DNA from: Bacillota bacterium
GTDB lineage: Bacteria > Bacillota > Clostridia > Peptostreptococcales > Anaerovoracaceae
Assembly: GCA_022793795.1 (NCBI GenBank)
Contig: JAAWDM010000053.1
Coordinates: forward strand, 1 to 64,000
Length of the DNA stretch: 64,000 nt
Direction: 5' to 3'
In this document: positions 1 through 64,000 of the stretch, in pieces
Position numbering within the stretch: position 1 is the first letter of the stretch
Layout: the number at the start of each line of letters is the position of its first letter
Notes under the pieces: generated by a model
What the model was told of the DNA's origin: nothing
The model's input: the letters and a program-made list of their open reading frames with translations, nothing else
Databases searched by the model: none
Made by a program: the position numbers and the translations under genes

Positions 1-207
1 AGAAGGCTGGACGATGAGGGAAAGCTTGAAATCTGCGGTGTCTTTAAAGGTTATCCGGGAATGGCAGGTATGTATATCCTAAAAACAGAGAGCCGTGAAG
101 AAGCAGAAGAAATTTGCAAATCAGAGCCGCTGGTTATGGGCGGATATGCAACCTACAAATTAGTCAGTTTACAGATTGCAAATCGGGAGAATAATTACTT
201 GCTGTAA
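1..207 (+). CDS. YCII-like domain protein, 3' end only (5' truncated by window)
   Basis: Open frame 1 from base 1 to TAA at 205-207; peptide ..GKLEICGVFKGYPGMAGMYILKTESREEAEEICKSEPLVMGGYATYKLVSL resembles YCII-type proteins. Confidence 0.6.
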   Translation, partial: RRLDDEGKLEICGVFKGYPGMAGMYILKTESREEAEEICKSEPLVMGGYATYKLVSLQIANRENNYLL

Positions 208-807
208 TTGGGACAAGGAACAACACTGGGGCAAATAGAATCCGGCTCACATGAAAACTGGATAACCGTCGCTACATAGAGCGGCACACTGAAATAGGAA
301 GTCAAGAAAAGGTTTCCTGTTTTTTGTGCGCCAATTTTTGGAATTTCTAAAAATCTCCGTTTGCAGCGCTAAAGGTATTGAGGAAGGCCCGCACTGGACG
401 AATTGCAGAACCCGGAGGACACCCAATCGCTGGTTTATTTTATGGATAGGCAATAAAGGGTTAATCAAACACCGATTGTTTGACCTGTTTATTGAACAAG
501 AGTATTCGTTTTGAAATTTTGTGATGTAAAAGTTAGTCTTATTATGATACAATGGACGTGTCATATCAAGGTTCTTTTCATCACGGAAAGGAGCTTGACA
601 ATGTCCGAGAAGCGAAAAAACAATCCAGAAACAGATTAATGACGGGATTGGCTATACCGTCAGAAAGATTATTGTGATTGCCCTTTTAGCGCGATATATC
701 AGTTTACACCACTTACTACACCATTTGTCCGTGAATTTGGGTATATTTACATAGAGTTCTATAAGATTTGGGCAAAAATTGAAGGCTTATGAAAGGATAA
801 ATTCAAG

Positions 808-1260
808 ATGATAAAAATACTCTTTATTTGCCACGGCAACATCTGCCGCTCACCGATGGCAGAGTTTGTGCTAAAGGATATGGTAAGAAAACAAAGGATG
901 GACAAGCAGTTTGAAATCGCTTCAGCGGCTACCAGCAGAGAGGAAATCGGAAACGATATTCATCACGGCACCAAGAAAAAACTTACAGAAGAAGGAATCC
1001 CTTTTGAAAAGCGTAGGGCGCGCCAGATGACCAGGCAAGACTACGAAACCTACGACTATATTTTGCTCATGGATGAAAACAACCGACGAAATCTGATGAG
1101 AATCATTGGCAGCGACCCGGCAGGAAAGGTACATAAGCTGCTGGATTTTTCAGAAAGACCCAGGGATATTGCAGACCCGTGGTATACAGGGAATTTTGAT
1201 GTGACTTACGACGACATAGAAGAAGGTTGTCAGGCATTTTTACAATATATCACCAAGTAA
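808..1260 (+). CDS. Low molecular weight protein-tyrosine phosphatase
   Basis: N-terminal CHGNICRSPMAE P-loop and C-terminal DPWYTGNFD motif. Confidence 0.95.
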   Translation: MIKILFICHGNICRSPMAEFVLKDMVRKQRMDKQFEIASAATSREEIGNDIHHGTKKKLTEEGIPFEKRRARQMTRQDYETYDYILLMDENNRRNLMRIIGSDPAGKVHKLLDFSERPRDIADPWYTGNFDVTYDDIEEGCQAFLQYITK

Positions 1261-1282
1261 AAGGAGATAAGTTATAAAAATC

Positions 1283-2008
1283 ATGAGAGAAAATGAAATA
1301 AAAAATCAGGGCAATGGTCAGTCCATCAATCAAACCCCTGGCAGTATCGTGAAGAATAGCCTTCTGGCGGCCTTCGGCCTGTTCTGCTTCGGCATCGGCG
1401 TCTACCTGACCATTCAGGCCAACATCGGCGTGGCCCCCTGGGACACCCTTTATCTAGGCGTACATAACACCTTCGGGATTCAATATGGCACAACCTCCAT
1501 TACAGTCTCTTTTCTTATCGTGGGCATAGACCTTTTATTAAAAGAACGGATCGGCATAGGAACCATTCTCGATGCAATCATCGTAGGAAAAACTGTAGAT
1601 TTGTGCAACTGGCTGGATTTTGTGCCTGCTATGCAAAACATATGGACAGGGATTCCGCTCATGTTGGTGGGTTTGTTTATCATGGGGTTTTCCCAGTTTA
1701 TCTATATGAAAGCTGGACTATGCTGCGGGCCAAGGGATGCATTGCTGGTGGCGCTGGGGAAGAGACTTCCTAAGGTACCCATCGGTGGCATCAGTATCGG
1801 CATTATGGTAGTGGTATTTATTATCGGTTTCTTTCTCAACGGTCCCGTGGGCATTGGCACTGTAGTAGCAGTCGTGTGTACTGGGCCGCTGATGCAGTTT
1901 GCCTTCTCATTGGTGAAATTTAAGCCGATTCAGGTGGTGCATCAAGACCTTATTACAACGGCCAAAGTTTTTATGGGAAAGAATAGAGAGGATAGCAGTG
2001 ACTTATGA
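1283..2008 (+). CDS. YczE/YyaS/YitT-family membrane protein
   Basis: Multi-TM; GxYLTIQANIGVAPWDTLYLG and GLCCGPRDALLVAL motifs. Confidence 0.85.
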   Translation: MRENEIKNQGNGQSINQTPGSIVKNSLLAAFGLFCFGIGVYLTIQANIGVAPWDTLYLGVHNTFGIQYGTTSITVSFLIVGIDLLLKERIGIGTILDAIIVGKTVDLCNWLDFVPAMQNIWTGIPLMLVGLFIMGFSQFIYMKAGLCCGPRDALLVALGKRLPKVPIGGISIGIMVVVFIIGFFLNGPVGIGTVVAVVCTGPLMQFAFSLVKFKPIQVVHQDLITTAKVFMGKNREDSSDL

Positions 2009-3084
2009 AAACCAAGGACAATAAAATCAATCTAAAAGATTTGCAGATGGATGAGCTGAAGACATTTTTGAAATCCATAGACGAGCCGGTTTTCCGAGGA
2101 AAACAGATATTTCACTGGCTTTATGGCGGCGGAGCGGAAGGACGACCAGGCGGCGTGCATAGCTTCGATGAGATGACCAATCTGCCAAAGACCCTGCGGC
2201 AAAAACTGACGGAAACTGCGGATACAGGACTGCTGACACCTATAAAAGTACAGATTTCCAAGGTAGACGGCACGAGAAAATACCTCTTTGGTCTAAAGGA
2301 CGGCAATGCCATTGAGAGCGTTTTCATGAAATACAAATACGGCAATTCCATCTGTGTTTCCTCCCAGGCTGGATGCCGCATGGGATGTAAATTTTGCGCT
2401 TCCGGCATGGATGGGCTGCGGAGAAATCTGACGGCTGGTGAGATGATAGAGCAGCTCCTGGCAGCGGAACGAGATACAGGAGAAAAGATCAATCATGTGG
2501 TGGTCATGGGCACTGGGGAGCCTTTTGACAATTACGAAAACCTGGCGGGATTTATCCGGCTTCTCCATGAGCCTCTGGGTCTTAATTTAAGTATGCGAAA
2601 CATTACGGTGTCCACCTGCGGTCTGGTTCCCATGATAGAATGTTTTGCAGAGGAATTTCCACAGGTGAATCTGGCCATTTCCCTTCACGCGCCCAATGAT
2701 GAGATTCGTGGAGAGATGATGCCGGTTAGCAAAGCCTATCCCATGGATGTTTTATTGGAAGCCTGCCGAGCTTATACAAAAAAGACTTCTCGCAGAATCA
2801 CCTTTGAATACACTCTGGTAAAGGGTGTCAACGATGGGGCAAGCCATGGAGAGGAGCTGGCGCAGAGGCTAAAGGGAATGCTTTGCCACGTGAACCTGAT
2901 ACCACTGAATCAGGTGGAGGAGACTGGCCTTTTCACCACAGAAAAAAAGGCGGCGGAGGCTTTCCGTCAGATATTGGAAAAGCGGGGGATTCCTGCCACC
3001 ATCAGAAGAGAATTGGGAGACGACATCGACGGGGCCTGCGGCCAGCTCAGGTTGGGCGTGATAAACGGCGGACAGGAACTTTGA
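2005..3084 (+). CDS. rlmN: 23S rRNA (adenine(2503)-C(2))-methyltransferase RlmN
   Basis: Radical SAM CRMGCKFC; GTGEPFDNY; ISLHAPND; HVNLIPLN; overlaps previous stop (ATGA). Confidence 0.97.
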   Translation: MKTKDNKINLKDLQMDELKTFLKSIDEPVFRGKQIFHWLYGGGAEGRPGGVHSFDEMTNLPKTLRQKLTETADTGLLTPIKVQISKVDGTRKYLFGLKDGNAIESVFMKYKYGNSICVSSQAGCRMGCKFCASGMDGLRRNLTAGEMIEQLLAAERDTGEKINHVVVMGTGEPFDNYENLAGFIRLLHEPLGLNLSMRNITVSTCGLVPMIECFAEEFPQVNLAISLHAPNDEIRGEMMPVSKAYPMDVLLEACRAYTKKTSRRITFEYTLVKGVNDGASHGEELAQRLKGMLCHVNLIPLNQVEETGLFTTEKKAAEAFRQILEKRGIPATIRRELGDDIDGACGQLRLGVINGGQEL

Positions 3085-3111
3085 CGGAGCAAAACTGCTT
3101 TGCTAAAAAAC

Positions 3112-3140
3112 TTGTATTTCAATATGGATGAAAGTATAAT
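3112..3140 (+). promoter_or_regulatory. Putative sigmaA promoter of the SPFH/TM/TIR operon
   Basis: TTGTAT (3112-3117), 17-bp spacer, TATAAT (3135-3140), followed by RBS and ATG 3171. Confidence 0.65.
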
Positions 3141-3170
3141 ATTGGTATCATTTCACAACAGGAGGATCTT

Positions 3171-4352
3171 ATGGCAAAGATTGCAGATGTGATTCAATAC
3201 GAGGGAGATAACAGTACGTTTATATGGAAACATCCAAGCGAGGATTTTAACAGTCTGACCCAGCTCATCGTTCATGAAAGCCAGGAAGCGATTTTCTTCA
3301 TGAACGGCCAGGCATTAGACTTGTTTGGGCCGGGCAGATATACCTTAAAAACTCAGAATATACCTATGTTGGGGGCCATGCTCAATCGTCTGACTGACGA
3401 CAAGTCGCCTTTTCACTGCGAGGTATATTTTATCAATAAAACGGAGCAGATGGCGGTAAAATGGGGCACGGACAGCAAGGTTCAGTATGTGGAACCAACC
3501 TATGGTTTTCCCATTTCCATCGGCGCGTCGGGAGAGATGAGCCTTCGGGCAGAGGACAGCCGCAAACTTTTGATAAAGCTGGTAGGAACGGAACATATGC
3601 TGGACCAGCAGAAGTTGATAGCATTTTTCCGCGCTTTTTTGATGACTCGAATTAAAACCTATATCGCTCAGGTGATGAAGAAAAGCGCCATCAACATCTT
3701 TGAAATCGACGAACATCTAAAGGTCTTTTCGGAGGAGATACACGAGTTGCTTGTGCCGGATTTTGCAGGATACGGCATCAGTTTGGAACGTTTTTTTGTG
3801 ACCAACATCGTAAAGCCCGATGGAGACCGGCAGTATGAGAAGTTTAAAGAACTTCACTTCCGCCAGTATGCGGATATTGCAGAAGCCAAACTTCGCCAGC
3901 AGGTAGGCATCATCGACCAGCAGACCGAGGCCCAGAGGATGGTCATAGAATCCCAGGCCATGGCTCAGAAGAGGCAGCAGGAAGGGTACACCTATCAGCA
4001 GGAGAGAGGATTCGACGTGGCCCAGGATGCGGCTCGCAACGAAGCTGTGGGCCAGTTTACCAATATGGGTATCGGCCTTGGAGTTATGAGCGGCGTCGGC
4101 GGAACCGTGGGAAATACCGTCGGCGGGGCGGTTACCGATGCCTTTGGCGGCATGAATGTACAGCAGCCAGCGCAGCCGTCGGGAGCTGTAGGCTTTTGTG
4201 AGAACTGCGGCGCTAAGATTTCTGCAGGCGCAGCTTTTTGTGACGAATGTGGAACGCCGGTTCCTGCAGGCCCAGCAAAATGTGCGGGCTGTGGGTATGT
4301 CTTTGAGCGTCCGGGAAAATTCTGTCCAAAATGCGGTATGAAGAGAGGATAG
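3171..4352 (+). CDS. SPFH/Band 7-domain protein with C-terminal double zinc ribbon
   Basis: SPFH-like region, alanine/glutamine-rich helix, Gly-rich segment, then CENCGAKISAGAAFCDECG and CAGCGYVFERPGKFCPKCG. Confidence 0.85.
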   Translation: MAKIADVIQYEGDNSTFIWKHPSEDFNSLTQLIVHESQEAIFFMNGQALDLFGPGRYTLKTQNIPMLGAMLNRLTDDKSPFHCEVYFINKTEQMAVKWGTDSKVQYVEPTYGFPISIGASGEMSLRAEDSRKLLIKLVGTEHMLDQQKLIAFFRAFLMTRIKTYIAQVMKKSAINIFEIDEHLKVFSEEIHELLVPDFAGYGISLERFFVTNIVKPDGDRQYEKFKELHFRQYADIAEAKLRQQVGIIDQQTEAQRMVIESQAMAQKRQQEGYTYQQERGFDVAQDAARNEAVGQFTNMGIGLGVMSGVGGTVGNTVGGAVTDAFGGMNVQQPAQPSGAVGFCENCGAKISAGAAFCDECGTPVPAGPAKCAGCGYVFERPGKFCPKCGMKRG

Positions 4353-4365
4353 GAGGAAGAATACC

Positions 4366-5067
4366 ATGAACAAAGGATTTAAAACCTATGGACTGGCGTG
4401 GGCCGTCGTCTTTGTGGTCTTTCAGGTAATCTGCTTCGTTACGCCAAGCGACATAGCAGGAGTGAGCAAGTTTGACGGCCCTTTCTGGGCGGGCTATATC
4501 TTTATCGACCTGGCCTTTCTGGGCCAGCTAGCTTGTGCATATGTGGCATTTAAAGAGGAAAACTTGAGAAAGCTGTTTTACAGCCTATCCTTAATTACTG
4601 TCAGCTATACGGGTTTGATTTTGATGTTGGTAGCGGGCGCTGCTGTTATGGTGATTCCTGGCTTGCCAAACTGGGTGGGTATCATCGTCTGTCTGGTCAT
4701 TCTGGCCTTTACAGCCTTATCCGTGATAAAGGCGAAGGTTGCCGTGGAGCTGGTAGACAGAGTGGATGAAGAGACCGAGGAAAAGACCCGATTCATAAAA
4801 TCATTGACAGCGGATGGGGCGGCTCTTTTATCTAGGGCAAAATCCCAGCCTTACCAGGATGTGTGCAAGAAAGTGTATGAGGCGCTGCGGTATGCAGACC
4901 CTGTCAGCAGCCAGGCCCTCGCTGAACTTGAATCCAGGATTACCGCCAAATTTGCAGAGCTAAAGGAAGCTGTGGACTTGGAACAGGCAGAGAAGGCAGA
5001 GGCGGCCGGGGAAGAGTTGATTGTTTATATAAAGGAACGCAATGAAAAGTGCAAGCTGATGAAATAG
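4366..5067 (+). CDS. Hypothetical membrane protein (about 4 TM plus cytoplasmic helical tail)
   Basis: Hydrophobic N-terminal two thirds and charged C-terminal helix; same operon as SPFH and TIR genes. Confidence 0.75.
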   Translation: MNKGFKTYGLAWAVVFVVFQVICFVTPSDIAGVSKFDGPFWAGYIFIDLAFLGQLACAYVAFKEENLRKLFYSLSLITVSYTGLILMLVAGAAVMVIPGLPNWVGIIVCLVILAFTALSVIKAKVAVELVDRVDEETEEKTRFIKSLTADGAALLSRAKSQPYQDVCKKVYEALRYADPVSSQALAELESRITAKFAELKEAVDLEQAEKAEAAGEELIVYIKERNEKCKLMK

Positions 5068-5093
5068 AAGGATGAAAGAGGAGATATGGCATT

Positions 5094-7475
5094 ATGGCAA
5101 TTTTCAGATGCAAGATGTGCGGCGGAACCTTGGAAGTTGGCGATGACGATTCAGTAGCCGTATGCGAATACTGCGGTACGAAGCAAACTTTACCGAAGCT
5201 GGATGATGAAAAAAGAATGAATCTGTATGATCGGGCCAACCATTTTCGCAGAAATAACGAATATGACAGGGCCATGAACATCTATGAACAGATTCTCAAT
5301 GAGGATAAGGAAGATGCAGAGGCCTATTGGTCTCTGGTTCTTTGTAGATATGGTATCGAATACGTAGAAGATCCTGAAACCCATAAGCGGATTCCCACTG
5401 TAAACCGAACTCAGTTTGCCTCTATTTATACGGATCAGGATTACAAATTGGCTCTCCAATATGCAGACGGTTATCAGAGAGAAATCTATGAGCAGGAAGC
5501 CAGAGCCATCGACGAGATACAAAAGGGGATTCTGGCCATTTCCCAAAAAGAGGAACCTTTCGATGTATTTATCTGCTATAAGGAAAGCGACGACAGAGGA
5601 AGAAGGACGCCGGATTCCGTATTGGCAGCCGAACTGTACCACGAATTGACAGAAGAGGGATTCCGAGTGTTCTTTTCACGGATTACCTTGGAGGATAAGC
5701 TGGGCAGCGCCTACGAGCCGTACATATTTGCTGCCCTTCATTCCGCCAAGGTCATGGTGGTATTGGGAACCAGAGCCGAGTATTTTAATGGAGCATGGGT
5801 CAAAAATGAGTGGAGCCGGTATCTTTCCCTCATAAAAGCCGGCGAAAAGAAGACGCTGATTCCAGCCTATAAGGACATGGATCCATACGATTTGCCGGAG
5901 GAGTTTTCCCATCTGCAGGCCCAGGATATGTCAAAACTGGGATTCATGCAGGATATCATTCGTGGAATTGAGAAAATAGCTGCATCCGATAACCCTAAAG
6001 CAGAGACAAAAGAAAACGTTGGGGGCGGCGGAGGCGGCAGCAGTGCAGAGCCTCTTCTTCGGCGCGCCTTTTTATTCCTGGAGGATAAGGAATGGGAAAG
6101 CGCTGATGAATACTGCGAAAAGGTTCTTGACTTGGAGCCGGAAAATGGCAGAGCCTATCTGTGTAAGCTGCTGGCGGAAAAACGGCTCAGCACAAAGGAA
6201 GAACTTTGGAACTGTCGGGAACCTTTTGATGATAGAAACAGCTACCAAAAGGCCATCCGCTTTGGAGACCCTGCCCTGGTGGCAGAGCTGCAGGAATGTG
6301 TGGCCTATGTAAAGCAAAACGGGGTTTACACCTTTGGTAAAGACATGATGAATTTTGCCGATTCGGAGGAGGACTACCAAAAGGCAATGGAGGCCTTTGG
6401 GCGCATACCGGATTTTAAAGATGCAAGTCAGCTGGCAGAAGAGTGTGTGGTTCTCATGGAAAACAGACGGAAGGACGTTATCTATGAAGAAGCGCAGACG
6501 TATATAAAAAGGGACTATATAGGGGCCTACGAGCTGGCCATAGAAAAACTGCGTCAAATTCCAGGGTGGAAAGATGCAGAAGAGCAGATTGCTCTATGCC
6601 AAAAGGGAATAGAGAGACTAAAAGAAGAAGAGGTACGAAAGAAGGAGCGAGACCGCAAAAGAAGTATAATCATGGCAGTCGTACTGCTTTGCTTGGGAAT
6701 CGCCTATGGAGTAAAGACCTTTGTGATTCCTAGCATGAAATATAACGACGCCGTGGAGTTGATGGAGGCCGGAAAGTATAGAGAGGCCATAGAGGCGTTT
6801 CGGGAGCTGGGAACGTATCAAGATGCAGATGATAAAATACAGGAATGTTCTGTTTCTATGTGGAAAGACAATTTAGAAAACCCTGCAATCGGCGACAACG
6901 TTCTTTTGGGAGCTTATGAACAGGATAATGACCTGAGCAATGGAAAGGAAGACATCCAGTGGATCGTTTTGGACAAGGAAGGCTCCAAAGTGCTTCTGCT
7001 CAGTAAATATGGGCTGGATTGCGTTCCGTATCATAAAGAAGGAGGGAGCATAACGTGGGAAACCTGCTCTCTTCGAAGCTGGTTGAATCAGGAATTTTTA
7101 ATGGAAGCCTTTAGCAAAGAGCTACAGGAGATGATTTCGATTACAGAGATTGTGAATAAGAAAAATGCAAAGTTTGGCACAAAAGGCGGAAAGAAGACGG
7201 AGGACAAGATATTTCTTCTGTCCACTGACGAGGTAAAAAAGTATTTTGCCTCTGATGAGGAGAGAGTCTGTATGGCCACCGATTATATCATAGGACAAGG
7301 TGTAAAGGAAAATAAAGGAAAATGTTGGTGGTGGCTGCGGTCGCCTGGTGTTAGTCAGGAGTACGCCACGGGCGTCAACGTGGATGGTTCTGTCGATGAG
7401 GGTGGCAACTATGTTGTTAACCATAATTGTGCCGTTCGCCCCGCCATCTGGATTGATCTAGATTCCGGAGAATAA
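5094..7475 (+). CDS. Zinc ribbon-TIR-TPR-like-TM-DUF6273-like multidomain protein
   Basis: CKMCGGTLE..CEYCG ribbon; TIR: FDVFICYKES, GFRVFFSRITLEDKLGSAYEPYIFAALHSAKVMVVLGT, VKNEWSRYL; single TM (SIIMAVVLLCLGIAYGVKTFV); C-terminal WWLRSPG..NCAVRPAIWIDL. Confidence 0.85.
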   Translation: MAIFRCKMCGGTLEVGDDDSVAVCEYCGTKQTLPKLDDEKRMNLYDRANHFRRNNEYDRAMNIYEQILNEDKEDAEAYWSLVLCRYGIEYVEDPETHKRIPTVNRTQFASIYTDQDYKLALQYADGYQREIYEQEARAIDEIQKGILAISQKEEPFDVFICYKESDDRGRRTPDSVLAAELYHELTEEGFRVFFSRITLEDKLGSAYEPYIFAALHSAKVMVVLGTRAEYFNGAWVKNEWSRYLSLIKAGEKKTLIPAYKDMDPYDLPEEFSHLQAQDMSKLGFMQDIIRGIEKIAASDNPKAETKENVGGGGGGSSAEPLLRRAFLFLEDKEWESADEYCEKVLDLEPENGRAYLCKLLAEKRLSTKEELWNCREPFDDRNSYQKAIRFGDPALVAELQECVAYVKQNGVYTFGKDMMNFADSEEDYQKAMEAFGRIPDFKDASQLAEECVVLMENRRKDVIYEEAQTYIKRDYIGAYELAIEKLRQIPGWKDAEEQIALCQKGIERLKEEEVRKKERDRKRSIIMAVVLLCLGIAYGVKTFVIPSMKYNDAVELMEAGKYREAIEAFRELGTYQDADDKIQECSVSMWKDNLENPAIGDNVLLGAYEQDNDLSNGKEDIQWIVLDKEGSKVLLLSKYGLDCVPYHKEGGSITWETCSLRSWLNQEFLMEAFSKELQEMISITEIVNKKNAKFGTKGGKKTEDKIFLLSTDEVKKYFASDEERVCMATDYIIGQGVKENKGKCWWWLRSPGVSQEYATGVNVDGSVDEGGNYVVNHNCAVRPAIWIDLDSGE

Positions 7476-7516
7476 ATATGCATATATTTGCATAATTTGA
7501 AGATGAGGAATTTTGG

Positions 7517-7788
7517 AATTCGGCCTTTTTGCCAAAAAAGCCCTGTTTTTTCGAATAATGGGACATTTTACGAGAAGCAGCGCCCCAGCTTCAGCCGGGC
7601 CGCTGCCCCATTTATATCAAGATGCAGCCTTTTTTCGCGCTCTGCCCGCCGAAAAAAGGCCAATCATGAGAAGAATCGTGGACATCGCCCATTTCCATGG
7701 GCGATGTCTGTTGAAAAACCCCATGCATATCATACGCTTGCTATTCAAATTCGGCTTTTTTCTCATATATATCAAAAAGGCCGAATTT
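7517..7788. repeat. Cluster of adjacent inverted repeats (hairpin array)
   Basis: gcagcg/cgctgc 7577-7606; gccttttttcg/cgaaaaaaggc 7627-7660; gacatcgccca/tgggcgatgtc 7681-7708; aaattcggcttttt/aaaaaggccgaattt 7747-7788; outer aattcggccttttt (7517-7530) complements 7774-7787. Confidence 0.75.
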
Positions 7789-7884
7789 CATCACATAACC
7801 GTCACATAACTTTGCTTTGCAATCCAGCCCTAAACCCGACAGGGAAAACCCCACTGGAAAAGTGAAAGATTTGTGAATTTATCG

Positions 7885-7913
7885 TTGAATCAAAAATGGA
7901 TTTAGTGTATAAT
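7885..7913 (+). promoter_or_regulatory. Putative sigmaA promoter
   Basis: TTGAAT (7885-7890), 17-bp spacer, TATAAT (7908-7913). Confidence 0.65.
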
Positions 7914-7963
7914 AGAAAAAATGCTTCAAATACGGGCAATGAATATTTAGGAGGCGACTTACT

Positions 7964-8386
7964 ATGGTAAAATTATTAGTGGGACATAAAGGCAGCGGAA
8001 AGACAAAACAAATGATCGATTTGGCCAACACTTCTGTAGAGAACAGCAAGGGCAGCGTAATCTTTATCAATAAGAATCAGAGATTGATGTACGACCTGAA
8101 ATACAGAATTCGCGTCATCTGCATGGAAGATTTCGAGCATGTGACCAACTGCGATGAATATATCGGATTCCTCTATGGAATCATCAGTCTGGATCACGAC
8201 ATCGAGACCATCTTCATCGACAGCATTTTGAAACACGCTGATTTCAAGATCAGCGACTTGCCGGAGTTTATTGACAGACTGAAAGAAATCTCGAAAAATT
8301 ACGGCATGAACTTCGTAGTCAGCGTCAGCGCTGAAAAGGAAGAGATGATAGGCGTAAACTTTGATGGATGTGAAATTTTGAACTAA
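7964..8386 (+). CDS. Small P-loop ATP-binding protein of unknown function
   Basis: Walker A GHKGSGKT; RBS ggaggcg upstream; own promoter and terminator. Confidence 0.85.
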   Translation: MVKLLVGHKGSGKTKQMIDLANTSVENSKGSVIFINKNQRLMYDLKYRIRVICMEDFEHVTNCDEYIGFLYGIISLDHDIETIFIDSILKHADFKISDLPEFIDRLKEISKNYGMNFVVSVSAEKEEMIGVNFDGCEILN

Positions 8387-8410
8387 CCGCTGCATAGTAT
8401 CTGCTTTTAT

Positions 8411-8442
8411 GGCGATGGCATGTCCATCGCCTGACTTGTTTT
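8411..8442 (+). terminator. Rho-independent terminator
   Basis: ggcgatgg-catgt-ccatcgcc stem followed by T-rich tract. Confidence 0.75.
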
Positions 8443-8467
8443 TTGGATATGAGATTCAGGAGGTTTT

Positions 8468-9151
8468 ATGGAAGCAGCCCATATGAAAGGTATAGAGAGA
8501 CAGCTAAAAGAAAGGCCGGTGGGAACCATCGGTGAGCGGCGTTATTTCAGCGTGATGATTCTTCTGGTAGAGAGGGAGGACGGACTGGCCATACTCTTTG
8601 AACAGCGGTCACGGAGGATGAAAACACAGCCCGGCGACGTATGTTTTCCTGGGGGACGAATGGAAGCAGGGGAAAGTCCAAGGGAGTGCGCCCTTCGAGA
8701 AACCTGGGAGGAAATCGGCGTTTCCAAAGAAGACATAGAGGTTTTGGGACAGTTCGACACCATGTACGAAATCGCCCAGATTACCATGTACACCTTTGTT
8801 GGACGTATAACAGAGGAGACCCTGAAAAAGATCAAGGTAAATCCGGCGGAGGTGGATCGAGTGTTCTTAGTACCCTGGCGTTTTTTCAACGAGAATCCAC
8901 CCCAGGTTTATGAATCTCAGATTGTCCAGAAGGTGGAGGATTTCCCTTATGAAGAGACGGGAATCCGGTCTGACTACAAGTGGCGGACTGGAAAGAATCC
9001 GATTCCCATCTATCACTATACGCTCAGGTCAGAGGATTTGGTCGTGAAGATGGACGATGAAGAGCTGGGAAAACAGGTCATCTGGGGATTGACGGGGCGA
9101 ATTGTCAAGTGGTTTATCCAGCAAATGAGCGAGCCGAGGGTAGCCCCTTAG
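8468..9151 (+). CDS. NUDIX hydrolase, CoA pyrophosphatase type
   Basis: NUDIX box GRMEAGESPRECALRETWEEIG preceded by PGDVCFPGG. Confidence 0.92.
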   Translation: MEAAHMKGIERQLKERPVGTIGERRYFSVMILLVEREDGLAILFEQRSRRMKTQPGDVCFPGGRMEAGESPRECALRETWEEIGVSKEDIEVLGQFDTMYEIAQITMYTFVGRITEETLKKIKVNPAEVDRVFLVPWRFFNENPPQVYESQIVQKVEDFPYEETGIRSDYKWRTGKNPIPIYHYTLRSEDLVVKMDDEELGKQVIWGLTGRIVKWFIQQMSEPRVAP

Positions 9152-9192
9152 CCCTGGCAAATTTTGAGGACTGGTCATGGATGGAAAGATGG

Positions 9193-9395
9193 GGTATAAT
9201 GAACGCACGTGATGCCCACCTTGTTGACGCTACAGCGTGAGCCGGCGTTGCCGCAAGGAAGCGTTCATTGAACCACGGCCTGAGAGGACTTGGGTACCAT
9301 GGTATAATGAACACACGTGATGCCCACCTTGTTGACGCCACGGCGTGAGCCGGCGCCCACGTAAGGAAGCGTTCATTGAATCATGGCCTGGGAGG
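9193..9395. repeat. Two tandem copies of a ~108-bp structured repeat
   Basis: tataatgaac(g/a)cacgtgatgcccaccttgttgacgc...gcgtgagccggcg...aaggaagcgttcattgaa at 9195 and 9303; each contains internal inverted repeats. Confidence 0.85.
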
Positions 9396-9407
9396 CAGGG
9401 CGTCATG

Positions 9408-9446
9408 GTCTGGTCACGAAAGCGAGGACCCGATAGGTGACCAGAC
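9408..9446 (+). promoter_or_regulatory. 5' leader hairpin upstream of CAP-domain gene
   Basis: Perfect 10-bp stem gtctggtcac/gtgaccagac with 19-nt loop, just upstream of the RBS. Confidence 0.6.
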
Positions 9447-9479
9447 ATGTCCAAGATATAAAAGAAAAGGAGAACATTT

Positions 9480-10118
9480 ATGAAAAAGAAACTACTTACT
9501 GTTTTACTCAGCCTGACGCTGGTGCTTGGGACTACTAGCGGAGCATTTGGCGCTGAAAAGGATAGCTCTGAAGGTTTAAAACTTGCCGATACAGCCAAGA
9601 AAATTCAGACAGTTATGAATGTCTATTGGGCAAAATATGTAAAAGATCATCAGAGTGGAAATCAGACCTCTTCACCGGATAAAGATAAGGTGGAAGCTGA
9701 TAAGAACGACCAGGATTCCAAGCCATCTACTTCAAAAAACACGAAACAATCAGAAGTTGTCAAGCTAGTCAACGAGCAGCGTAAAGCGGTCGGACTTTCT
9801 GCATTGAAATCCGATAGCCAGTTACAAAAGATTGCACAGATGAAAGCAGAGGATATGGCAAAAAATAGATATTTTTCCCATCAGTCGCCGACTTATGGTT
9901 CAATCTTCGATATGCTGAAGAAAAATGGCGTTTCATACAAAACTGCTGGTGAAAATATTGCGAGAGGCCAAAAGACGGCCCAGAGCGTTATGAACGATTG
10001 GATGAAATCCTCTGGTCATAAGCAGAATATTTTGAGCAGTGGTTATAAGAAAATTGGCGTAGGCTATGCTACCGATAAAAACGGTAAGGCCTACTGGGTA
10101 CAGGTATTTATGGGATAG
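9480..10118 (+). CDS. Secreted CAP/SCP-domain protein (YkwD-like)
   Basis: Signal peptide MKKKLLTVLLSLTLVLGTTSGAFGA; VNEQRKAVGL, FSHQSPTYGSIFDML, AGENIARGQKT, GYKKIGVGYA. Confidence 0.92.
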   Translation: MKKKLLTVLLSLTLVLGTTSGAFGAEKDSSEGLKLADTAKKIQTVMNVYWAKYVKDHQSGNQTSSPDKDKVEADKNDQDSKPSTSKNTKQSEVVKLVNEQRKAVGLSALKSDSQLQKIAQMKAEDMAKNRYFSHQSPTYGSIFDMLKKNGVSYKTAGENIARGQKTAQSVMNDWMKSSGHKQNILSSGYKKIGVGYATDKNGKAYWVQVFMG

Positions 10119-10195
10119 GAATAGGAAAGTCGGTTTTCTTGACTAGGTTTCAGAGATAGACTTTTTTGTTACTACCCAAAATAGGTGATAGAAAA

Positions 10196-10236
10196 AGGCG
10201 GGTGAAAACTTTATAAAGGTGAGCCCGTCTTTTTAG
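10196..10236 (+). terminator. Rho-independent terminator
   Basis: ggcggg...cccgtc stem followed by ttttt. Confidence 0.6.
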
Positions 10237-10435
10237 TGGGCGGAATGGATAATTTCACACATTTTAACAGAAAAACAACTTTTCCTTTTTGACATTTTCG
10301 ATTATAATAGTAATATATACCTTTGCATCTAAAATCACGTGTGTCTTTGGGTGCGAGGATGCCCATAGGGGTGCATCGTTTTAAGGGGGAGGACGATGGT
10401 TCCTTCACCTTTTTTTGTTGTCTTTGGGAGGCTGG

Positions 10436-12247
10436 ATGTTTTTACCGATTACAAGAAGTGAAATGAATGAGCGAGGATGGGAATACGTGGACTTTGTCAT
10501 CGTCACAGGTGATGGGTATGTAGATCATCATTCTTTTGGTACTGCTATTATCGGCAGACTGCTTGAGCGGTATGGATATCGAGTTGCCGTCTTGCCCAGA
10601 CCGAATTTTCGGTCAGCAGAGGATTTTCGAAGGTTTGGAAAGCCTAGGCTGGGGTTTTTAATTAACAGTGGTGTGGTAGACTCCATGGTGAATCACTATT
10701 CTGTTTTTCGTCATCCACGGAGAAGAGATGAATATGGGCCGGGCGGAAAGGCAGGGGGCAGGCCGGATAGGGCTGTCATCGTCTACAGCAATCGAGCCAG
10801 AGAGGCATATAAAGGGGCGCCAATCATCATCGGCGGTATTGAAGCCAGCCTGCGGCGATTGGGGCATTATGACTACTGGGACGATAAGGTGAGGCGTTCT
10901 ATTCTGCTGGATGCCAAGGCGGACCTTTTGATTTATGGCATGGGGGAGCGAGCCATATTGGAAATTGCCGAAGCTTTGGATGCTGGTATTGACATAAAGG
11001 ATTTGACATGGATTCGCGGTACCTGTTATCGGATGTCAGCAGCAGAAGCAGGTGAGAAAATCATGACCGACGAGCCGGTATGGCTTCCAGATTTCCAACA
11101 GATTCAAAGGGATAAAGACGCCTATGGCAAAAGTTTTGCTATCCAATATAGGAATAACGATGATATTATTGGAAAAACTTTAATAGAGAGATACAGTGAT
11201 GGTGGGTGTGTGGTACAGAATCCGCCTCAGCCACCATTAACCAGACAGGAACTGGATGATGTCTATGAGCTGCCTTTTGAAAATGAATGGCATCCGTCTT
11301 ATGATGAACAGGGTGGAATTCCGGCTTTTCAGGAAGTCAAATTCAGTCTGGTTAGCGCCAGAGGATGTTTTGGCGGTTGTAGTTTCTGCGCCCTGACCTA
11401 CCATCAGGGCAGGCAGGTCAGAAGCCGGAGCAAGGATTCCATCGTCAGAGAGGCTAAGCGGCTTACGGAGAAAAAGGATTTCAAAGGATATATTCACGAT
11501 GTGGGAGGGCCTACGGCCAATTTCAGAGGGCCAGCTTGCAAGAAGCAGCTGACCAGTGGGGTTTGTCGTCATAAGGACTGTTTGTATCCTACAGTCTGCA
11601 AGAATATGATTGTAGATCACAGTGACTACCTAGATGTGCTGCGAGCGGTCAGAAACCTGGAGGGGGTAAAGAAGGTGTTTATCCGGTCAGGGATTCGATA
11701 TGACTATCTGATGGCAGATCCAAATCGAAAGACTTTTATCAGAGAACTGTGTCAGTATCATGTAAGCGGAACCCTAAAGGTGGCGCCGGAACACATTGCG
11801 CCGGAAGTGTTATACCACATGCGAAAACCTGACAAAGATGTTTTTATCAGATTTTGCAGGAAATACCAACAGACCAACCAAAAACTGGGGAAGAAGCAAT
11901 ATTTGATTCCTTACTTGATTTCCAGCCATCCGGGGAGTAAGCTGGAAGACGCCATAGAACTGGCGTTGTTTTTAAAGGAATACGGATTCGTTCCTGACCA
12001 GGTGCAAGACTTTTATCCTACGCCAGGTACCCTTGCCACCTGCATCTATTATACGGAGAAGGATCCTTTTACAGGGGAGAAGGTCTATGTGGCCAAAGAT
12101 TTAGAAGAGAAAAAAATGCAACGTGCATTGATACATTATAACCGGCCTGAAAATCAAAAGACAGTAAGGGCCGCTTTATTGAAAGCCGGAAGGGCGGATT
12201 TAATTCCCATTCTGATTCCCTCTTTTCGGCGTCATAGGAAGGAGTAA
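10436..12247 (+). CDS. YgiQ-family radical SAM protein
   Basis: SARGCFGGCSFCALTYHQGR; C-terminal DFYPTPGTLATCIYYT; start with RBS gggagg at ATG 10436 (ORF track extends to TTG 10415). Confidence 0.93.
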   Translation: MFLPITRSEMNERGWEYVDFVIVTGDGYVDHHSFGTAIIGRLLERYGYRVAVLPRPNFRSAEDFRRFGKPRLGFLINSGVVDSMVNHYSVFRHPRRRDEYGPGGKAGGRPDRAVIVYSNRAREAYKGAPIIIGGIEASLRRLGHYDYWDDKVRRSILLDAKADLLIYGMGERAILEIAEALDAGIDIKDLTWIRGTCYRMSAAEAGEKIMTDEPVWLPDFQQIQRDKDAYGKSFAIQYRNNDDIIGKTLIERYSDGGCVVQNPPQPPLTRQELDDVYELPFENEWHPSYDEQGGIPAFQEVKFSLVSARGCFGGCSFCALTYHQGRQVRSRSKDSIVREAKRLTEKKDFKGYIHDVGGPTANFRGPACKKQLTSGVCRHKDCLYPTVCKNMIVDHSDYLDVLRAVRNLEGVKKVFIRSGIRYDYLMADPNRKTFIRELCQYHVSGTLKVAPEHIAPEVLYHMRKPDKDVFIRFCRKYQQTNQKLGKKQYLIPYLISSHPGSKLEDAIELALFLKEYGFVPDQVQDFYPTPGTLATCIYYTEKDPFTGEKVYVAKDLEEKKMQRALIHYNRPENQKTVRAALLKAGRADLIPILIPSFRRHRKE

Positions 12248-12253
12248 AATTCT

Positions 12254-13951
12254 ATGAAAATGAAATCATCACCATTCGATCCGACCTGTAAGGATATCAG
12301 AGAACTGGTTTATGGCGCAGCGTCCAGAAATCCGGCTAATCATGCATTTAAGATGAAAGTGAAAGGGGAAATTATACCCATTACCTTTCCGCAGATGATT
12401 CGGAATATCGAAGCTCTTGGAACAGAACTGATGGCGCGGGGCTACAATGATTGCGCCATGGGAATCATCGGTGAAAATAGCTATCCATGGTATAACTGTT
12501 TTCTGTCCATCGTGTGCGGCGGAAACGTGGCGGTTCCTTTTGATAAAGGGTTTACCTTAGAGGAACTGGAATCCAGCGTTAATCGGAGCAAGATCCGTCT
12601 CCTCTTTTATGATGATAAACATGAGGAGTTAATTAAGCAGATGCGGTCAGGGGGCCGAGTACATGTGGATGGGTATATCAAAATCATGGGCGAGGGCAAT
12701 GAATACGACGAAATGCTTACCATCGGCGAACAGAGACTTTCCGGCGGAGACAGTTCTTACAAGAGGCGGGAGATCAATGAAAATGCATTGGCAGTGCTTC
12801 TCTTTACTTCTGGCACCACCAGTCAGTCCAAGGCAGTTATGCTGAGCCACGCCAACATCGTAAGCAATGTCATCGATATGTATGAGTATGAAGCCTTCTT
12901 TAACGATGATGTGAATATGGCTTTCCTGCCTTTCCATCACAGTTTTGGTCTAGTAGGCGCTCTGGTGTTTTTGGGAATCGGCGCTTGCAGTGTGTTCTGT
13001 GACGGATTAAAATATGTAACAAAAAATATGAAAGAATACGGTGTTACCGTATTTGTCGGCGTGCCTCTGCTGGTGGAAAATATGTACCACAAGATTATGA
13101 AAGAGGTGGAGAAAAAGGGACTTACCGGCAAGATTCGTTTTGGCCTGGGGCTTTGCAATGGGCTGGATAAAATCGGTATCCATGCTCGGAGAAAGGTATT
13201 TAAGCAGATTATCGATCAACTGGGCGGCAAGCTGAGACTGATTATCTGCGGCGCTGCGGCCCTGACCCCAGAGGTTGCCAAAGGTATGAATGATTTCGGC
13301 ATTTTAACCATTCAGGGTTATGGCTTGACAGAAACTTCGCCGGTACTTTCTGCTGAGTCTCACGAGTTTATGAAAGCCGGTTCCGTAGGAAAACCTATGC
13401 CTCGGGTGAAGCTTATCATTTCCGGAGCTGATGAAGAAGGAATCGGTGAGATTGTGGCTTACGGCCCTAACGTAATGCTGGGTTATCTGGATCAGCCGGA
13501 GGAGACGAAGGCTGTGTTAAAAGACGGCTGGTTTTACACAGGGGATTTGGGAAAGATAGACGAGGACGGTTTTTTGTGGATTCGAGGCAGAAGCAAGAAT
13601 GTTATTGTCATGAAAAATGGAAAAAATATTTTCCCAGAAGAAATTGAAACCATGATCGACCTGCTGCCATATGCGTCTCAGAGTCTGGTGTTTACCAGAG
13701 AAAAACACAATGAATTGGTGCTTTGGGCAAAGATTGTGTATGATAAGGAATATCTGAAAGAGCATCATATGACAGAGGAGCAGCTAAAAGTCCAAGCGGA
13801 TAAGGATATTGAAGCTATCAACGATAGGATGCCAAGGTATAAATCTATCCATCATCTGATTTTGTCCAGTGAACCGATGATTATGACTACCACCCAGAAG
13901 GTAAAGCGAAATCTGGAAATTGAGCGGATATTAAAGGAGCTGGAGGAATAA
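12254..13951 (+). CDS. AMP-dependent synthetase/ligase (long-chain acyl-CoA synthetase-like)
   Basis: LLFTSGTTSQSKAVMLSHANI; GYGLTETSPVLS; GWFYTGDLGKIDEDGFLWIRGRSKNVI. Confidence 0.93.
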   Translation: MKMKSSPFDPTCKDIRELVYGAASRNPANHAFKMKVKGEIIPITFPQMIRNIEALGTELMARGYNDCAMGIIGENSYPWYNCFLSIVCGGNVAVPFDKGFTLEELESSVNRSKIRLLFYDDKHEELIKQMRSGGRVHVDGYIKIMGEGNEYDEMLTIGEQRLSGGDSSYKRREINENALAVLLFTSGTTSQSKAVMLSHANIVSNVIDMYEYEAFFNDDVNMAFLPFHHSFGLVGALVFLGIGACSVFCDGLKYVTKNMKEYGVTVFVGVPLLVENMYHKIMKEVEKKGLTGKIRFGLGLCNGLDKIGIHARRKVFKQIIDQLGGKLRLIICGAAALTPEVAKGMNDFGILTIQGYGLTETSPVLSAESHEFMKAGSVGKPMPRVKLIISGADEEGIGEIVAYGPNVMLGYLDQPEETKAVLKDGWFYTGDLGKIDEDGFLWIRGRSKNVIVMKNGKNIFPEEIETMIDLLPYASQSLVFTREKHNELVLWAKIVYDKEYLKEHHMTEEQLKVQADKDIEAINDRMPRYKSIHHLILSSEPMIMTTTQKVKRNLEIERILKELEE

Positions 13952-13954
13952 AAT

Positions 13955-15367
13955 ATGAGCCTGATTGCAGGGTTTAGGGATATTTTGGAAGCCGGCAGAA
14001 TAGAATACGAGAAGCAAGAAGCCATTGATTTTTATATGGCGGAAACTGTGGAACCAAAGACAGCCTGCTGCAAAACCGGCCTAGCCGGTTATACGGCAGG
14101 CTTGTATCGTCATTTGCACTGGCATAATCGTCTAGCCCTTGGAGAAAACGGAGCCTATATGAAATGGCTTTTGCAAAGGCAAAATATGGCGGGTAAGATT
14201 AAAATGGTTTATATCGATCCGCCTTTTTTTAGTAAAGCCAATTATGATGCCACCATTCGAATTCCAGCAGGAGGCGAAAAGGGAGACAAGGAACTTTCCA
14301 TAAAGCATCTGGCTTATGAAGACGTCTGGGAGCGAGGGCTCAACCAGTATTTGACCATGCTGACCAGCAGGCTTTTTTTCATCAGAGAGCTTTTGGCGGA
14401 AAATGGTACCTTGTGGGTTCATCTGGACTGGCACGCTTCCCATTATGTCAGAGTGCTATTGGATGAAATCTTTGGAGCAGACCATTTTGTCAATGAAATC
14501 ATATGGACTTACAAGTCGGGAGGCTCGTCCAAGAGACATTTTGCAAGAAAGCACGATACCATTTTAGTATATAGCAAGAGCGACAACTACGATTTTCAGC
14601 CTTTACAAGAAAAGTCCTATAATAGGGGATTGAAACCTTACCGGTTTAAAGGGGTAGAGGAATTTCAGGATGAGGTGGGATGGTACACCTTGGTCAATAT
14701 GAAGGATGTCTGGCAAATCGATATGGTGGGCAGAACATCTGCAGAGAGAACCGGTTATGCTACCCAGAAGCCGGAAGTTCTCCTGGAACGAATTCTTTCA
14801 TGTTGCAGCCAGCCTGGCGACATCTGCGCTGATTTTTTTTGCGGTTCTGGAACATTAGCTGCTGTGGCGCAGAAGATGGGACGGCGATGGATCTGCTGCG
14901 ATAGAGGAAACCTGGCAGTATCAAAGACTTTGGAGAGGGTATTGAGAGATGGTCAGGAGGGCGAGCCGGTGGCTTTGGAATATAGTAAAAAAGATGACTG
15001 TAGTTTCAATAGGGGAAAACTTTTAGCAGAAAAAAGGGTGTTGGCGACAGTATCTTCCGATCGAGTGAGGGTTCAGGTGAAACTGGATAGATGGATTCCG
15101 CCATTTGATGATGTTAGGCTGGAGGGAGAGGACCTTCGCGCTTTGAAAAAAGTTGCTGCTACTGACTCTCTGCGGCTGCTTTCCTATTGGAGCGTGGATT
15201 TTCATTATGATGGAAATGTACATAGACCGGAAAAAATATTTTTTCGGGGAAATCATAAAGAACAGAAATTGATACCAAGCTGTGAAACGGTGAATCATAA
15301 GGGTATTGGACCGATCAGCGTGGTAGCGGTGGATGTGCTTGGCAATCGAGGGCAGATTGTGATATAA
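13955..15367 (+). CDS. Beta-class DNA methyltransferase (N6-adenine/N4-cytosine type), stand-alone
   Basis: Motif IV VYIDPPFFSKANYD N-terminal to motif I ADFFCGSGTLAAVAQKMGRRWICCD; no restriction subunit adjacent. Confidence 0.9.
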   Translation: MSLIAGFRDILEAGRIEYEKQEAIDFYMAETVEPKTACCKTGLAGYTAGLYRHLHWHNRLALGENGAYMKWLLQRQNMAGKIKMVYIDPPFFSKANYDATIRIPAGGEKGDKELSIKHLAYEDVWERGLNQYLTMLTSRLFFIRELLAENGTLWVHLDWHASHYVRVLLDEIFGADHFVNEIIWTYKSGGSSKRHFARKHDTILVYSKSDNYDFQPLQEKSYNRGLKPYRFKGVEEFQDEVGWYTLVNMKDVWQIDMVGRTSAERTGYATQKPEVLLERILSCCSQPGDICADFFCGSGTLAAVAQKMGRRWICCDRGNLAVSKTLERVLRDGQEGEPVALEYSKKDDCSFNRGKLLAEKRVLATVSSDRVRVQVKLDRWIPPFDDVRLEGEDLRALKKVAATDSLRLLSYWSVDFHYDGNVHRPEKIFFRGNHKEQKLIPSCETVNHKGIGPISVVAVDVLGNRGQIVI

Positions 15368-15389
15368 GTTTTGTTAGAGGAGGGAGTAT

Positions 15390-16295
15390 ATGGGACAGAG
15401 GGATTTGAGAAATCAGCCTTATAACAAGGCATACCAAACTGCCGTAGACTTGGTATTTCTGGTCATGGCTTGTGCTGTAGGCGCATTTTCTACTACAGCG
15501 GTTATGCTTCCTGGAGGTCTTACCAGCGGAGGCCTTACTGGTATTGTGCGAATCATACAGAACTATGTTTCCATCAACTTTTCGGCGCTCTACTATGTTC
15601 TGGCGATTCTCATCTGGTTTGTGGTAATCGCGATCCTTGGTTGGAAGGAAGCAAAGAAGGTGTTGTTGGTGACCCTCCTTTATCCGGCGGTACTGGTCTT
15701 TTTTGAATATATGGATTTTCGTCTGTTAGAAGAGAATGACATGATTTTAGCAGCAGTGTTTTGCGGCATCTTTGGCGGTATTTGTAACGGTTTGGTATTT
15801 TGGCGAGGTTACTCCTTCTGTGGGACCGAATCTGTAGCAAAGATTATCAAGAAAAAGTTGATGCCCCATGTGGACATCAGTAAGATTCTGCTTTTATTGG
15901 ATAGTTCCATTATCATCATTTCGGCATTTGTGTTTGGACGGAATATTGCCCTTTATGCGTTGATTACCCAGTTTATCGCCTCCCGCGTGGTGGATATGGT
16001 GATGTACGGGTTTGAGACAAAGATCGTGCAGCTACAGATTATTACCTCTAAGAATCATGAAGTGGCAAACTATATTATGAAAGACATCGGACGGGGTGTT
16101 TCTAGCTATGATATTGTAGGCGAATATACAGGACAGCGCCGCAAGCAACTGATTGTACTTTGCTCGCCGCGGGAAAGCATGGTGATCAAGAAGTATTTGG
16201 TGGATGTGGACCCAGAGGCTTTAGTGACCATCATGCAGGTCAATACCGTATGGGGCGATGGTAAAGGATTTACGGATATAGAGGAAGAAAAATAG
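15390..16295 (+). CDS. YitT family membrane protein (DUF2179 C-terminus)
   Basis: Multi-TM N-terminus GGLTSGGLTGIVRI; C-terminal QLQIITSKNHEVANYIMKDIGRGVSSYDIVGEYTGQ. Confidence 0.9.
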   Translation: MGQRDLRNQPYNKAYQTAVDLVFLVMACAVGAFSTTAVMLPGGLTSGGLTGIVRIIQNYVSINFSALYYVLAILIWFVVIAILGWKEAKKVLLVTLLYPAVLVFFEYMDFRLLEENDMILAAVFCGIFGGICNGLVFWRGYSFCGTESVAKIIKKKLMPHVDISKILLLLDSSIIIISAFVFGRNIALYALITQFIASRVVDMVMYGFETKIVQLQIITSKNHEVANYIMKDIGRGVSSYDIVGEYTGQRRKQLIVLCSPRESMVIKKYLVDVDPEALVTIMQVNTVWGDGKGFTDIEEEK

Positions 16296-16296
16296 C

Positions 16297-17562
16297 ATGA
16301 TGCTAATGATAGAAGTTTTAATCCTGCTGCTTGCAGTATATAAATTGATTCGTCCGGTGAGAAAAGGAAAAACTTTCTCATCGGTCAGACTGAGGCAGTT
16401 GTACATAGGCCTATGCCAATTAAAATATTTTCTCATTACCTTCAGCTTACTTGGATGTGCTGTTTTGCTGAACTGGACCATGTTTCATCCAGGATGGAAG
16501 GAACTTGCTGCTGTGATTTTTTGCGGTGGGGTCATAGAGGCTCTTCTTTTTTGGAGCGGTATGATTGGGATTTACCTGACCTCTGTACAGCTAGGGCTGA
16601 AATGGAGAATCATCGGCGGTTTGACAGGCATGATTCCTTTGGTCAATCTGGCTGTGCTGATGAAGCTGATTTCTATTGTTTCTGCAGAGGTGGAGTTTGA
16701 ACAGGAAAAAGCGGAACTGGATGCGGTGCGAGCAGAAAGCCAAATTTGCCAAACCAGATATCCCATTCTGCTGGTTCATGGAGTATTTTTCAGAGATTAC
16801 AAATATTTAAACTATTGGGGAAGAATTCCCAAGGAGCTTTCGCGAAACGGCGCATGTATTTACTATGGCAAACAGCAATCCGCTGCATCTGTGAAAGAGT
16901 GCGGAAGAGAATTGGCTGAGCGGATTCTGGAAATCACAGCAGAGGAGAATGAGAGTCATAAAAAGGTTAACATTATCGCTCATTCAAAAGGAGGCTTAGA
17001 CTGCCGTTATGCGGTGGCGTGCCTCGGCATGGCGCCTTATGTGGCGTCTATCACTACCATCAATACGCCCCACCATGGTTGTAAGTTTGCAGAATGGCTG
17101 CTTACCATGGCGCCGGCTAGCTTTCGCCGTTGGATTGCCAAACGGTACAATGAGACTTTGCGCCATTTGGGAGATAAAAATCCAGACTTTTTAGCAGCAG
17201 TAGAGGATTTGACCGCCTCAGGAGTAGAAAACCTGAACAGGGAGATGGCAGAGGGCGAACAGGAGGCAGCGGAACAAGTCTATTTTCAAAGCGTGGCTTC
17301 CTCCTTAAAGAAACCCAGTTATGGAAGATTTCCGCTAAATTTGACCCAGGGATTTGTAAAGTTATTTGATGGAGAAAACGACGGCTTGGTGTCCTTAGAT
17401 TCCATGAAATGGGGCAAGCGATGTTATGAGATTCGCGTTCAGGGAAAACGAGGCGTCTCCCATGGAGATGTCATCGATTTAAACCGTGAGAATATTCCAG
17501 GATTTGATGTGCGGGAGTTTTATGTTTCCCTGATAAAGGATTTAAAGGATAGGGGATTTTAA
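16297..17562 (+). CDS. Membrane-anchored alpha/beta hydrolase (triacylglycerol lipase-like)
   Basis: N-terminal TM segments; ILLVHGVFFRDYKYLNYWGRIP; nucleophile elbow AHSKGGLD. Confidence 0.85.
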   Translation: MMLMIEVLILLLAVYKLIRPVRKGKTFSSVRLRQLYIGLCQLKYFLITFSLLGCAVLLNWTMFHPGWKELAAVIFCGGVIEALLFWSGMIGIYLTSVQLGLKWRIIGGLTGMIPLVNLAVLMKLISIVSAEVEFEQEKAELDAVRAESQICQTRYPILLVHGVFFRDYKYLNYWGRIPKELSRNGACIYYGKQQSAASVKECGRELAERILEITAEENESHKKVNIIAHSKGGLDCRYAVACLGMAPYVASITTINTPHHGCKFAEWLLTMAPASFRRWIAKRYNETLRHLGDKNPDFLAAVEDLTASGVENLNREMAEGEQEAAEQVYFQSVASSLKKPSYGRFPLNLTQGFVKLFDGENDGLVSLDSMKWGKRCYEIRVQGKRGVSHGDVIDLNRENIPGFDVREFYVSLIKDLKDRGF

Positions 17563-18831
17563 ATGGATATGGATAGGATAGAACAGATAAATCGGGAAAA
17601 CTATATGAACAATTCCGACTATGAAAATCACCAGAGATTAGAGGCTTTGGTGTCCACTGCGCTGGATTTGGGGGAGCAACTTTTGCAGTGCGGCGGCGAA
17701 GTGGCGAGAGTGGAGGATACGATACGGAGGCTTTGTCATGCCTATGGGGCTGATAGTGTGGATGTATTTACCATCACTTCCAGTATTATTGTGACTGCTC
17801 ACTTTCAAAGCGGAGATTCCGTGACCCAAACCAGGCGTATATCTGGTCTCAAATTTAATCTTTCCGCATTGGAAGCGTTAAACGACCTTTCCAGACGGGC
17901 ATGCAGCCAGCGGGTGGAGCCGGAGGACATTGGTATGGAACTTGCCCAAATCGGTAAAATGCCCAAATATGATTTTTTGCAGACCTGCGGTATTTGGGCT
18001 TTAGTTGCATCCAGTTTTTCTATTTTTTTCGGGGGCAATCTGCTTGATGCCATTGCGGCAGGGGTGATCGCCATATTGCTCTGTATGGGACAGGCTGTAC
18101 TGACTAGATTGGAAATCAACAGCTATTTTGCCACTGTGCTGTGCAGTGTGGCGGGCGGTCTTTTGTCCAATTTAGTATTTGCAGAGTTTCCAGTAAATCC
18201 TGCTATGATTAACATTGGCGTTATTATGCTGTTGATACCTGGAATTGCTTTAACCAACTCCATACGAGATATCTTTAGCGGAGATACCATGTCAGGAATT
18301 CTTCGGTGTTGCGAGGCTTTGGTGTTAAGCGTTGCTATTGCATGGGGATTTGCGGTGACGGCATCGCCCAGTTCAGAGGCCATGACAATCTTACCGACAG
18401 TGCAACTTTTAGCTGCCATCTTTGGGTCATTGGGATTTAGCCTCCTCTTTAATGTGCGAGGAAGCAGGCTGATATGGTGCTGCCTGGGCGGCGGCGTGGC
18501 CTGGGCGGTGGTTCTTGTGTGCGAGATGATGGGCTTGAGTGAAATGATGGGGTTTTTCGTCGCTTCTATGGCTTTGACTGTCTATGGGGAGATCATGGCC
18601 AGACTGAAACACTGTCCGGTCACCATATTTGTGGCGACAGCCACCATTCCGCTGATTCCAGGAGGTAGCCTCTACAACACCATGCGGCTTGCCATGGACG
18701 AGGAATGGAGCGCCTTTTCCATTACAGGTCTTCATACGGCTATTTACGCTATTTTGATTTCAGCAGGTATTTTAGTGGTTATGACCGTAGTACATGGGGC
18801 AGATATGGTGAGGAGGAAATATCACGATTGA
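17563..18831 (+). CDS. ThrE-family threonine/serine exporter (fused long form)
   Basis: GEQLLQCGGEVARVEDTIRRL N-domain plus C-terminal IPLIPGGSLYNTM. Confidence 0.88.
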   Translation: MDMDRIEQINRENYMNNSDYENHQRLEALVSTALDLGEQLLQCGGEVARVEDTIRRLCHAYGADSVDVFTITSSIIVTAHFQSGDSVTQTRRISGLKFNLSALEALNDLSRRACSQRVEPEDIGMELAQIGKMPKYDFLQTCGIWALVASSFSIFFGGNLLDAIAAGVIAILLCMGQAVLTRLEINSYFATVLCSVAGGLLSNLVFAEFPVNPAMINIGVIMLLIPGIALTNSIRDIFSGDTMSGILRCCEALVLSVAIAWGFAVTASPSSEAMTILPTVQLLAAIFGSLGFSLLFNVRGSRLIWCCLGGGVAWAVVLVCEMMGLSEMMGFFVASMALTVYGEIMARLKHCPVTIFVATATIPLIPGGSLYNTMRLAMDEEWSAFSITGLHTAIYAILISAGILVVMTVVHGADMVRRKYHD

Positions 18832-18913
18832 TATTTTCCTGGGAGTATGGCAAGATAGTAGATGAGTATTCTTGATAGAATTATCATATAATATACCAGG
18901 AGGTGATGTAGTT

Positions 18914-19351
18914 ATGTTGAATATCTATTTTGGCGATATGCCTGATGCAATTTATAATACAAATGTATATTTTCAAAACACATATAAAGACCAGTGGATT
19001 ACAGCGCCCATGTCTATAGACATGATAAAGGATGTGGACAAGTCGGATGTTGTCAGTGCAACTTTAATAGAAAGTCCCGTTCTTGGATCTATTTCTCCAA
19101 AACAATTATCTGGCGGAGTAAAGACATTATTACTGATTGCAAATGATAAGAAACATATCTTTAACGCCTCAACCTGTGGAGATAATTGTGCAAAATGGAT
19201 TTTGAAAATGGCTGAAAAAAAGAAGGTTGTGATAAATTTACGACATCTGATGGATTTTGGAGATGAGCCGTTTAAAATAAAGGTTATAAACACCAATAAG
19301 ATTGTAAAAAATATGGCTCAGCTGATTGCTGAAGCTGGAGAGTTCGTGTGA
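18914..19351 (+). CDS. DUF4869-like hypothetical protein
   Basis: aggaggtgat RBS at 18898-18907 before ATG 18914 (ORF track extends to TTG 18872); MLNIYFGDMPDAIYNTNVYFQNTY; paired with next gene. Confidence 0.75.
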   Translation: MLNIYFGDMPDAIYNTNVYFQNTYKDQWITAPMSIDMIKDVDKSDVVSATLIESPVLGSISPKQLSGGVKTLLLIANDKKHIFNASTCGDNCAKWILKMAEKKKVVINLRHLMDFGDEPFKIKVINTNKIVKNMAQLIAEAGEFV

Positions 19352-19358
19352 GGTGCTT

Positions 19359-20357
19359 ATGAAGGGGATTCAGCATGTGGAAGTATCCAACAGAAGTGCA
19401 CAATTTAAATTTGATTTATATAGAAATATTACGATTGTTCGAGGAGATAGCGGAACAGGAAAAACCACTTTATATAATATGATTGCTGATTATACACGAC
19501 TTGGCTCTAAAAGTGGAGTGAATATTTCGAGCAAAAAATCGTGCGTTGCATTGGTGGATTTGGATTGGAAGAATCAATTAAAGCAGATAACAGATAGCAT
19601 TGTATTTATCGATGAAGGTTCTGACTTCATTGTCACAAAAGAATTTGCAAAAGCAATTAAAGGTACTGATAATTATTATGTGATTTTTAATAGAGAAGGC
19701 TTACATGAATTGCCTTATAGCGTTGAGGAAATTTATGAAATTAAGACCAGTGGAAGATTTCATAAATTTGAAAAAATATTTAAGGCAGCCGGGAAGCATG
19801 TATACTCTAAAAATCGGAGCCGCAAAAAATTAAAGTTTGATATCCTATTGACAGAGGATTCCAATTCAGGATACCAGTTTTTTAATCGTTATCTGAAAGA
19901 ATCAGGAATTTGCTGTGAGACGGCCGGCTCCAATTCAGCCATTTTTAAATGGCTTCTTTCCCATCCCAATAAAGTGGTTCTTGTTGTTGCAGATGGGGCT
20001 GCATTTGGCTCTGAAATTGACAGGGTGTTGAAGCTTCAAGCAACACATCCTGATTTCATCAGTGTGTGTCTGCCAGAATCATTTGAATGGTTGATTTTAA
20101 AATCAGGGCTGATTAAGGTAAGTAATCTTCATGATGTTTTAGAAAATCCAAGTGAGTACATAGAGAGTAAAAAATATTTTAGCTGGGAGAATTTCTTTGA
20201 GGATTACCTTATAAAGATTTCATCAAATATAGTGAATGGGAAATTTCAATATAAAAAGAGTAAAATTAACGATGCATATTTGATAGAAGTCAACAGCAAT
20301 AAAATTATGGAAGAGATTCCGCTTGAGAGAAATATGAAACTGCTGAAAAAAGGATGA
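19359..20357 (+). CDS. P-loop ATPase with possible TOPRIM-like C-terminal domain, function unknown
   Basis: Walker A VRGDSGTGKTTL; SIVFIDEGSDF Walker B-like; FDILLTEDSNSGYQFF and VVLVVADGAAFGSEIDRVL TOPRIM-like segments. Confidence 0.75.
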   Translation: MKGIQHVEVSNRSAQFKFDLYRNITIVRGDSGTGKTTLYNMIADYTRLGSKSGVNISSKKSCVALVDLDWKNQLKQITDSIVFIDEGSDFIVTKEFAKAIKGTDNYYVIFNREGLHELPYSVEEIYEIKTSGRFHKFEKIFKAAGKHVYSKNRSRKKLKFDILLTEDSNSGYQFFNRYLKESGICCETAGSNSAIFKWLLSHPNKVVLVVADGAAFGSEIDRVLKLQATHPDFISVCLPESFEWLILKSGLIKVSNLHDVLENPSEYIESKKYFSWENFFEDYLIKISSNIVNGKFQYKKSKINDAYLIEVNSNKIMEEIPLERNMKLLKKG

Positions 20358-20363
20358 ATCAGA

Positions 20364-20993
20364 ATGAAAAAAACCAAACAGGAAGTGGAACAGTTAAAGA
20401 TAGATATTTTGGATGTGGCCAGGGAAATCTTTGAAAGCAAAAATTATTCTGATGTGAACATTCGGGATATTTCTGAAAAACTGGGTGTGACCCGGACGCC
20501 GATTTACTATCACTTTGACGGTAAATATGAAATTTATCAGCAGGTTACCGAAGAATACCTGGAAGAAAAGCTGGCTGTTTTTCGAGAGATTTTACAAGGG
20601 GAAAACTCCTATTACGAGAAGGTACGGCAGGATTTGACGATCTGCACCCAACAGGCGGCTTGCGAAATTGTGCTGTTCAGTGAGATTGATACCAATCCAG
20701 AATTATCTGATATATTGAAGCGGCGTAGAGAGGTTTCAGCGGCCATTTATGGATATAAGCTGGAGGCCATACGGATGGCTAAGGATAAGGGCGAAATTCG
20801 AAAGGATGCAGACGAAGCGGAGCTGGCGGCCAATTTGTATTTGCTCCATTATGGCGTCATTGAGATGAATAACGGTATGCTCCATCATTTTACGTCTCAA
20901 ATGGTAGAGAAGTTAATCACCCTTCATATTGAAAATATGAAGCACATTTATGGAGCAGAGGGTATACCCCTTGACAACAGAAAGGTTCTATAG
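20364..20993 (+). CDS. TetR/AcrR-family transcriptional regulator
   Basis: N-terminal HTH AREIFESKNYSDVNIRDISEKLGVTRTPIYYHFDGKYEIY. Confidence 0.92.
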   Translation: MKKTKQEVEQLKIDILDVAREIFESKNYSDVNIRDISEKLGVTRTPIYYHFDGKYEIYQQVTEEYLEEKLAVFREILQGENSYYEKVRQDLTICTQQAACEIVLFSEIDTNPELSDILKRRREVSAAIYGYKLEAIRMAKDKGEIRKDADEAELAANLYLLHYGVIEMNNGMLHHFTSQMVEKLITLHIENMKHIYGAEGIPLDNRKVL

Positions 20994-21026
20994 TAGACTT
21001 TATTTAAACATAAGTGTTTAAATAAA
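20971..21026 (+). promoter_or_regulatory. Promoter and 28-bp perfect palindromic operator upstream of OYE gene
   Basis: TTGACA 20971-20976, 17 bp, TAGACT 20994-20999; TTTATTTAAACA-taag-TGTTTAAATAAA at 20999-21026. Confidence 0.75.
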
Positions 21027-21038
21027 AGGAGCCTCGTT

Positions 21039-22970
21039 ATGACGAAGAAAAGATATAGCTTTTTAGAACCCATTCAGATTGGAAACAGAACCTTTAAGAA
21101 CAGAATTATTTATCCGGCAATGGGAAAGCATTTAGCTACCGAAGACGGTTATGTAACGGACCGATATATCGAATATTTCCGCAGCGTAGCCCAAGGAGGG
21201 GTAGCTGCGCTGGTCACAGGTATACAGGTCATCGATCCTACCTGGCATTATATTTCTGACCGGCAGACCTGGCTTTGCCATGATAAATACATACCTGGGC
21301 TAAGGAAACTGACTGAGGCCATTCATGAGGAGGGCTGCCATATTTTCTTTCAGCCGTGGCATTCGGGACAGGCGGGACAGCCTACTGGCGTAGGCGCAGC
21401 AAAACCTAAGACTTGTAATGATTTTTCCATAGAAGAAATCCATGAGATTCAGGACATGTGGTTTCAGGCAAGCCGCAGAGCCAAAGAGGCGGGGGCAGAT
21501 GGCATTGAATTTCACTGTGCTCATACCTATTTGCCGTCTCAATTTTTGAGCCCACTGTTCAATCATAGAACCGATGAATACGGTGCAGACACCATAGAAA
21601 ATTCCATGCGCTTTAGCATTGAGATCATTGAGCGTATCAACAGAGAACTGGCCGATGATAATTTCATGGTCATCGCTAAGATTAACGGAGATGATTTTGC
21701 AGAAGGCGGTACGGACATAGAGAGAGCAAAGAAAGCCTGTGTTTTCCTTGAAAAAACAGGGGTCAAGATGATTACAGTAAATGGCGGCGGCGCCCTCACA
21801 AGAGTAGAGTGTATGAGCGATAACGGCGTGGAACCAGAGGGATGGAAGGTGCATCTGGCAGAGGCAGTAAAGTCTGTGGTAGATATTCCAGTGACAGCTT
21901 CCGGCAGTTTGCGTCATCCCGATTATGTGGATGGTATCATCAGAGAAGGAAGATGCGATTTAGCAGCCATTGGTAGAGGTATTTTCGCAGAGCGAGAATG
22001 GGTAAAGAAATGTCAGGAGGGCAGGGAGGATGAACTGCGTTACTGCATTTCATGCATGTATTGTTTTACCACAGCGCCAGATGGAATCAGCGGATGCAGC
22101 GTCAATCCCTTCGCCAAGAGAGAATTGGAAATACCAAAGATAACAAGGGATGGACATGGCAAAAAAGCGTTGGTGGTAGGCGCAGGACCTTCTGGGTTAG
22201 AGGCTGCTGTCAATCTGGCAGAACGGGGATTTTATGTGACCATAGCAGAGAAACGACATAGCATTGGCGGACTGGTGGATTATGCCATGATCCCTCCTGA
22301 TAAGAGTAAATTGGGATGGATGCTGGAATACTATGAGAAACAAATAAAACGTCTGGGTATCATACTTGAGACTGGAGTAGAGGCCGATGCATCATACATA
22401 GATAGCAAGATGCCGGATGTGGTGGTCATGGCCACAGGTTCTCATGAATTTGTACCTTCCATTCCAGGGATTGACGCGCCTGAGATTATGGGTGTCCATC
22501 AGATATTTGACCTATTTGCTGCAAGTGAGGCCGAGCGCCCACTACCTGGAGAAACGGTTATTTTAGGAGCGGGCTTGACGGGTATTGAGCTGGCTCATCT
22601 GATTCAAAGACATGGCGGACGTGTAAAGGTATTGGAACTGATGGCGGAGCCTGCATCCATGGTTATGGAGATGAAGTTAGCATTAAAAGCCGCCAGAGAA
22701 GAAGGTGTAGAGGTCTTTTACAGACAAAAAGTAACCGCTGTTTCAGATGGGGTTTTGTTTGTGGAAGATTTACAGACTCAGAGAGCTTACACATTGAAGC
22801 CTGATTATATCGTTCGCTCCATGGGGATTCGCAGCGAAAATACCCTATGGAATCGGCTGAAAGCTGAAGGTAAGCCTTACCAGATTGTGGCTGTAGGGGA
22901 TTGTAACCAAACCGGTAAGATTTCTACAGCAGTTCAGTCCGGCGCTGATGCAGCGTTGGCTGTAAAATAA
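21039..22970 (+). CDS. NADH:flavin oxidoreductase / 2-enoate reductase-type (OYE + Fe-S + FAD/NAD domain)
   Basis: N-terminal OYE barrel (IGNRTFKNRIIYPAMG, HCAHTYLPSQFLSPLFNHRTDEYG), CISCMYC cluster motif, VVGAGPSGLEAA dinucleotide fold. Confidence 0.93.
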   Translation: MTKKRYSFLEPIQIGNRTFKNRIIYPAMGKHLATEDGYVTDRYIEYFRSVAQGGVAALVTGIQVIDPTWHYISDRQTWLCHDKYIPGLRKLTEAIHEEGCHIFFQPWHSGQAGQPTGVGAAKPKTCNDFSIEEIHEIQDMWFQASRRAKEAGADGIEFHCAHTYLPSQFLSPLFNHRTDEYGADTIENSMRFSIEIIERINRELADDNFMVIAKINGDDFAEGGTDIERAKKACVFLEKTGVKMITVNGGGALTRVECMSDNGVEPEGWKVHLAEAVKSVVDIPVTASGSLRHPDYVDGIIREGRCDLAAIGRGIFAEREWVKKCQEGREDELRYCISCMYCFTTAPDGISGCSVNPFAKRELEIPKITRDGHGKKALVVGAGPSGLEAAVNLAERGFYVTIAEKRHSIGGLVDYAMIPPDKSKLGWMLEYYEKQIKRLGIILETGVEADASYIDSKMPDVVVMATGSHEFVPSIPGIDAPEIMGVHQIFDLFAASEAERPLPGETVILGAGLTGIELAHLIQRHGGRVKVLELMAEPASMVMEMKLALKAAREEGVEVFYRQKVTAVSDGVLFVEDLQTQRAYTLKPDYIVRSMGIRSENTLWNRLKAEGKPYQIVAVGDCNQTGKISTAVQSGADAALAVK

Positions 22971-23010
22971 CAAGTAAGATACAAGACAGAGGAAGGAATT
23001 TAGTTTCATT

Positions 23011-23961
23011 ATGGGATTGATTTTATCTAAGATTGCTGTGGTATTTTCCATGGCGGGAATCGGGCTAGGGGCCAATAAGCTGAACATTTTGCCCACCGAA
23101 TCCAACAAATATTTAATTGCACTTTTACTTAATATTGCCACACCTTGTCTGCTCATCACTTCCATTGCAGGGAAGGAACTGACGGAAGAAACCGTATCCA
23201 TAACGGTGATTACCATGATAGGCGTAGTTCTGTGGTTTCTAATCGCTATGATTGTTGCTTACGGCGTTGCGGTAGCCCTTAAAGTACCACGGCAGGACAG
23301 AGGCGTATATATCAGCATTATCAATATGGTAAACAATGGATTTATGGGATTTCCTATCACCCAGGCTTCCTTTGGGGATGACGCTCTATATCTGATGGTG
23401 TTATGCAATATCATACTTTGCATCTGGACCTATACGGTGGGTTTTTTTCAGATTAACATCGGTACGGGAGAGTTCAATAGGGAAACCTTGAGACGGAATT
23501 TGAAGTCCATGATTAACCCATGTGCAGTCGCCTCTTTTATCGGTATTTTCTTGTTGTTTACCCAAATAAAGTTGCCTGAATTTCTCTTTTCTCTATTGGA
23601 ATCAGTGGGACAGATTTCCATTCCGCTATCCATGATTGTAGTAGGTGTACAGTTGGGGCAGAGTAACATTAAAAAGGTTATTGTAAATAAGAAGCTGGTT
23701 GTAACATCTATTTATAAACAGATTTTACAACCAATACTGACATTTCTGTGTGTAGCGTGGCTTCCTATTCCAACCCTTTGTAAGTTGGTATTGACCTTTA
23801 GTGCATGTTTTCCAGCTGCTGTTAATATGGTAGCGGTGGCTTCCTTGGAGAATCGCAATGCAACCCTGGCTTCAGAGGGGGTGGCGCTGACCACAATTTT
23901 ATCTATGATAACCCTTCCAGTAGCCATCGTTTTGCTGACTACTTGGATGGGCGGTTTGTAA
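23011..23961 (+). CDS. AEC-family transporter (auxin efflux carrier-like)
   Basis: ~10 TM; NMVNNGFMGFPI and C-terminal PAAVNMVAVASLE. Confidence 0.85.
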   Translation: MGLILSKIAVVFSMAGIGLGANKLNILPTESNKYLIALLLNIATPCLLITSIAGKELTEETVSITVITMIGVVLWFLIAMIVAYGVAVALKVPRQDRGVYISIINMVNNGFMGFPITQASFGDDALYLMVLCNIILCIWTYTVGFFQINIGTGEFNRETLRRNLKSMINPCAVASFIGIFLLFTQIKLPEFLFSLLESVGQISIPLSMIVVGVQLGQSNIKKVIVNKKLVVTSIYKQILQPILTFLCVAWLPIPTLCKLVLTFSACFPAAVNMVAVASLENRNATLASEGVALTTILSMITLPVAIVLLTTWMGGL

Positions 23962-23974
23962 GAACATAGAGAAA

Positions 23975-24205
23975 CTAAGATTTAAAGATGATCAGGTCTT
24001 CGCCCACAACTATGATAGAATTCCAGGGAAGCTGCAAATCTCCTTTCATTCGGATGCCTGATTGGCTTTGAAAGTCAGGTACCAGAAGAGAGTGGATAAC
24101 GCCGGTTCTTTCATCGAAGAGCATTTCCGCATCCCAGAGTTTGCCATGAAGGCTGCCTTTGGATAAATCTACGATTTCTTTATCTCCAATTTCACTTAAA
24201 AGCAT
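23975..24205 (-). CDS. YlmC/YmxH-family PRC-barrel sporulation protein
   Basis: MLLSEIGDKEIVDLSKGSLHGKLWDAEMLFDERTGVI..LPWNSIIVVGEDLIIF. Confidence 0.85.
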   Translation of the reverse strand: MLLSEIGDKEIVDLSKGSLHGKLWDAEMLFDERTGVIHSLLVPDFQSQSGIRMKGDLQLPWNSIIVVGEDLIIFKS

Positions 24206-24276
24206 AAAAGTCTCTCCTTTGCTAAATAATAAGGGTACAAGATTATACGAAATTATACGAAATGAGGACGAGAATT

Positions 24277-25023
24277 ATGAGTGATGAAAGAGAAAAGGAC
24301 AAGGATCAGGAGAAAGAGAAGGGAAAGGGAACGGAACAGGGCGGTGATGATTCAGTAGATCTGATTAAGGAACTGGGCGTACTTGGCAGCGGCGGCAGTT
24401 TTCAAAGCGATTACCAATACCTTTCCATCATCGGCTGTGTGGAAGGACACATGGTCATGAGCCAGGAAAACAAAACCACCAAATATGAGCATTTGATTCC
24501 AGAACTGATTGCAGTGGAGGAAAATCCTAAGATTAAAGGTTTACTACTCATACTCAATACAGTAGGCGGCGATGTGGAGGCAGGCCTTGCTCTGGCTGAA
24601 CTGATAGCGGGCATTTCTAAACCCACGGTATCTCTGGTCATTGGAGGAGGTCACAGTATTGGGATTCCCCTGGCGGTTTCTACAGATTATTCCTTTGTGG
24701 CAAAATCGGCAACCATGACCTTGCATCCGATCCGCACATCGGGAACGCTGATTACTGCCGAACCCACATTTTCCTATATGAAAAAGACCCAGGAGCGGGT
24801 AGTGGATTTTATTGTAGAACATTCCCATGCAAAGGAATCGGTAATCAATGAGAAGATGAACTGCACTTCTAATATGGCCAACGATGTTGGAACCCTGCTC
24901 TTTGGGCCAGAGGCAGTGGAAATCGGACTCATTGATGAGATTGGATCTCTTACCCAGGCTTTGGCAAAACTAAAAGAGATGGTAAAGGATGCTGAAGAAA
25001 AGGAAGAACAGGAAAAGGATTGA
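24277..25023 (+). CDS. ClpP-class protease, TepA/YmfB-like translocation-enhancing protein
   Basis: GLLLILNTVGGDVEAGLALAELIAG; GGHSIGIPLAVSTDYSFVAKSATMTLHPIR; likely start ATG 24277 with gaggacg RBS (ORF track from 24262). Confidence 0.85.
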   Translation: MSDEREKDKDQEKEKGKGTEQGGDDSVDLIKELGVLGSGGSFQSDYQYLSIIGCVEGHMVMSQENKTTKYEHLIPELIAVEENPKIKGLLLILNTVGGDVEAGLALAELIAGISKPTVSLVIGGGHSIGIPLAVSTDYSFVAKSATMTLHPIRTSGTLITAEPTFSYMKKTQERVVDFIVEHSHAKESVINEKMNCTSNMANDVGTLLFGPEAVEIGLIDEIGSLTQALAKLKEMVKDAEEKEEQEKD

Positions 25024-25082
25024 TAGGATGAGTTGAAAAGAATCCTGTCTCCTCCATGTGAATTCCAATTTGAGAGGTATTT

Positions 25083-26021
25083 ATGAAATATGGAGTCTTA
25101 ATCAGCAGGATTTTTTTCATAGCGGCGGCATTGATTCTTCTGACAGTCTATTACTGTTATAGACAGGTATTTTATGTGTCGCGGAAAGAAACCTTGGAAC
25201 TTTATCGGCTGCCCAGAGGTAGGCAGTATGCGGAGAGAAAAGAACAGATGGAGGGCCTGATTCGTCAAGCGGCGGCCTTACCTTATGAGGAGGTTGCCAT
25301 CACTTCCTGGGATGGACTTACGCTCTATGGTAAATATTATGAGACTTCGCCTAAGGCGCCGATACAGATTCTCTTTCATGGGTATCGGAGCAACAGCGTG
25401 CGAGATTTTAGCGGAGGACTACAGCTGGCATTAAAGTCAGGATATAACGCCATTCTGGTGGATCAGAGAGGTCACGGAAAGAGCCAAGGAAAATGTCTTT
25501 CCTTTGGAGTATTAGAGCGGCGGGACTGCCTTTCATGGATTGAATATGTAAACGAACGATTTGGATGTGAAAGGCCAGTGGCGCTGGTGGGCATTTCCAT
25601 GGGTGCAACCACCGTACTTATGGCTTCAGAGCTAAAATTGCCTGAAAATGTGAAAGCCATCATTGCTGACTGCGGTTATACCTCGCCAAAGGAGATTATA
25701 AAAAAGGTGATGAAAGATCGCCGCTATCCGCCGTCTCTGACCTATCCGCTGGTTCGTCTGGGAGCCAGATGGTTTGGCCACTTTGATCTGGAAGAGATCA
25801 GCGCCCAGGAGGCGTTACATAACTGTCATATTCCTGTATTGCTGATCCACGGCGAGGCAGATCGGTTTGTTCCGTGTCATATGAGTCAGTCCAACTACCA
25901 GGCTTGCGCTGGGAGCAAGAAACTGATTACCATACCAGAGGCAGGTCATGGCATTTCCTATTTGGTGGATGAGGAAGGCTACTGCCAGGCGGTCAAATCG
26001 TTTTTGGATGGAATATTGTAA
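25083..26021 (+). CDS. Alpha/beta hydrolase
   Basis: LFHGYRSN; VDQRGHGKSQGK; VGISMGATTVL; VLLIHGEADRFVP; AGHGISY. Confidence 0.92.
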   Translation: MKYGVLISRIFFIAAALILLTVYYCYRQVFYVSRKETLELYRLPRGRQYAERKEQMEGLIRQAAALPYEEVAITSWDGLTLYGKYYETSPKAPIQILFHGYRSNSVRDFSGGLQLALKSGYNAILVDQRGHGKSQGKCLSFGVLERRDCLSWIEYVNERFGCERPVALVGISMGATTVLMASELKLPENVKAIIADCGYTSPKEIIKKVMKDRRYPPSLTYPLVRLGARWFGHFDLEEISAQEALHNCHIPVLLIHGEADRFVPCHMSQSNYQACAGSKKLITIPEAGHGISYLVDEEGYCQAVKSFLDGIL

Positions 26022-26043
26022 TTGTGGTCTATGATTCATCCCG

Positions 26044-26907
26044 TTAATAGGTAGAAATCGGAATCTGAATTTCATATAGAAATTCGTTGGTATAGTCGGT
26101 CAGGTTATCGTCAATGTGGTTGATTTGAATCCCATTGCCGGTAACCTTTATTTCTTTTTGCTTGATATAGTTTAGCAGGCGTTTCAGACAATCAGCTCTG
26201 TCCCACATCTTGCCTTCATAATATCCGCAGACAAATCGACCGGGTGGAATGGTTTTGATAATGCTGGCGTAATCTCCCAATTCTTGTGAGTTCAAAAAAA
26301 CAAAAGCGATGGCGCTGCCAAGAAGTTCTCCCTGTTCCAGTTCTGACTTTGGGATAAAGGCGCCATGGGTGCAGTAGATGATGCCAGGAATAGAACCAGT
26401 GACGGTCTTTTCCAGTTGCCTGCTGGCAAAATATTTGGAATCGTTATCAGTGATACATACGCCATGAGTGAGAACGGTTCTTTCAGGAAAGGTCTTTTCC
26501 ACAATTTCATTTAGTTCATAGCGCAGATTGTGGTTGACCTCCAACATATTGACTTTACTTTGGAGATATTCCTTCTTCTTGCACAGAAGATCGAATTCCT
26601 TTTTTATGTCGTCCAGCTTTTTTTGTAAGATGCTGAGAGACTTGTTGACATTTCGGTTGTTTAAGTAGTCGCGTATTTCTGGAATGGACATATCTAGGGC
26701 TCGTAAGTCTTTAATCAGTACCAAGGTATAAATCTGTTCCAAAGTATAGTAACGATAAAGGGAGTCCGGTTTTACGATGGCAGGCTTGAATAGATCGATG
26801 CGGTCGTAATGCTTTAAGGTATTGATAGGAATGTCTACAATTTTAGACATTTCACTGATAGAAAAAGTTTGCTTCATGATAAGACTCCTTTCCTGATGTT
26901 TGTACAT
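26044..26907 (-). CDS. MerR-family regulator with GyrI-like effector-binding domain
   Basis: FSISEMSKIVDIPINTLKHYDRIDLFKPAIV; coiled coil; C-terminal GyrI-like region. Confidence 0.9.
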   Translation of the reverse strand: MYKHQERSLIMKQTFSISEMSKIVDIPINTLKHYDRIDLFKPAIVKPDSLYRYYTLEQIYTLVLIKDLRALDMSIPEIRDYLNNRNVNKSLSILQKKLDDIKKEFDLLCKKKEYLQSKVNMLEVNHNLRYELNEIVEKTFPERTVLTHGVCITDNDSKYFASRQLEKTVTGSIPGIIYCTHGAFIPKSELEQGELLGSAIAFVFLNSQELGDYASIIKTIPPGRFVCGYYEGKMWDRADCLKRLLNYIKQKEIKVTGNGIQINHIDDNLTDYTNEFLYEIQIPISTY

Positions 26908-26923
26908 ACCCCTTTATATTAAT

Positions 26924-26954
26924 ATTATAAACTTGTGAGTAACTCACAGGTCAA
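26924..26954 (-). promoter_or_regulatory. merR promoter with 19-bp spacer and GTGAG dyad
   Basis: Minus strand TTGACC-tgtgagttactcacaagtt(19)-TATAAT. Confidence 0.8.
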
Positions 26955-27039
26955 GAAAAAGAGGACAAGTTTGTGAAAAAATATGGAAATATTGTGAAAA
27001 TCCCATGAAAAAAGGTATCGCTGATTTCTTATTAGGCTA

Positions 27040-27070
27040 TTGACTCGTGAGCCGCTCACAGCCCCATACT
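27040..27070 (+). promoter_or_regulatory. MerR-type target promoter with 19-bp spacer and GTGAG dyad
   Basis: TTGACT-cgtgagccgctcacagccc(19)-CATACT. Confidence 0.8.
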
Positions 27071-27099
27071 AGAATCAAATATTTAGAAAGGAGACGAAT

Positions 27100-28605
27100 A
27101 TGAAACAGGAGACAAACACAAACTTGATTCCATCTAAGGAAGAAATATTTTCCTGGATTGAACATTTTTGCAGCTTTGGTCACAGACGTTCTGGTACGGA
27201 AAACAACTGGAAGTCCGCCCAATTTATTGCAGAAAAGTTCAAAGAATTCGGCATGGAGGACGTCCGATTTGACCATCCTGATGCAAAATTTTTCTTCCCA
27301 GAAGAATGGAGTTTAACGGTGGAGGGAGAAAGGATTCCTTGCTATTTTATTAACTATACCAACTATGACGGCAAGGTTGGCAATTTTGATACCGGAGAGA
27401 TTACGGCAGAACTGGTATATGTGGGAGATGGCAGACCAGAGGATTTTGAAGGCGTGGACGTAGAGGGAAAGATCGTGATAGCCAACAACAGATGGTTTGA
27501 CTATGACCTGGATTTCTTTGAAAAAAACCACGCATCCGATAAGTGCTGGTGGTATGACCCAAGAAACACAGTAACGTCCTATAAGCAGTATCTTCACAAA
27601 AATACCTATGACCCTAACACTTTCCCACAGAACTACTGCGATGCAATCAATAAGGGGGCGGTAGGCTTTATTGGTGTACTGATCGACAACTGCAATCATT
27701 ACGAACATTATAACGAAAATTATTCCCAAGCCTACGCCAAATTCCTGGATCAAGAGAAGTATCACTTCAACACCATGTATAAACCAGGACTCTGGATTAG
27801 CAGAGATATGGGCGAGTACCTGCGGGACAAAATCGCTGCAGCCGGCGGTAATCTTAGGGCTACCATGCGTATTAAAGATCGGGTAGAAGCCAGCCATGCC
27901 AACGTGGTAAGCGGCATTTTGCCAGGGATGTCCGATGAAATCATCTTGGTACATTCCCACCATGATTCCAGCTTTGAAGGAGCCATTCAAGACGCCTCTG
28001 GCATGTCGGTTGTCATGGCTATCGCCAAGTATTTCTCACAGATTCCAAAGGAAAAGAGAAAGAAAACACTTATGTTTGGCGCCATGGATTCCCATTTCTC
28101 CGGTTATGCAGGCCATGAGGGCTTCATCAAGCGAGTGCAGGATGAAAAGAAAAATATTATCATGGACTTTGTGGTAGAGCATGTAGCGATGGAAGCCATA
28201 GACGATATTAGTCTGAAAGGAAAGGCTGACGAGATGCGGTTTACCGATGAAATTAACTTTCGTCTGGTATATGTGACGGAAAACGAAAAGATGCTAACCA
28301 TGTTGAAGGACGCCATGGAGGAAAACAACCTGGAAAGAACCCTGGTAGTACCTTGCATCAAAGGAAAGGCTGATGTCTGCTCTGATGGAGACAGGTTCTT
28401 TAAGGCAGGTATTCCTGTAGTGAGCATTATCGCACCACCGATTTATTTGATGGATCCTGTGGATAAACCAGATAAGGTTGCGGTGGAACAACTGCCAGTC
28501 ATAGCCAAGACTTGGATCGATATGATTAACAATGTATTTGACCACGATGGCACAGAATTTAAGGAACAGGAGAACCTGCATTTCTTCGGTAAAAGGGAGG
28601 AATAG
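27100..28605 (+). CDS. M28-family-like metallopeptidase homolog
   Basis: ILVHSHHDSSFEGAIQDASGMSVVMAIAKYF and KTLMFGAMDSHFSGYAGHEGF positions. Confidence 0.8.
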   Translation: MKQETNTNLIPSKEEIFSWIEHFCSFGHRRSGTENNWKSAQFIAEKFKEFGMEDVRFDHPDAKFFFPEEWSLTVEGERIPCYFINYTNYDGKVGNFDTGEITAELVYVGDGRPEDFEGVDVEGKIVIANNRWFDYDLDFFEKNHASDKCWWYDPRNTVTSYKQYLHKNTYDPNTFPQNYCDAINKGAVGFIGVLIDNCNHYEHYNENYSQAYAKFLDQEKYHFNTMYKPGLWISRDMGEYLRDKIAAAGGNLRATMRIKDRVEASHANVVSGILPGMSDEIILVHSHHDSSFEGAIQDASGMSVVMAIAKYFSQIPKEKRKKTLMFGAMDSHFSGYAGHEGFIKRVQDEKKNIIMDFVVEHVAMEAIDDISLKGKADEMRFTDEINFRLVYVTENEKMLTMLKDAMEENNLERTLVVPCIKGKADVCSDGDRFFKAGIPVVSIIAPPIYLMDPVDKPDKVAVEQLPVIAKTWIDMINNVFDHDGTEFKEQENLHFFGKREE

Positions 28606-28608
28606 GCC

Positions 28609-30231
28609 ATGGCAGCTCAAGTTATGACAGAGAAAGAATTAGGGGATAAGCTATATCAAACTATGACCGATTTGGTTTCCTTTGGATACCGATATCCGGG
28701 CAGCGATGCGGAGAAAAAGGCTGCTCAGTATATCCTCAAAGACCTGAAAAAAGGTGGTCTGGACGTGGTATATGAGCCATATGAGGCCAGATGCTACCGA
28801 TATACCAGGCAGGTGGTCAGAGCCATAGGAGTTGAGCAGACGTATGAATTTACCAGTCATCCCGTCTGGCTGTCCAAGGGAGGTAAGGCGACAGCGCCTA
28901 TCTATCATGCAGGTCTGGCCATTGAGCCGGTAGAAAACTGGATTCATCAGGTAAAAGGAAAGATCGTGTTTATGGAAAGTAAGCAGTTTATGACTGTGTT
29001 TCCAACCCAGTTGGTGAATCACATCTATCGGGCTGTGGAGGACGCCGGCGCAGTAGGGTTTGTGGCATGGATCGATATCCCTTGCGGTATGCGGGGTAGA
29101 TACGATGAAATCCACGAGGAACACTATACCTATGGCAAGATTCCAGGGGCGGTCATCTGCAGAGAAGATGGCATGATGGTCAATGAAGCCTTCAAGGACT
29201 GGAATGGAGAGATGACCTTGGAAATCGACGGCGACGGAGAGGTGTTTATCGATGGATCGGGAGACATCTTTGGCATCATTCCGGGTAATGAACATGTTCT
29301 AGCAGTGCAGACCCATTACGACAGCACTCACGGCGGCGCTGTGGACAATGCAGCAGCCAATGCGGCATGGATGCATATTCTGAAGGAATTGGCCAAGTTG
29401 GAAGGAGACCATCCAACTATCATGATTTGCGGCAATTCAGGCCATGAGAACTGTATTGGGGCAAGACATTTCATGGAGCGGCATAAGGATTTCATCAACA
29501 GAACCTATGCTTGCATCAACTTTGACGGTCTGGCTGCCATCGGCTATAGTTGGAGCGAACGAGGCGTGATTCCCACAGGACGGGACGATCTTCGGTTTGT
29601 ACATACTTCGGACAATCCGATGCTGCTGAAGATGGTGTGCGAGAAGCTGGAAAAGTATCAGATGCTGCCAGCCAACTATGCGCCTCTGTCCACTTCCATC
29701 GCCAATGAGGATTTGGAAGGTATGTTTTATGATCTGGAAATCCCGACTCTGTTGGTCATCGGTAAACCGATATGGTATCATACGGATCACGATACGCAGG
29801 ACAAAGTGGAGCCAGAACAGATTTACCGCTCCATGATGGGACACTATGAAATGATTCTGGAGATACTGAAGATGGACCCCCAGCAGCTCCGTAAGAACGA
29901 TAGACTGGCTCATGAAGAGGTTGTAAACCAGTTGGTGCCTAAGACCAAGACAGAGACGGAAGAGTGTCACAGTAATATGGGTTATACCTTCAACATCATT
30001 CCGCCGGTACCAAAGGCAGGAGAGCGGATTTACATGTATCAGACCTCAGTTGTCCATGACCCTGGTGTCATCATCGATACGGTTTGGGATTTCGGCGATG
30101 ATAGTCCGGTGGGAAGAGGACAGTTTACAAATCACACCTATGAGACCAGCGGCAAAAAGACGTTGACGGTAAAGTTATATGATAACAATGGAAATGTAGC
30201 AACCTATAAACGAGAGTTTTGGGTAAAGTAA
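28609..30231 (+). CDS. M28-family-like metallopeptidase homolog with C-terminal PKD-like domain
   Basis: AVQTHYDSTHGGAVDNAAANAAW, ICGNSGHENCIGARHFME; C-terminal VWDFGDDSPVGRGQFTNHTYETSGKKTLTVKLYDNNGN. Confidence 0.82.
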   Translation: MAAQVMTEKELGDKLYQTMTDLVSFGYRYPGSDAEKKAAQYILKDLKKGGLDVVYEPYEARCYRYTRQVVRAIGVEQTYEFTSHPVWLSKGGKATAPIYHAGLAIEPVENWIHQVKGKIVFMESKQFMTVFPTQLVNHIYRAVEDAGAVGFVAWIDIPCGMRGRYDEIHEEHYTYGKIPGAVICREDGMMVNEAFKDWNGEMTLEIDGDGEVFIDGSGDIFGIIPGNEHVLAVQTHYDSTHGGAVDNAAANAAWMHILKELAKLEGDHPTIMICGNSGHENCIGARHFMERHKDFINRTYACINFDGLAAIGYSWSERGVIPTGRDDLRFVHTSDNPMLLKMVCEKLEKYQMLPANYAPLSTSIANEDLEGMFYDLEIPTLLVIGKPIWYHTDHDTQDKVEPEQIYRSMMGHYEMILEILKMDPQQLRKNDRLAHEEVVNQLVPKTKTETEECHSNMGYTFNIIPPVPKAGERIYMYQTSVVHDPGVIIDTVWDFGDDSPVGRGQFTNHTYETSGKKTLTVKLYDNNGNVATYKREFWVK

Positions 30232-30251
30232 CCATTTTGTGAGGTGAAATT

Positions 30252-31388
30252 ATGGAAAAGAAAGATAAAGTAAGTGTATGGAATATTTTGACCTTTGGCG
30301 GAGCTTTTGTAGGTCTGATGATCGGCGCAGGCTATTCCAGCGGACAGGAAACCCTGCAATTCTATGGCGGTTTCGGCCTCTATGGTATTGCTGGTATGTG
30401 TATCCAACTGGCCCTCTATTTGTGGCTGGTTCCATCCCTGCTGGGTTATGGATATGATTCGTTACAAGACCCTGATCGAGCTAAGTATCGCTGGTACTGT
30501 GGAAAATATATCGGCACCTTCTTTGATATTGCGGTTCCAATCTATCTGGTTGGCGTAATGTCCATTATGATCGCTGGCGGCAGCGGTATCCTGCTTGATT
30601 ACTTCGGCGTACCGAAACTGCTGGGTGCAACTATCATCTCCGCTGTTGTGGCTCTCACATATCTGTCCGGTGCGAAGAAGCTGATTAACATTGTAGGAAG
30701 CTGCGGTCTGTTCATCATCATCTTCCTGTTCTGTGTCATCGTTTACGGTATCTTCACCGGAACAGAGCTATCTCAGGCCAATGAACTGGCAGAAAAATAC
30801 GACGTACTGACCGGCGCGCCAAACTGGTGGATTGCACCGTTTATCTCAATCTCCTACTGCGTATCCACCAGCGTGCCGTTCTTTACCTCCATCGGTGCGT
30901 CGGCCAATTCCAGAAGGGAAGCTGTCCTGGGCGGCGCTTGTGGCGCAATCCTCATGGGCGGCATCGGCGTTCTGTTTATCACGGCGCTATTGGCCAACTT
31001 AAGCGACGTTTATGCAGCAGATATTCCGACGCTGGTGCTGGCCACTAGACTACACCCGATCTTTGGCAAGCTGTATGCTGTACTGATTATCATCGGTATG
31101 TATTCCACAGCCACTCCAATGATGCAGATGTCCTGCGATGCTGTACCAGTTAAAAACAAGACGCAGAAGTATATTTTGGTAGGCATTGTATTCGTCATCG
31201 GTATTGTGGTTGGACAGTCCAGCTTCAAGAACCTGATTAACGCTCTGTATCCTGTAACCGGATGGATTGGCCTGATCTTCTTAATCTGTCTAGCTGTAAA
31301 GCAGATTATGCTTCGCAAGGAAAAGAAGGAACTGGAAGCTAAGAAGGGAATTGAAGAAGTGAGGAAGACCACTGAAGGAACCAAATAA
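30252..31388 (+). CDS. YkvI-family membrane protein (putative permease)
   Basis: ~10 TM; FGGAFVGLMIGAGYSSGQETLQFY. Confidence 0.85.
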   Translation: MEKKDKVSVWNILTFGGAFVGLMIGAGYSSGQETLQFYGGFGLYGIAGMCIQLALYLWLVPSLLGYGYDSLQDPDRAKYRWYCGKYIGTFFDIAVPIYLVGVMSIMIAGGSGILLDYFGVPKLLGATIISAVVALTYLSGAKKLINIVGSCGLFIIIFLFCVIVYGIFTGTELSQANELAEKYDVLTGAPNWWIAPFISISYCVSTSVPFFTSIGASANSRREAVLGGACGAILMGGIGVLFITALLANLSDVYAADIPTLVLATRLHPIFGKLYAVLIIIGMYSTATPMMQMSCDAVPVKNKTQKYILVGIVFVIGIVVGQSSFKNLINALYPVTGWIGLIFLICLAVKQIMLRKEKKELEAKKGIEEVRKTTEGTK

Positions 31389-31410
31389 GATAGAGTTACT
31401 GTCTAAGGAT

Positions 31411-31440
31411 AAAAGGGCTGTTTCTGCAGCCCTTTTCCTT
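31411..31440 (+). terminator. Rho-independent terminator
   Basis: aaaagggctg-tttctg-cagccctttt hairpin (31411-31436). Confidence 0.7.
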
Positions 31441-31466
31441 TCCAGCAAAACAAAAGGAGTTTTAGA

Positions 31467-33458
31467 ATGAAATATGAGAAGTTATTTACACCTGTAAAAA
31501 TCGGTTCTGTCACCATTAAGAATCGGTTTGCCATGGCGCCTATGGGGCCTCTTGGCCTTTCTGACGCTGAAGGAGGTTTTAACCAGAGAGGTATGGATTA
31601 CTATACGGAAAGAGCCAAGGGTGGAACCGGTCTCATCATTACCGGCGTCACCTTTGTGGACAATGAGGTAGAAGAACATGGTATGCCGAACTGTCCGTCG
31701 CCCACCCACAATCCAGTTCATTTTGTGCGAACTAGCAGAGAGATGACGGAGCGGATTCATGCCTATAATGCAAAGGTATTTTTGCAGATGTCCGGCGGAT
31801 TTGGCCGTGTGACCATTCCTACCAATCTGGGAGAATTTCCGCCAGTAGCGCCTTCACCGATTCCTCACCGGTGGCTGGATAAGACGTGCAGAGAATTGAC
31901 GAAAGAGGAAATTCACAGTATTGTAAAGAAATTCGGCGACGGGGCTTATAACGCCAAGAGAGCAGGTTTTGATGGGGTACAAATTCATGCGGTACACGAA
32001 GGCTATCTCATCGACCAATTTGCCATCTCTCTGTTCAATCACAGAACCGATGAATATGGAGGCAGTCTGGAAAACAGGCTGCGGTTTGCCAGAGAGATTG
32101 TAGAGGAGATTAAAGAGCGGTGCGGAAAGGATTTTCCTGTAGCTCTCCGATATTCTCCTAAGAGCTTTATTAAAGACCTGCGGGAAGGGGCCCTTCCTGG
32201 GGAGGAGTTTACAGAAAAGGGCAGAGATTTAGACGAAGGGGTAGAAGCGGCACGGCTACTGGTTTCTTACGGATATGACGCCTTGGATACGGATGTGGGA
32301 AGCTATGATTCCTGGTGGTGGTCTCATCCGCCTATGTACCAGGAAAAGGGCCTCTATAGGCCTTACTGCAAGCTGATGAAGGAAACGGTAGACGTACCAG
32401 TGCTCTGTGCAGGTAGAATGGACGATCCGGATATGGCCTTAGAAGCCGTCCAGAATGGCGCCTGCGATATGGTTAGCTTGGGAAGGCCTCTTTTGGCAGA
32501 TCCGGATTATGTGAATAAACTGCGGATGGAGCTTGTGGATGAAATCCGCCCATGTATTTCCTGTCAGGAAGGCTGCATGGGCCGAATTCAGGAGTATTCC
32601 ATGCTCAACTGTGCAGTCAATCCACAGGCATGTCGTGAACGGGTGACGGCTTATACACCGATTATAAAGCCGAAACGGGTAATGATTGTAGGCGGCGGTG
32701 TGGCCGGCTGTGAGACGGCCAGAGTGCTGGCAATCAGAGGTCATCAGCCGGAACTGTTTGAAAAATCAGGCCAGTTGGGAGGAAACCTGCTGCCAGGAGG
32801 CGCTCCAGACTTTAAGGAAGACGATATAGCCTTGGCTCACTGGTATGAGGGGCAGATGAAAAAATGGAAGGTACCGGTTCACTATCATGTTCAGGTGGAC
32901 AAGGAGCAGGTAATGGCAGGAAACTATGACGCGGTTGTAATTGCCACCGGCTCTGTACCAAAGGTATTTTCTCTGGGGGATGATGAGAAAGTCTATACTG
33001 CGGCTCAGGTGTTGATGAAGGAAAAGGAACCGGGTCAGTCTGTGGCCGTGATAGGCGGCGGTTTAGTGGGCTGTGAGACGGCTCTTGCGCTGGCAAAACA
33101 GGGGAAGAAGGTGACCATTGTGGAGGCGCTGGATAAACTTCTGACTGTCAATGGGCCTCTGTGTCATGCCAACAGCGAGATGCTGGAACGGCTGATTCCA
33201 TATCATAAAATCCAGGTGGTGACCAATGCCAAGGCTCGTTTCTATCAGCAAGGAGCATTGACCATAGAGACAGACGGCAAAGAACGACTAATTTCTTGCG
33301 ACAGCGTGGTTCTGGCTGTGGGATATGAGTCAGAGAAATCTCTGTATAAGGAATTGGAGTTTGAAATACCGGAACTGTATTTGCTTGGGGATGCTAGGAA
33401 GGTATCCAATATTATGTACGGTATCTGGGATGCCTTTGAAGTAGCCAATCACATTTAG
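31467..33458 (+). CDS. NADH:flavin oxidoreductase / 2-enoate reductase-type (OYE + Fe-S + FAD/NAD domain)
   Basis: IGSVTIKNRFAMAPMG, HAVHEGYLIDQFAISLFNHRTDEYGGS, CISCQEGCMG, VMIVGGGVAGCETA. Confidence 0.93.
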   Translation: MKYEKLFTPVKIGSVTIKNRFAMAPMGPLGLSDAEGGFNQRGMDYYTERAKGGTGLIITGVTFVDNEVEEHGMPNCPSPTHNPVHFVRTSREMTERIHAYNAKVFLQMSGGFGRVTIPTNLGEFPPVAPSPIPHRWLDKTCRELTKEEIHSIVKKFGDGAYNAKRAGFDGVQIHAVHEGYLIDQFAISLFNHRTDEYGGSLENRLRFAREIVEEIKERCGKDFPVALRYSPKSFIKDLREGALPGEEFTEKGRDLDEGVEAARLLVSYGYDALDTDVGSYDSWWWSHPPMYQEKGLYRPYCKLMKETVDVPVLCAGRMDDPDMALEAVQNGACDMVSLGRPLLADPDYVNKLRMELVDEIRPCISCQEGCMGRIQEYSMLNCAVNPQACRERVTAYTPIIKPKRVMIVGGGVAGCETARVLAIRGHQPELFEKSGQLGGNLLPGGAPDFKEDDIALAHWYEGQMKKWKVPVHYHVQVDKEQVMAGNYDAVVIATGSVPKVFSLGDDEKVYTAAQVLMKEKEPGQSVAVIGGGLVGCETALALAKQGKKVTIVEALDKLLTVNGPLCHANSEMLERLIPYHKIQVVTNAKARFYQQGALTIETDGKERLISCDSVVLAVGYESEKSLYKELEFEIPELYLLGDARKVSNIMYGIWDAFEVANHI

Positions 33459-33552
33459 AACGGTATGGTGGATAAAAAATTTGTTAATACATATTGACGT
33501 ATGGAAGAAAATGTAATAAACTATTATTAATTATAAAATATCCATATAAAAG

Positions 33553-33588
33553 AGCTGGACAGAGTTGTCCGGCTTTTTTCTTTTTTGA
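33553..33588 (+). terminator. Intrinsic terminator/attenuator-like hairpin upstream of TadZ-like gene
   Basis: agctggaca-gagt-tgtccggct followed by ttttttcttttttg. Confidence 0.7.
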
Positions 33589-33604
33589 AAGGAGAGGTGT
33601 GTTT

Positions 33605-34750
33605 ATGAAAGCTATAAGGATTGTCATATCTATGAAGGAGATGGGATTTGCACAAGCTATGGCCAGGGGGCTGGCAGAGGCGGAAGAACAACTCCAAATT
33701 ACGATTTTAAGTGCTGAAGAGGGAACTTGCCTTGTGAATGATCCCAAAGGTGAAACAGAATGTGAATCAGCCTATCAGATTCTTGTAACCGACTTGGATG
33801 TGGGTCTATCCGAGTTTTGGCAGAAGAGAGCGGTGAGGCTGGAAAGCTATGCAGTTTCTGTAAAAGAGATCATCCATCGGGTTATGGAAATGGTATATCC
33901 GCCAAATCGAACAGAATCCGCTGAAGAGAAGGTAAATGGAAGAAGGCCGTTTATCATCGGGTTTTATGGAGTCTATGGTAGCTGTGGTCTAACCTCTATC
34001 GCGGTGACCACTGGCAGGATATTGGCAGGCGGATATGGAGAAAAGGTGGTGTATTTGAGTTTTACACCGCAGGATGACGGACAGCTGTACGATGAGCCGC
34101 CATATGATGGGCAGGGAGAAAACAGTTGTGGAGACAGACCTACTTCCAAAAAAGAATTGATGTATCGATTGCAGGCGGACATGCACTTTTATCTTCCCCA
34201 GTATGTAACAGAGGATCGATATGGACTGGCCCAATTTGTAGGAACAGGGAGAGAAAATAGCTTTTCAATCATTCCTCGGAAAGAACAAGGTGGGTTTCTT
34301 CAGCGATTAGCCGGCCTTGCAGATTATGACATTATATTGGTGGATTTGGGAGTAAGCCCATCAGTAGAGCCAGGATTGGAATGGGGTTTGGATTATCTAA
34401 TTGAGGTTCGAAATCGGCAGGATAAACGATGGGAAATAAAGGAGAACATGGAGAATGGAAGGCCAGAACCCACAAAAAAGTTGATTCTTTGGAATCGCGG
34501 GAATGAAAGGCATATAGAAGAGGATAAAGCCGTAACTTGCCATAGTCGTATGCAGATGGAGATTATGGAGGACAAAGAAAGTTTTCAGGTGTGGAAACCT
34601 GTAGACTGTGAGACCGCCAAGGAAAGCAGCCAGGCTATTGCCGTTTCCATGACGAGAGATTTTGCTGAAGGTGTAAAAAAATTGGCAAATTTTTTGGAGG
34701 AGATTGTACTGAAAGCAAAAAGGGAAAATAGTGAGGGACCATATAAATAG
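33605..34750 (+). CDS. TadZ/CpaE-like pilus-assembly ATPase-fold protein with degenerate P-loop
   Basis: First gene before tadA; receiver-like N-domain, IIGFYGVYGSCGLTSIAVTTGRIL in place of Walker A; start ATG 33605 with ggagagg RBS (ORF track starts 33494). Confidence 0.7.
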   Translation: MKAIRIVISMKEMGFAQAMARGLAEAEEQLQITILSAEEGTCLVNDPKGETECESAYQILVTDLDVGLSEFWQKRAVRLESYAVSVKEIIHRVMEMVYPPNRTESAEEKVNGRRPFIIGFYGVYGSCGLTSIAVTTGRILAGGYGEKVVYLSFTPQDDGQLYDEPPYDGQGENSCGDRPTSKKELMYRLQADMHFYLPQYVTEDRYGLAQFVGTGRENSFSIIPRKEQGGFLQRLAGLADYDIILVDLGVSPSVEPGLEWGLDYLIEVRNRQDKRWEIKENMENGRPEPTKKLILWNRGNERHIEEDKAVTCHSRMQMEIMEDKESFQVWKPVDCETAKESSQAIAVSMTRDFAEGVKKLANFLEEIVLKAKRENSEGPYK

Positions 34751-34762
34751 AAAAAGATAGAA

Positions 34763-34802
34763 AGCCGAAACTGGTTGAAGAGACTTGTTTCGGTCTTTTT
34801 GT
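34763..34802 (+). terminator. Rho-independent terminator
   Basis: ccgaaac/gtttcgg stem with ctttttgt tail. Confidence 0.65.
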
Positions 34803-34819
34803 ATGTTAAAAGGAAGTTG

Positions 34820-34887
34820 TGTCGAATCTCGTCGAAAACCAAGAATTTGCAACGGTTTTAGACGATGACATGTCGAATAATGTCGAA
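34820..34887. promoter_or_regulatory. Two phased pairs of putative Spo0A (0A) boxes
   Basis: TGTCGAAtctCGTCGAA at 34820-34836 and TGTCGAAtaaTGTCGAA at 34871-34887. Confidence 0.7.
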
Positions 34888-34896
34888 ATATTTCCC

Positions 34897-34925
34897 TTGC
34901 ATTTAGAGAATGGAAGATGTAATAT
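34897..34925 (+). promoter_or_regulatory. Putative sigmaA promoter of tadA operon
   Basis: TTGCAT (34897-34902), 17-bp spacer, TAATAT (34920-34925). Confidence 0.65.
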
Positions 34926-34966
34926 TTTACTGTAATGTAAAATAATTACAAACTAGAAGGGATGAG

Positions 34967-36244
34967 ATGAAAGAGTTCATGAAAGATATGCTGGAGCAAG
35001 TGAGATTTTCCTTGGCAGCGGGAGACGGGATAGACGATGAGGCCGCCATGGAACTGATTGTAACTACTGTGTTTTCCGATGAAAGGTCAGAGATATATTC
35101 CATAGAGGAGCTAGATCAGGTGATAAAGCGTTTGTTTTATAAGACCAGATGTAGATTGGGAATTTTGCAGCCTTTAATGGAAGAACAGGAGGTGACGGAA
35201 ATCATGGTGAACGGAGCCCAGAATATTTTCGTAGAACGGGAAGGGGTGATAGAACGGTATGGGTTATCCTTTGATTCCAATGAGGAAATCGAGGAAATCA
35301 TGAGAGCGGTTGCAGCCCAGGTTCATCGGGAGGTTAACGAATTGCAGCCTATTGTGGACGCCAGGTTGGAGGATGGCTCCCGTGTCAGTGGTGTATATAA
35401 GAATGTGGCTATCAATGGGCCAACCCTGACCATCAGAAAGTTTTCTGAACGATATATGACCCTAAAACATCTGATACAGGCAGGCACGATTACGCCGGAG
35501 GGCGGTAAACTTTTGACTCTGCTGGTAATCTGTGGATATAACATCTTTATCAGCGGCGGAACTTCTTCAGGAAAGACCACCTTTCTCAATGCTTTGGCAG
35601 AGTATATTCCCAAAGAGGAACGAGTTATCGTCATCGAAGATTCCAGCGAATTAAAGCTAAATCAGGTAGAAAATGTTGTACATTTGGAGTGCAGAAATAG
35701 CAATGCATCAGGCAAAGGACAGGTGGATATGTCTAGGCTGATTAAAGCCAGCCTTAGGATGCGTCCAGACCGAATTATTGTGGGAGAGGTGCGGGGCGGA
35801 GAGGTACTTGACATGGTTCAGGCCATGAACACAGGACATTCTGGGAGTTTGTGTACAGGGCATGGCAATTCGGTGGAGGGGATGCTCCGGCGGCTTGAAA
35901 CCATGTATATGATGGCAATGCCTATTACCATAGAAGCGATTCGTTCTCAGATTGGGGAGGCTATCGATATCATGGTACATATGGAGAAAATGGAGGATGG
36001 ACGTCGCAGAGTTGTGGAGATTACAGAAGTCATCGGATATCGAAAGGGGGAATTTATATTAAATCCGCTTATGAAGTTATTGGGAGGTAGGGAAGGAACA
36101 TTGACGGTTACAGGAAACAGTCTAAGTTTTAGTAGAAGAGCGGTTTGGAAAGGAGACGTCTATGCAGATCAATTACGAAACATGGGACTTATACGCAACA
36201 GATTGGATCATGGTGACAGCCATGTCCATGGGAATGGGGATTAG
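34967..36244 (+). CDS. tadA: TadA/CpaF type II/IV secretion ATPase
   Basis: ISGGTSSGKTTFLNAL Walker A; VIEDSSELKL; RMRPDRIIVGEVRGGEVLDMVQAMNTGHSGSLCTGH. Confidence 0.96.
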   Translation: MKEFMKDMLEQVRFSLAAGDGIDDEAAMELIVTTVFSDERSEIYSIEELDQVIKRLFYKTRCRLGILQPLMEEQEVTEIMVNGAQNIFVEREGVIERYGLSFDSNEEIEEIMRAVAAQVHREVNELQPIVDARLEDGSRVSGVYKNVAINGPTLTIRKFSERYMTLKHLIQAGTITPEGGKLLTLLVICGYNIFISGGTSSGKTTFLNALAEYIPKEERVIVIEDSSELKLNQVENVVHLECRNSNASGKGQVDMSRLIKASLRMRPDRIIVGEVRGGEVLDMVQAMNTGHSGSLCTGHGNSVEGMLRRLETMYMMAMPITIEAIRSQIGEAIDIMVHMEKMEDGRRRVVEITEVIGYRKGEFILNPLMKLLGGREGTLTVTGNSLSFSRRAVWKGDVYADQLRNMGLIRNRLDHGDSHVHGNGD

Positions 36245-36911
36245 TATAGGATGGCTGTTTTATGATAGCCAGGTGGCAAGTTTGGGGTGTATCATGGTCG
36301 CTTTTTCCATGGTAAAGAAACGATATTGTTTGTGGAAAGTGGAGCAGAGAAAAAAACAACTTCTCCTTCAGTTTCGTGATTTACTTTATTCCATATCTTC
36401 ATCGGTGGCTGTGGGCAGAAGTATGGGACAGGCATTGGAAGAAGCCATGGAATTTTGGCAAGGAACTTATACGTCAAAAGACTATATCATGAAGGAACTT
36501 GCCGCTATGGTAGCGCAGATGAAAGAGAGCAATACCAGTGAGGTTACGGTACTGGGTGATTTTGCAAAGCGAAGCGGGCTAAAGGATATAGGGGATTTCG
36601 TTCAAGTATATATGTGCTGCCGCACATCAGGAGCCAATATGTTGAAGGCTATCGATCATGCCACTGAAATGATTGGAGATAAGATCAGCCTGGAACAAGA
36701 GCTTCATACATGGATGGCACAGAAACGGTTTGAGAGCAGGATAATTCTTTTGGCTCCATTTCTCCTTATGTTGCTGCTTAAAGTCCTTTCCACAGGCTAT
36801 TTGGAGCCTCTGACAGCATCTACACAGGGATATATGGTTAGCAGTATGGCGCTTTGTATGATTGGTGCGGCTTGCATTTTGATGGAGAGGATGAATCAGA
36901 TTGAACTTTAA
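36162..36911 (+). CDS. TadB-like type II secretion F-domain protein
   Basis: T2SSF-like LLYSISSSVAVGRSMGQALEEA..; aaaggaga RBS before ATG 36162. Confidence 0.85.
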   Translation: MQINYETWDLYATDWIMVTAMSMGMGISIGWLFYDSQVASLGCIMVAFSMVKKRYCLWKVEQRKKQLLLQFRDLLYSISSSVAVGRSMGQALEEAMEFWQGTYTSKDYIMKELAAMVAQMKESNTSEVTVLGDFAKRSGLKDIGDFVQVYMCCRTSGANMLKAIDHATEMIGDKISLEQELHTWMAQKRFESRIILLAPFLLMLLLKVLSTGYLEPLTASTQGYMVSSMALCMIGAACILMERMNQIEL

Positions 36912-37389
36912 AAGGAAAGTGAAGAAAAAGCAGAGGGAGAATTATTTGATTGACTTGACCAGATTCTTGAATCAGTTATTGCTGCTTTTGGATAGCGGTA
37001 TGGTATTGGAGGAGGCTTTTTATCGTATCGGAGAAGGATATGAGGCAATGCCTGTGACACAAAGAAGCAAATTTTCAGAGGAATTTTGTCATATCTGTCA
37101 GATGAGTCAGAGTACAGGAGAAAATGTGGTATGGTTATTTTACCAATTTAGTCGAAAAAGCGGTGTGAAAGAAATGATTCGGGTTGCCAATATGATGACA
37201 GACAGTATGGATCGAGGGACAGATTTATGGGAGCAGTTGTACGGTACATGCCGGCAGCTTTGGACAGAGCGAAAACGGCTGGCCATGGAGCAGATTAGAA
37301 TTGGAGAGAGTAAAATGAGTTTTCCGTTGGGATTATTACTGATGGCTTTAATCATTGTTACCTCAGCGCCGGCTTTAATGACGATTTAA
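36901..37389 (+). CDS. TadC-like type II secretion F-domain protein
   Basis: LNQLLLLLDSGMVLEEAFYRI and C-terminal KMSFPLGLLLMALIIVTSAPAL. Confidence 0.85.
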   Translation: MNFKRKVKKKQRENYLIDLTRFLNQLLLLLDSGMVLEEAFYRIGEGYEAMPVTQRSKFSEEFCHICQMSQSTGENVVWLFYQFSRKSGVKEMIRVANMMTDSMDRGTDLWEQLYGTCRQLWTERKRLAMEQIRIGESKMSFPLGLLLMALIIVTSAPALMTI

Positions 37390-37412
37390 AGGATAGTAAA
37401 AGGAGGAGACTG

Positions 37413-37598
37413 ATGATGAAAAAAGGAAAAAGAGCAGGTTGGAGTTTAAAGACCATGCTGGGAAACCGGCAGGGAATGGAAATGGTACAGGTAGCCATTC
37501 TAGTGGCCATCGCAGTGGCCATAGGGTTAGTTTTTAAAGAGCAGATTGGAGAGTTTGTGGAAAATACTTTCTCGTCACTCAATGAAATGGACTTTTAA
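37413..37598 (+). CDS. Flp-type pilin subunit
   Basis: GNRQGMEMVQVAILVAIAVAIGLVFKEQIGEFV: short pilin with hydrophobic helix after a G-M cleavage-like motif. Confidence 0.8.
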   Translation: MMKKGKRAGWSLKTMLGNRQGMEMVQVAILVAIAVAIGLVFKEQIGEFVENTFSSLNEMDF

Positions 37599-37614
37599 AA
37601 GAGATAGGGGAGAA

Positions 37615-37881
37615 ATGAAAAGGCGAAGGAAGTTGGGCAGACATTTAAAAAATAAAAGAGGAAGTCAGATGGTAGAGGCCACGTTAGTCATGCCTCTTTC
37701 CATATTGGTTACAGTGGCCTTGATTCTTCTCATGGTGGAATTTTTCGGAGTATTCAGAACACAGATTTCTACTCATAATACGGCCAGACAGTCCCTTTAT
37801 GAAAAGAAGGAGACCCAAGTGATAAGGTTAAAGGACAAGGTTTTGGAGATTGGAGAGACTGCCATGGAAGGGAGACCATAG
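37615..37881 (+). CDS. TadE-like pseudopilin
   Basis: NKRGSQMVEATLVMPLSILVTVALILLMVEFFGV; start ATG 37615 within ORF 37546-37881. Confidence 0.8.
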   Translation: MKRRRKLGRHLKNKRGSQMVEATLVMPLSILVTVALILLMVEFFGVFRTQISTHNTARQSLYEKKETQVIRLKDKVLEIGETAMEGRP

Positions 37882-37885
37882 TTCA

Positions 37886-39190
37886 ATGTGGAGAAACAAA
37901 CAGGGGTCTTTTACTGCATTTGCGGTTATGCTCTTTTCAGCCATGCTAATTTTGGTATTCGCATTGTTGGCTATAGTGGGAAAGATGGCGATTTTCGCTG
38001 GAGCGGAGGATTTTGGTAGATTATGGGGAACCAGCATTTTGGCTGAATTTGATTTGAATCTGAAAGATAGATATGGCTTGTTTGCTTTTTATGGAGAACC
38101 TTCCATGATAGAAGATAAATTGAAAGAGTATGTAGACTTTACTTTTGACAGCAAAAAATATATCGCTTATGACAACATAAAATGCAGCTTAGATAATTAT
38201 CTTTTGACAGATACAGGAATTTTGAAGAATCAAATTATAGAGATAATGGCATTGGGAAGTAAACCCCATGCCATTTCAGGACGACAAAAAGAGAAGGGGC
38301 AAAGCAATGAGAGTGGACCCAATAACGCATATGGAGAGCGGTGGATTTCCGCCAGATGGATTTTAGACAGTTTGCCTTCCGGCATGTTAAATGATACAGG
38401 AAACATTTACGGCATCGCAGAACAGATCAAGGAAGGTGCAGTTTTTCGGGAATTAGTGGGTAGTTCCATGGTCAATCAATATATTTTTCGTTTTTTTCAT
38501 CATAACAGGAGCGACGATGGTCTAGGAGAAACCTATTTTAAAAACGAAATAGAATATATGATTTGTGGTAAGCCAGATGACAGGAAGGCAAGAGAAAACG
38601 TAAGAAGTAAATTGGTGGTCCTGCGGAATTTGCTGAATTTGGCTTACCTTTATAGTTCTGCCGAAAAGAAGGAGATTGCCATGGCGGCTGCTATAGCATT
38701 GACTCCTGGGCCAGAAGCGCCACTGACCCAAGGTGTGTTGTTAGAATTATGGGCCTTTGCAGAAGCGGAAAACGATATGGAATTGCTCTATGACGATAAG
38801 CAGGTACCCTTGCTGAAACAAGATCAGAATTGGGCTTTAACCCTGGAAAACGTCTTAGGGCAGGGAACTTCCAATGAGAAAGGAAAGATGGACACAACAA
38901 TAGAAGGGGAGAAAACCGATGATAATCGGAGAGGAAATCCGAACTATATTTCACCGCCTGTTTTAGAGGGTATCGACTACGAAGGATATTTACAGATTCT
39001 AATCAATATGGTACCGGAACGGACTCGGCTGCTTAGAATCATGGATCTGATTCAAATCAATATGAAATATCTGTATTGCGATTATTTTTTGCTTTCTGAT
39101 TACTATACAGGTTTGCATTTTTCTATGGAGGTCAACGGCAGAGTCCATCAATTTGAAGAGAATTATGAAAGAAAAAGTGTGGAGAAATAA
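37886..39190 (+). CDS. TadG-like/DUF5702-like Tad-associated protein
   Basis: RNKQGSFTAFAVMLFSAMLILVFALLAIVG N-terminus and long extracellular region; operon context. Confidence 0.7.
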   Translation: MWRNKQGSFTAFAVMLFSAMLILVFALLAIVGKMAIFAGAEDFGRLWGTSILAEFDLNLKDRYGLFAFYGEPSMIEDKLKEYVDFTFDSKKYIAYDNIKCSLDNYLLTDTGILKNQIIEIMALGSKPHAISGRQKEKGQSNESGPNNAYGERWISARWILDSLPSGMLNDTGNIYGIAEQIKEGAVFRELVGSSMVNQYIFRFFHHNRSDDGLGETYFKNEIEYMICGKPDDRKARENVRSKLVVLRNLLNLAYLYSSAEKKEIAMAAAIALTPGPEAPLTQGVLLELWAFAEAENDMELLYDDKQVPLLKQDQNWALTLENVLGQGTSNEKGKMDTTIEGEKTDDNRRGNPNYISPPVLEGIDYEGYLQILINMVPERTRLLRIMDLIQINMKYLYCDYFLLSDYYTGLHFSMEVNGRVHQFEENYERKSVEK

Positions 39191-39800
39191 ACAAGGGAGC
39201 TATTTAGTAGAGGCGACATTGACACTCCCTGTATTTGTGTTGGCTGTTATCGCATTGGCTTTTCTCATAGAGATTGTCGGTATCTGTGAAGAAATCGGAC
39301 ACATAACGGCAAGGGAAGTGAAAGAGAACGCTTTGATTACAGAACAATCAATGTCAGCCATGGCTCTATCAGGGCAAATAGAGGAGCAGGTGAAGAAACG
39401 CTGCGAAAAATTGACGGATTTTCAGGTAAAAAAGGTGAAATACCTGTTTCATGGTCAGCATAGTTATGATTTAATCGGTGTGGTGACACAGGCCAATTTT
39501 ATTGTGAAAAATTCTGTAGGCATTGGTGGCAAAATTCAGTTTACGGAACAGGTGGTCGCCAGAGGTTTTACAGGTTGTTTGCAGGATGCAGCGCCTTTAG
39601 AAGCAAGTGCATTTTATCAAAAGGATGGCGCTACGCGGGTAATGGTTTTTCCTAAGTATGGCAAGCGTTATCATGTCCCTTCCTGTTCTGTCGTGAGCCA
39701 TGAAGAGCAAAGAGGAAACAAAGGATGGGAGATGGCCTGTGAGGATGCCGATAGAAAAGGCTTTACAGCTTGTTTGTTATGTGGAGGCGGTATAGATTGA
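39153..39800 (+). CDS. TadE-like pseudopilin with C-terminal Cys/His motif
   Basis: RNKQGSYLVEATLTLPVFVLAVIALAFLIEIVG; C-terminal YHVPSCSVV..ADRKGFTACLLC. Confidence 0.75.
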   Translation: MKRIMKEKVWRNKQGSYLVEATLTLPVFVLAVIALAFLIEIVGICEEIGHITAREVKENALITEQSMSAMALSGQIEEQVKKRCEKLTDFQVKKVKYLFHGQHSYDLIGVVTQANFIVKNSVGIGGKIQFTEQVVARGFTGCLQDAAPLEASAFYQKDGATRVMVFPKYGKRYHVPSCSVVSHEEQRGNKGWEMACEDADRKGFTACLLCGGGID

Positions 39801-40339
39801 AAGAAAAACGAATGATTGTCATAAAAAAGAGTCAGTTGCCTTATGCGGGAAAAGAGGAATTGCTGGCATCATCAGTTTGTCCAGCAGTTTTTCCGGCTAA
39901 TGTGGTCATGGAGGAAGAACAGCTACGCATCTTTTATGAAACGGAAGGATGGCAACCCCTTGCAAGGAGAGAACAGCTTGATGCTGTGGAGTTTCTGACT
40001 TTAATGAACTCGGTTTTGCAAAATATGGAGAAAATGCGAGGGTGGCTCTTGTTTCCTGAAGAGTATGTTTTATCAGAACAGACGGTATACATACCGTCGG
40101 GTTTTTTTGATGAAATAAACCAGGTTAGGTTTATCTATATACCTGATGGACAAAAGATTTCCGCTGCTAAACGAATGGGCTGTTTTCTTTATGGACTAAG
40201 AGAAAAATTAACGGAAAACAGTATGATGTATTTAGAAATGTTGACGCCCCTTTTGACCATTGAAAATCTGGATACGAAGCGTTTATTGATTTTTTTGGAT
40301 AACCTTTTGACAGAAGCTTATGTTTGTAAAATCCGGTAA
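39797..40339 (+). CDS. Hypothetical protein, DUF6382-like, Tad operon
   Basis: LMNSVLQNMEKMRGWLLFPEEYVLSEQTVYIPS..VRFIYIPDG; TTG 39797 with ggagg RBS or ATG 39812. Confidence 0.6.
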   Translation: MKEKRMIVIKKSQLPYAGKEELLASSVCPAVFPANVVMEEEQLRIFYETEGWQPLARREQLDAVEFLTLMNSVLQNMEKMRGWLLFPEEYVLSEQTVYIPSGFFDEINQVRFIYIPDGQKISAAKRMGCFLYGLREKLTENSMMYLEMLTPLLTIENLDTKRLLIFLDNLLTEAYVCKIR

Positions 40340-40409
40340 TCTTTATGGCATATTTTCTAACCTAAATCATAGAATGTACAAAACGTAACCAGTATATGGA
40401 GGTGGGCGG

Positions 40410-40982
40410 ATGTACAGGCAGAAGAACAGGAGAAAAGTTAGAAAAAGAAAGAATCCTGGTGAAAATTCCGGGATGAAATTGGGAATGTTTTTTGGTATAA
40501 TGATATTAGCAGTTTTTCTTGGATACCTGACAGCTCGTTTTGTAGTAGGACCGATCATTGGTTATGATGCAGATGAGAGTCCGACTAAAATTGTGGGGCA
40601 GACCGACAAGGAACAGGACGATACAAAGGACAAGAAAGAAAAGAAGGAAGACGAAGGGAAAACGGAAAAGGACAAAGACAAAGACGCAAAGGATGACAGC
40701 AAAGATAAGGCTGCTGATAAAACGGATGATGAGGATCAGACTGTGAGCGCCGTACCAGCAGAAGGTTATGCACTCCAGTTCGGCGCCTTTTCTACCAAAG
40801 AGGCAGCGGAAAGTTTGGCTGAGGCTTTGAAAGGTCAAGGGATAAAAACAGAAATTATAAAAAGCGAAGATATCTTTAAAGTCATTAGTCCAGTGGTAGA
40901 TACAAAGAAAGAAGCCATTGAGACCTTGGAAACTTTGGCTGATAAAGATGTAACCGACGTATTTGTCACTTCTTTTTCTTAA
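40410..40982 (+). CDS. Membrane-anchored SPOR-domain protein
   Basis: Basic N-terminus, one TM, charged K/D/E linker, then YALQFGAFSTKEAAESLAEALKGQGIKTEII. Confidence 0.82.
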   Translation: MYRQKNRRKVRKRKNPGENSGMKLGMFFGIMILAVFLGYLTARFVVGPIIGYDADESPTKIVGQTDKEQDDTKDKKEKKEDEGKTEKDKDKDAKDDSKDKAADKTDDEDQTVSAVPAEGYALQFGAFSTKEAAESLAEALKGQGIKTEIIKSEDIFKVISPVVDTKKEAIETLETLADKDVTDVFVTSFS

Positions 40983-41047
40983 ATCCAGTAAAGGACAGCC
41001 ATAAAATTACAGAATTTACACCAGGATGAAAGAGGATATAGCAACAT

Positions 41048-42340
41048 ATGATACCATTATCTACTAAAATGAGGCCCCAGAGATTGGAAGATTTTGTGGG
41101 GCAGGACCATTTCATGTATCAGGGTTCCCTGTTCTATAATTCCATTAAAAACAAAACCTTTGATTCAGCCATTTTTTTTGGTCCATCGGGCACAGGCAAA
41201 ACGACGCTGGCTAGAATCATCGCAAAAGAAATGGATGGGGATTTTCACGAGATCAATGCCTCGACCACAGGCACCAAAGAATTAAAGGAGCTTTTGGAAC
41301 AGGCTAAGGTTCGGTTCTTTGGGTTGGAAAAACGAACGACGTATGTATATATCGATGAGTTTCATCGTTGGAATAAGCTACAGCAGGATTCTTTGTTAAG
41401 GGCGCTGGAAGAGGGTGTCATAAAATTCATCGGCAGCACCACAGAGAATCCCTACTTTGCTGTGAATAACGCCATCATAAGTAGGGTGAGAAACATATAT
41501 GAGTTTCACAGACTTACTCCAGAAAATCTGGTAACCATCGGTCGTCGCGCTTTGGATGACAGGGAGTTAGGCTTTGGTAGTTTACAGATCAAATATGATG
41601 AAGAAGCCCTCGCCGTTATGGCCCACTTGGCCAATGGCGACGCCAGAGTGATGCTGGACACCATTGGCTTTATTGTGGACAACCTGAGTGAAGGAGAAAC
41701 CATTACAAAAAGAATCGTATCAGAGGCCATGCAGCGAAAGATAGGATTTTACGATAAAGGAGACGATCGCTACAATCTGCTCTCCGCTTTACAAAAATCC
41801 ATCAGAGGAAGCGACCCGGATGCAGCCATTCACTATTTTTCCAGATTGATGGATGGGGGTGCAGATATTCAGATGGTAGGAAGGCGACTTCTTGTCATTG
41901 CCAGCGAGGATGTGGGTATGGCCTATCCTTCAGCCATATCCATCGTTACAGCATGCGTACAGGCAGCGCTTATGGTAGGACTTCCAGAGGCAGTTATCAA
42001 TTTGAGTCAGGCCGTTATTTTGCTGGCATCAGCGCCTAAATCCAATTCTGTGATTCTGGCTTATGAAGAAGCGCTTGGGGATTTGCACAATGAGAGAATT
42101 GACGATGTACCGCCCCATCTTAAGGATAGCCACTATGCCGGCGCAAAAAATATGGGATATGGGGCAACTTACAAATATCCTCATGCATATGGCGGCTATG
42201 TGAAGCAACAATATCTGCCTAATAATTTGTACTTAAAAAAGGTAAAATATTATCACCCAACTGAAAATGGTTCTGAAGCATCCTTTAAGAAATTCCTGGA
42301 GAGTTTGGAGAAACGGTATGAGAACGATAAAAAGAGCTGA
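41048..42340 (+). CDS. rarA: Replication-associated recombination protein A (RarA/MgsA AAA+ ATPase)
   Basis: MRPQRLEDFVGQDH; FFGPSGTGKTTLARII; YIDEFHRWNKLQQDSLL; SGSDPDAA-type C-domain. Confidence 0.95.
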   Translation: MIPLSTKMRPQRLEDFVGQDHFMYQGSLFYNSIKNKTFDSAIFFGPSGTGKTTLARIIAKEMDGDFHEINASTTGTKELKELLEQAKVRFFGLEKRTTYVYIDEFHRWNKLQQDSLLRALEEGVIKFIGSTTENPYFAVNNAIISRVRNIYEFHRLTPENLVTIGRRALDDRELGFGSLQIKYDEEALAVMAHLANGDARVMLDTIGFIVDNLSEGETITKRIVSEAMQRKIGFYDKGDDRYNLLSALQKSIRGSDPDAAIHYFSRLMDGGADIQMVGRRLLVIASEDVGMAYPSAISIVTACVQAALMVGLPEAVINLSQAVILLASAPKSNSVILAYEEALGDLHNERIDDVPPHLKDSHYAGAKNMGYGATYKYPHAYGGYVKQQYLPNNLYLKKVKYYHPTENGSEASFKKFLESLEKRYENDKKS

Positions 42341-44270
42341 GAATTCTGGATTTTGCTTTGGAGTCAGACAAGCCCTTAACCGAACGGAGGAGCAACTTGC
42401 TATCAGCAATGGAAAAACCATTTATACCTGCGGGCCGCTGATTCACAATCGGTTTGTGACCGATGATTTGGAACGGCGAGGTGTAAAGATTATAGATGGT
42501 TTGTATCAGCTTGTAGAAGGGGATACGGTCATTGTACGCTCCCATGGAGAGCCAGAGCATTTTTTGGGGGAAGCAACCAGACGGGGAATTCACGTAGTAG
42601 ATGCTACATGTCCTTTTGTTGGTAAAATTCATTCTCTTGTGAATATGGCCCATGGACAAGGTTATCAAGTTGTTATCATAGGCGACAGAAGTCATCCCGA
42701 GGTTTTGGGAATCTCTGGATGGTGTCAGGATACCGCAATGATTGTGGCAACAGCACAGGAGGCTGCAGAAATTAAAGAGGACAACCTGTTTGTGGTCTGC
42801 CAGACCACCATTCGTAAGGAACTTTTAGATGAAATTGTAGATGTGTTTGAAAGTTTAGGAAAGAAGATGATTGTCCAAAATACTATCTGCCATGCCACAA
42901 GGGAGCGGCAAAACGGGTGTGTAAAATTAGCAGGTGAAAGCGAAGCCATGGTAATCATTGGGGGCAGAGATAGCTCAAATACGAGAAAACTCTTTGAAAT
43001 CTCAAAAAATTATTGCAAAAATAGCTATTTTGTCGAAAAAATAGAAGATTTACCATTGCAACAACTCTCAAAATATAATAAAATAGGAGTTGCAGCAGGT
43101 GCATCGACACCTGAATGCGTAATTAAGGAGGTTATTGCTACCATGAGTGAAAATATCACTGAAATGAACATGCAGGACTTAATGGAAGATATCGAAAAGT
43201 CATTAAGATTACCGCGAGTAGGCGAAACTGTTAACGGAAAGGTACACCAGGTTACTGACAAAGAGATCATCGTTAACATGGGATGCAAAAAGGATGGAAT
43301 TATTCCGAAAGAAGAAGTAACATTGGAAGGAGACCAGAAGCTAACAGATTTATTCAATGAAGGCGATGAGATTCAGGCAAAAGTAATCAAGACTGATGAC
43401 GGCGACGGCGGAATCTTACTTTCTAAGAAAAAATTGGAAGTCAACGAACACTGGGGTGAAATCGTTGAAGCTTTCGAAAATAAGTCGATTATCAACGTTA
43501 AGGTTGTAAAGCAGGTAAATGGTGGTGTAATCGCCGCTTATAAAGAAGTGACTGGCTTTATTCCTATGTCCCAGCTTTCCGACAGATTTGTTGAGAAGGC
43601 AGACGACTTTATGGGCCAGGATATGGACGTAAAGATTACCAGAGTAGATCAGAAGAGAAACAGAGCCGTGTTCTCCCACAAAGTTGTTATGGCTGAAGAA
43701 AAGCAGAAGAAGATGGAAGCAATCTGGAACAGTCTGAATGTTGACGATGTTGTAGAAGGAACTGTTATGAGATTTACCGACTACGGCGCTTTCATTGATC
43801 TGGGCGGAATTGACGGACTTTTGCATATTTCTGAAATTTCCTGGGGTAAGTTGAGACATCCGCAGGAAGTATTGCAGATCGGCGATACTGTAAAGGTTAA
43901 GATCTTATCCATGAATCAGGAAAAGGGCAAGATTTCTTTAGGTCTGAAACAGACTCAGCCAGAGCCATGGTCTATCATCAATGAAAAGTATCAGGCTGGC
44001 GAAATCGTAGAAGGTAGAGTGGTACAGATTAAAGAATACGGTGCATTTATCGAATTGGAACCAGGTCTGGACGGACTGGTACATATCTCTGAAGTTGCTA
44101 ACAAGAGAGTGACCAACATCGCCGAGGAACTGGAAATCGGACAAACCGTTGCCGCCAAGATTTTGGAAATCGATACGGAAAGAAAGAGAATCAGTCTGAG
44201 TATCAAACAGGCCATGGACACAGATGAACCGATGGATGATGCCGACGATTATCAGGATGATGAAGAATAA
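42318..44270 (+). CDS. ispH: IspH (HMBPP reductase)-ribosomal protein S1 fusion
   Basis: N-term AENSGFCFGVRQAL, DATCPFVGKIHS, AGASTPECVIKEV; C-term tandem S1 domains (VEGTVMRFTDYGAFIDLGGIDGLLHISEISW..). Confidence 0.96.
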   Translation: MRTIKRAENSGFCFGVRQALNRTEEQLAISNGKTIYTCGPLIHNRFVTDDLERRGVKIIDGLYQLVEGDTVIVRSHGEPEHFLGEATRRGIHVVDATCPFVGKIHSLVNMAHGQGYQVVIIGDRSHPEVLGISGWCQDTAMIVATAQEAAEIKEDNLFVVCQTTIRKELLDEIVDVFESLGKKMIVQNTICHATRERQNGCVKLAGESEAMVIIGGRDSSNTRKLFEISKNYCKNSYFVEKIEDLPLQQLSKYNKIGVAAGASTPECVIKEVIATMSENITEMNMQDLMEDIEKSLRLPRVGETVNGKVHQVTDKEIIVNMGCKKDGIIPKEEVTLEGDQKLTDLFNEGDEIQAKVIKTDDGDGGILLSKKKLEVNEHWGEIVEAFENKSIINVKVVKQVNGGVIAAYKEVTGFIPMSQLSDRFVEKADDFMGQDMDVKITRVDQKRNRAVFSHKVVMAEEKQKKMEAIWNSLNVDDVVEGTVMRFTDYGAFIDLGGIDGLLHISEISWGKLRHPQEVLQIGDTVKVKILSMNQEKGKISLGLKQTQPEPWSIINEKYQAGEIVEGRVVQIKEYGAFIELEPGLDGLVHISEVANKRVTNIAEELEIGQTVAAKILEIDTERKRISLSIKQAMDTDEPMDDADDYQDDEE

Positions 44271-44318
44271 AAATTTCAAAAGTCAAACATTAAAAATGCA
44301 ATAGGAAAACAATTGAAA

Positions 44319-44365
44319 GGGCGGTACGTCTTACTGAAAATAATCCTTAAGACGACGCCCTTTTT
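44319..44365 (+). terminator. Rho-independent terminator
   Basis: gggcg..cgtctta/taagacg..cgccc stem followed by ttttt. Confidence 0.75.
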
Positions 44366-44481
44366 GTATATTTTAATCAATTTGCAGCAAACTAATTCTG
44401 TAACTATAGTGATTCTGTCGTTATAAAGAATTTTAATCTTTATGGGCAAAAATGCTTAGAAACCAGAAAGGAGAAAATATC

Positions 44482-44814
44482 ATGAAAAGAAAATTTGCTG
44501 CAATAATCATGGTACTGTTGTTGGCATTTTCCATGTTTGTTATGACCGGTTGCTCGGATGATGGTGTGGATGACAATCTAAATCAGACGCCAACAGAGGA
44601 TGACAATATGGATGACCAGGATTTAAACAATAATGATACGAACAATGATGGCAAGAATGATACCGATCAGGATCAAAATGGCACATTGGGAGACGATCTA
44701 AAAGATGATGCGGATGACCTGGGAGACGACATAAAAGATGGTGCAGAAGATGTCAAAGATGACGTTGAGGATATGCTGGATGGCGACGATATGCCAGATA
44801 AGAAAGTAGACTAA
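44482..44814 (+). CDS. Asp-rich small lipoprotein
   Basis: Lipobox-like MFVMTGC after hydrophobic signal; extremely D/N-rich mature chain; start ATG 44482 (ORF track 44452). Confidence 0.75.
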   Translation: MKRKFAAIIMVLLLAFSMFVMTGCSDDGVDDNLNQTPTEDDNMDDQDLNNNDTNNDGKNDTDQDQNGTLGDDLKDDADDLGDDIKDGAEDVKDDVEDMLDGDDMPDKKVD

Positions 44815-44867
44815 AGGACTCCAGCAATTCTAATGACCATTATCCGTTAAAACCAAAAACTCATGAA

Positions 44868-44927
44868 AAAACTGACACAAAAAGGTGAAGCCCATTGACA
44901 GGACAGACACCGAGTTGTGTCAGTTTT
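44868..44927. terminator. Bidirectional terminator between convergent genes
   Basis: Perfect 13-bp arms aaaactgacacaa / ttgtgtcagtttt with 34-nt loop. Confidence 0.65.
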
Positions 44928-44934
44928 GTTTTCA

Positions 44935-45960
44935 TTACATTACAAACTGTACGATACAAAACGCTGCGTAGGTGCAAAGGAGAATTACGCCCTGGAAACG
45001 ATACAGCTTTCCGCGGAACATGGCTGGCATGGTGAGAAACAACATGACGAAAAGCATAACCGGAATTTCGAGAATCAGTGAAGCGTTATAATCTCCAATG
45101 GTGGAACTCTGTGGAACATCAAATGGAGCTAAGGAAGCGGAAACGCCGCTGACCAGTACCAGATTAAACAGGTTGGCGCCAATGATGTTTCCAATGGATA
45201 GGGCGCCATGTCCCTTCATCAAAGAAGTGACTGCAGTTACCAACTCCGGCAGGGAAGTGCCTAGGGCCACAAAGGTGAGTCCAATAACAGATTCCGGCAC
45301 ATGAAGGGCTCGGGCAATGAGGATGCCGTTGTCCACCAATAGATTTGCACCAACTGCAATGAGAGCAGCGCCGATGACCAAAAGGAGCACATCTTTGCCT
45401 GTAGAGTTTTTTTCTGTATCATTGTTTCCAGCAGCAGATTCCGCTTCAGAGGCGGCAATGGTCTGCTCCTCAATGTGGGCTTCCAGAGGCGTATCCTTAC
45501 CTCCAGGATTATGACCCATCTGCAAGACGGTGAGTATCATGTAGATTAAAAAGATTGCCAACAGCATGATGCCAGTACTGCGGCCAAAGTGTCCCTGTAC
45601 ATATGCAGTAAAGCAATAGAGCGCTGCAGCTAGGAAGAAAAACATGACTGGTGTTCGAAGGTTTTTTCGTTCCACCGTAGCAGGTTTCACGGCAATGGAA
45701 ATAGCAGCGATAAATGCAGTATTGCAGATGATGGAACCGATAGCATTGCCATAGGCGATTTCACCGTGACCACTTAGAGCAGAGGTGGCGGAAACCATTA
45801 CCTCAGGCAGAGTTGTGCCAATAGAAACCACAGTAGCGCCGATTAAAAGGTCGGGTATATGAAAACGGTGAGCGATGCCTGTAGCGCCGTCTACAAACCA
45901 ATCTCCACCCTTTATGAGTAAAATAAGTCCCAATATAAATAGTAAAACTGTTATTGTCAT
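44935..45960 (-). CDS. Calcium/sodium antiporter (CaCA family, YrbG-like)
   Basis: Two repeats: LIGATVVSIGTTLPEVMVSATSA..GNAIGSIICNTAFI and VIGLTFVALGTSLPELVTAVTS..GNIIGANLFNLVLV; start MTITVLLF at 45960. Confidence 0.93.
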   Translation of the reverse strand: MTITVLLFILGLILLIKGGDWFVDGATGIAHRFHIPDLLIGATVVSIGTTLPEVMVSATSALSGHGEIAYGNAIGSIICNTAFIAAISIAVKPATVERKNLRTPVMFFFLAAALYCFTAYVQGHFGRSTGIMLLAIFLIYMILTVLQMGHNPGGKDTPLEAHIEEQTIAASEAESAAGNNDTEKNSTGKDVLLLVIGAALIAVGANLLVDNGILIARALHVPESVIGLTFVALGTSLPELVTAVTSLMKGHGALSIGNIIGANLFNLVLVSGVSASLAPFDVPQSSTIGDYNASLILEIPVMLFVMLFLTMPAMFRGKLYRFQGVILLCTYAAFCIVQFVM

Positions 45961-46060
45961 GATGTAAAAACCTCCTATATAGTAACTATATAATTTAACA
46001 GGGTTGCATAATTTTGTCAATTCATAGACATGTATTTTTTTTGTATTTAGGGGGGTATAT

Positions 46061-46468
46061 CTAGTCGCTGAAATTTGAGATTTGATAGATGATATGACCG
46101 ATTTCTGCAGTAAATATTTTTTTTCGTGCCAAGTCTTTTAGGGTAAACATGCCTATCAGTCTGTCGTTTTCCACCACAGGCAGCCTCCGAATCCCATGGT
46201 CGGAGAATTTAAGAGCTGCATCATGAATATTTTCTCTGGAAGAAACCATAATGATATCCTTCGTCATGATATCTGATGCATATTTTCCATATCCCTGTCT
46301 GACAATGATGTCCCTGTCAGTAATCAAGCCTAAAAGATGGTGTTGATTGTCACACACAGGAACAATTCCCACATTTTCAGAGCGCATGATCTCTGCTGCT
46401 AATTCTACTGGGTCTGTTGGTTTCACTGTACGCAAATTGGTACTCATAAGATCCTTCACTGTGGTCAT
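46061..46468 (-). CDS. CBS-domain pair protein
   Basis: VKDLMSTNLRTVKPTDPVELAAEIM..GIVPVCDNQHHLLGLITDRDI and second CBS copy. Confidence 0.93.
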   Translation of the reverse strand: MTTVKDLMSTNLRTVKPTDPVELAAEIMRSENVGIVPVCDNQHHLLGLITDRDIIVRQGYGKYASDIMTKDIIMVSSRENIHDAALKFSDHGIRRLPVVENDRLIGMFTLKDLARKKIFTAEIGHIIYQISNFSD

Positions 46469-46500
46469 CCTGGTTCCTCCTTCACACTCCTAGCGCTATA

Positions 46501-46541
46501 AAATACAGGCTAAGACTTTTTCTAGTCCATAACCTGTATTT
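46501..46541. terminator. Possible terminator hairpin downstream of trkH
   Basis: aaatacagg/cctgtattt arms plus inner gact/agtc. Confidence 0.45.
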
Positions 46542-46604
46542 TGCCCGAGATAGGAGAATTTATAAGGTAGTTGTAAAGCCATATAGTACGCTAGAGATCT
46601 TAAA

Positions 46605-48077
46605 CTATAGGGTTTTCGCCTTATCAGGCTGCCAGAAACTTCTGGTAAAGAGTAAGATGATGGCGTACATTTCTAATCTGCCAGCAATCATCAGGACTGT
46701 GAGAACCAGCTGTGAGAAGCCATTCCACATACCAAAATAGCCGGATGCGCCCACATCTCCAAGGGCCATGCCTGTGTTGGAAAAGATGCCTACTGCCGTG
46801 GATATGGTAGTTTCCATATCCAGATTATTCAGAGAAAGCAATAGTGTTCCTCCGATCAGAACGCCAAAATAGAGAAGGATGTGCATGGTAATGGAAGACG
46901 CCGTTGCAGCTGGCAGCGGTTTACCCTCCAGCATAATCGGCTTTACAGAATGAGGATGGATGCGTCTAAAAAATCCACGGCGAATCAGCTTTATCAGCAC
47001 CAGCACACGGATTACCTTCAAAGAACCAGTGGTGGAAGCTGAACAGCCGCCGACCAGCATGAGTAATAATAAAACGGCCTGGGTAAAGGACGGCCAGTTA
47101 GTATAGTCGCACACATAGTAACCGGAGGTGGAAATCACCGATATGACTTGGCATAGACCGTCTTTGACAGCTTGCCATAGACTGGAATAGGAACCAGACA
47201 ATTTCAATACGGCGGCAATCAATAGGGTAGCCATGGCAATAATAGCGAAAAATCCTTTCATCTCCATATTGCGAAAGGCCTCTTTCCATTTTTTCTTTAG
47301 AATCATGTAGTAAAGCAAGTAGCTTAGAGAAGATAAAACGGTAAAAATCAGAATCACAAAACGAGAGTAGTTTGCGTTTATCATCTCCAGATTTTCGTTT
47401 GTAACGATGAGTCCGCCGGTACTGATACTGCTTAAGGTGGCAGTCAGCGCGTTGAACCAATCCATAGGTCCAAGGAACAAAAGAACATACTCTGCCGCGG
47501 TAAAAAACATATAAATGGCGTAAAGATATTTTCCCGTATCGGAAATTTTAGCGCCAATTTTTTCGAAGGTAGGGCCAGGCGCTTCTGCAGAAGCAATGGA
47601 TTGTCCGCCAACTCCAAGAAGAGGAAAGATGGAGATGACTAGAATCAGGATTCCCATACCGCCTAGCCAGTGGCATACAGACCGCCAAAGCTGAAGGGCA
47701 TGAGGCATCAGATTAGTGTCCAATACCGTACAGCCTGTGGTAGTAAATCCAGCCACTGATTCAAAAAAGGAGCCAATAAAAGTAAAGCCACAGCCACTGA
47801 AATAGAAGGGGAACATACCGATAATAGAACAGTATACCCAGCTTAAAGATGCGATGAGAAAGCTCTCTTGCATTTTCAATTTCGTCTTATTGAATTTTAG
47901 TCGTGTCACAATCAAAAGACCTACAAAGATACAGACAATACTGGTAATAAGCAGCGGATAATAGGTAGTCCACTCACCATATAGCATGGCCGTAAAGATG
48001 CATGGAATCATGGCAAAACCTTCTATTAGTGTCAGCAAGCCAACCATTTTCATAATGACCGGATAATTTAAATGCAT
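46605..48077 (-). CDS. TrkH-family potassium uptake protein
   Basis: GFTTTGCTVLDTNLMPHALQLWRSVCHWLGGMGILILVISIFPLLGVGG; SISTGGLIVTNE. Confidence 0.95.
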   Translation of the reverse strand: MHLNYPVIMKMVGLLTLIEGFAMIPCIFTAMLYGEWTTYYPLLITSIVCIFVGLLIVTRLKFNKTKLKMQESFLIASLSWVYCSIIGMFPFYFSGCGFTFIGSFFESVAGFTTTGCTVLDTNLMPHALQLWRSVCHWLGGMGILILVISIFPLLGVGGQSIASAEAPGPTFEKIGAKISDTGKYLYAIYMFFTAAEYVLLFLGPMDWFNALTATLSSISTGGLIVTNENLEMINANYSRFVILIFTVLSSLSYLLYYMILKKKWKEAFRNMEMKGFFAIIAMATLLIAAVLKLSGSYSSLWQAVKDGLCQVISVISTSGYYVCDYTNWPSFTQAVLLLLMLVGGCSASTTGSLKVIRVLVLIKLIRRGFFRRIHPHSVKPIMLEGKPLPAATASSITMHILLYFGVLIGGTLLLSLNNLDMETTISTAVGIFSNTGMALGDVGASGYFGMWNGFSQLVLTVLMIAGRLEMYAIILLFTRSFWQPDKAKTL

Positions 48078-48092
48078 AGTAAACTCCTTTAT

Positions 48093-49562
48093 TTAATGAG
48101 TTCTATTGGAATTCCAATAATATTTGGAAAACAGCACCAACATGGTAAAGAGCTCCAGTCTGCCAAAGAGCATAAGGAAGGAACAGACTAACTTTGCTCC
48201 ACCTGACATGACAGAAAAATTCATGGTTGGGCCGAAGGTCTCAAATCCAGGTCCAATATTTCCCAGACAAGTAGCTGCTGCCGAAAAGCTGGACATGAAA
48301 TCAAATCCATCCAACGAAATCATCAAAAATCCTACTGCAAGTAAGAGCAGATAGGTAAATATGAAATTAGTGATATGGATCACCACATTATTGGAAAGTT
48401 CTCTGCGATTAAACATGACCTGAGCAATGCGATGGGGATGGAGCTTGATGGAGATTCCTCGGCGTACCAACTTCATGGAAATCAGAATACGAACGCATTT
48501 GATACCACCGCTGGTGGAGGAGGAACAACCTCCGATGAAGAACAGGGTAAACAGCGCCATCTTGGCAAAGGTAGGCCATAGATTGAAATCGTCAGTCATA
48601 TAGCCGGTAGTGGTCAAAACTGAGACTACCTGGAAAACCGTATCACGGAAGGTTTCTCCTATTCCCCCAGCATAGTCATATGCCATCAGACAGAGAAAAA
48701 TCCCTAAGCTGGCAATACCAATCACCGAAAAATAAAACCGGGATTCATCGTCTTTGAATATTCTGCGGAGACCGTCTCTGCGGGTCATATAGAATAAATT
48801 GAAGTTAACGCCAGCTAAAATCATAAACAGAATGATGACCCATTCTACATAAGGGCTGTTAAAATGACCAATGCTATCGTTATAACAAGAAAAACCGCCG
48901 GTTCCTACAGTGCCGAAGGTGTGGAGAACTGCATCGTACCAAGAGAGACCTCCTAGTTTTAACAGCAGAGTTTCTGTTACAGTCATGATAATGTAAATTA
49001 GATACAGATCCTTGGCCGTATCAGAGAATTTAGCTGTAATCTTATCCTTGGTAGGACCAGGGGTTTCTGCATTAGCTACCACCTGTCCGCTGATTCCCAA
49101 GGTAGGCAGCAGCGCCATGATGAATACTAAAATACCCATACCGCCTAGCCAGTGGGCTTCTGAACGCCAGAATAGGATAGAGCGGGGAAGGGATTCTATA
49201 TCGGTGAGAATTGAAGCGCCTGTGGTAGTAAAGCCAGAGCAGGACTCAAAAAAAGCATCGATGTAGTTTGGAATCGCCCCAGAAAGGAACATGGGAAGAG
49301 CCCCTAAAAGAGAGGAGAGTATCCAACTTAACGATACAACAAGAAACCCGTCTCTGGCCTTAATCTTGGACGGAGAAGGGTTTACAAATTTTATAATAAT
49401 AAGACCTGCGATCAAGCAAGGCATGATGACCATGAAAAAAGCTGATGCAGCATCTCTTTCGTTCATAGACAAAGCCATGATAAATGGAAAAGACATAGCG
49501 ATAACCAAAACGAAAAGCAAGTAGCCTTCAATTCTGATTAAATCCCGCAGCCGATTGCTCAT
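48093..49562 (-). CDS. TrkH-family potassium uptake protein (second paralog)
   Basis: SGFTTTGASILTDIESLPRSILFWRSEAHWLGGMGILVFIMALLPTLGISG; GTVGTGGFSCYNDSIG. Confidence 0.95.
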   Translation of the reverse strand: MSNRLRDLIRIEGYLLFVLVIAMSFPFIMALSMNERDAASAFFMVIMPCLIAGLIIIKFVNPSPSKIKARDGFLVVSLSWILSSLLGALPMFLSGAIPNYIDAFFESCSGFTTTGASILTDIESLPRSILFWRSEAHWLGGMGILVFIMALLPTLGISGQVVANAETPGPTKDKITAKFSDTAKDLYLIYIIMTVTETLLLKLGGLSWYDAVLHTFGTVGTGGFSCYNDSIGHFNSPYVEWVIILFMILAGVNFNLFYMTRRDGLRRIFKDDESRFYFSVIGIASLGIFLCLMAYDYAGGIGETFRDTVFQVVSVLTTTGYMTDDFNLWPTFAKMALFTLFFIGGCSSSTSGGIKCVRILISMKLVRRGISIKLHPHRIAQVMFNRRELSNNVVIHITNFIFTYLLLLAVGFLMISLDGFDFMSSFSAAATCLGNIGPGFETFGPTMNFSVMSGGAKLVCSFLMLFGRLELFTMLVLFSKYYWNSNRTH

Positions 49563-49574
49563 TTCATATCCTCC

Positions 49575-50933
49575 TTACAGGAAATGACGCTTCTTTCGAA
49601 GGAGTTTTTCCAGTTCTGCAATATCAGTGAGAAGACAAAAGATGATGACCTTATCGTCCTCTAATATTTTCGTATTTCCGCTAGGGATGATAACCTGTTG
49701 ACCTCGATGAATGGCAGCGATCAAAACTCCCTCTGGCAGATCCAAATCTTTAAGAGGAATGTCCACCAGTTTCATGCCAGGCACAGCGATGATTTCCATA
49801 ATCTCCGCCTGACCCTGAATCAGTAGGGAAGAAATGATTCTTTTGCTGCCCTGAATATAACGTAGAATGGTACTGGCTATAATATCCAGAGGATTTAAAG
49901 CCATATCGATACCCATTTTTTCCACCAGGTCTTTATAACTCTGGCGGCTGACTTTGGAAATAACATCCTCGATGCCTCGCTGTTTAGCCATTAGCGCTAA
50001 AAGCAGGTTTTCTTCGTCATAACCAGTTGCTGTGACGAAAGCGTCCATCTCGTCGATATTTTCCTCCTCCAAAAGGTTAGAATCAGTAGCGTCTCCGTGA
50101 AGGACCATCACATTGTCCAGATGGGTAGAAAGGTAATAACAGCGCTCCTTGCTGATTTCCACCACCTTGACGGCAGCGCCAAACTCGGCCAGCTTACCTG
50201 CCAGATAAAATCCGGTCTTACCGCCGCCGATGATCATAACCTTTTGCAAGTTGGTGTATTTACCCTTTTCATGAACCTTGCGGTGCAGTTCTAAAATTTC
50301 AGTCTTTTCACCAATAAGATAGAGGGTGTCTCCAGCATCAATGATGGTGTTTCCGTGAGGAATGATGATCTTTCCGTTGCGGGAGATAGCCACTACCAGC
50401 ATGTTTGGCAGCAGCGTTCTAACGTCGAACATGGAAAGGCCGATGAGGTACTTGGCCCTTTTTACGCTGAACTGAATCAGAGAAACTTTTCCGCTGGAAA
50501 AGATACCGTTATTTAGAGTGTATTTCTCCACCAGGTATTTATAGATTTCCAATGTGATGGCCAGGTCTGGATTGACTACATGATCGATATTCATATTGGC
50601 TTTGATGAAATCGATTTGATTCATGTGCTCTGGGTCCCGGACTCTGGCGATGACCTTGCTGCAGCCTAGTTTCTTGGCAAAACTTGCAATCACAATGTTT
50701 TTTTCATCGCTGCCAGTTACGGCCAGCAAAAAATCAAACTCTTCAATTCCGATTTTCTTTAACATATCGATTTGCTTGGCGTTTCCATGGACAGTCATTA
50801 CGTCCAAATGTTGGGATATTTTGTCCAACTTGGTCTCGTCTTTATCTATGATGGTAATGGCATGGTCGCCGCCTAGCAGGGCAGCTGCGACTTTAATGCC
50901 CAGTTTCCCTGCGCCGACAATGGCAATATTCAT
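49575..50933 (-). CDS. trkA: Trk system potassium uptake regulatory protein TrkA
   Basis: Two RCK units (MNIAIVGAGKLGIKVAAAL; VMIIGGGKTGFYLAGKLAE) each with TrkA-C; start MNIAIVG at 50933. Confidence 0.95.
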   Translation of the reverse strand: MNIAIVGAGKLGIKVAAALLGGDHAITIIDKDETKLDKISQHLDVMTVHGNAKQIDMLKKIGIEEFDFLLAVTGSDEKNIVIASFAKKLGCSKVIARVRDPEHMNQIDFIKANMNIDHVVNPDLAITLEIYKYLVEKYTLNNGIFSSGKVSLIQFSVKRAKYLIGLSMFDVRTLLPNMLVVAISRNGKIIIPHGNTIIDAGDTLYLIGEKTEILELHRKVHEKGKYTNLQKVMIIGGGKTGFYLAGKLAEFGAAVKVVEISKERCYYLSTHLDNVMVLHGDATDSNLLEEENIDEMDAFVTATGYDEENLLLALMAKQRGIEDVISKVSRQSYKDLVEKMGIDMALNPLDIIASTILRYIQGSKRIISSLLIQGQAEIMEIIAVPGMKLVDIPLKDLDLPEGVLIAAIHRGQQVIIPSGNTKILEDDKVIIFCLLTDIAELEKLLRKKRHFL

Positions 50934-51134
50934 TGATTTGCTCCTCACATTTCTGTTCTCATAGCGGATCCTTGCAAGACATATAACTCTGCCGAAAAAG
51001 GAACGCTAAGATATTGTTTATATTTTGTATTTGTTTTGCTTATGTTATTCTAACATATTTATTTTAATTTGCAAGTCCATGGGGGATGTTGTATAGTAAA
51101 AGTATATTCTAAATAGAACGAAAGGAAATTAGCA

Positions 51135-51740
51135 TTGAAAATTACCAGATTTGTAGGCGGCTCTTTAGAGAGCAATGGATATGTGATACGAGCGTATGAT
51201 GGTGGAGGCTGCTATATCATCGACCCAGGCTATGAACCCCAGAAGTTCATAAATTTTGTGAAGAAAGAGAGCCTAAAACCTCTAGGCGTTTTGCTGACCC
51301 ATCACCATCATGACCATGTGGGCGGAGCAGAGCGGATTGCAGATGAACTGTCTTGTCCCGTGATGATACATGCTACAGATGCCTTTGTCTATAAAGGGAA
51401 GGTGGATAGAGAACTTTTAGACGGAGATACCTTGGATTTGGATGGAGAGCTTCTGACGATTTTTCACACACCAGGCCATACAGCCGGCTCTATCTGTATT
51501 TTATCTGAAAAAAGTAAGGTGGTATTCAGCGGAGATACCATATTCGATACGGATTTAGGCAGAACCGATCTCGTCGACGGGTCACCCAAAGATATGATAG
51601 AAAGCTGCTGCAAGGTCATCGATACCTGGTCTAATGAATATACGGTCTATCCAGGTCATGACGGCAGCGCTACCATGAAACAGATTCGGAAATATAATCA
51701 AGAGTTTTTAGATTGCCTGACCATGGGGAAAAAGAGATGA
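51135..51740 (+). CDS. MBL-fold hydrolase (glyoxalase II-like)
   Basis: LLTHHHHDHVGGAERI; FHTPGHTAGSICIL; SGDTIFDTDLGRTDL; YPGHDG. Confidence 0.92.
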   Translation: MKITRFVGGSLESNGYVIRAYDGGGCYIIDPGYEPQKFINFVKKESLKPLGVLLTHHHHDHVGGAERIADELSCPVMIHATDAFVYKGKVDRELLDGDTLDLDGELLTIFHTPGHTAGSICILSEKSKVVFSGDTIFDTDLGRTDLVDGSPKDMIESCCKVIDTWSNEYTVYPGHDGSATMKQIRKYNQEFLDCLTMGKKR

Positions 51741-52681
51741 AAGATGATAAGATTCAACTAATCGCATTGGACTTGGATGGAACCACTCTGACCAGGGGGC
51801 ATATTACAAGGAGAACCAGGCGAGCCCTGGAAAAAGCCATAGAAGCAGGGGTTTCTGTAGTTGTGGCCACGGGACGGGCTTATGTGGCCCTGCCAAATGA
51901 TGTATTTCGCATCAAGGGCCTTCGATATGTGATGAATTCCAACGGCGCTCAGATTACGGACCTAACCACAGGACAGATTATCTATGAAAATCATATTAAT
52001 AAAGGGTCTTTGGAAAAGGTGCTGGCCCTGTTTCGTCAGCTCCAGCCGTCCATTGAAGTGTTTACCGACGGCAACGCTTACATAGATAAAAGCATCTATG
52101 AGGATTTAAAATGCCAGGATTCCGTCTATGCAGCATATATGAGCAGGGATTATGTGCTCCGAACCAGAAAGCCGGTGGAACATATTTTGGACTTCATGGA
52201 AGCCCATATTTCCCGTATCGAAAATATTAATGTAGAATTTGAAAATTTAGAGGAAAAGGCCAGAATGAAAGTGGTATTGGAGCAGATTCCAGGGGTAACG
52301 ATTACCTCATCCATGACCCATAATTTGGAAATTGGCGGTCAGACTACCAGTAAGGCCAGCGGTCTTGTTTATCTGTGCCAGCTGATGGGATTTGCCATGG
52401 AAAAAGTCATGGCCTGTGGGGATAGCCCCAACGATATGGCTATGCTGCGGGAGGCCGGTTTCTCCATCGCCATGGGAAATGGAGAACAAGAAGTAAAGGA
52501 TATGGCAGACTTTGTGGCTCCCGCCAACGAGGAGGAAGGCGTGGCATATTGTGTGGAGCGGTTTGTACTTGGGAAAAATCGGCCAGCCTGGCAGCTCATG
52601 ATGCTAAAAAGAAAAAACCTGGCGGCATGGAAGTTGCGCCGTGGCTTGCACAGGTTCGTCGGTCCTTTGAAGAGAAGATAG
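51737..52681 (+). CDS. HAD-superfamily Cof-type hydrolase
   Basis: LIALDLDGTTLTRGHIT; TTSKASGL; VMACGDSPNDMAML. Confidence 0.95.
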   Translation: MKDDKIQLIALDLDGTTLTRGHITRRTRRALEKAIEAGVSVVVATGRAYVALPNDVFRIKGLRYVMNSNGAQITDLTTGQIIYENHINKGSLEKVLALFRQLQPSIEVFTDGNAYIDKSIYEDLKCQDSVYAAYMSRDYVLRTRKPVEHILDFMEAHISRIENINVEFENLEEKARMKVVLEQIPGVTITSSMTHNLEIGGQTTSKASGLVYLCQLMGFAMEKVMACGDSPNDMAMLREAGFSIAMGNGEQEVKDMADFVAPANEEEGVAYCVERFVLGKNRPAWQLMMLKRKNLAAWKLRRGLHRFVGPLKRR

Positions 52682-52715
52682 GAATAAAATATTTACATAA
52701 ATTTACAAAAATATC

Positions 52716-52744
52716 TTGACAAATACATTATTTTACTGTAAATT
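52716..52744 (+). promoter_or_regulatory. Putative sigmaA promoter of yraN-comM-dprA
   Basis: TTGACA (52716-52721), 17-bp spacer, TAAATT (52739-52744). Confidence 0.6.
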
Positions 52745-52792
52745 TAAGTAAACGTGGTTCTCTCGCTGAAGTGGAAACAAAGGGAGAGAAAA

Positions 52793-53143
52793 ATGATAGA
52801 GAAAAGAAACAGTTATAAGAGAGCGCTTGGAATCCTGGGGGAGGAATTGGCCGCAGGATTTTTGGATGTACAGGGCTATAAACTGGTGGAGCGGAATTAT
52901 CGCTGTCCTTATGGGGAGATAGACTTGATTGTACAGAAAGACGAGGCGCTTTTTTTCGTGGAGGTAAAGACTAGAACTGGAGAGAAATACGGCAGTCCGG
53001 CAGAAGGGGTAAATGTGCAGAAGCAGGAGAAGATCAGGCGAGCAGCTGTTTATTATCTGACAACCAGAAAAACCTTTGGAAAGAGGATAGGGTTTCAGGT
53101 GATTGGAATTCAAATCCAACAAATTGTCAATATGGAAGGCTAG
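52793..53143 (+). CDS. YraN-family (UPF0102) endonuclease-like protein
   Basis: RALGILGEELAAGFLDVQGYKLVERNYRCPYGEIDLIVQKDEALFFVEVKTR. Confidence 0.93.
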   Translation: MIEKRNSYKRALGILGEELAAGFLDVQGYKLVERNYRCPYGEIDLIVQKDEALFFVEVKTRTGEKYGSPAEGVNVQKQEKIRRAAVYYLTTRKTFGKRIGFQVIGIQIQQIVNMEG

Positions 53144-53152
53144 GCGGCGGTC

Positions 53153-54715
53153 ATGTTTGGAAAAATTGTGACAGCAGCCTATAGCGGCATTGAAGGAAAA
53201 ATTGTGACAGTGGAAGTGGATATCGCCATGGGGCTGCCTTCTCTCTATGTGGTAGGACTGGGGGATACGGCTATCAAAGAGGCAGGTCCCAGGGTAAAAA
53301 GCGCCATACGGAACAGTGGGTATCCTTATCCAGACCGGCGGGTGGTCATCAATCTGGCGCCTGCCTATATTCATAAAAAAGGAAGTCACTTCGATTTAGC
53401 CATGGCGGTGGGGATTTTGAAGGCGTCAGGAGTGTTAAAAGAGAAGAAGGGCCAGTCCGTGGAGAAAAGCGGTTTTATAGGAGAACTGAGGCTGAATGGA
53501 GGCTTGTCGCCAGTGAAAGGGGTGCTGCCCATGGTACGCGCCATGGCTGGCGATGTAAAGCGTATTTTTTTGCCGAAAGAAAACTACAGAGAAGGACTGC
53601 TTGCTGAGGAGGCATGTCATGTGACATTGGTTCCGGCAGGTTCTCTGAAAGAGGTTATAGATGTTTTAGAGGGAAAGAAAGAATTGCATATGAGGAAAAT
53701 ATCCTGTATGAAGGAGGACGTGTCAGTGGAAGCGACGGAGCCTGCCGTAGATTTTGCCGATGTAAAGGGGCAGTGGGCTGCCAAGGAAGCCATTGCTGTG
53801 GCAGTTTGCGGCGGCCATAGTTTGCTTCTCATAGGACCGCCGGGAGCAGGAAAAACCATGGTTGCCAGAAGGATTCCTACTATTTTACCGGACATGAGCC
53901 CGAAGGAACAGTTGGAAACCACCATGATTTATTCGGTGGTAGGTCTTTTGGATGAGGAAAAGCCACTGGTGAGAAAACGACCTTTTTGCATGGCAGATGA
54001 TAGAACCACCAGAGCGGGCCTGCTGGGCGGCGGCACGGCGCCTTATCCGGGACTGGTTTCCCTGGCCCATAACGGTGTGTTGTTTATCGATGAATTTTTG
54101 CAATTAGAACGAGAAAAAATAGATGGACTTAGGGTACCTATGGAGGAAGGACAGGTGGAGATGATACGGAAGGGCAAGCGGTATGGATTTCCTGCTGACT
54201 TTATACTGATTGGGGCAACAAATCCCTGTCGATGCGGATATTATGGGGACAGTCGACATACCTGTACCTGTACCAAGACTCAAATCGATCAGTATCAGAG
54301 CAGGCTTTCTGGCCCTGTGGCAGATAGAATCGATATGTTTTTGCAGATTTATCCAGTGGATTTTGCTACCCTACAGGAAGAAGAAAGAGGCAGTTCCAAA
54401 GTCCTTCGAGAAAAGGTGGTGAGAGGACGGGCCATGCAGCGGGAGCGGTTTTCAGGTAGTGCCATTTCTCACAATAGTCAGATGGAGGAACGGCATATTA
54501 AGGCCTTTTGCCCCATGGAATCTGCAGAAGTCAGGTTCTTAGAAGAAATTTGCAGGAAATATAGCATCAGCACCAGACGGTATCTAAAGCTGATTCGAGT
54601 AGGACGAACCATTGCAGATATCGAGGGCAGTCAAAGAATTTCCATGGGCCATCTGGCTGCTGCATTTCGATATGTTATGACATTTCAGGACAGAGAGGAA
54701 CAGGGGGAATTATAA
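53153..54715 (+). CDS. YifB/ComM-family Mg-chelatase-like AAA+ ATPase
   Basis: N-terminal Lon-like ITVEVDIAMGLPSLYVVGLGDTAIKEA; LLIGPPGAGKTMVARRIPTILP; GATNPCRCGYYGD. Confidence 0.95.
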   Translation: MFGKIVTAAYSGIEGKIVTVEVDIAMGLPSLYVVGLGDTAIKEAGPRVKSAIRNSGYPYPDRRVVINLAPAYIHKKGSHFDLAMAVGILKASGVLKEKKGQSVEKSGFIGELRLNGGLSPVKGVLPMVRAMAGDVKRIFLPKENYREGLLAEEACHVTLVPAGSLKEVIDVLEGKKELHMRKISCMKEDVSVEATEPAVDFADVKGQWAAKEAIAVAVCGGHSLLLIGPPGAGKTMVARRIPTILPDMSPKEQLETTMIYSVVGLLDEEKPLVRKRPFCMADDRTTRAGLLGGGTAPYPGLVSLAHNGVLFIDEFLQLEREKIDGLRVPMEEGQVEMIRKGKRYGFPADFILIGATNPCRCGYYGDSRHTCTCTKTQIDQYQSRLSGPVADRIDMFLQIYPVDFATLQEEERGSSKVLREKVVRGRAMQRERFSGSAISHNSQMEERHIKAFCPMESAEVRFLEEICRKYSISTRRYLKLIRVGRTIADIEGSQRISMGHLAAAFRYVMTFQDREEQGEL

Positions 54716-55578
54716 TGGGAGGTATTTATACCGTTGAGCAGACAGAGCCAGCCTATCCGGAAAATCTGCTACAGGTCTATAGACCCCCAGAAAGGCTTTA
54801 CTGTTTGGGAGATGTGGACCTCTTAAAAAGTCCTTTTACTACAGCGGTGGTGGGTTCCAGAAAATGCAGCGAGTATGGGAAACAGACGGCCATGGCTATC
54901 GGCAAAGCGTGTAGCCTTGGCAATGTTACAGTAGTCAGCGGTATGGCTAAGGGAATCGACCGCTTTGCTCACTTGGGCGCCCTCCGTCATGGGGGCAAAA
55001 CCATAGCTGTGCTGGGCTGTGGTGTAGATGTATGTTATCCTACTGAAAACAGAAAGATATATGAAGAGATACAAGAAGTGGGATTGATCATTTCTGAATA
55101 CCCACCAGGGACAGAACCAAGACCCTATATGTTTCCACAACGAAACCGGCTGATTGCAGGACTTTCCCAAGCAGTAGTCGTAGTAGAAGCTGGACCAAAT
55201 AGCGGAGCCCTCATCACTGCAGAACTGGGAGAAACGTTGGGAAAGCTGGTCTATAGCGTTCCGGGAAACATTACAAATCCGTGGAGTCTGGGAACCAATA
55301 AGTTAATTGCCGACGGTGCGTTGCCGCTGGTGGTCATTGAGGATTTAATCCGGCAGTTAGGAGGTAAATCAGTATTAAATACAGGAGAAAGGGAAAAACT
55401 TAGCCAGACAGAAGAAATCGTATTACAGATTTTACAAGAGGAGGGAGAGATTTCTTTGGAGGCTCTTTGTGAAAAAATGGTGAAGAATCCGGTAGAAATG
55501 AATGGAATCGTTATGATTTTGGAGATGAAAGGGTTCCTTACCACTAATTTTGGAAAAATTTTTATTGCAAATTTTTAA
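54715..55578 (+). CDS. dprA: DNA-processing protein DprA
   Basis: AVVGSRKCSEYGKQTA; VSGMAKGIDRFAHLGAL; FPQRNRLIAGLSQAVVVVEAGPNSGALITA. Confidence 0.96.
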   Translation: MGGIYTVEQTEPAYPENLLQVYRPPERLYCLGDVDLLKSPFTTAVVGSRKCSEYGKQTAMAIGKACSLGNVTVVSGMAKGIDRFAHLGALRHGGKTIAVLGCGVDVCYPTENRKIYEEIQEVGLIISEYPPGTEPRPYMFPQRNRLIAGLSQAVVVVEAGPNSGALITAELGETLGKLVYSVPGNITNPWSLGTNKLIADGALPLVVIEDLIRQLGGKSVLNTGEREKLSQTEEIVLQILQEEGEISLEALCEKMVKNPVEMNGIVMILEMKGFLTTNFGKIFIANF

Positions 55579-55661
55579 AAAAGGTTCTATTATTATTGTC
55601 TATAAGCATGTTCTATGGGTGGAGAGTATTGAGAGCCATGGGACATAACTGAGGAGGAAGT

Positions 55662-57755
55662 ATGGCAACTGCAAAAGCAAGTGCAAAAAAGTCGGGCAAA
55701 TCAGCAGCCAAAAAGACTTTGGTTATTGTAGAATCGCCGTCCAAGGCTAAAACTATTGGAAAATATCTAGGTTCATCTTATAAGGTAGTAGCTTCTGTAG
55801 GCCATGTGCGGGATTTACCTAAAAGTAAGCTGGGCATTGACCTGGAAAACGATTTTGAACCCCAATACATCGCCATCCGCGGAAAGGGCGATTTGATAAA
55901 GGAATTAAAGAAAGAAGCCAAGCAGGCAGGCAAAATTTATCTGGCAACCGACCCAGATAGAGAAGGCGAAGCGATTTCCTGGCATTTAGCTTTTTTGCTG
56001 GGTATCGATCCTATGACGCCATGCCGCATTGTATTTAATGAAATTACCAAAGACGCTATCAAGGCAGCGGTAAAAAATCCACGGGCTATCGATTTGAAAC
56101 TGGTGGACGCTCAACAGGCCAGGAGAGTCCTTGACCGGTTGGTGGGCTATCAGATCAGCCCCCTTCTTTGGAGAAAGATTCGCAGAGGACTCAGCGCCGG
56201 CAGAGTGCAATCCGCTGCTTTAAAGATTATCTGCGACAGAGAAAAGCTGATTCGGGACTTCGTACCAAAGGAGTATTGGAACCTGGGTGCAGTATTTCTA
56301 AAGGATAAAAAATTTGCTGCCAAATTGGTAGAATATAATGGAAAGAAACTTATCGTAGAAAATAAAGAACAGGCAGATGGAATATTGGCTGACTTAAAGG
56401 CCGGTAGCTTTACCGTCACCACTATTACGAAAAAGGAGAGAAGCCGGAGACCATTTGCACCTTTTACCACCAGCAGCTTGCAACAGGATGCAGCTAATAA
56501 ATTAGGGTTTACCACGAAAAAATCCATGATGGTAGCTCAGCAGCTCTATGAGGGAATCGAAGTAAAGGGTCACGGCACCGTAGGTCTTGTGACCTATATC
56601 AGAACCGATTCTGTGAGAATATCCATAGAAGCGAGAGAAGCAGCGAAAGGGTACATTCACCAGAATTTTGGACAAAACTATATCGGAAATAACGTGTTTT
56701 CCAATAAAAAGAAGGATATCCAAGATGCCCACGAAGCCATCCGGCCCAGCAATATCAATCTGGATCCAGAAGTCATTAAGGAGTCGCTGACCAAGGATCA
56801 GTACAAACTCTATAAGTTGATTTGGACCAGATTTCTGGCCAGTCAGATGGCGCCGGCTGTCTTTGACAGTATGCAGGTTTCCATTGTAAATGGGGCCTAT
56901 GGTTTGAAGGCCAATGGTTCTAAATTGCTCTTTGATGGTTTCCAGAGGATTTATAATCCAGAAATGGATGAGGATCAGGACCGGCTGCTGCCCCAGCTTG
57001 AAGAAGGGGAAGTTTTACATGTGGTGGAACTGACTTCGGAGCAGAAGTTTACGGAGCCGCCTTCACGGTTTACAGAAGCCAGCTTGGTAAAGGACTTGGA
57101 GGAGAAGAATATTGGACGTCCTAGTACCTATGCGCCGATTATCGCTACTTTGCTGGAGAGAAAATATGTTTTACGCCAAAAAAAGACTTTGCTGCCTACG
57201 GATTTGGGATTTTTAGTCACTGAATTAATGGAAGATTATTTTAAGGAAATCGTTGACGCCGGGTTTACTGCAGAAATGGAAGACCAACTCGATGATGTAG
57301 AAATAAAGGATTTGAACTGGAAAATCGTGATTCGCGATTTTTATAAGACGTTAAATGAAGAACTTAAGATTGCCGACGAGGCCATCGAAAAAGTAGTCAT
57401 TGAGGACCAGATTACTGACCAGCTTTGTGAAATATGCGGAAAGCCTATGGCTATTAAATCAGGTCGATTTGGTGAATTTCTGGCGTGTACCGGTTATCCG
57501 GAATGTAAGAATACCAAGCCTATCGTACAGACCATTGATGTGAAATGCCCTGATTGCGGCGGGGATATTGTGGTAAAACGGGGAAAATCTGGAAAGGTAT
57601 TTTATGGATGCAGCAATTATCCAGAGTGTAAAAAAGCATTTTGGTATAAACCTACTGATAAGAAGTGTCCAAAATGCGGCGCTCTATTGCTAGAAAAGAA
57701 AACAAAAACCACCCAGTTGGCATGTTCCAACGACCAATGCGGATATAAAGAGTGA
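55662..57755 (+). CDS. topA: DNA topoisomerase I
   Basis: LVIVESPSKAKTIGKYLG; ATDPDREGEAISWHL; LTYIRTDSVRIS-type GLVTYIRTDS; C-terminal zinc ribbons. Confidence 0.98.
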   Translation: MATAKASAKKSGKSAAKKTLVIVESPSKAKTIGKYLGSSYKVVASVGHVRDLPKSKLGIDLENDFEPQYIAIRGKGDLIKELKKEAKQAGKIYLATDPDREGEAISWHLAFLLGIDPMTPCRIVFNEITKDAIKAAVKNPRAIDLKLVDAQQARRVLDRLVGYQISPLLWRKIRRGLSAGRVQSAALKIICDREKLIRDFVPKEYWNLGAVFLKDKKFAAKLVEYNGKKLIVENKEQADGILADLKAGSFTVTTITKKERSRRPFAPFTTSSLQQDAANKLGFTTKKSMMVAQQLYEGIEVKGHGTVGLVTYIRTDSVRISIEAREAAKGYIHQNFGQNYIGNNVFSNKKKDIQDAHEAIRPSNINLDPEVIKESLTKDQYKLYKLIWTRFLASQMAPAVFDSMQVSIVNGAYGLKANGSKLLFDGFQRIYNPEMDEDQDRLLPQLEEGEVLHVVELTSEQKFTEPPSRFTEASLVKDLEEKNIGRPSTYAPIIATLLERKYVLRQKKTLLPTDLGFLVTELMEDYFKEIVDAGFTAEMEDQLDDVEIKDLNWKIVIRDFYKTLNEELKIADEAIEKVVIEDQITDQLCEICGKPMAIKSGRFGEFLACTGYPECKNTKPIVQTIDVKCPDCGGDIVVKRGKSGKVFYGCSNYPECKKAFWYKPTDKKCPKCGALLLEKKTKTTQLACSNDQCGYKE

Positions 57756-57801
57756 GAAAGTCGGCTATGCCGAAGAACAACCAGAGTAGGAGGTATTTTA
57801 G

Positions 57802-58341
57802 ATGACCACATTTCATGCAACAACAATTTGCGCTGTAAGGCGGGGACCAGAGGATATCTGTATCGGAGGAGACGGACAGGTAACCATGGGTGAATCCACC
57901 ATTATGAAAAACGGCGCTAAAAAAGTCAAAAAAATCTATAAAAATACGGTAATTACTGGGTTCGCAGGTTCTGTTGCAGATGCCTTTTCTTTGACAGATA
58001 AATTTGAAAAGAAGTTGGAGGAGCACTCCGGCAACCTGAAGCGTGCGGCTGTGGATTTAGCCCAGCTTTGGAGGTCTGATAAGGGGATGCGAAGTTTGGA
58101 AGCGCTGATGATTGTGGCGGATAAGGATTCCATGTTGGTGATTTCTGGAAACGGCGAAGTCATTGTACCGGACCAGGATTTTGTAGCCATTGGCAGCGGC
58201 GGTAATTTTGCTTATGCAGCAGCTAACGGACTGTTCAATCATACAGATATGACAGCAGAAGAGATCGTTAGAGAATCGCTTAGGATTGCAGCTTCTATTT
58301 GCGTTTACACCAACGACAATATTTCTGTAGAGAAGTTATAG
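57802..58341 (+). CDS. hslV: ATP-dependent protease subunit HslV (ClpQ)
   Basis: [35 protein letters not shown]. Confidence 0.96.
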
Positions 58342-58354
58342 GGGGAGAGAACAT

Positions 58355-59794
58355 ATGGCAAGTAAATTATACAGTTTAACACCCAAGGAAATCGTAGCTG
58401 AATTGGACAAATATATTATTGGACAGGACGAGGCAAAAAAATCTGTAGCCATTGCCTTGAGAAATCGCTATAGAAGAAGCCTGCTGTCCGAAGAGATGCG
58501 TGAAGAAATCACGCCGAAAAATATCCTTATGATGGGGCCGACCGGCTGTGGTAAGACAGAAATCGCCAGACGGCTTGCAAAACTCATGGATGCTCCCTTT
58601 GTAAAGGTGGAAGCTACCAAGTTTACAGAGGTAGGCTATGTTGGTAGAGACGTGGACTCTATGGTTCGCGATTTGGTGGAGGCTTCCATGCGGGTCACCA
58701 AGCAGAGCAAACTGGAAGAAAAGTATTCAGTGGCAGACAAGATTGTGGAAGAGAAGATTATAGAAGCCATCATTCCAGGAAAGAAAAAGAAAACGCCGGG
58801 ACAGTCAAAGAATCCCTTTGATTTTATCATGAACAGCGGCGGTTATACCAGCCAGAAGCAGCAGTATTTAGAGAGCCAGGCAGCCAAAGAGGCAGAGCCA
58901 TCGAAAGAGGATATGGACGTAGAAATGGCCCGAGAGCAAGTACGGGCTCAGTTGCGGGACGGGCTTTTAGAAGAGCAATATATTGAAATTGAAGTGGTAG
59001 CCGCCCCTAAGGGAAATCAGCTGGATATGAGTAACGAAGGCATGAGCATTGCCATCGGCAATATTTTCGGCGATATGATGCCAGAAAAGACAAAAAAGAA
59101 AAACGTTAAGGTCAAGGATGCCCGTAAGATTCTCCGCGAGCAGGAAGCCCAAAAGCTGATAGATATGGATACGGTTACGGATGAGGCCATTGAAAATGCA
59201 GAGCAGAACGGTATCATTTTCATTGATGAAATCGATAAAATCGCATCGGGCTCTCGGATGACTTCTGGCGCTGACGTATCCAGAGAAGGGGTGCAAAGAG
59301 ATATTTTGCCAATCGTGGAGGGTAGCGTTATTAATACTAAGTATGGTCCGGTCAAAACCGATCATATTCTGTTTATCGGCGCTGGCGCCTTTCATACAGC
59401 AAAGCCTACCGACTTAATTCCAGAACTTCAGGGACGTTTTCCAATTCGGGTAGAGTTGGAAAATCTTACGAAAGCGGATTTTGTCCAAATTCTCACTGTG
59501 CCGGAAAATGCACTTTTGAAACAGCATAAGGCATTGCTGGAAACAGAAGGAGTGGAGATTGAATTTACGGAAAGCGCCATTGATGAAATGGCAACCATCT
59601 CATTTTTGATGAACGAACAGACAGAAAATATCGGCGCTAGACGGCTCCATACCATTTTAGAGAAGCTGTTGGAAGACATTTCTTTCAATATTCCGGAAAT
59701 GGAGAAAGAGAAGATTGTCATCGACGACGAGTATGTAAAGGAGCGCTTTAAAGAAACCATCCATGAGGAGGATTTGGACCGGTATATTCTGTAA
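58355..59794 (+). CDS. hslU: ATP-dependent protease ATPase subunit HslU (ClpY)
   Basis: [58 protein letters not shown]. Confidence 0.97.
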
Positions 59795-59849
59795 TGCTGG
59801 TTTAAAATGTTGGATGATTGGGTTGATATAGAAAGAGGGATGAAAAATT

Positions 59850-60626
59850 ATGGGCGGTCAGATTTTGAGTAAAATACGTCGATTAAACTGGGTTTTGTGC
59901 GAGACCACCACAGGCAGCTTGTCTTACCAAGAACTCAGTGAAAATCTGTGCGAGCTGATTGGCGCTAACGTATTGATCTTTGATATCGGTGGTCATGTAT
60001 TGGGCTCTGCCTATCATAATATCGAAGACAAATCCACCATTGGAAACAGTGGCGAGGCAGAGAAGATCATAGAGTATGATAATGCCCAGTTTTTAGGAAT
60101 CGATCAGTGTGCCGCTAATCTTTATGGCGATGATATGAAAGCGTTGCTGGGTGAGGAGTACGCCATGGCGGAAAAATATCATACCATTGTCCCCATTGTC
60201 TGCGGCGGAAACCGCCTTGGAACCTTACTTCTGACCCGGCGGGAGGAGCGTTTCGATGACGAAGACTTAGCCCTCTGCGAGTATGGAGCCACGGTAGTAG
60301 GGTTGGAGATTCAGCGACACAATGCCTTAAGACAGGCCCAGCTCGACCAGCTTCGTCTCATGGTTGACATCGCCATCGATACACTGTCCTATTCGGAAAA
60401 ACGGGCGATTCAAAAGATTATGCTGGAAATGGAGGAGGACGAGGGGCTAATCGTAGCCAGTAAAATTGCTTCTGCCTATGGATTGACCAATTCGGTCATT
60501 GTCAACGCCCTTCGTAAACTGGAAAGCGCAGGGCTCCTGGAGGCCAAGTCTCTAGGTATGAAGGGCACCAGAATCAAGGTCCATAATCCTTATTTAAAGG
60601 AAGGCGTGGAGCGGTTAAAGGTGTGA
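59850..60626 (+). CDS. codY: GTP-sensing pleiotropic transcriptional regulator CodY
   Basis: N-terminal GAF-like domain and C-terminal wHTH GLIVASKIASAYGLTNSVIVNALRKLESAGLLEAKSLGMKGTRIKVHN. Confidence 0.96.
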   Translation: MGGQILSKIRRLNWVLCETTTGSLSYQELSENLCELIGANVLIFDIGGHVLGSAYHNIEDKSTIGNSGEAEKIIEYDNAQFLGIDQCAANLYGDDMKALLGEEYAMAEKYHTIVPIVCGGNRLGTLLLTRREERFDDEDLALCEYGATVVGLEIQRHNALRQAQLDQLRLMVDIAIDTLSYSEKRAIQKIMLEMEEDEGLIVASKIASAYGLTNSVIVNALRKLESAGLLEAKSLGMKGTRIKVHNPYLKEGVERLKV

Positions 60627-60647
60627 TAAAATCAGAAATGTAATGGA

Positions 60648-60687
60648 AAGCCTGCCGGAAGGAGAAAGTTCCTAGAGGCGGGCTTTT
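60648..60687 (+). terminator. Rho-independent terminator after codY
   Basis: aagcctgccggaa..ttcctagaggcgggcttttt. Confidence 0.75.
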
Positions 60688-60767
60688 TCTGTTTCTACGA
60701 TTCATAGGGTGAAATGACAGAAAGCCAATGATATACTATACAAAAATCTAGGAGGGAGAAAACGATT

Positions 60768-61295
60768 ATGAAACAAAATAGCTGCAGCATGTGCGGTATG
60801 TTCATCAAACAACTGCGCTGTGAAAAGGGGTGGACACAGGCGGAACTGGCCAATCGTCTCAGCGTAACTGATAAGGCTGTATCTCGTTGGGAGACGGGTA
60901 AAGGATATCCTGAAGTCACCATCATACCGGAACTTGCCAAGATACTAGATGTGACCATAGGCGAACTTTTAAGCGGTCAGCGGATTTTACCGGAATTACA
61001 GCAGAATCAGACGGAAAAGTTGCTTTTGGAAAATTTAAAAGGTAATCGAGATCGAATGGTGGTTGCTGGCGGCGGACTTATCATATGCAGTATCGTCATG
61101 GTGATATTGGCCCTGAATCTGTGGCGCGGCTTTGGCTATGGTTCTGACGCTTTCAGTGGATTTCATCGTGTCATGGAAAATGGAGGTTTTGGATTTTTAT
61201 CCCAGGTTCTTATGGTGGTTCTGCCACTGATTTCAATAGGTCTTTCCGGCTATATTCTCTGGGAAGGAGACAGAAGCGAAAAAAATAGACCGTAG
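60768..61295 (+). CDS. XRE-family HTH protein with C-terminal membrane region
   Basis: IKQLRCEKGWTQAELANRLSVTDKAVSRWETGKGYPEV; two hydrophobic helices. Confidence 0.9.
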   Translation: MKQNSCSMCGMFIKQLRCEKGWTQAELANRLSVTDKAVSRWETGKGYPEVTIIPELAKILDVTIGELLSGQRILPELQQNQTEKLLLENLKGNRDRMVVAGGGLIICSIVMVILALNLWRGFGYGSDAFSGFHRVMENGGFGFLSQVLMVVLPLISIGLSGYILWEGDRSEKNRP

Positions 61296-61300
61296 GCACT

Positions 61301-61341
61301 TACCCCCGGCTCACAGCATATACTGTTATCGGGGGTATTTT
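61301..61341 (+). terminator. Hairpin with U-tract directly upstream of yunB start
   Basis: tacccccg (61301-61308) / cgggggta (61330-61337) then ttttt. Confidence 0.7.
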
Positions 61342-61342
61342 T

Positions 61343-61972
61343 ATGCGTAGAGTAATCGTCATACTGATTGGGATTGCCTTGATAGTATGTGGCATAGGAT
61401 TCTGGTTTAAAGATGCTTATGGGGAAAGTATCGACAGTACTGCACAAGCTGTTGCAGTTAATGTAGTGGCAATAAAGATCAATCAGACCTTAAAGGATGG
61501 CATCTACAATGAGGATTTAGAAGGGGATTTACTACATATTGAGCGAGATGATCAAGGAAATGTTAAATATATAGAGGCCAATTCCAGGCTTATAAATAAG
61601 CTGATATTGGCTTTTAGTACAGGAATGGATGAAAACTATAGCCTGGGAGATACGACCAAAGTACCGGTGAATTTAGGTGTTCTGACGGGTAGCAGGCTAC
61701 TCTCCCAGCTTCCAATGACAGTAAATGTAAAGGTGATGCCTTTGAGCCTGACCAAGTTTCAATGCGAAACGGAGTTTGTAACAGAGGGAATTAACCAGAC
61801 CAGATATAAGGTATACTGTACAGTGAACAGCCAGGTTCAGATTTTAGCGCCTTTTACCAGAAAGACGGCTGAAATCAGCAGAAAAGTGCTTTTAGCAGAG
61901 GCTATTATCGTAGGCGGCGTACCGGATAGCTATGTAAAAGTGCCACAGGAAGACATTTTGGATGTAACATAA
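61343..61972 (+). CDS. yunB: Sporulation protein YunB
   Basis: N-terminal TM; IKINQTLKDGI, VPVNLGVLTGSRLLSQ..VNVKVMPL, QILAPFTRKTAEISRKVLLAEAIIVGGVPDSY. Confidence 0.92.
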   Translation: MRRVIVILIGIALIVCGIGFWFKDAYGESIDSTAQAVAVNVVAIKINQTLKDGIYNEDLEGDLLHIERDDQGNVKYIEANSRLINKLILAFSTGMDENYSLGDTTKVPVNLGVLTGSRLLSQLPMTVNVKVMPLSLTKFQCETEFVTEGINQTRYKVYCTVNSQVQILAPFTRKTAEISRKVLLAEAIIVGGVPDSYVKVPQEDILDVT

Positions 61973-62042
61973 ACATACTATAAATAGAAAACCGAGACAA
62001 TATATTTTGCAAAGTAAGAGGAATTTGTGGTAAAATAACTTT

Positions 62043-63326
62043 ATGCTTAGATTTAATGAAAACAATGAAGTGATTAGAGATGATGAATACAGAGCCATTT
62101 TAGTAGGGCTTCAGCGTGAGCAGGATATTTCCTATTCCATGGAAGAATTGAAAGGACTGGCGGAGGCGGCTGATGTGGAGGTTCTGGGTATGATGATTCA
62201 AAACCTGGAACGTCCTAATACAGCTACCTTAATCGGAAAGGGAAAAGTCTGCGAACTGACGGAGATGGTACGCAATATGGAGGCGGATACGGTCATTTTT
62301 AATGATGAACTGACCGGGATGCAGCTCCGCAATTTAGAGGATGCAGTAGGGGTTCGAGTCATTGACAGAACCATTTTGATACTGGATATCTTTGCGGATC
62401 GGGCATCGTCCAGAGAGGGAAAACTGCAGGTAGAACTGGCTCAGCTTCAATATCGGATGCCACGTCTAACCGGTTTTGGTAAGTCTCTGTCCAGATTGGG
62501 TGGCGGCATCGGTACCAGAGGGCCGGGAGAGAAGAAGCTAGAGACCGATAGACGGCATATCGAAAAGCGGATGAACGACATTAAAGCCGAGCTTTCCCAG
62601 ATGAAGAATACGCGAAACGTGCAGCGGGCCCGACGGGAAAAGAATGAAATTCCGGTGGTGGCGCTGGTGGGTTATACCAATTCAGGTAAATCGGCTTTGA
62701 TGAACAGAATTCTTACGGGGATAGAGCGGGAGGAAAAGTCTGTATTTGAAAAGGATATGCTTTTTGCTACCCTGGATACCCAGCAGAGACAGGTAAGCTT
62801 GGATGCAAGTCATCAGTTTATTTTAGTAGATACAGTGGGATTTGTCAGCAAGCTGCCTCACAGTCTGGTCAGCGCCTTTAAGGCCACCCTGGAGGAAGTG
62901 AGATATGCTGACCTGCTGATCCATGTGGTGGATACCTCCTATGAAAACCACGATTTTCACATTGATGTGACCAATCAGGTATTATCTGAGATTGGAGCAG
63001 GGGACAAGGAAAAGATTTTGGCGTATAATAAGATAGACCTGGTAGATTCCAGCGTAGTGGTGGTTAGGCCTGGAGAGGAAAGCCTATTTATTTCCGCTAA
63101 AGAAAATATCAATATCGACAAGCTCCTTTCCTTGGTGCAAAGCAAAATCTTTTCATCTCTGGTGTCTGCCCGTCTACTAGTTCCATATAGCCGTGGCGAT
63201 ATCTCTTCTTATCTGTGTGAAAAGGCTGCGGTAAAGAAGATGGAGTATCGGGAGAAAGGCACATATTTGGAAGTAGAGCTAAAAGAGGCGGATTATCGGA
63301 GGCTTGCAGAGTATGAAATTGTATAG
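62043..63326 (+). CDS. hflX: GTPase HflX
   Basis: LIGKGKVCEL; RMPRLTGFGKSLSRLGGGIGTRGPGEKKLETDRR; ALVGYTNSGKSALMN; LVDTVGFVSKLPH. Confidence 0.97.
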   Translation: MLRFNENNEVIRDDEYRAILVGLQREQDISYSMEELKGLAEAADVEVLGMMIQNLERPNTATLIGKGKVCELTEMVRNMEADTVIFNDELTGMQLRNLEDAVGVRVIDRTILILDIFADRASSREGKLQVELAQLQYRMPRLTGFGKSLSRLGGGIGTRGPGEKKLETDRRHIEKRMNDIKAELSQMKNTRNVQRARREKNEIPVVALVGYTNSGKSALMNRILTGIEREEKSVFEKDMLFATLDTQQRQVSLDASHQFILVDTVGFVSKLPHSLVSAFKATLEEVRYADLLIHVVDTSYENHDFHIDVTNQVLSEIGAGDKEKILAYNKIDLVDSSVVVVRPGEESLFISAKENINIDKLLSLVQSKIFSSLVSARLLVPYSRGDISSYLCEKAAVKKMEYREKGTYLEVELKEADYRRLAEYEIV

Positions 63327-63942
63327 TACGGTCTATAAAGAAGGAACAGCAGAACAAATCATTGAAAAGTCCAGATTTATTGCTTATGTGAGACCAGTAG
63401 AGAACAGGCAGCAAGCAGATGATTTTATTGCCGCTATAAAAAAGAAGCATAAAGACGCAACCCACAATGTGCCGGCCATGGTCATTGGGGATAAGTTTCA
63501 GATTCAATGGGCTAGCGACGATGGGGAGCCCCAGGGTACCAGTGGAGCGCCCATTGTGCAGATGCTAGTTAAAGAGGGGATTACCAATGTAGCAGTGGTA
63601 GTAACCCGTTATTTTGGCGGCATAAAGCTGGGAACCGGCGGACTTGTGCGGGCATATACCAGCAGCGCTAAACTGGGTCTTGCTGCAGCGGAACTGTGTG
63701 ATGTAGAGGCGCGGACTGTTTTATCCTATGAGGCGGAATATACCCATTTGACCAAAATTCAAAATCTGGCAGGGGAAGGAGCTTTTCAAATTGAGGATCT
63801 GACATATACGGATTTGGTAACCTTGAAGATTTCCTGTCAGCCTGAAGAGGGGGAGGCTGTGTTGTCCATGCTGTCCAATCTGACAGCTGGACGGGGACGT
63901 TTAAAGGCGCAGGAGGTCTGTAAAGTGAAATGCCCAAAATGA
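63313..63942 (+). CDS. YigZ/IMPACT-family protein
   Basis: SRFIAYVRPVENRQQADDFIAAIKKKHKDATHNVPAMVIG; SDDGEPQGTSGAPIVQML; VVVTRYFGGIKLGTGGLVRAY. Confidence 0.95.
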   Translation: MKLYSTVYKEGTAEQIIEKSRFIAYVRPVENRQQADDFIAAIKKKHKDATHNVPAMVIGDKFQIQWASDDGEPQGTSGAPIVQMLVKEGITNVAVVVTRYFGGIKLGTGGLVRAYTSSAKLGLAAAELCDVEARTVLSYEAEYTHLTKIQNLAGEGAFQIEDLTYTDLVTLKISCQPEEGEAVLSMLSNLTAGRGRLKAQEVCKVKCPK

Positions 63943-64000
63943 TCTAAAATGGTAATCAATGGCCAAAAATTTACAAAAAAAGAGAAAAATTTTTACAAAC

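Follow-up and report, generated by a model that had tools for sequence, protein, structure and literature searches.

The cassette between thrE and tetR

In the window (the whole stretch of 64,000 nucleotides analyzed here), two co-directional ORFs lie between thrE and tetR, a DUF4869 gene followed by a P-loop protein gene. The inserted cassette extends from the thrE stop to the tetR start (18832..20363, + strand), as judged from the same site being empty in two congeners and from a drop in GC content. A leader (18838-18913) precedes the DUF4869 gene (18914..19351, + strand), which encodes a small partner protein of 145 aa. After a 7-bp intergenic gap (19352-19358) comes the second gene (19359..20357, + strand). 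Its 332-aa product, as read from the ORF and the alignment of homologues, combines a P-loop ATPase and an acidic Rossmann-like C-terminal domain (C-domain) in one chain. The cassette has a GC content of 0.34-0.36 vs 0.43-0.52 in the flanking genes, and a GC3 of 0.31-0.34 vs 0.44-0.51 in the neighboring genes. Coordinates, gap and GC/GC3 drop agree with a sequence-only reading of the region, which had described two closely spaced genes in an AT-richer segment between thrE and a TetR gene. The source genome carries a single copy. A window search for the terminal repeats of a transposable unit gave weak repeats only, and no dedicated promoter could be assigned, promoter-like sites being no commoner than in shuffled sequence.

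The P-loop protein contains a Walker A motif (GDSGTGKTT, residues 29-37; 19443..19469, + strand) and a Walker B-like motif (IVFIDEG, residues 81-87; 19599..19619, + strand), both assigned from the sequence and an alignment of 40 homologues. The elements picked out earlier from the sequence alone (GDSGTGKTT, VFIDEG, LLTEDSNSGYQFF and VVLVVADGAAFGSEID) are all found in the protein. K35 in Walker A, E86, E166, D167, D212 and E243 are invariant among the 40 homologues (37-51% identity), and thus the motifs are not due to chance. The dN/dS ratio between homologues is approximately 0.05-0.13, with saturated synonymous sites. The earlier call of the larger gene as a P-loop ATPase holds, with an N-terminal ATPase part carrying Walker A and B as in OLD and other ATPase-TOPRIM nucleases. 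The two Walker motifs are about 45 residues apart and no ABC signature (LSGG) is found in the 332 aa. Searches against Pfam, NCBIfam and PHROG gave partial P-loop matches only, with no family above the curated cut-off or at a convincing E-value, and PDB sequence searches returned essentially P-loop matches only. PADLOC has no full-length match; its partial matches all fall within the N-terminal ATPase part, the best being LmuB (E 4.8e-6, residues 4-141), while AriA matches over 38 residues (E 0.0045). The ATPase domain profile matches OLD/DUF4435-type ABC N-lobes at 91.5%, and the separate ATPase of a three-gene branch (see below) does so at 94.5%.

The 145-aa protein is a clear DUF4869 member (PF16163, 201.6 bits, E 4.5e-60; the Pfam gathering score is 28.9 bits), a family without assigned function. 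The literature searched holds no mention of DUF4869; both the three-gene form and the pairing with a P-loop/effector protein are apparently undescribed there.

Insertion site and spread

In two congeners (G001 and G004; loci L045 and L046) thrE and tetR are adjacent or overlapping with no cassette between them, the reading directions are the same and the next gene is conserved. Since thrE runs directly into tetR in these genomes, the cassette fills an otherwise empty site. The P-loop protein is absent from all 98 relatives searched, congeners included. A second empty-site comparison (G800/G479) found no orthologous flank. Sequence comparison favors gain in the source lineage rather than loss in the congeners, because the GC content is low and the nearest relatives are distant: the nearest DUF4869 (77% identity, L043) comes from the Lachnospiraceae-like family and the nearest intact P-loop protein (51% identity) from Collinsella, another phylum.

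Related pairs are found on the conjugative plasmid pRUMAL02 and other large replicons. The R. albus 7 plasmid pRUMAL02 (NC_014825.1; loci L057 and L058) carries several DUF4869/ATPase copies, one of them split by an IS21-type insertion. A pRUMAL02 homologue with 45% identity to the P-loop protein (WP_336470126.1) is annotated as 'translation initiation factor 2'. This label looks like a misannotation; the searches made gave no match between P-loop proteins and initiation-factor families. No relatives were found in viral contigs with a single protein or a six-row alignment as queries. Five fecal 'Bacteriophage sp.' records match, and phage carriage is not claimed because all five are unannotated.

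At the loci examined, cassettes are mostly single, have varied neighbors and are usually co-directional with the upstream gene. Among 116 flank proteins any one Pfam family matches at most three, and some strong PADLOC matches are present, which are not clearly commoner than in 116 control proteins. The expectation of a variable locus rather than core-genome synteny was borne out by the empty site in two congeners and the differing neighbors elsewhere; location in defence islands, the other expectation, was not clearly seen, the flanks being not clearly richer in PADLOC matches than control regions. The distribution is patchy and at variable sites, as in anti-phage systems: two congeners have the empty site, 98 relatives lack the P-loop protein, and 75/397 genomes of another family carry DUF4869. 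From these sequence comparisons the cassette is judged to be mobile and horizontally spread. At one locus (L103) it lies between two similar proteins of 334-339 aa with a hydrophobic N-terminus (2642-3658 and 5869-6870).

Three units in two or three genes

The pair was surveyed in 397 Lachnospiraceae-like genomes, the family holding most copies (family judged from named relatives). DUF4869 scored above the Pfam cut-off in 75 of them, a single genome having as many as 10 hits, and a P-loop profile match, weak ones included, was found in 90. DUF4869 loci thus occur in about a fifth of these sampled gut genomes, some of them multi-copy, and the small gene is known there just as a DUF. Among 75 strong DUF4869 loci, the adjacent P-loop partner was full-length at 43, partial or broken at 23 and undetected at 9; at most five P-loop candidates were scored per genome, which may inflate the number of missing partners. 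Each of the 43 full-length P-loop genes adjoins DUF4869, 40 downstream of it and three in swapped order (order from coordinates). The relation runs one way: 0/43 full ATPases lack DUF4869, and a full ATPase is missing beside 32/75 intact DUF4869 genes. Under length-proportional random decay this polarity has a probability of 6e-6, the loci not being phylogenetically independent. The proposed dedicated pairing with constant co-occurrence thus holds from the side of the ATPase. One DUF4869 homologue (L014:1459-1893) has no P-loop neighbor and is followed by a 324-aa ORF.

A divergent branch consists of three genes: a DUF4869-like gene (~147 aa; D), an ATPase (133-146 aa; A) and a third ORF (223-242 aa; T), in the order D-A-T or T-D-A. 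In hhalign comparisons of the three-gene and two-gene units, the ATPases matched with E 5e-14, the DUF4869 proteins with 9e-10, and the C-domain matched the third ORF with 1.5e-7. Each unit has its counterpart in the three-gene branch, and the window protein is therefore best described as a fusion of a minimal ATPase with an effector-like domain. One genome (L173) has an in-frame fusion of the ATPase domain with DUF4869 and no C-domain. Still more distant DUF4869 sets are found at L107, L108 and L115. Sequence comparison shows three units (DUF4869, a minimal P-loop ATPase and an acidic Rossmann-like domain) arranged in two or three genes and singly inserted at unrelated sites. At L113 (4559-8491) two cassettes of unlike gene order, D-A-T and T-D-A, adjoin each other.

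Decay falls preferentially on the C-domain. Of 24 broken ATPase copies, approximately 15 have their first break within residues 145-200, where the ATPase domain has ended and the C-domain has not begun or has only just begun, vs about 4 expected if breaks were uniform (P ~1e-6; the interval was picked after the data were seen). Broken copies mostly keep the ATPase domain and DUF4869. Several loci of the three-gene branch (L102, L110, L113, L116 and L120) have two intact genes and a third ORF that is short or gone altogether. From this preferential loss we infer that the C-domain may be a costly effector and that the ATPase plus DUF4869 switch is tolerated. Some ATPase copies are intact except for in-frame stops (e.g., L017, L027 and L043). 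These stops are mostly TAG, two of them at residue 172, and probably reflect ordinary decay. At L174 (3093-4262, oriented as DUF4869) a TnpB-like gene (IS200/IS605-type) is located between DUF4869 and the broken ATPase, as identified by its N-terminal sequence only.

C-domain, DUF4869 and proposed function

Homologue and cross-branch alignments define three C-domain motifs, all on the + strand: LLTEDSNSGYQFF with invariant E166 and D167 (19845..19883), VVADGAAFG with invariant D212 (19983..20009; FDxxxDN type in the three-gene branch) and PESFEWLIL with invariant E240 and E243 (20073..20099; FEYLLL in the three-gene branch). The 40-homologue alignment adds an invariant C-terminal Y298-x-K300 (20250..20258, + strand). 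The C-domain branches share an E-D pair past the first strand, an Asp past a strand further on, and an FE-type motif with hydrophobic residues behind it. The acidic motif conserved in OLD-type TOPRIM domains binds divalent metal (PMC10568477), and AriB of PARIS has been proposed to act as a two-metal TOPRIM RNase (PMC12409363). In HHalign, the merged C-domain profile aligned with OLD plus DUF4435 TOPRIM proteins over 96 columns with the three motifs in register (E 0.006, probability 6%; E 0.003-0.006 over the remote profile matches obtained); 0/100 column-shuffled profiles scored as well. The weak score is compatible with kinship, since the known relation between OLD and DUF4435, used as a positive control at the same alignment depth, scored just E 0.044. 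Pfam TOPRIM is absent from the matches listed for the C-domain, and Pfam and PADLOC searches gave no AriB/DUF4435 family match. An AlphaFold (AF2) model of the P-loop protein built from six sequences reached a pLDDT of 67.5; Foldseek with this model returned nothing at E<=1e-3, and look-alikes of the receiver or Rossmann type scored equally well. The sequence-only reading had seen an arrangement like a TOPRIM core with DGA in place of DxD. E166 and D212 are invariant, the DGA is present and the acidic motifs align, weakly, in register with OLD/DUF4435 TOPRIMs; the predicted fold did not confirm the call, and the canonical E ... DxD is missing, the DxD position reading DGAAFG in fused copies and DxxxDN in three-gene copies. 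On its motifs, a TOPRIM-like C-domain is plausible.

DUF4869 contains a motif LSGGVKTLL (residues 65-73; 19106..19132, + strand; alignments including cross-branch ones) that resembles the ABC signature. Nearly all branches keep the order LS-x-G-x-KT, strand, CG-x-N helix start and second strand. Walker A and B of the partner are so close (about 45 residues) that a signature subdomain of its own has no room, which makes a composite ABC-type ATPase, with DUF4869 contributing the LSGG signature in trans and the partner contributing Walker A, attractive as a hypothesis rather than a result. The natural ATPase-DUF4869 fusion restores the order Walker A-B-LSGG, and ABC-type ATPases (PtuA, AriA, MukB) make up about 9 of the 25 best Foldseek matches of the DUF4869 model (pLDDT 81). 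These matches are insignificant, however (E 0.08-1), and DUF4869 was rejected as a proven ABC C-lobe: the profile match has E 0.15 and 2/60 shuffles did as well, vs E 4e-5 for the positive control. We consider such a composite site rather unlikely; it is also compatible with, and not exclusive of, the switch-effector explanation given below. An immune or conflict ATPase of a new class, with a two-protein ATP site (Walker A and B on one chain, the LSGG-type motif of DUF4869 in trans) whose assembly or disassembly controls a minimal TOPRIM-like effector on the same chain or in a third gene, is conceivable at similarly long odds.

We tentatively propose, at somewhat below an even chance, that the cassette is a self-contained, horizontally spread module in which an ATP-dependent DUF4869/ATPase switch controls a harmful Mg-dependent TOPRIM-like effector used in phage or mobile-element conflict. 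DUF4869 and the ATPase domain would hold or release the C-domain, a putative nuclease-type effector (E166/D167, D212, E243, K300). Once released, it may be harmful in the manner of Gabija/PARIS-like abortive defence, and conflict with phage or mobile elements would be its most likely use. The proposal rests on the pairing, the split and fused units, the mobility, the C-domain loss and the in-register TOPRIM-like alignment. Counted against it are the lack of a significant family or PDB match beyond the P-loop, the weak fold model and the missing DxD; counted against defence are PADLOC matches that are partial and N-terminal only, flanks that are not clearly defence-rich and up to 10 DUF4869 hits per genome, which is unusual for a defence system. 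The defence role suggested earlier thus agrees with the patchy, variable-site distribution and finds no backing in full-length PADLOC matches and no clear backing in the flanks; a putative role in defence or addiction is considered likely. A testable switch/effector model for a compact system of common gut bacteria follows from the split into three genes, the fusion of ATPase and DUF4869, and the repeated loss of the C-domain only.

The one-way pairing would also be expected of a toxin-antitoxin-like selfish module, in which an ATPase/C-domain toxin is neutralized by DUF4869 and the pair spreads by addiction, not by host defence. The small gene comes first with close spacing, no toxin-like gene is without its partner (0/43) and the partner outlives it in 32/75, and plasmid carriage and several copies per genome fit as well. 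A simple antitoxin, however, needs no ATPase, and broken copies often retain the ATPase domain together with DUF4869; the swapped gene order at some loci and the three-gene forms are also atypical of such pairs. This explanation is possible at perhaps one chance in a few. We are more doubtful of a non-nuclease signaling module, with the C-domain as a Mg-binding regulator, receiver-like or otherwise Rossmannoid, under ATPase control. An E-D pair past strand 1 and an Asp past strand 3 suit receiver chemistry too, and the Foldseek matches of the weak fold model with the best probabilities include a receiver domain, 3jte (prob 0.91, E 0.23). The receiver profile, from a small set of nine sequences, nevertheless aligned out of register (E 0.3), and the receiver was rejected as the identity of the C-domain; receiver domains have no counterpart of the FEYLLL motif. 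A housekeeping or regulatory pair tied to the thrE-tetR locus would fit the shared direction with the neighbors and is very improbable: the neighbors vary at the other loci examined, and the congeners hold thrE-tetR without the cassette, which refutes a locus-specific role.

Read as a switch and effector, the cassette is best filed with ATPase–nuclease-like accessory modules, as an undescribed variant. Like OLD nucleases including GajA (ABC ATPase + TOPRIM), it has one protein with an ATP-binding N-terminal part and an acidic Rossmann-like C-terminal part, the motif order E ... D ... FE and an accessory distribution. Unlike them, its protein is short (332 aa vs 482-759 aa in the OLD-type ORFs read here), lacks the ABC signature, DxD and the helicase partner, and has an obligate DUF4869 partner. 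No GajB-type UvrD helicase of Gabija is found next to it, the window neighbors being thrE, DUF4869 and tetR. In comparison with PARIS (AriA ABC ATPase + AriB TOPRIM RNase), the cassette ATPase is minimal, DUF4869 is extra and the canonical TOPRIM DxD is missing; a short P-loop stretch alone matches AriA, and AriA and AriB are not found side by side. It shares with PARIS the two-part ATPase/effector logic and an E-46-D-31-E spacing near the DUF4435-type pattern read from L090, and in its three-gene branch ATPase and effector are, as in PARIS, separately encoded.
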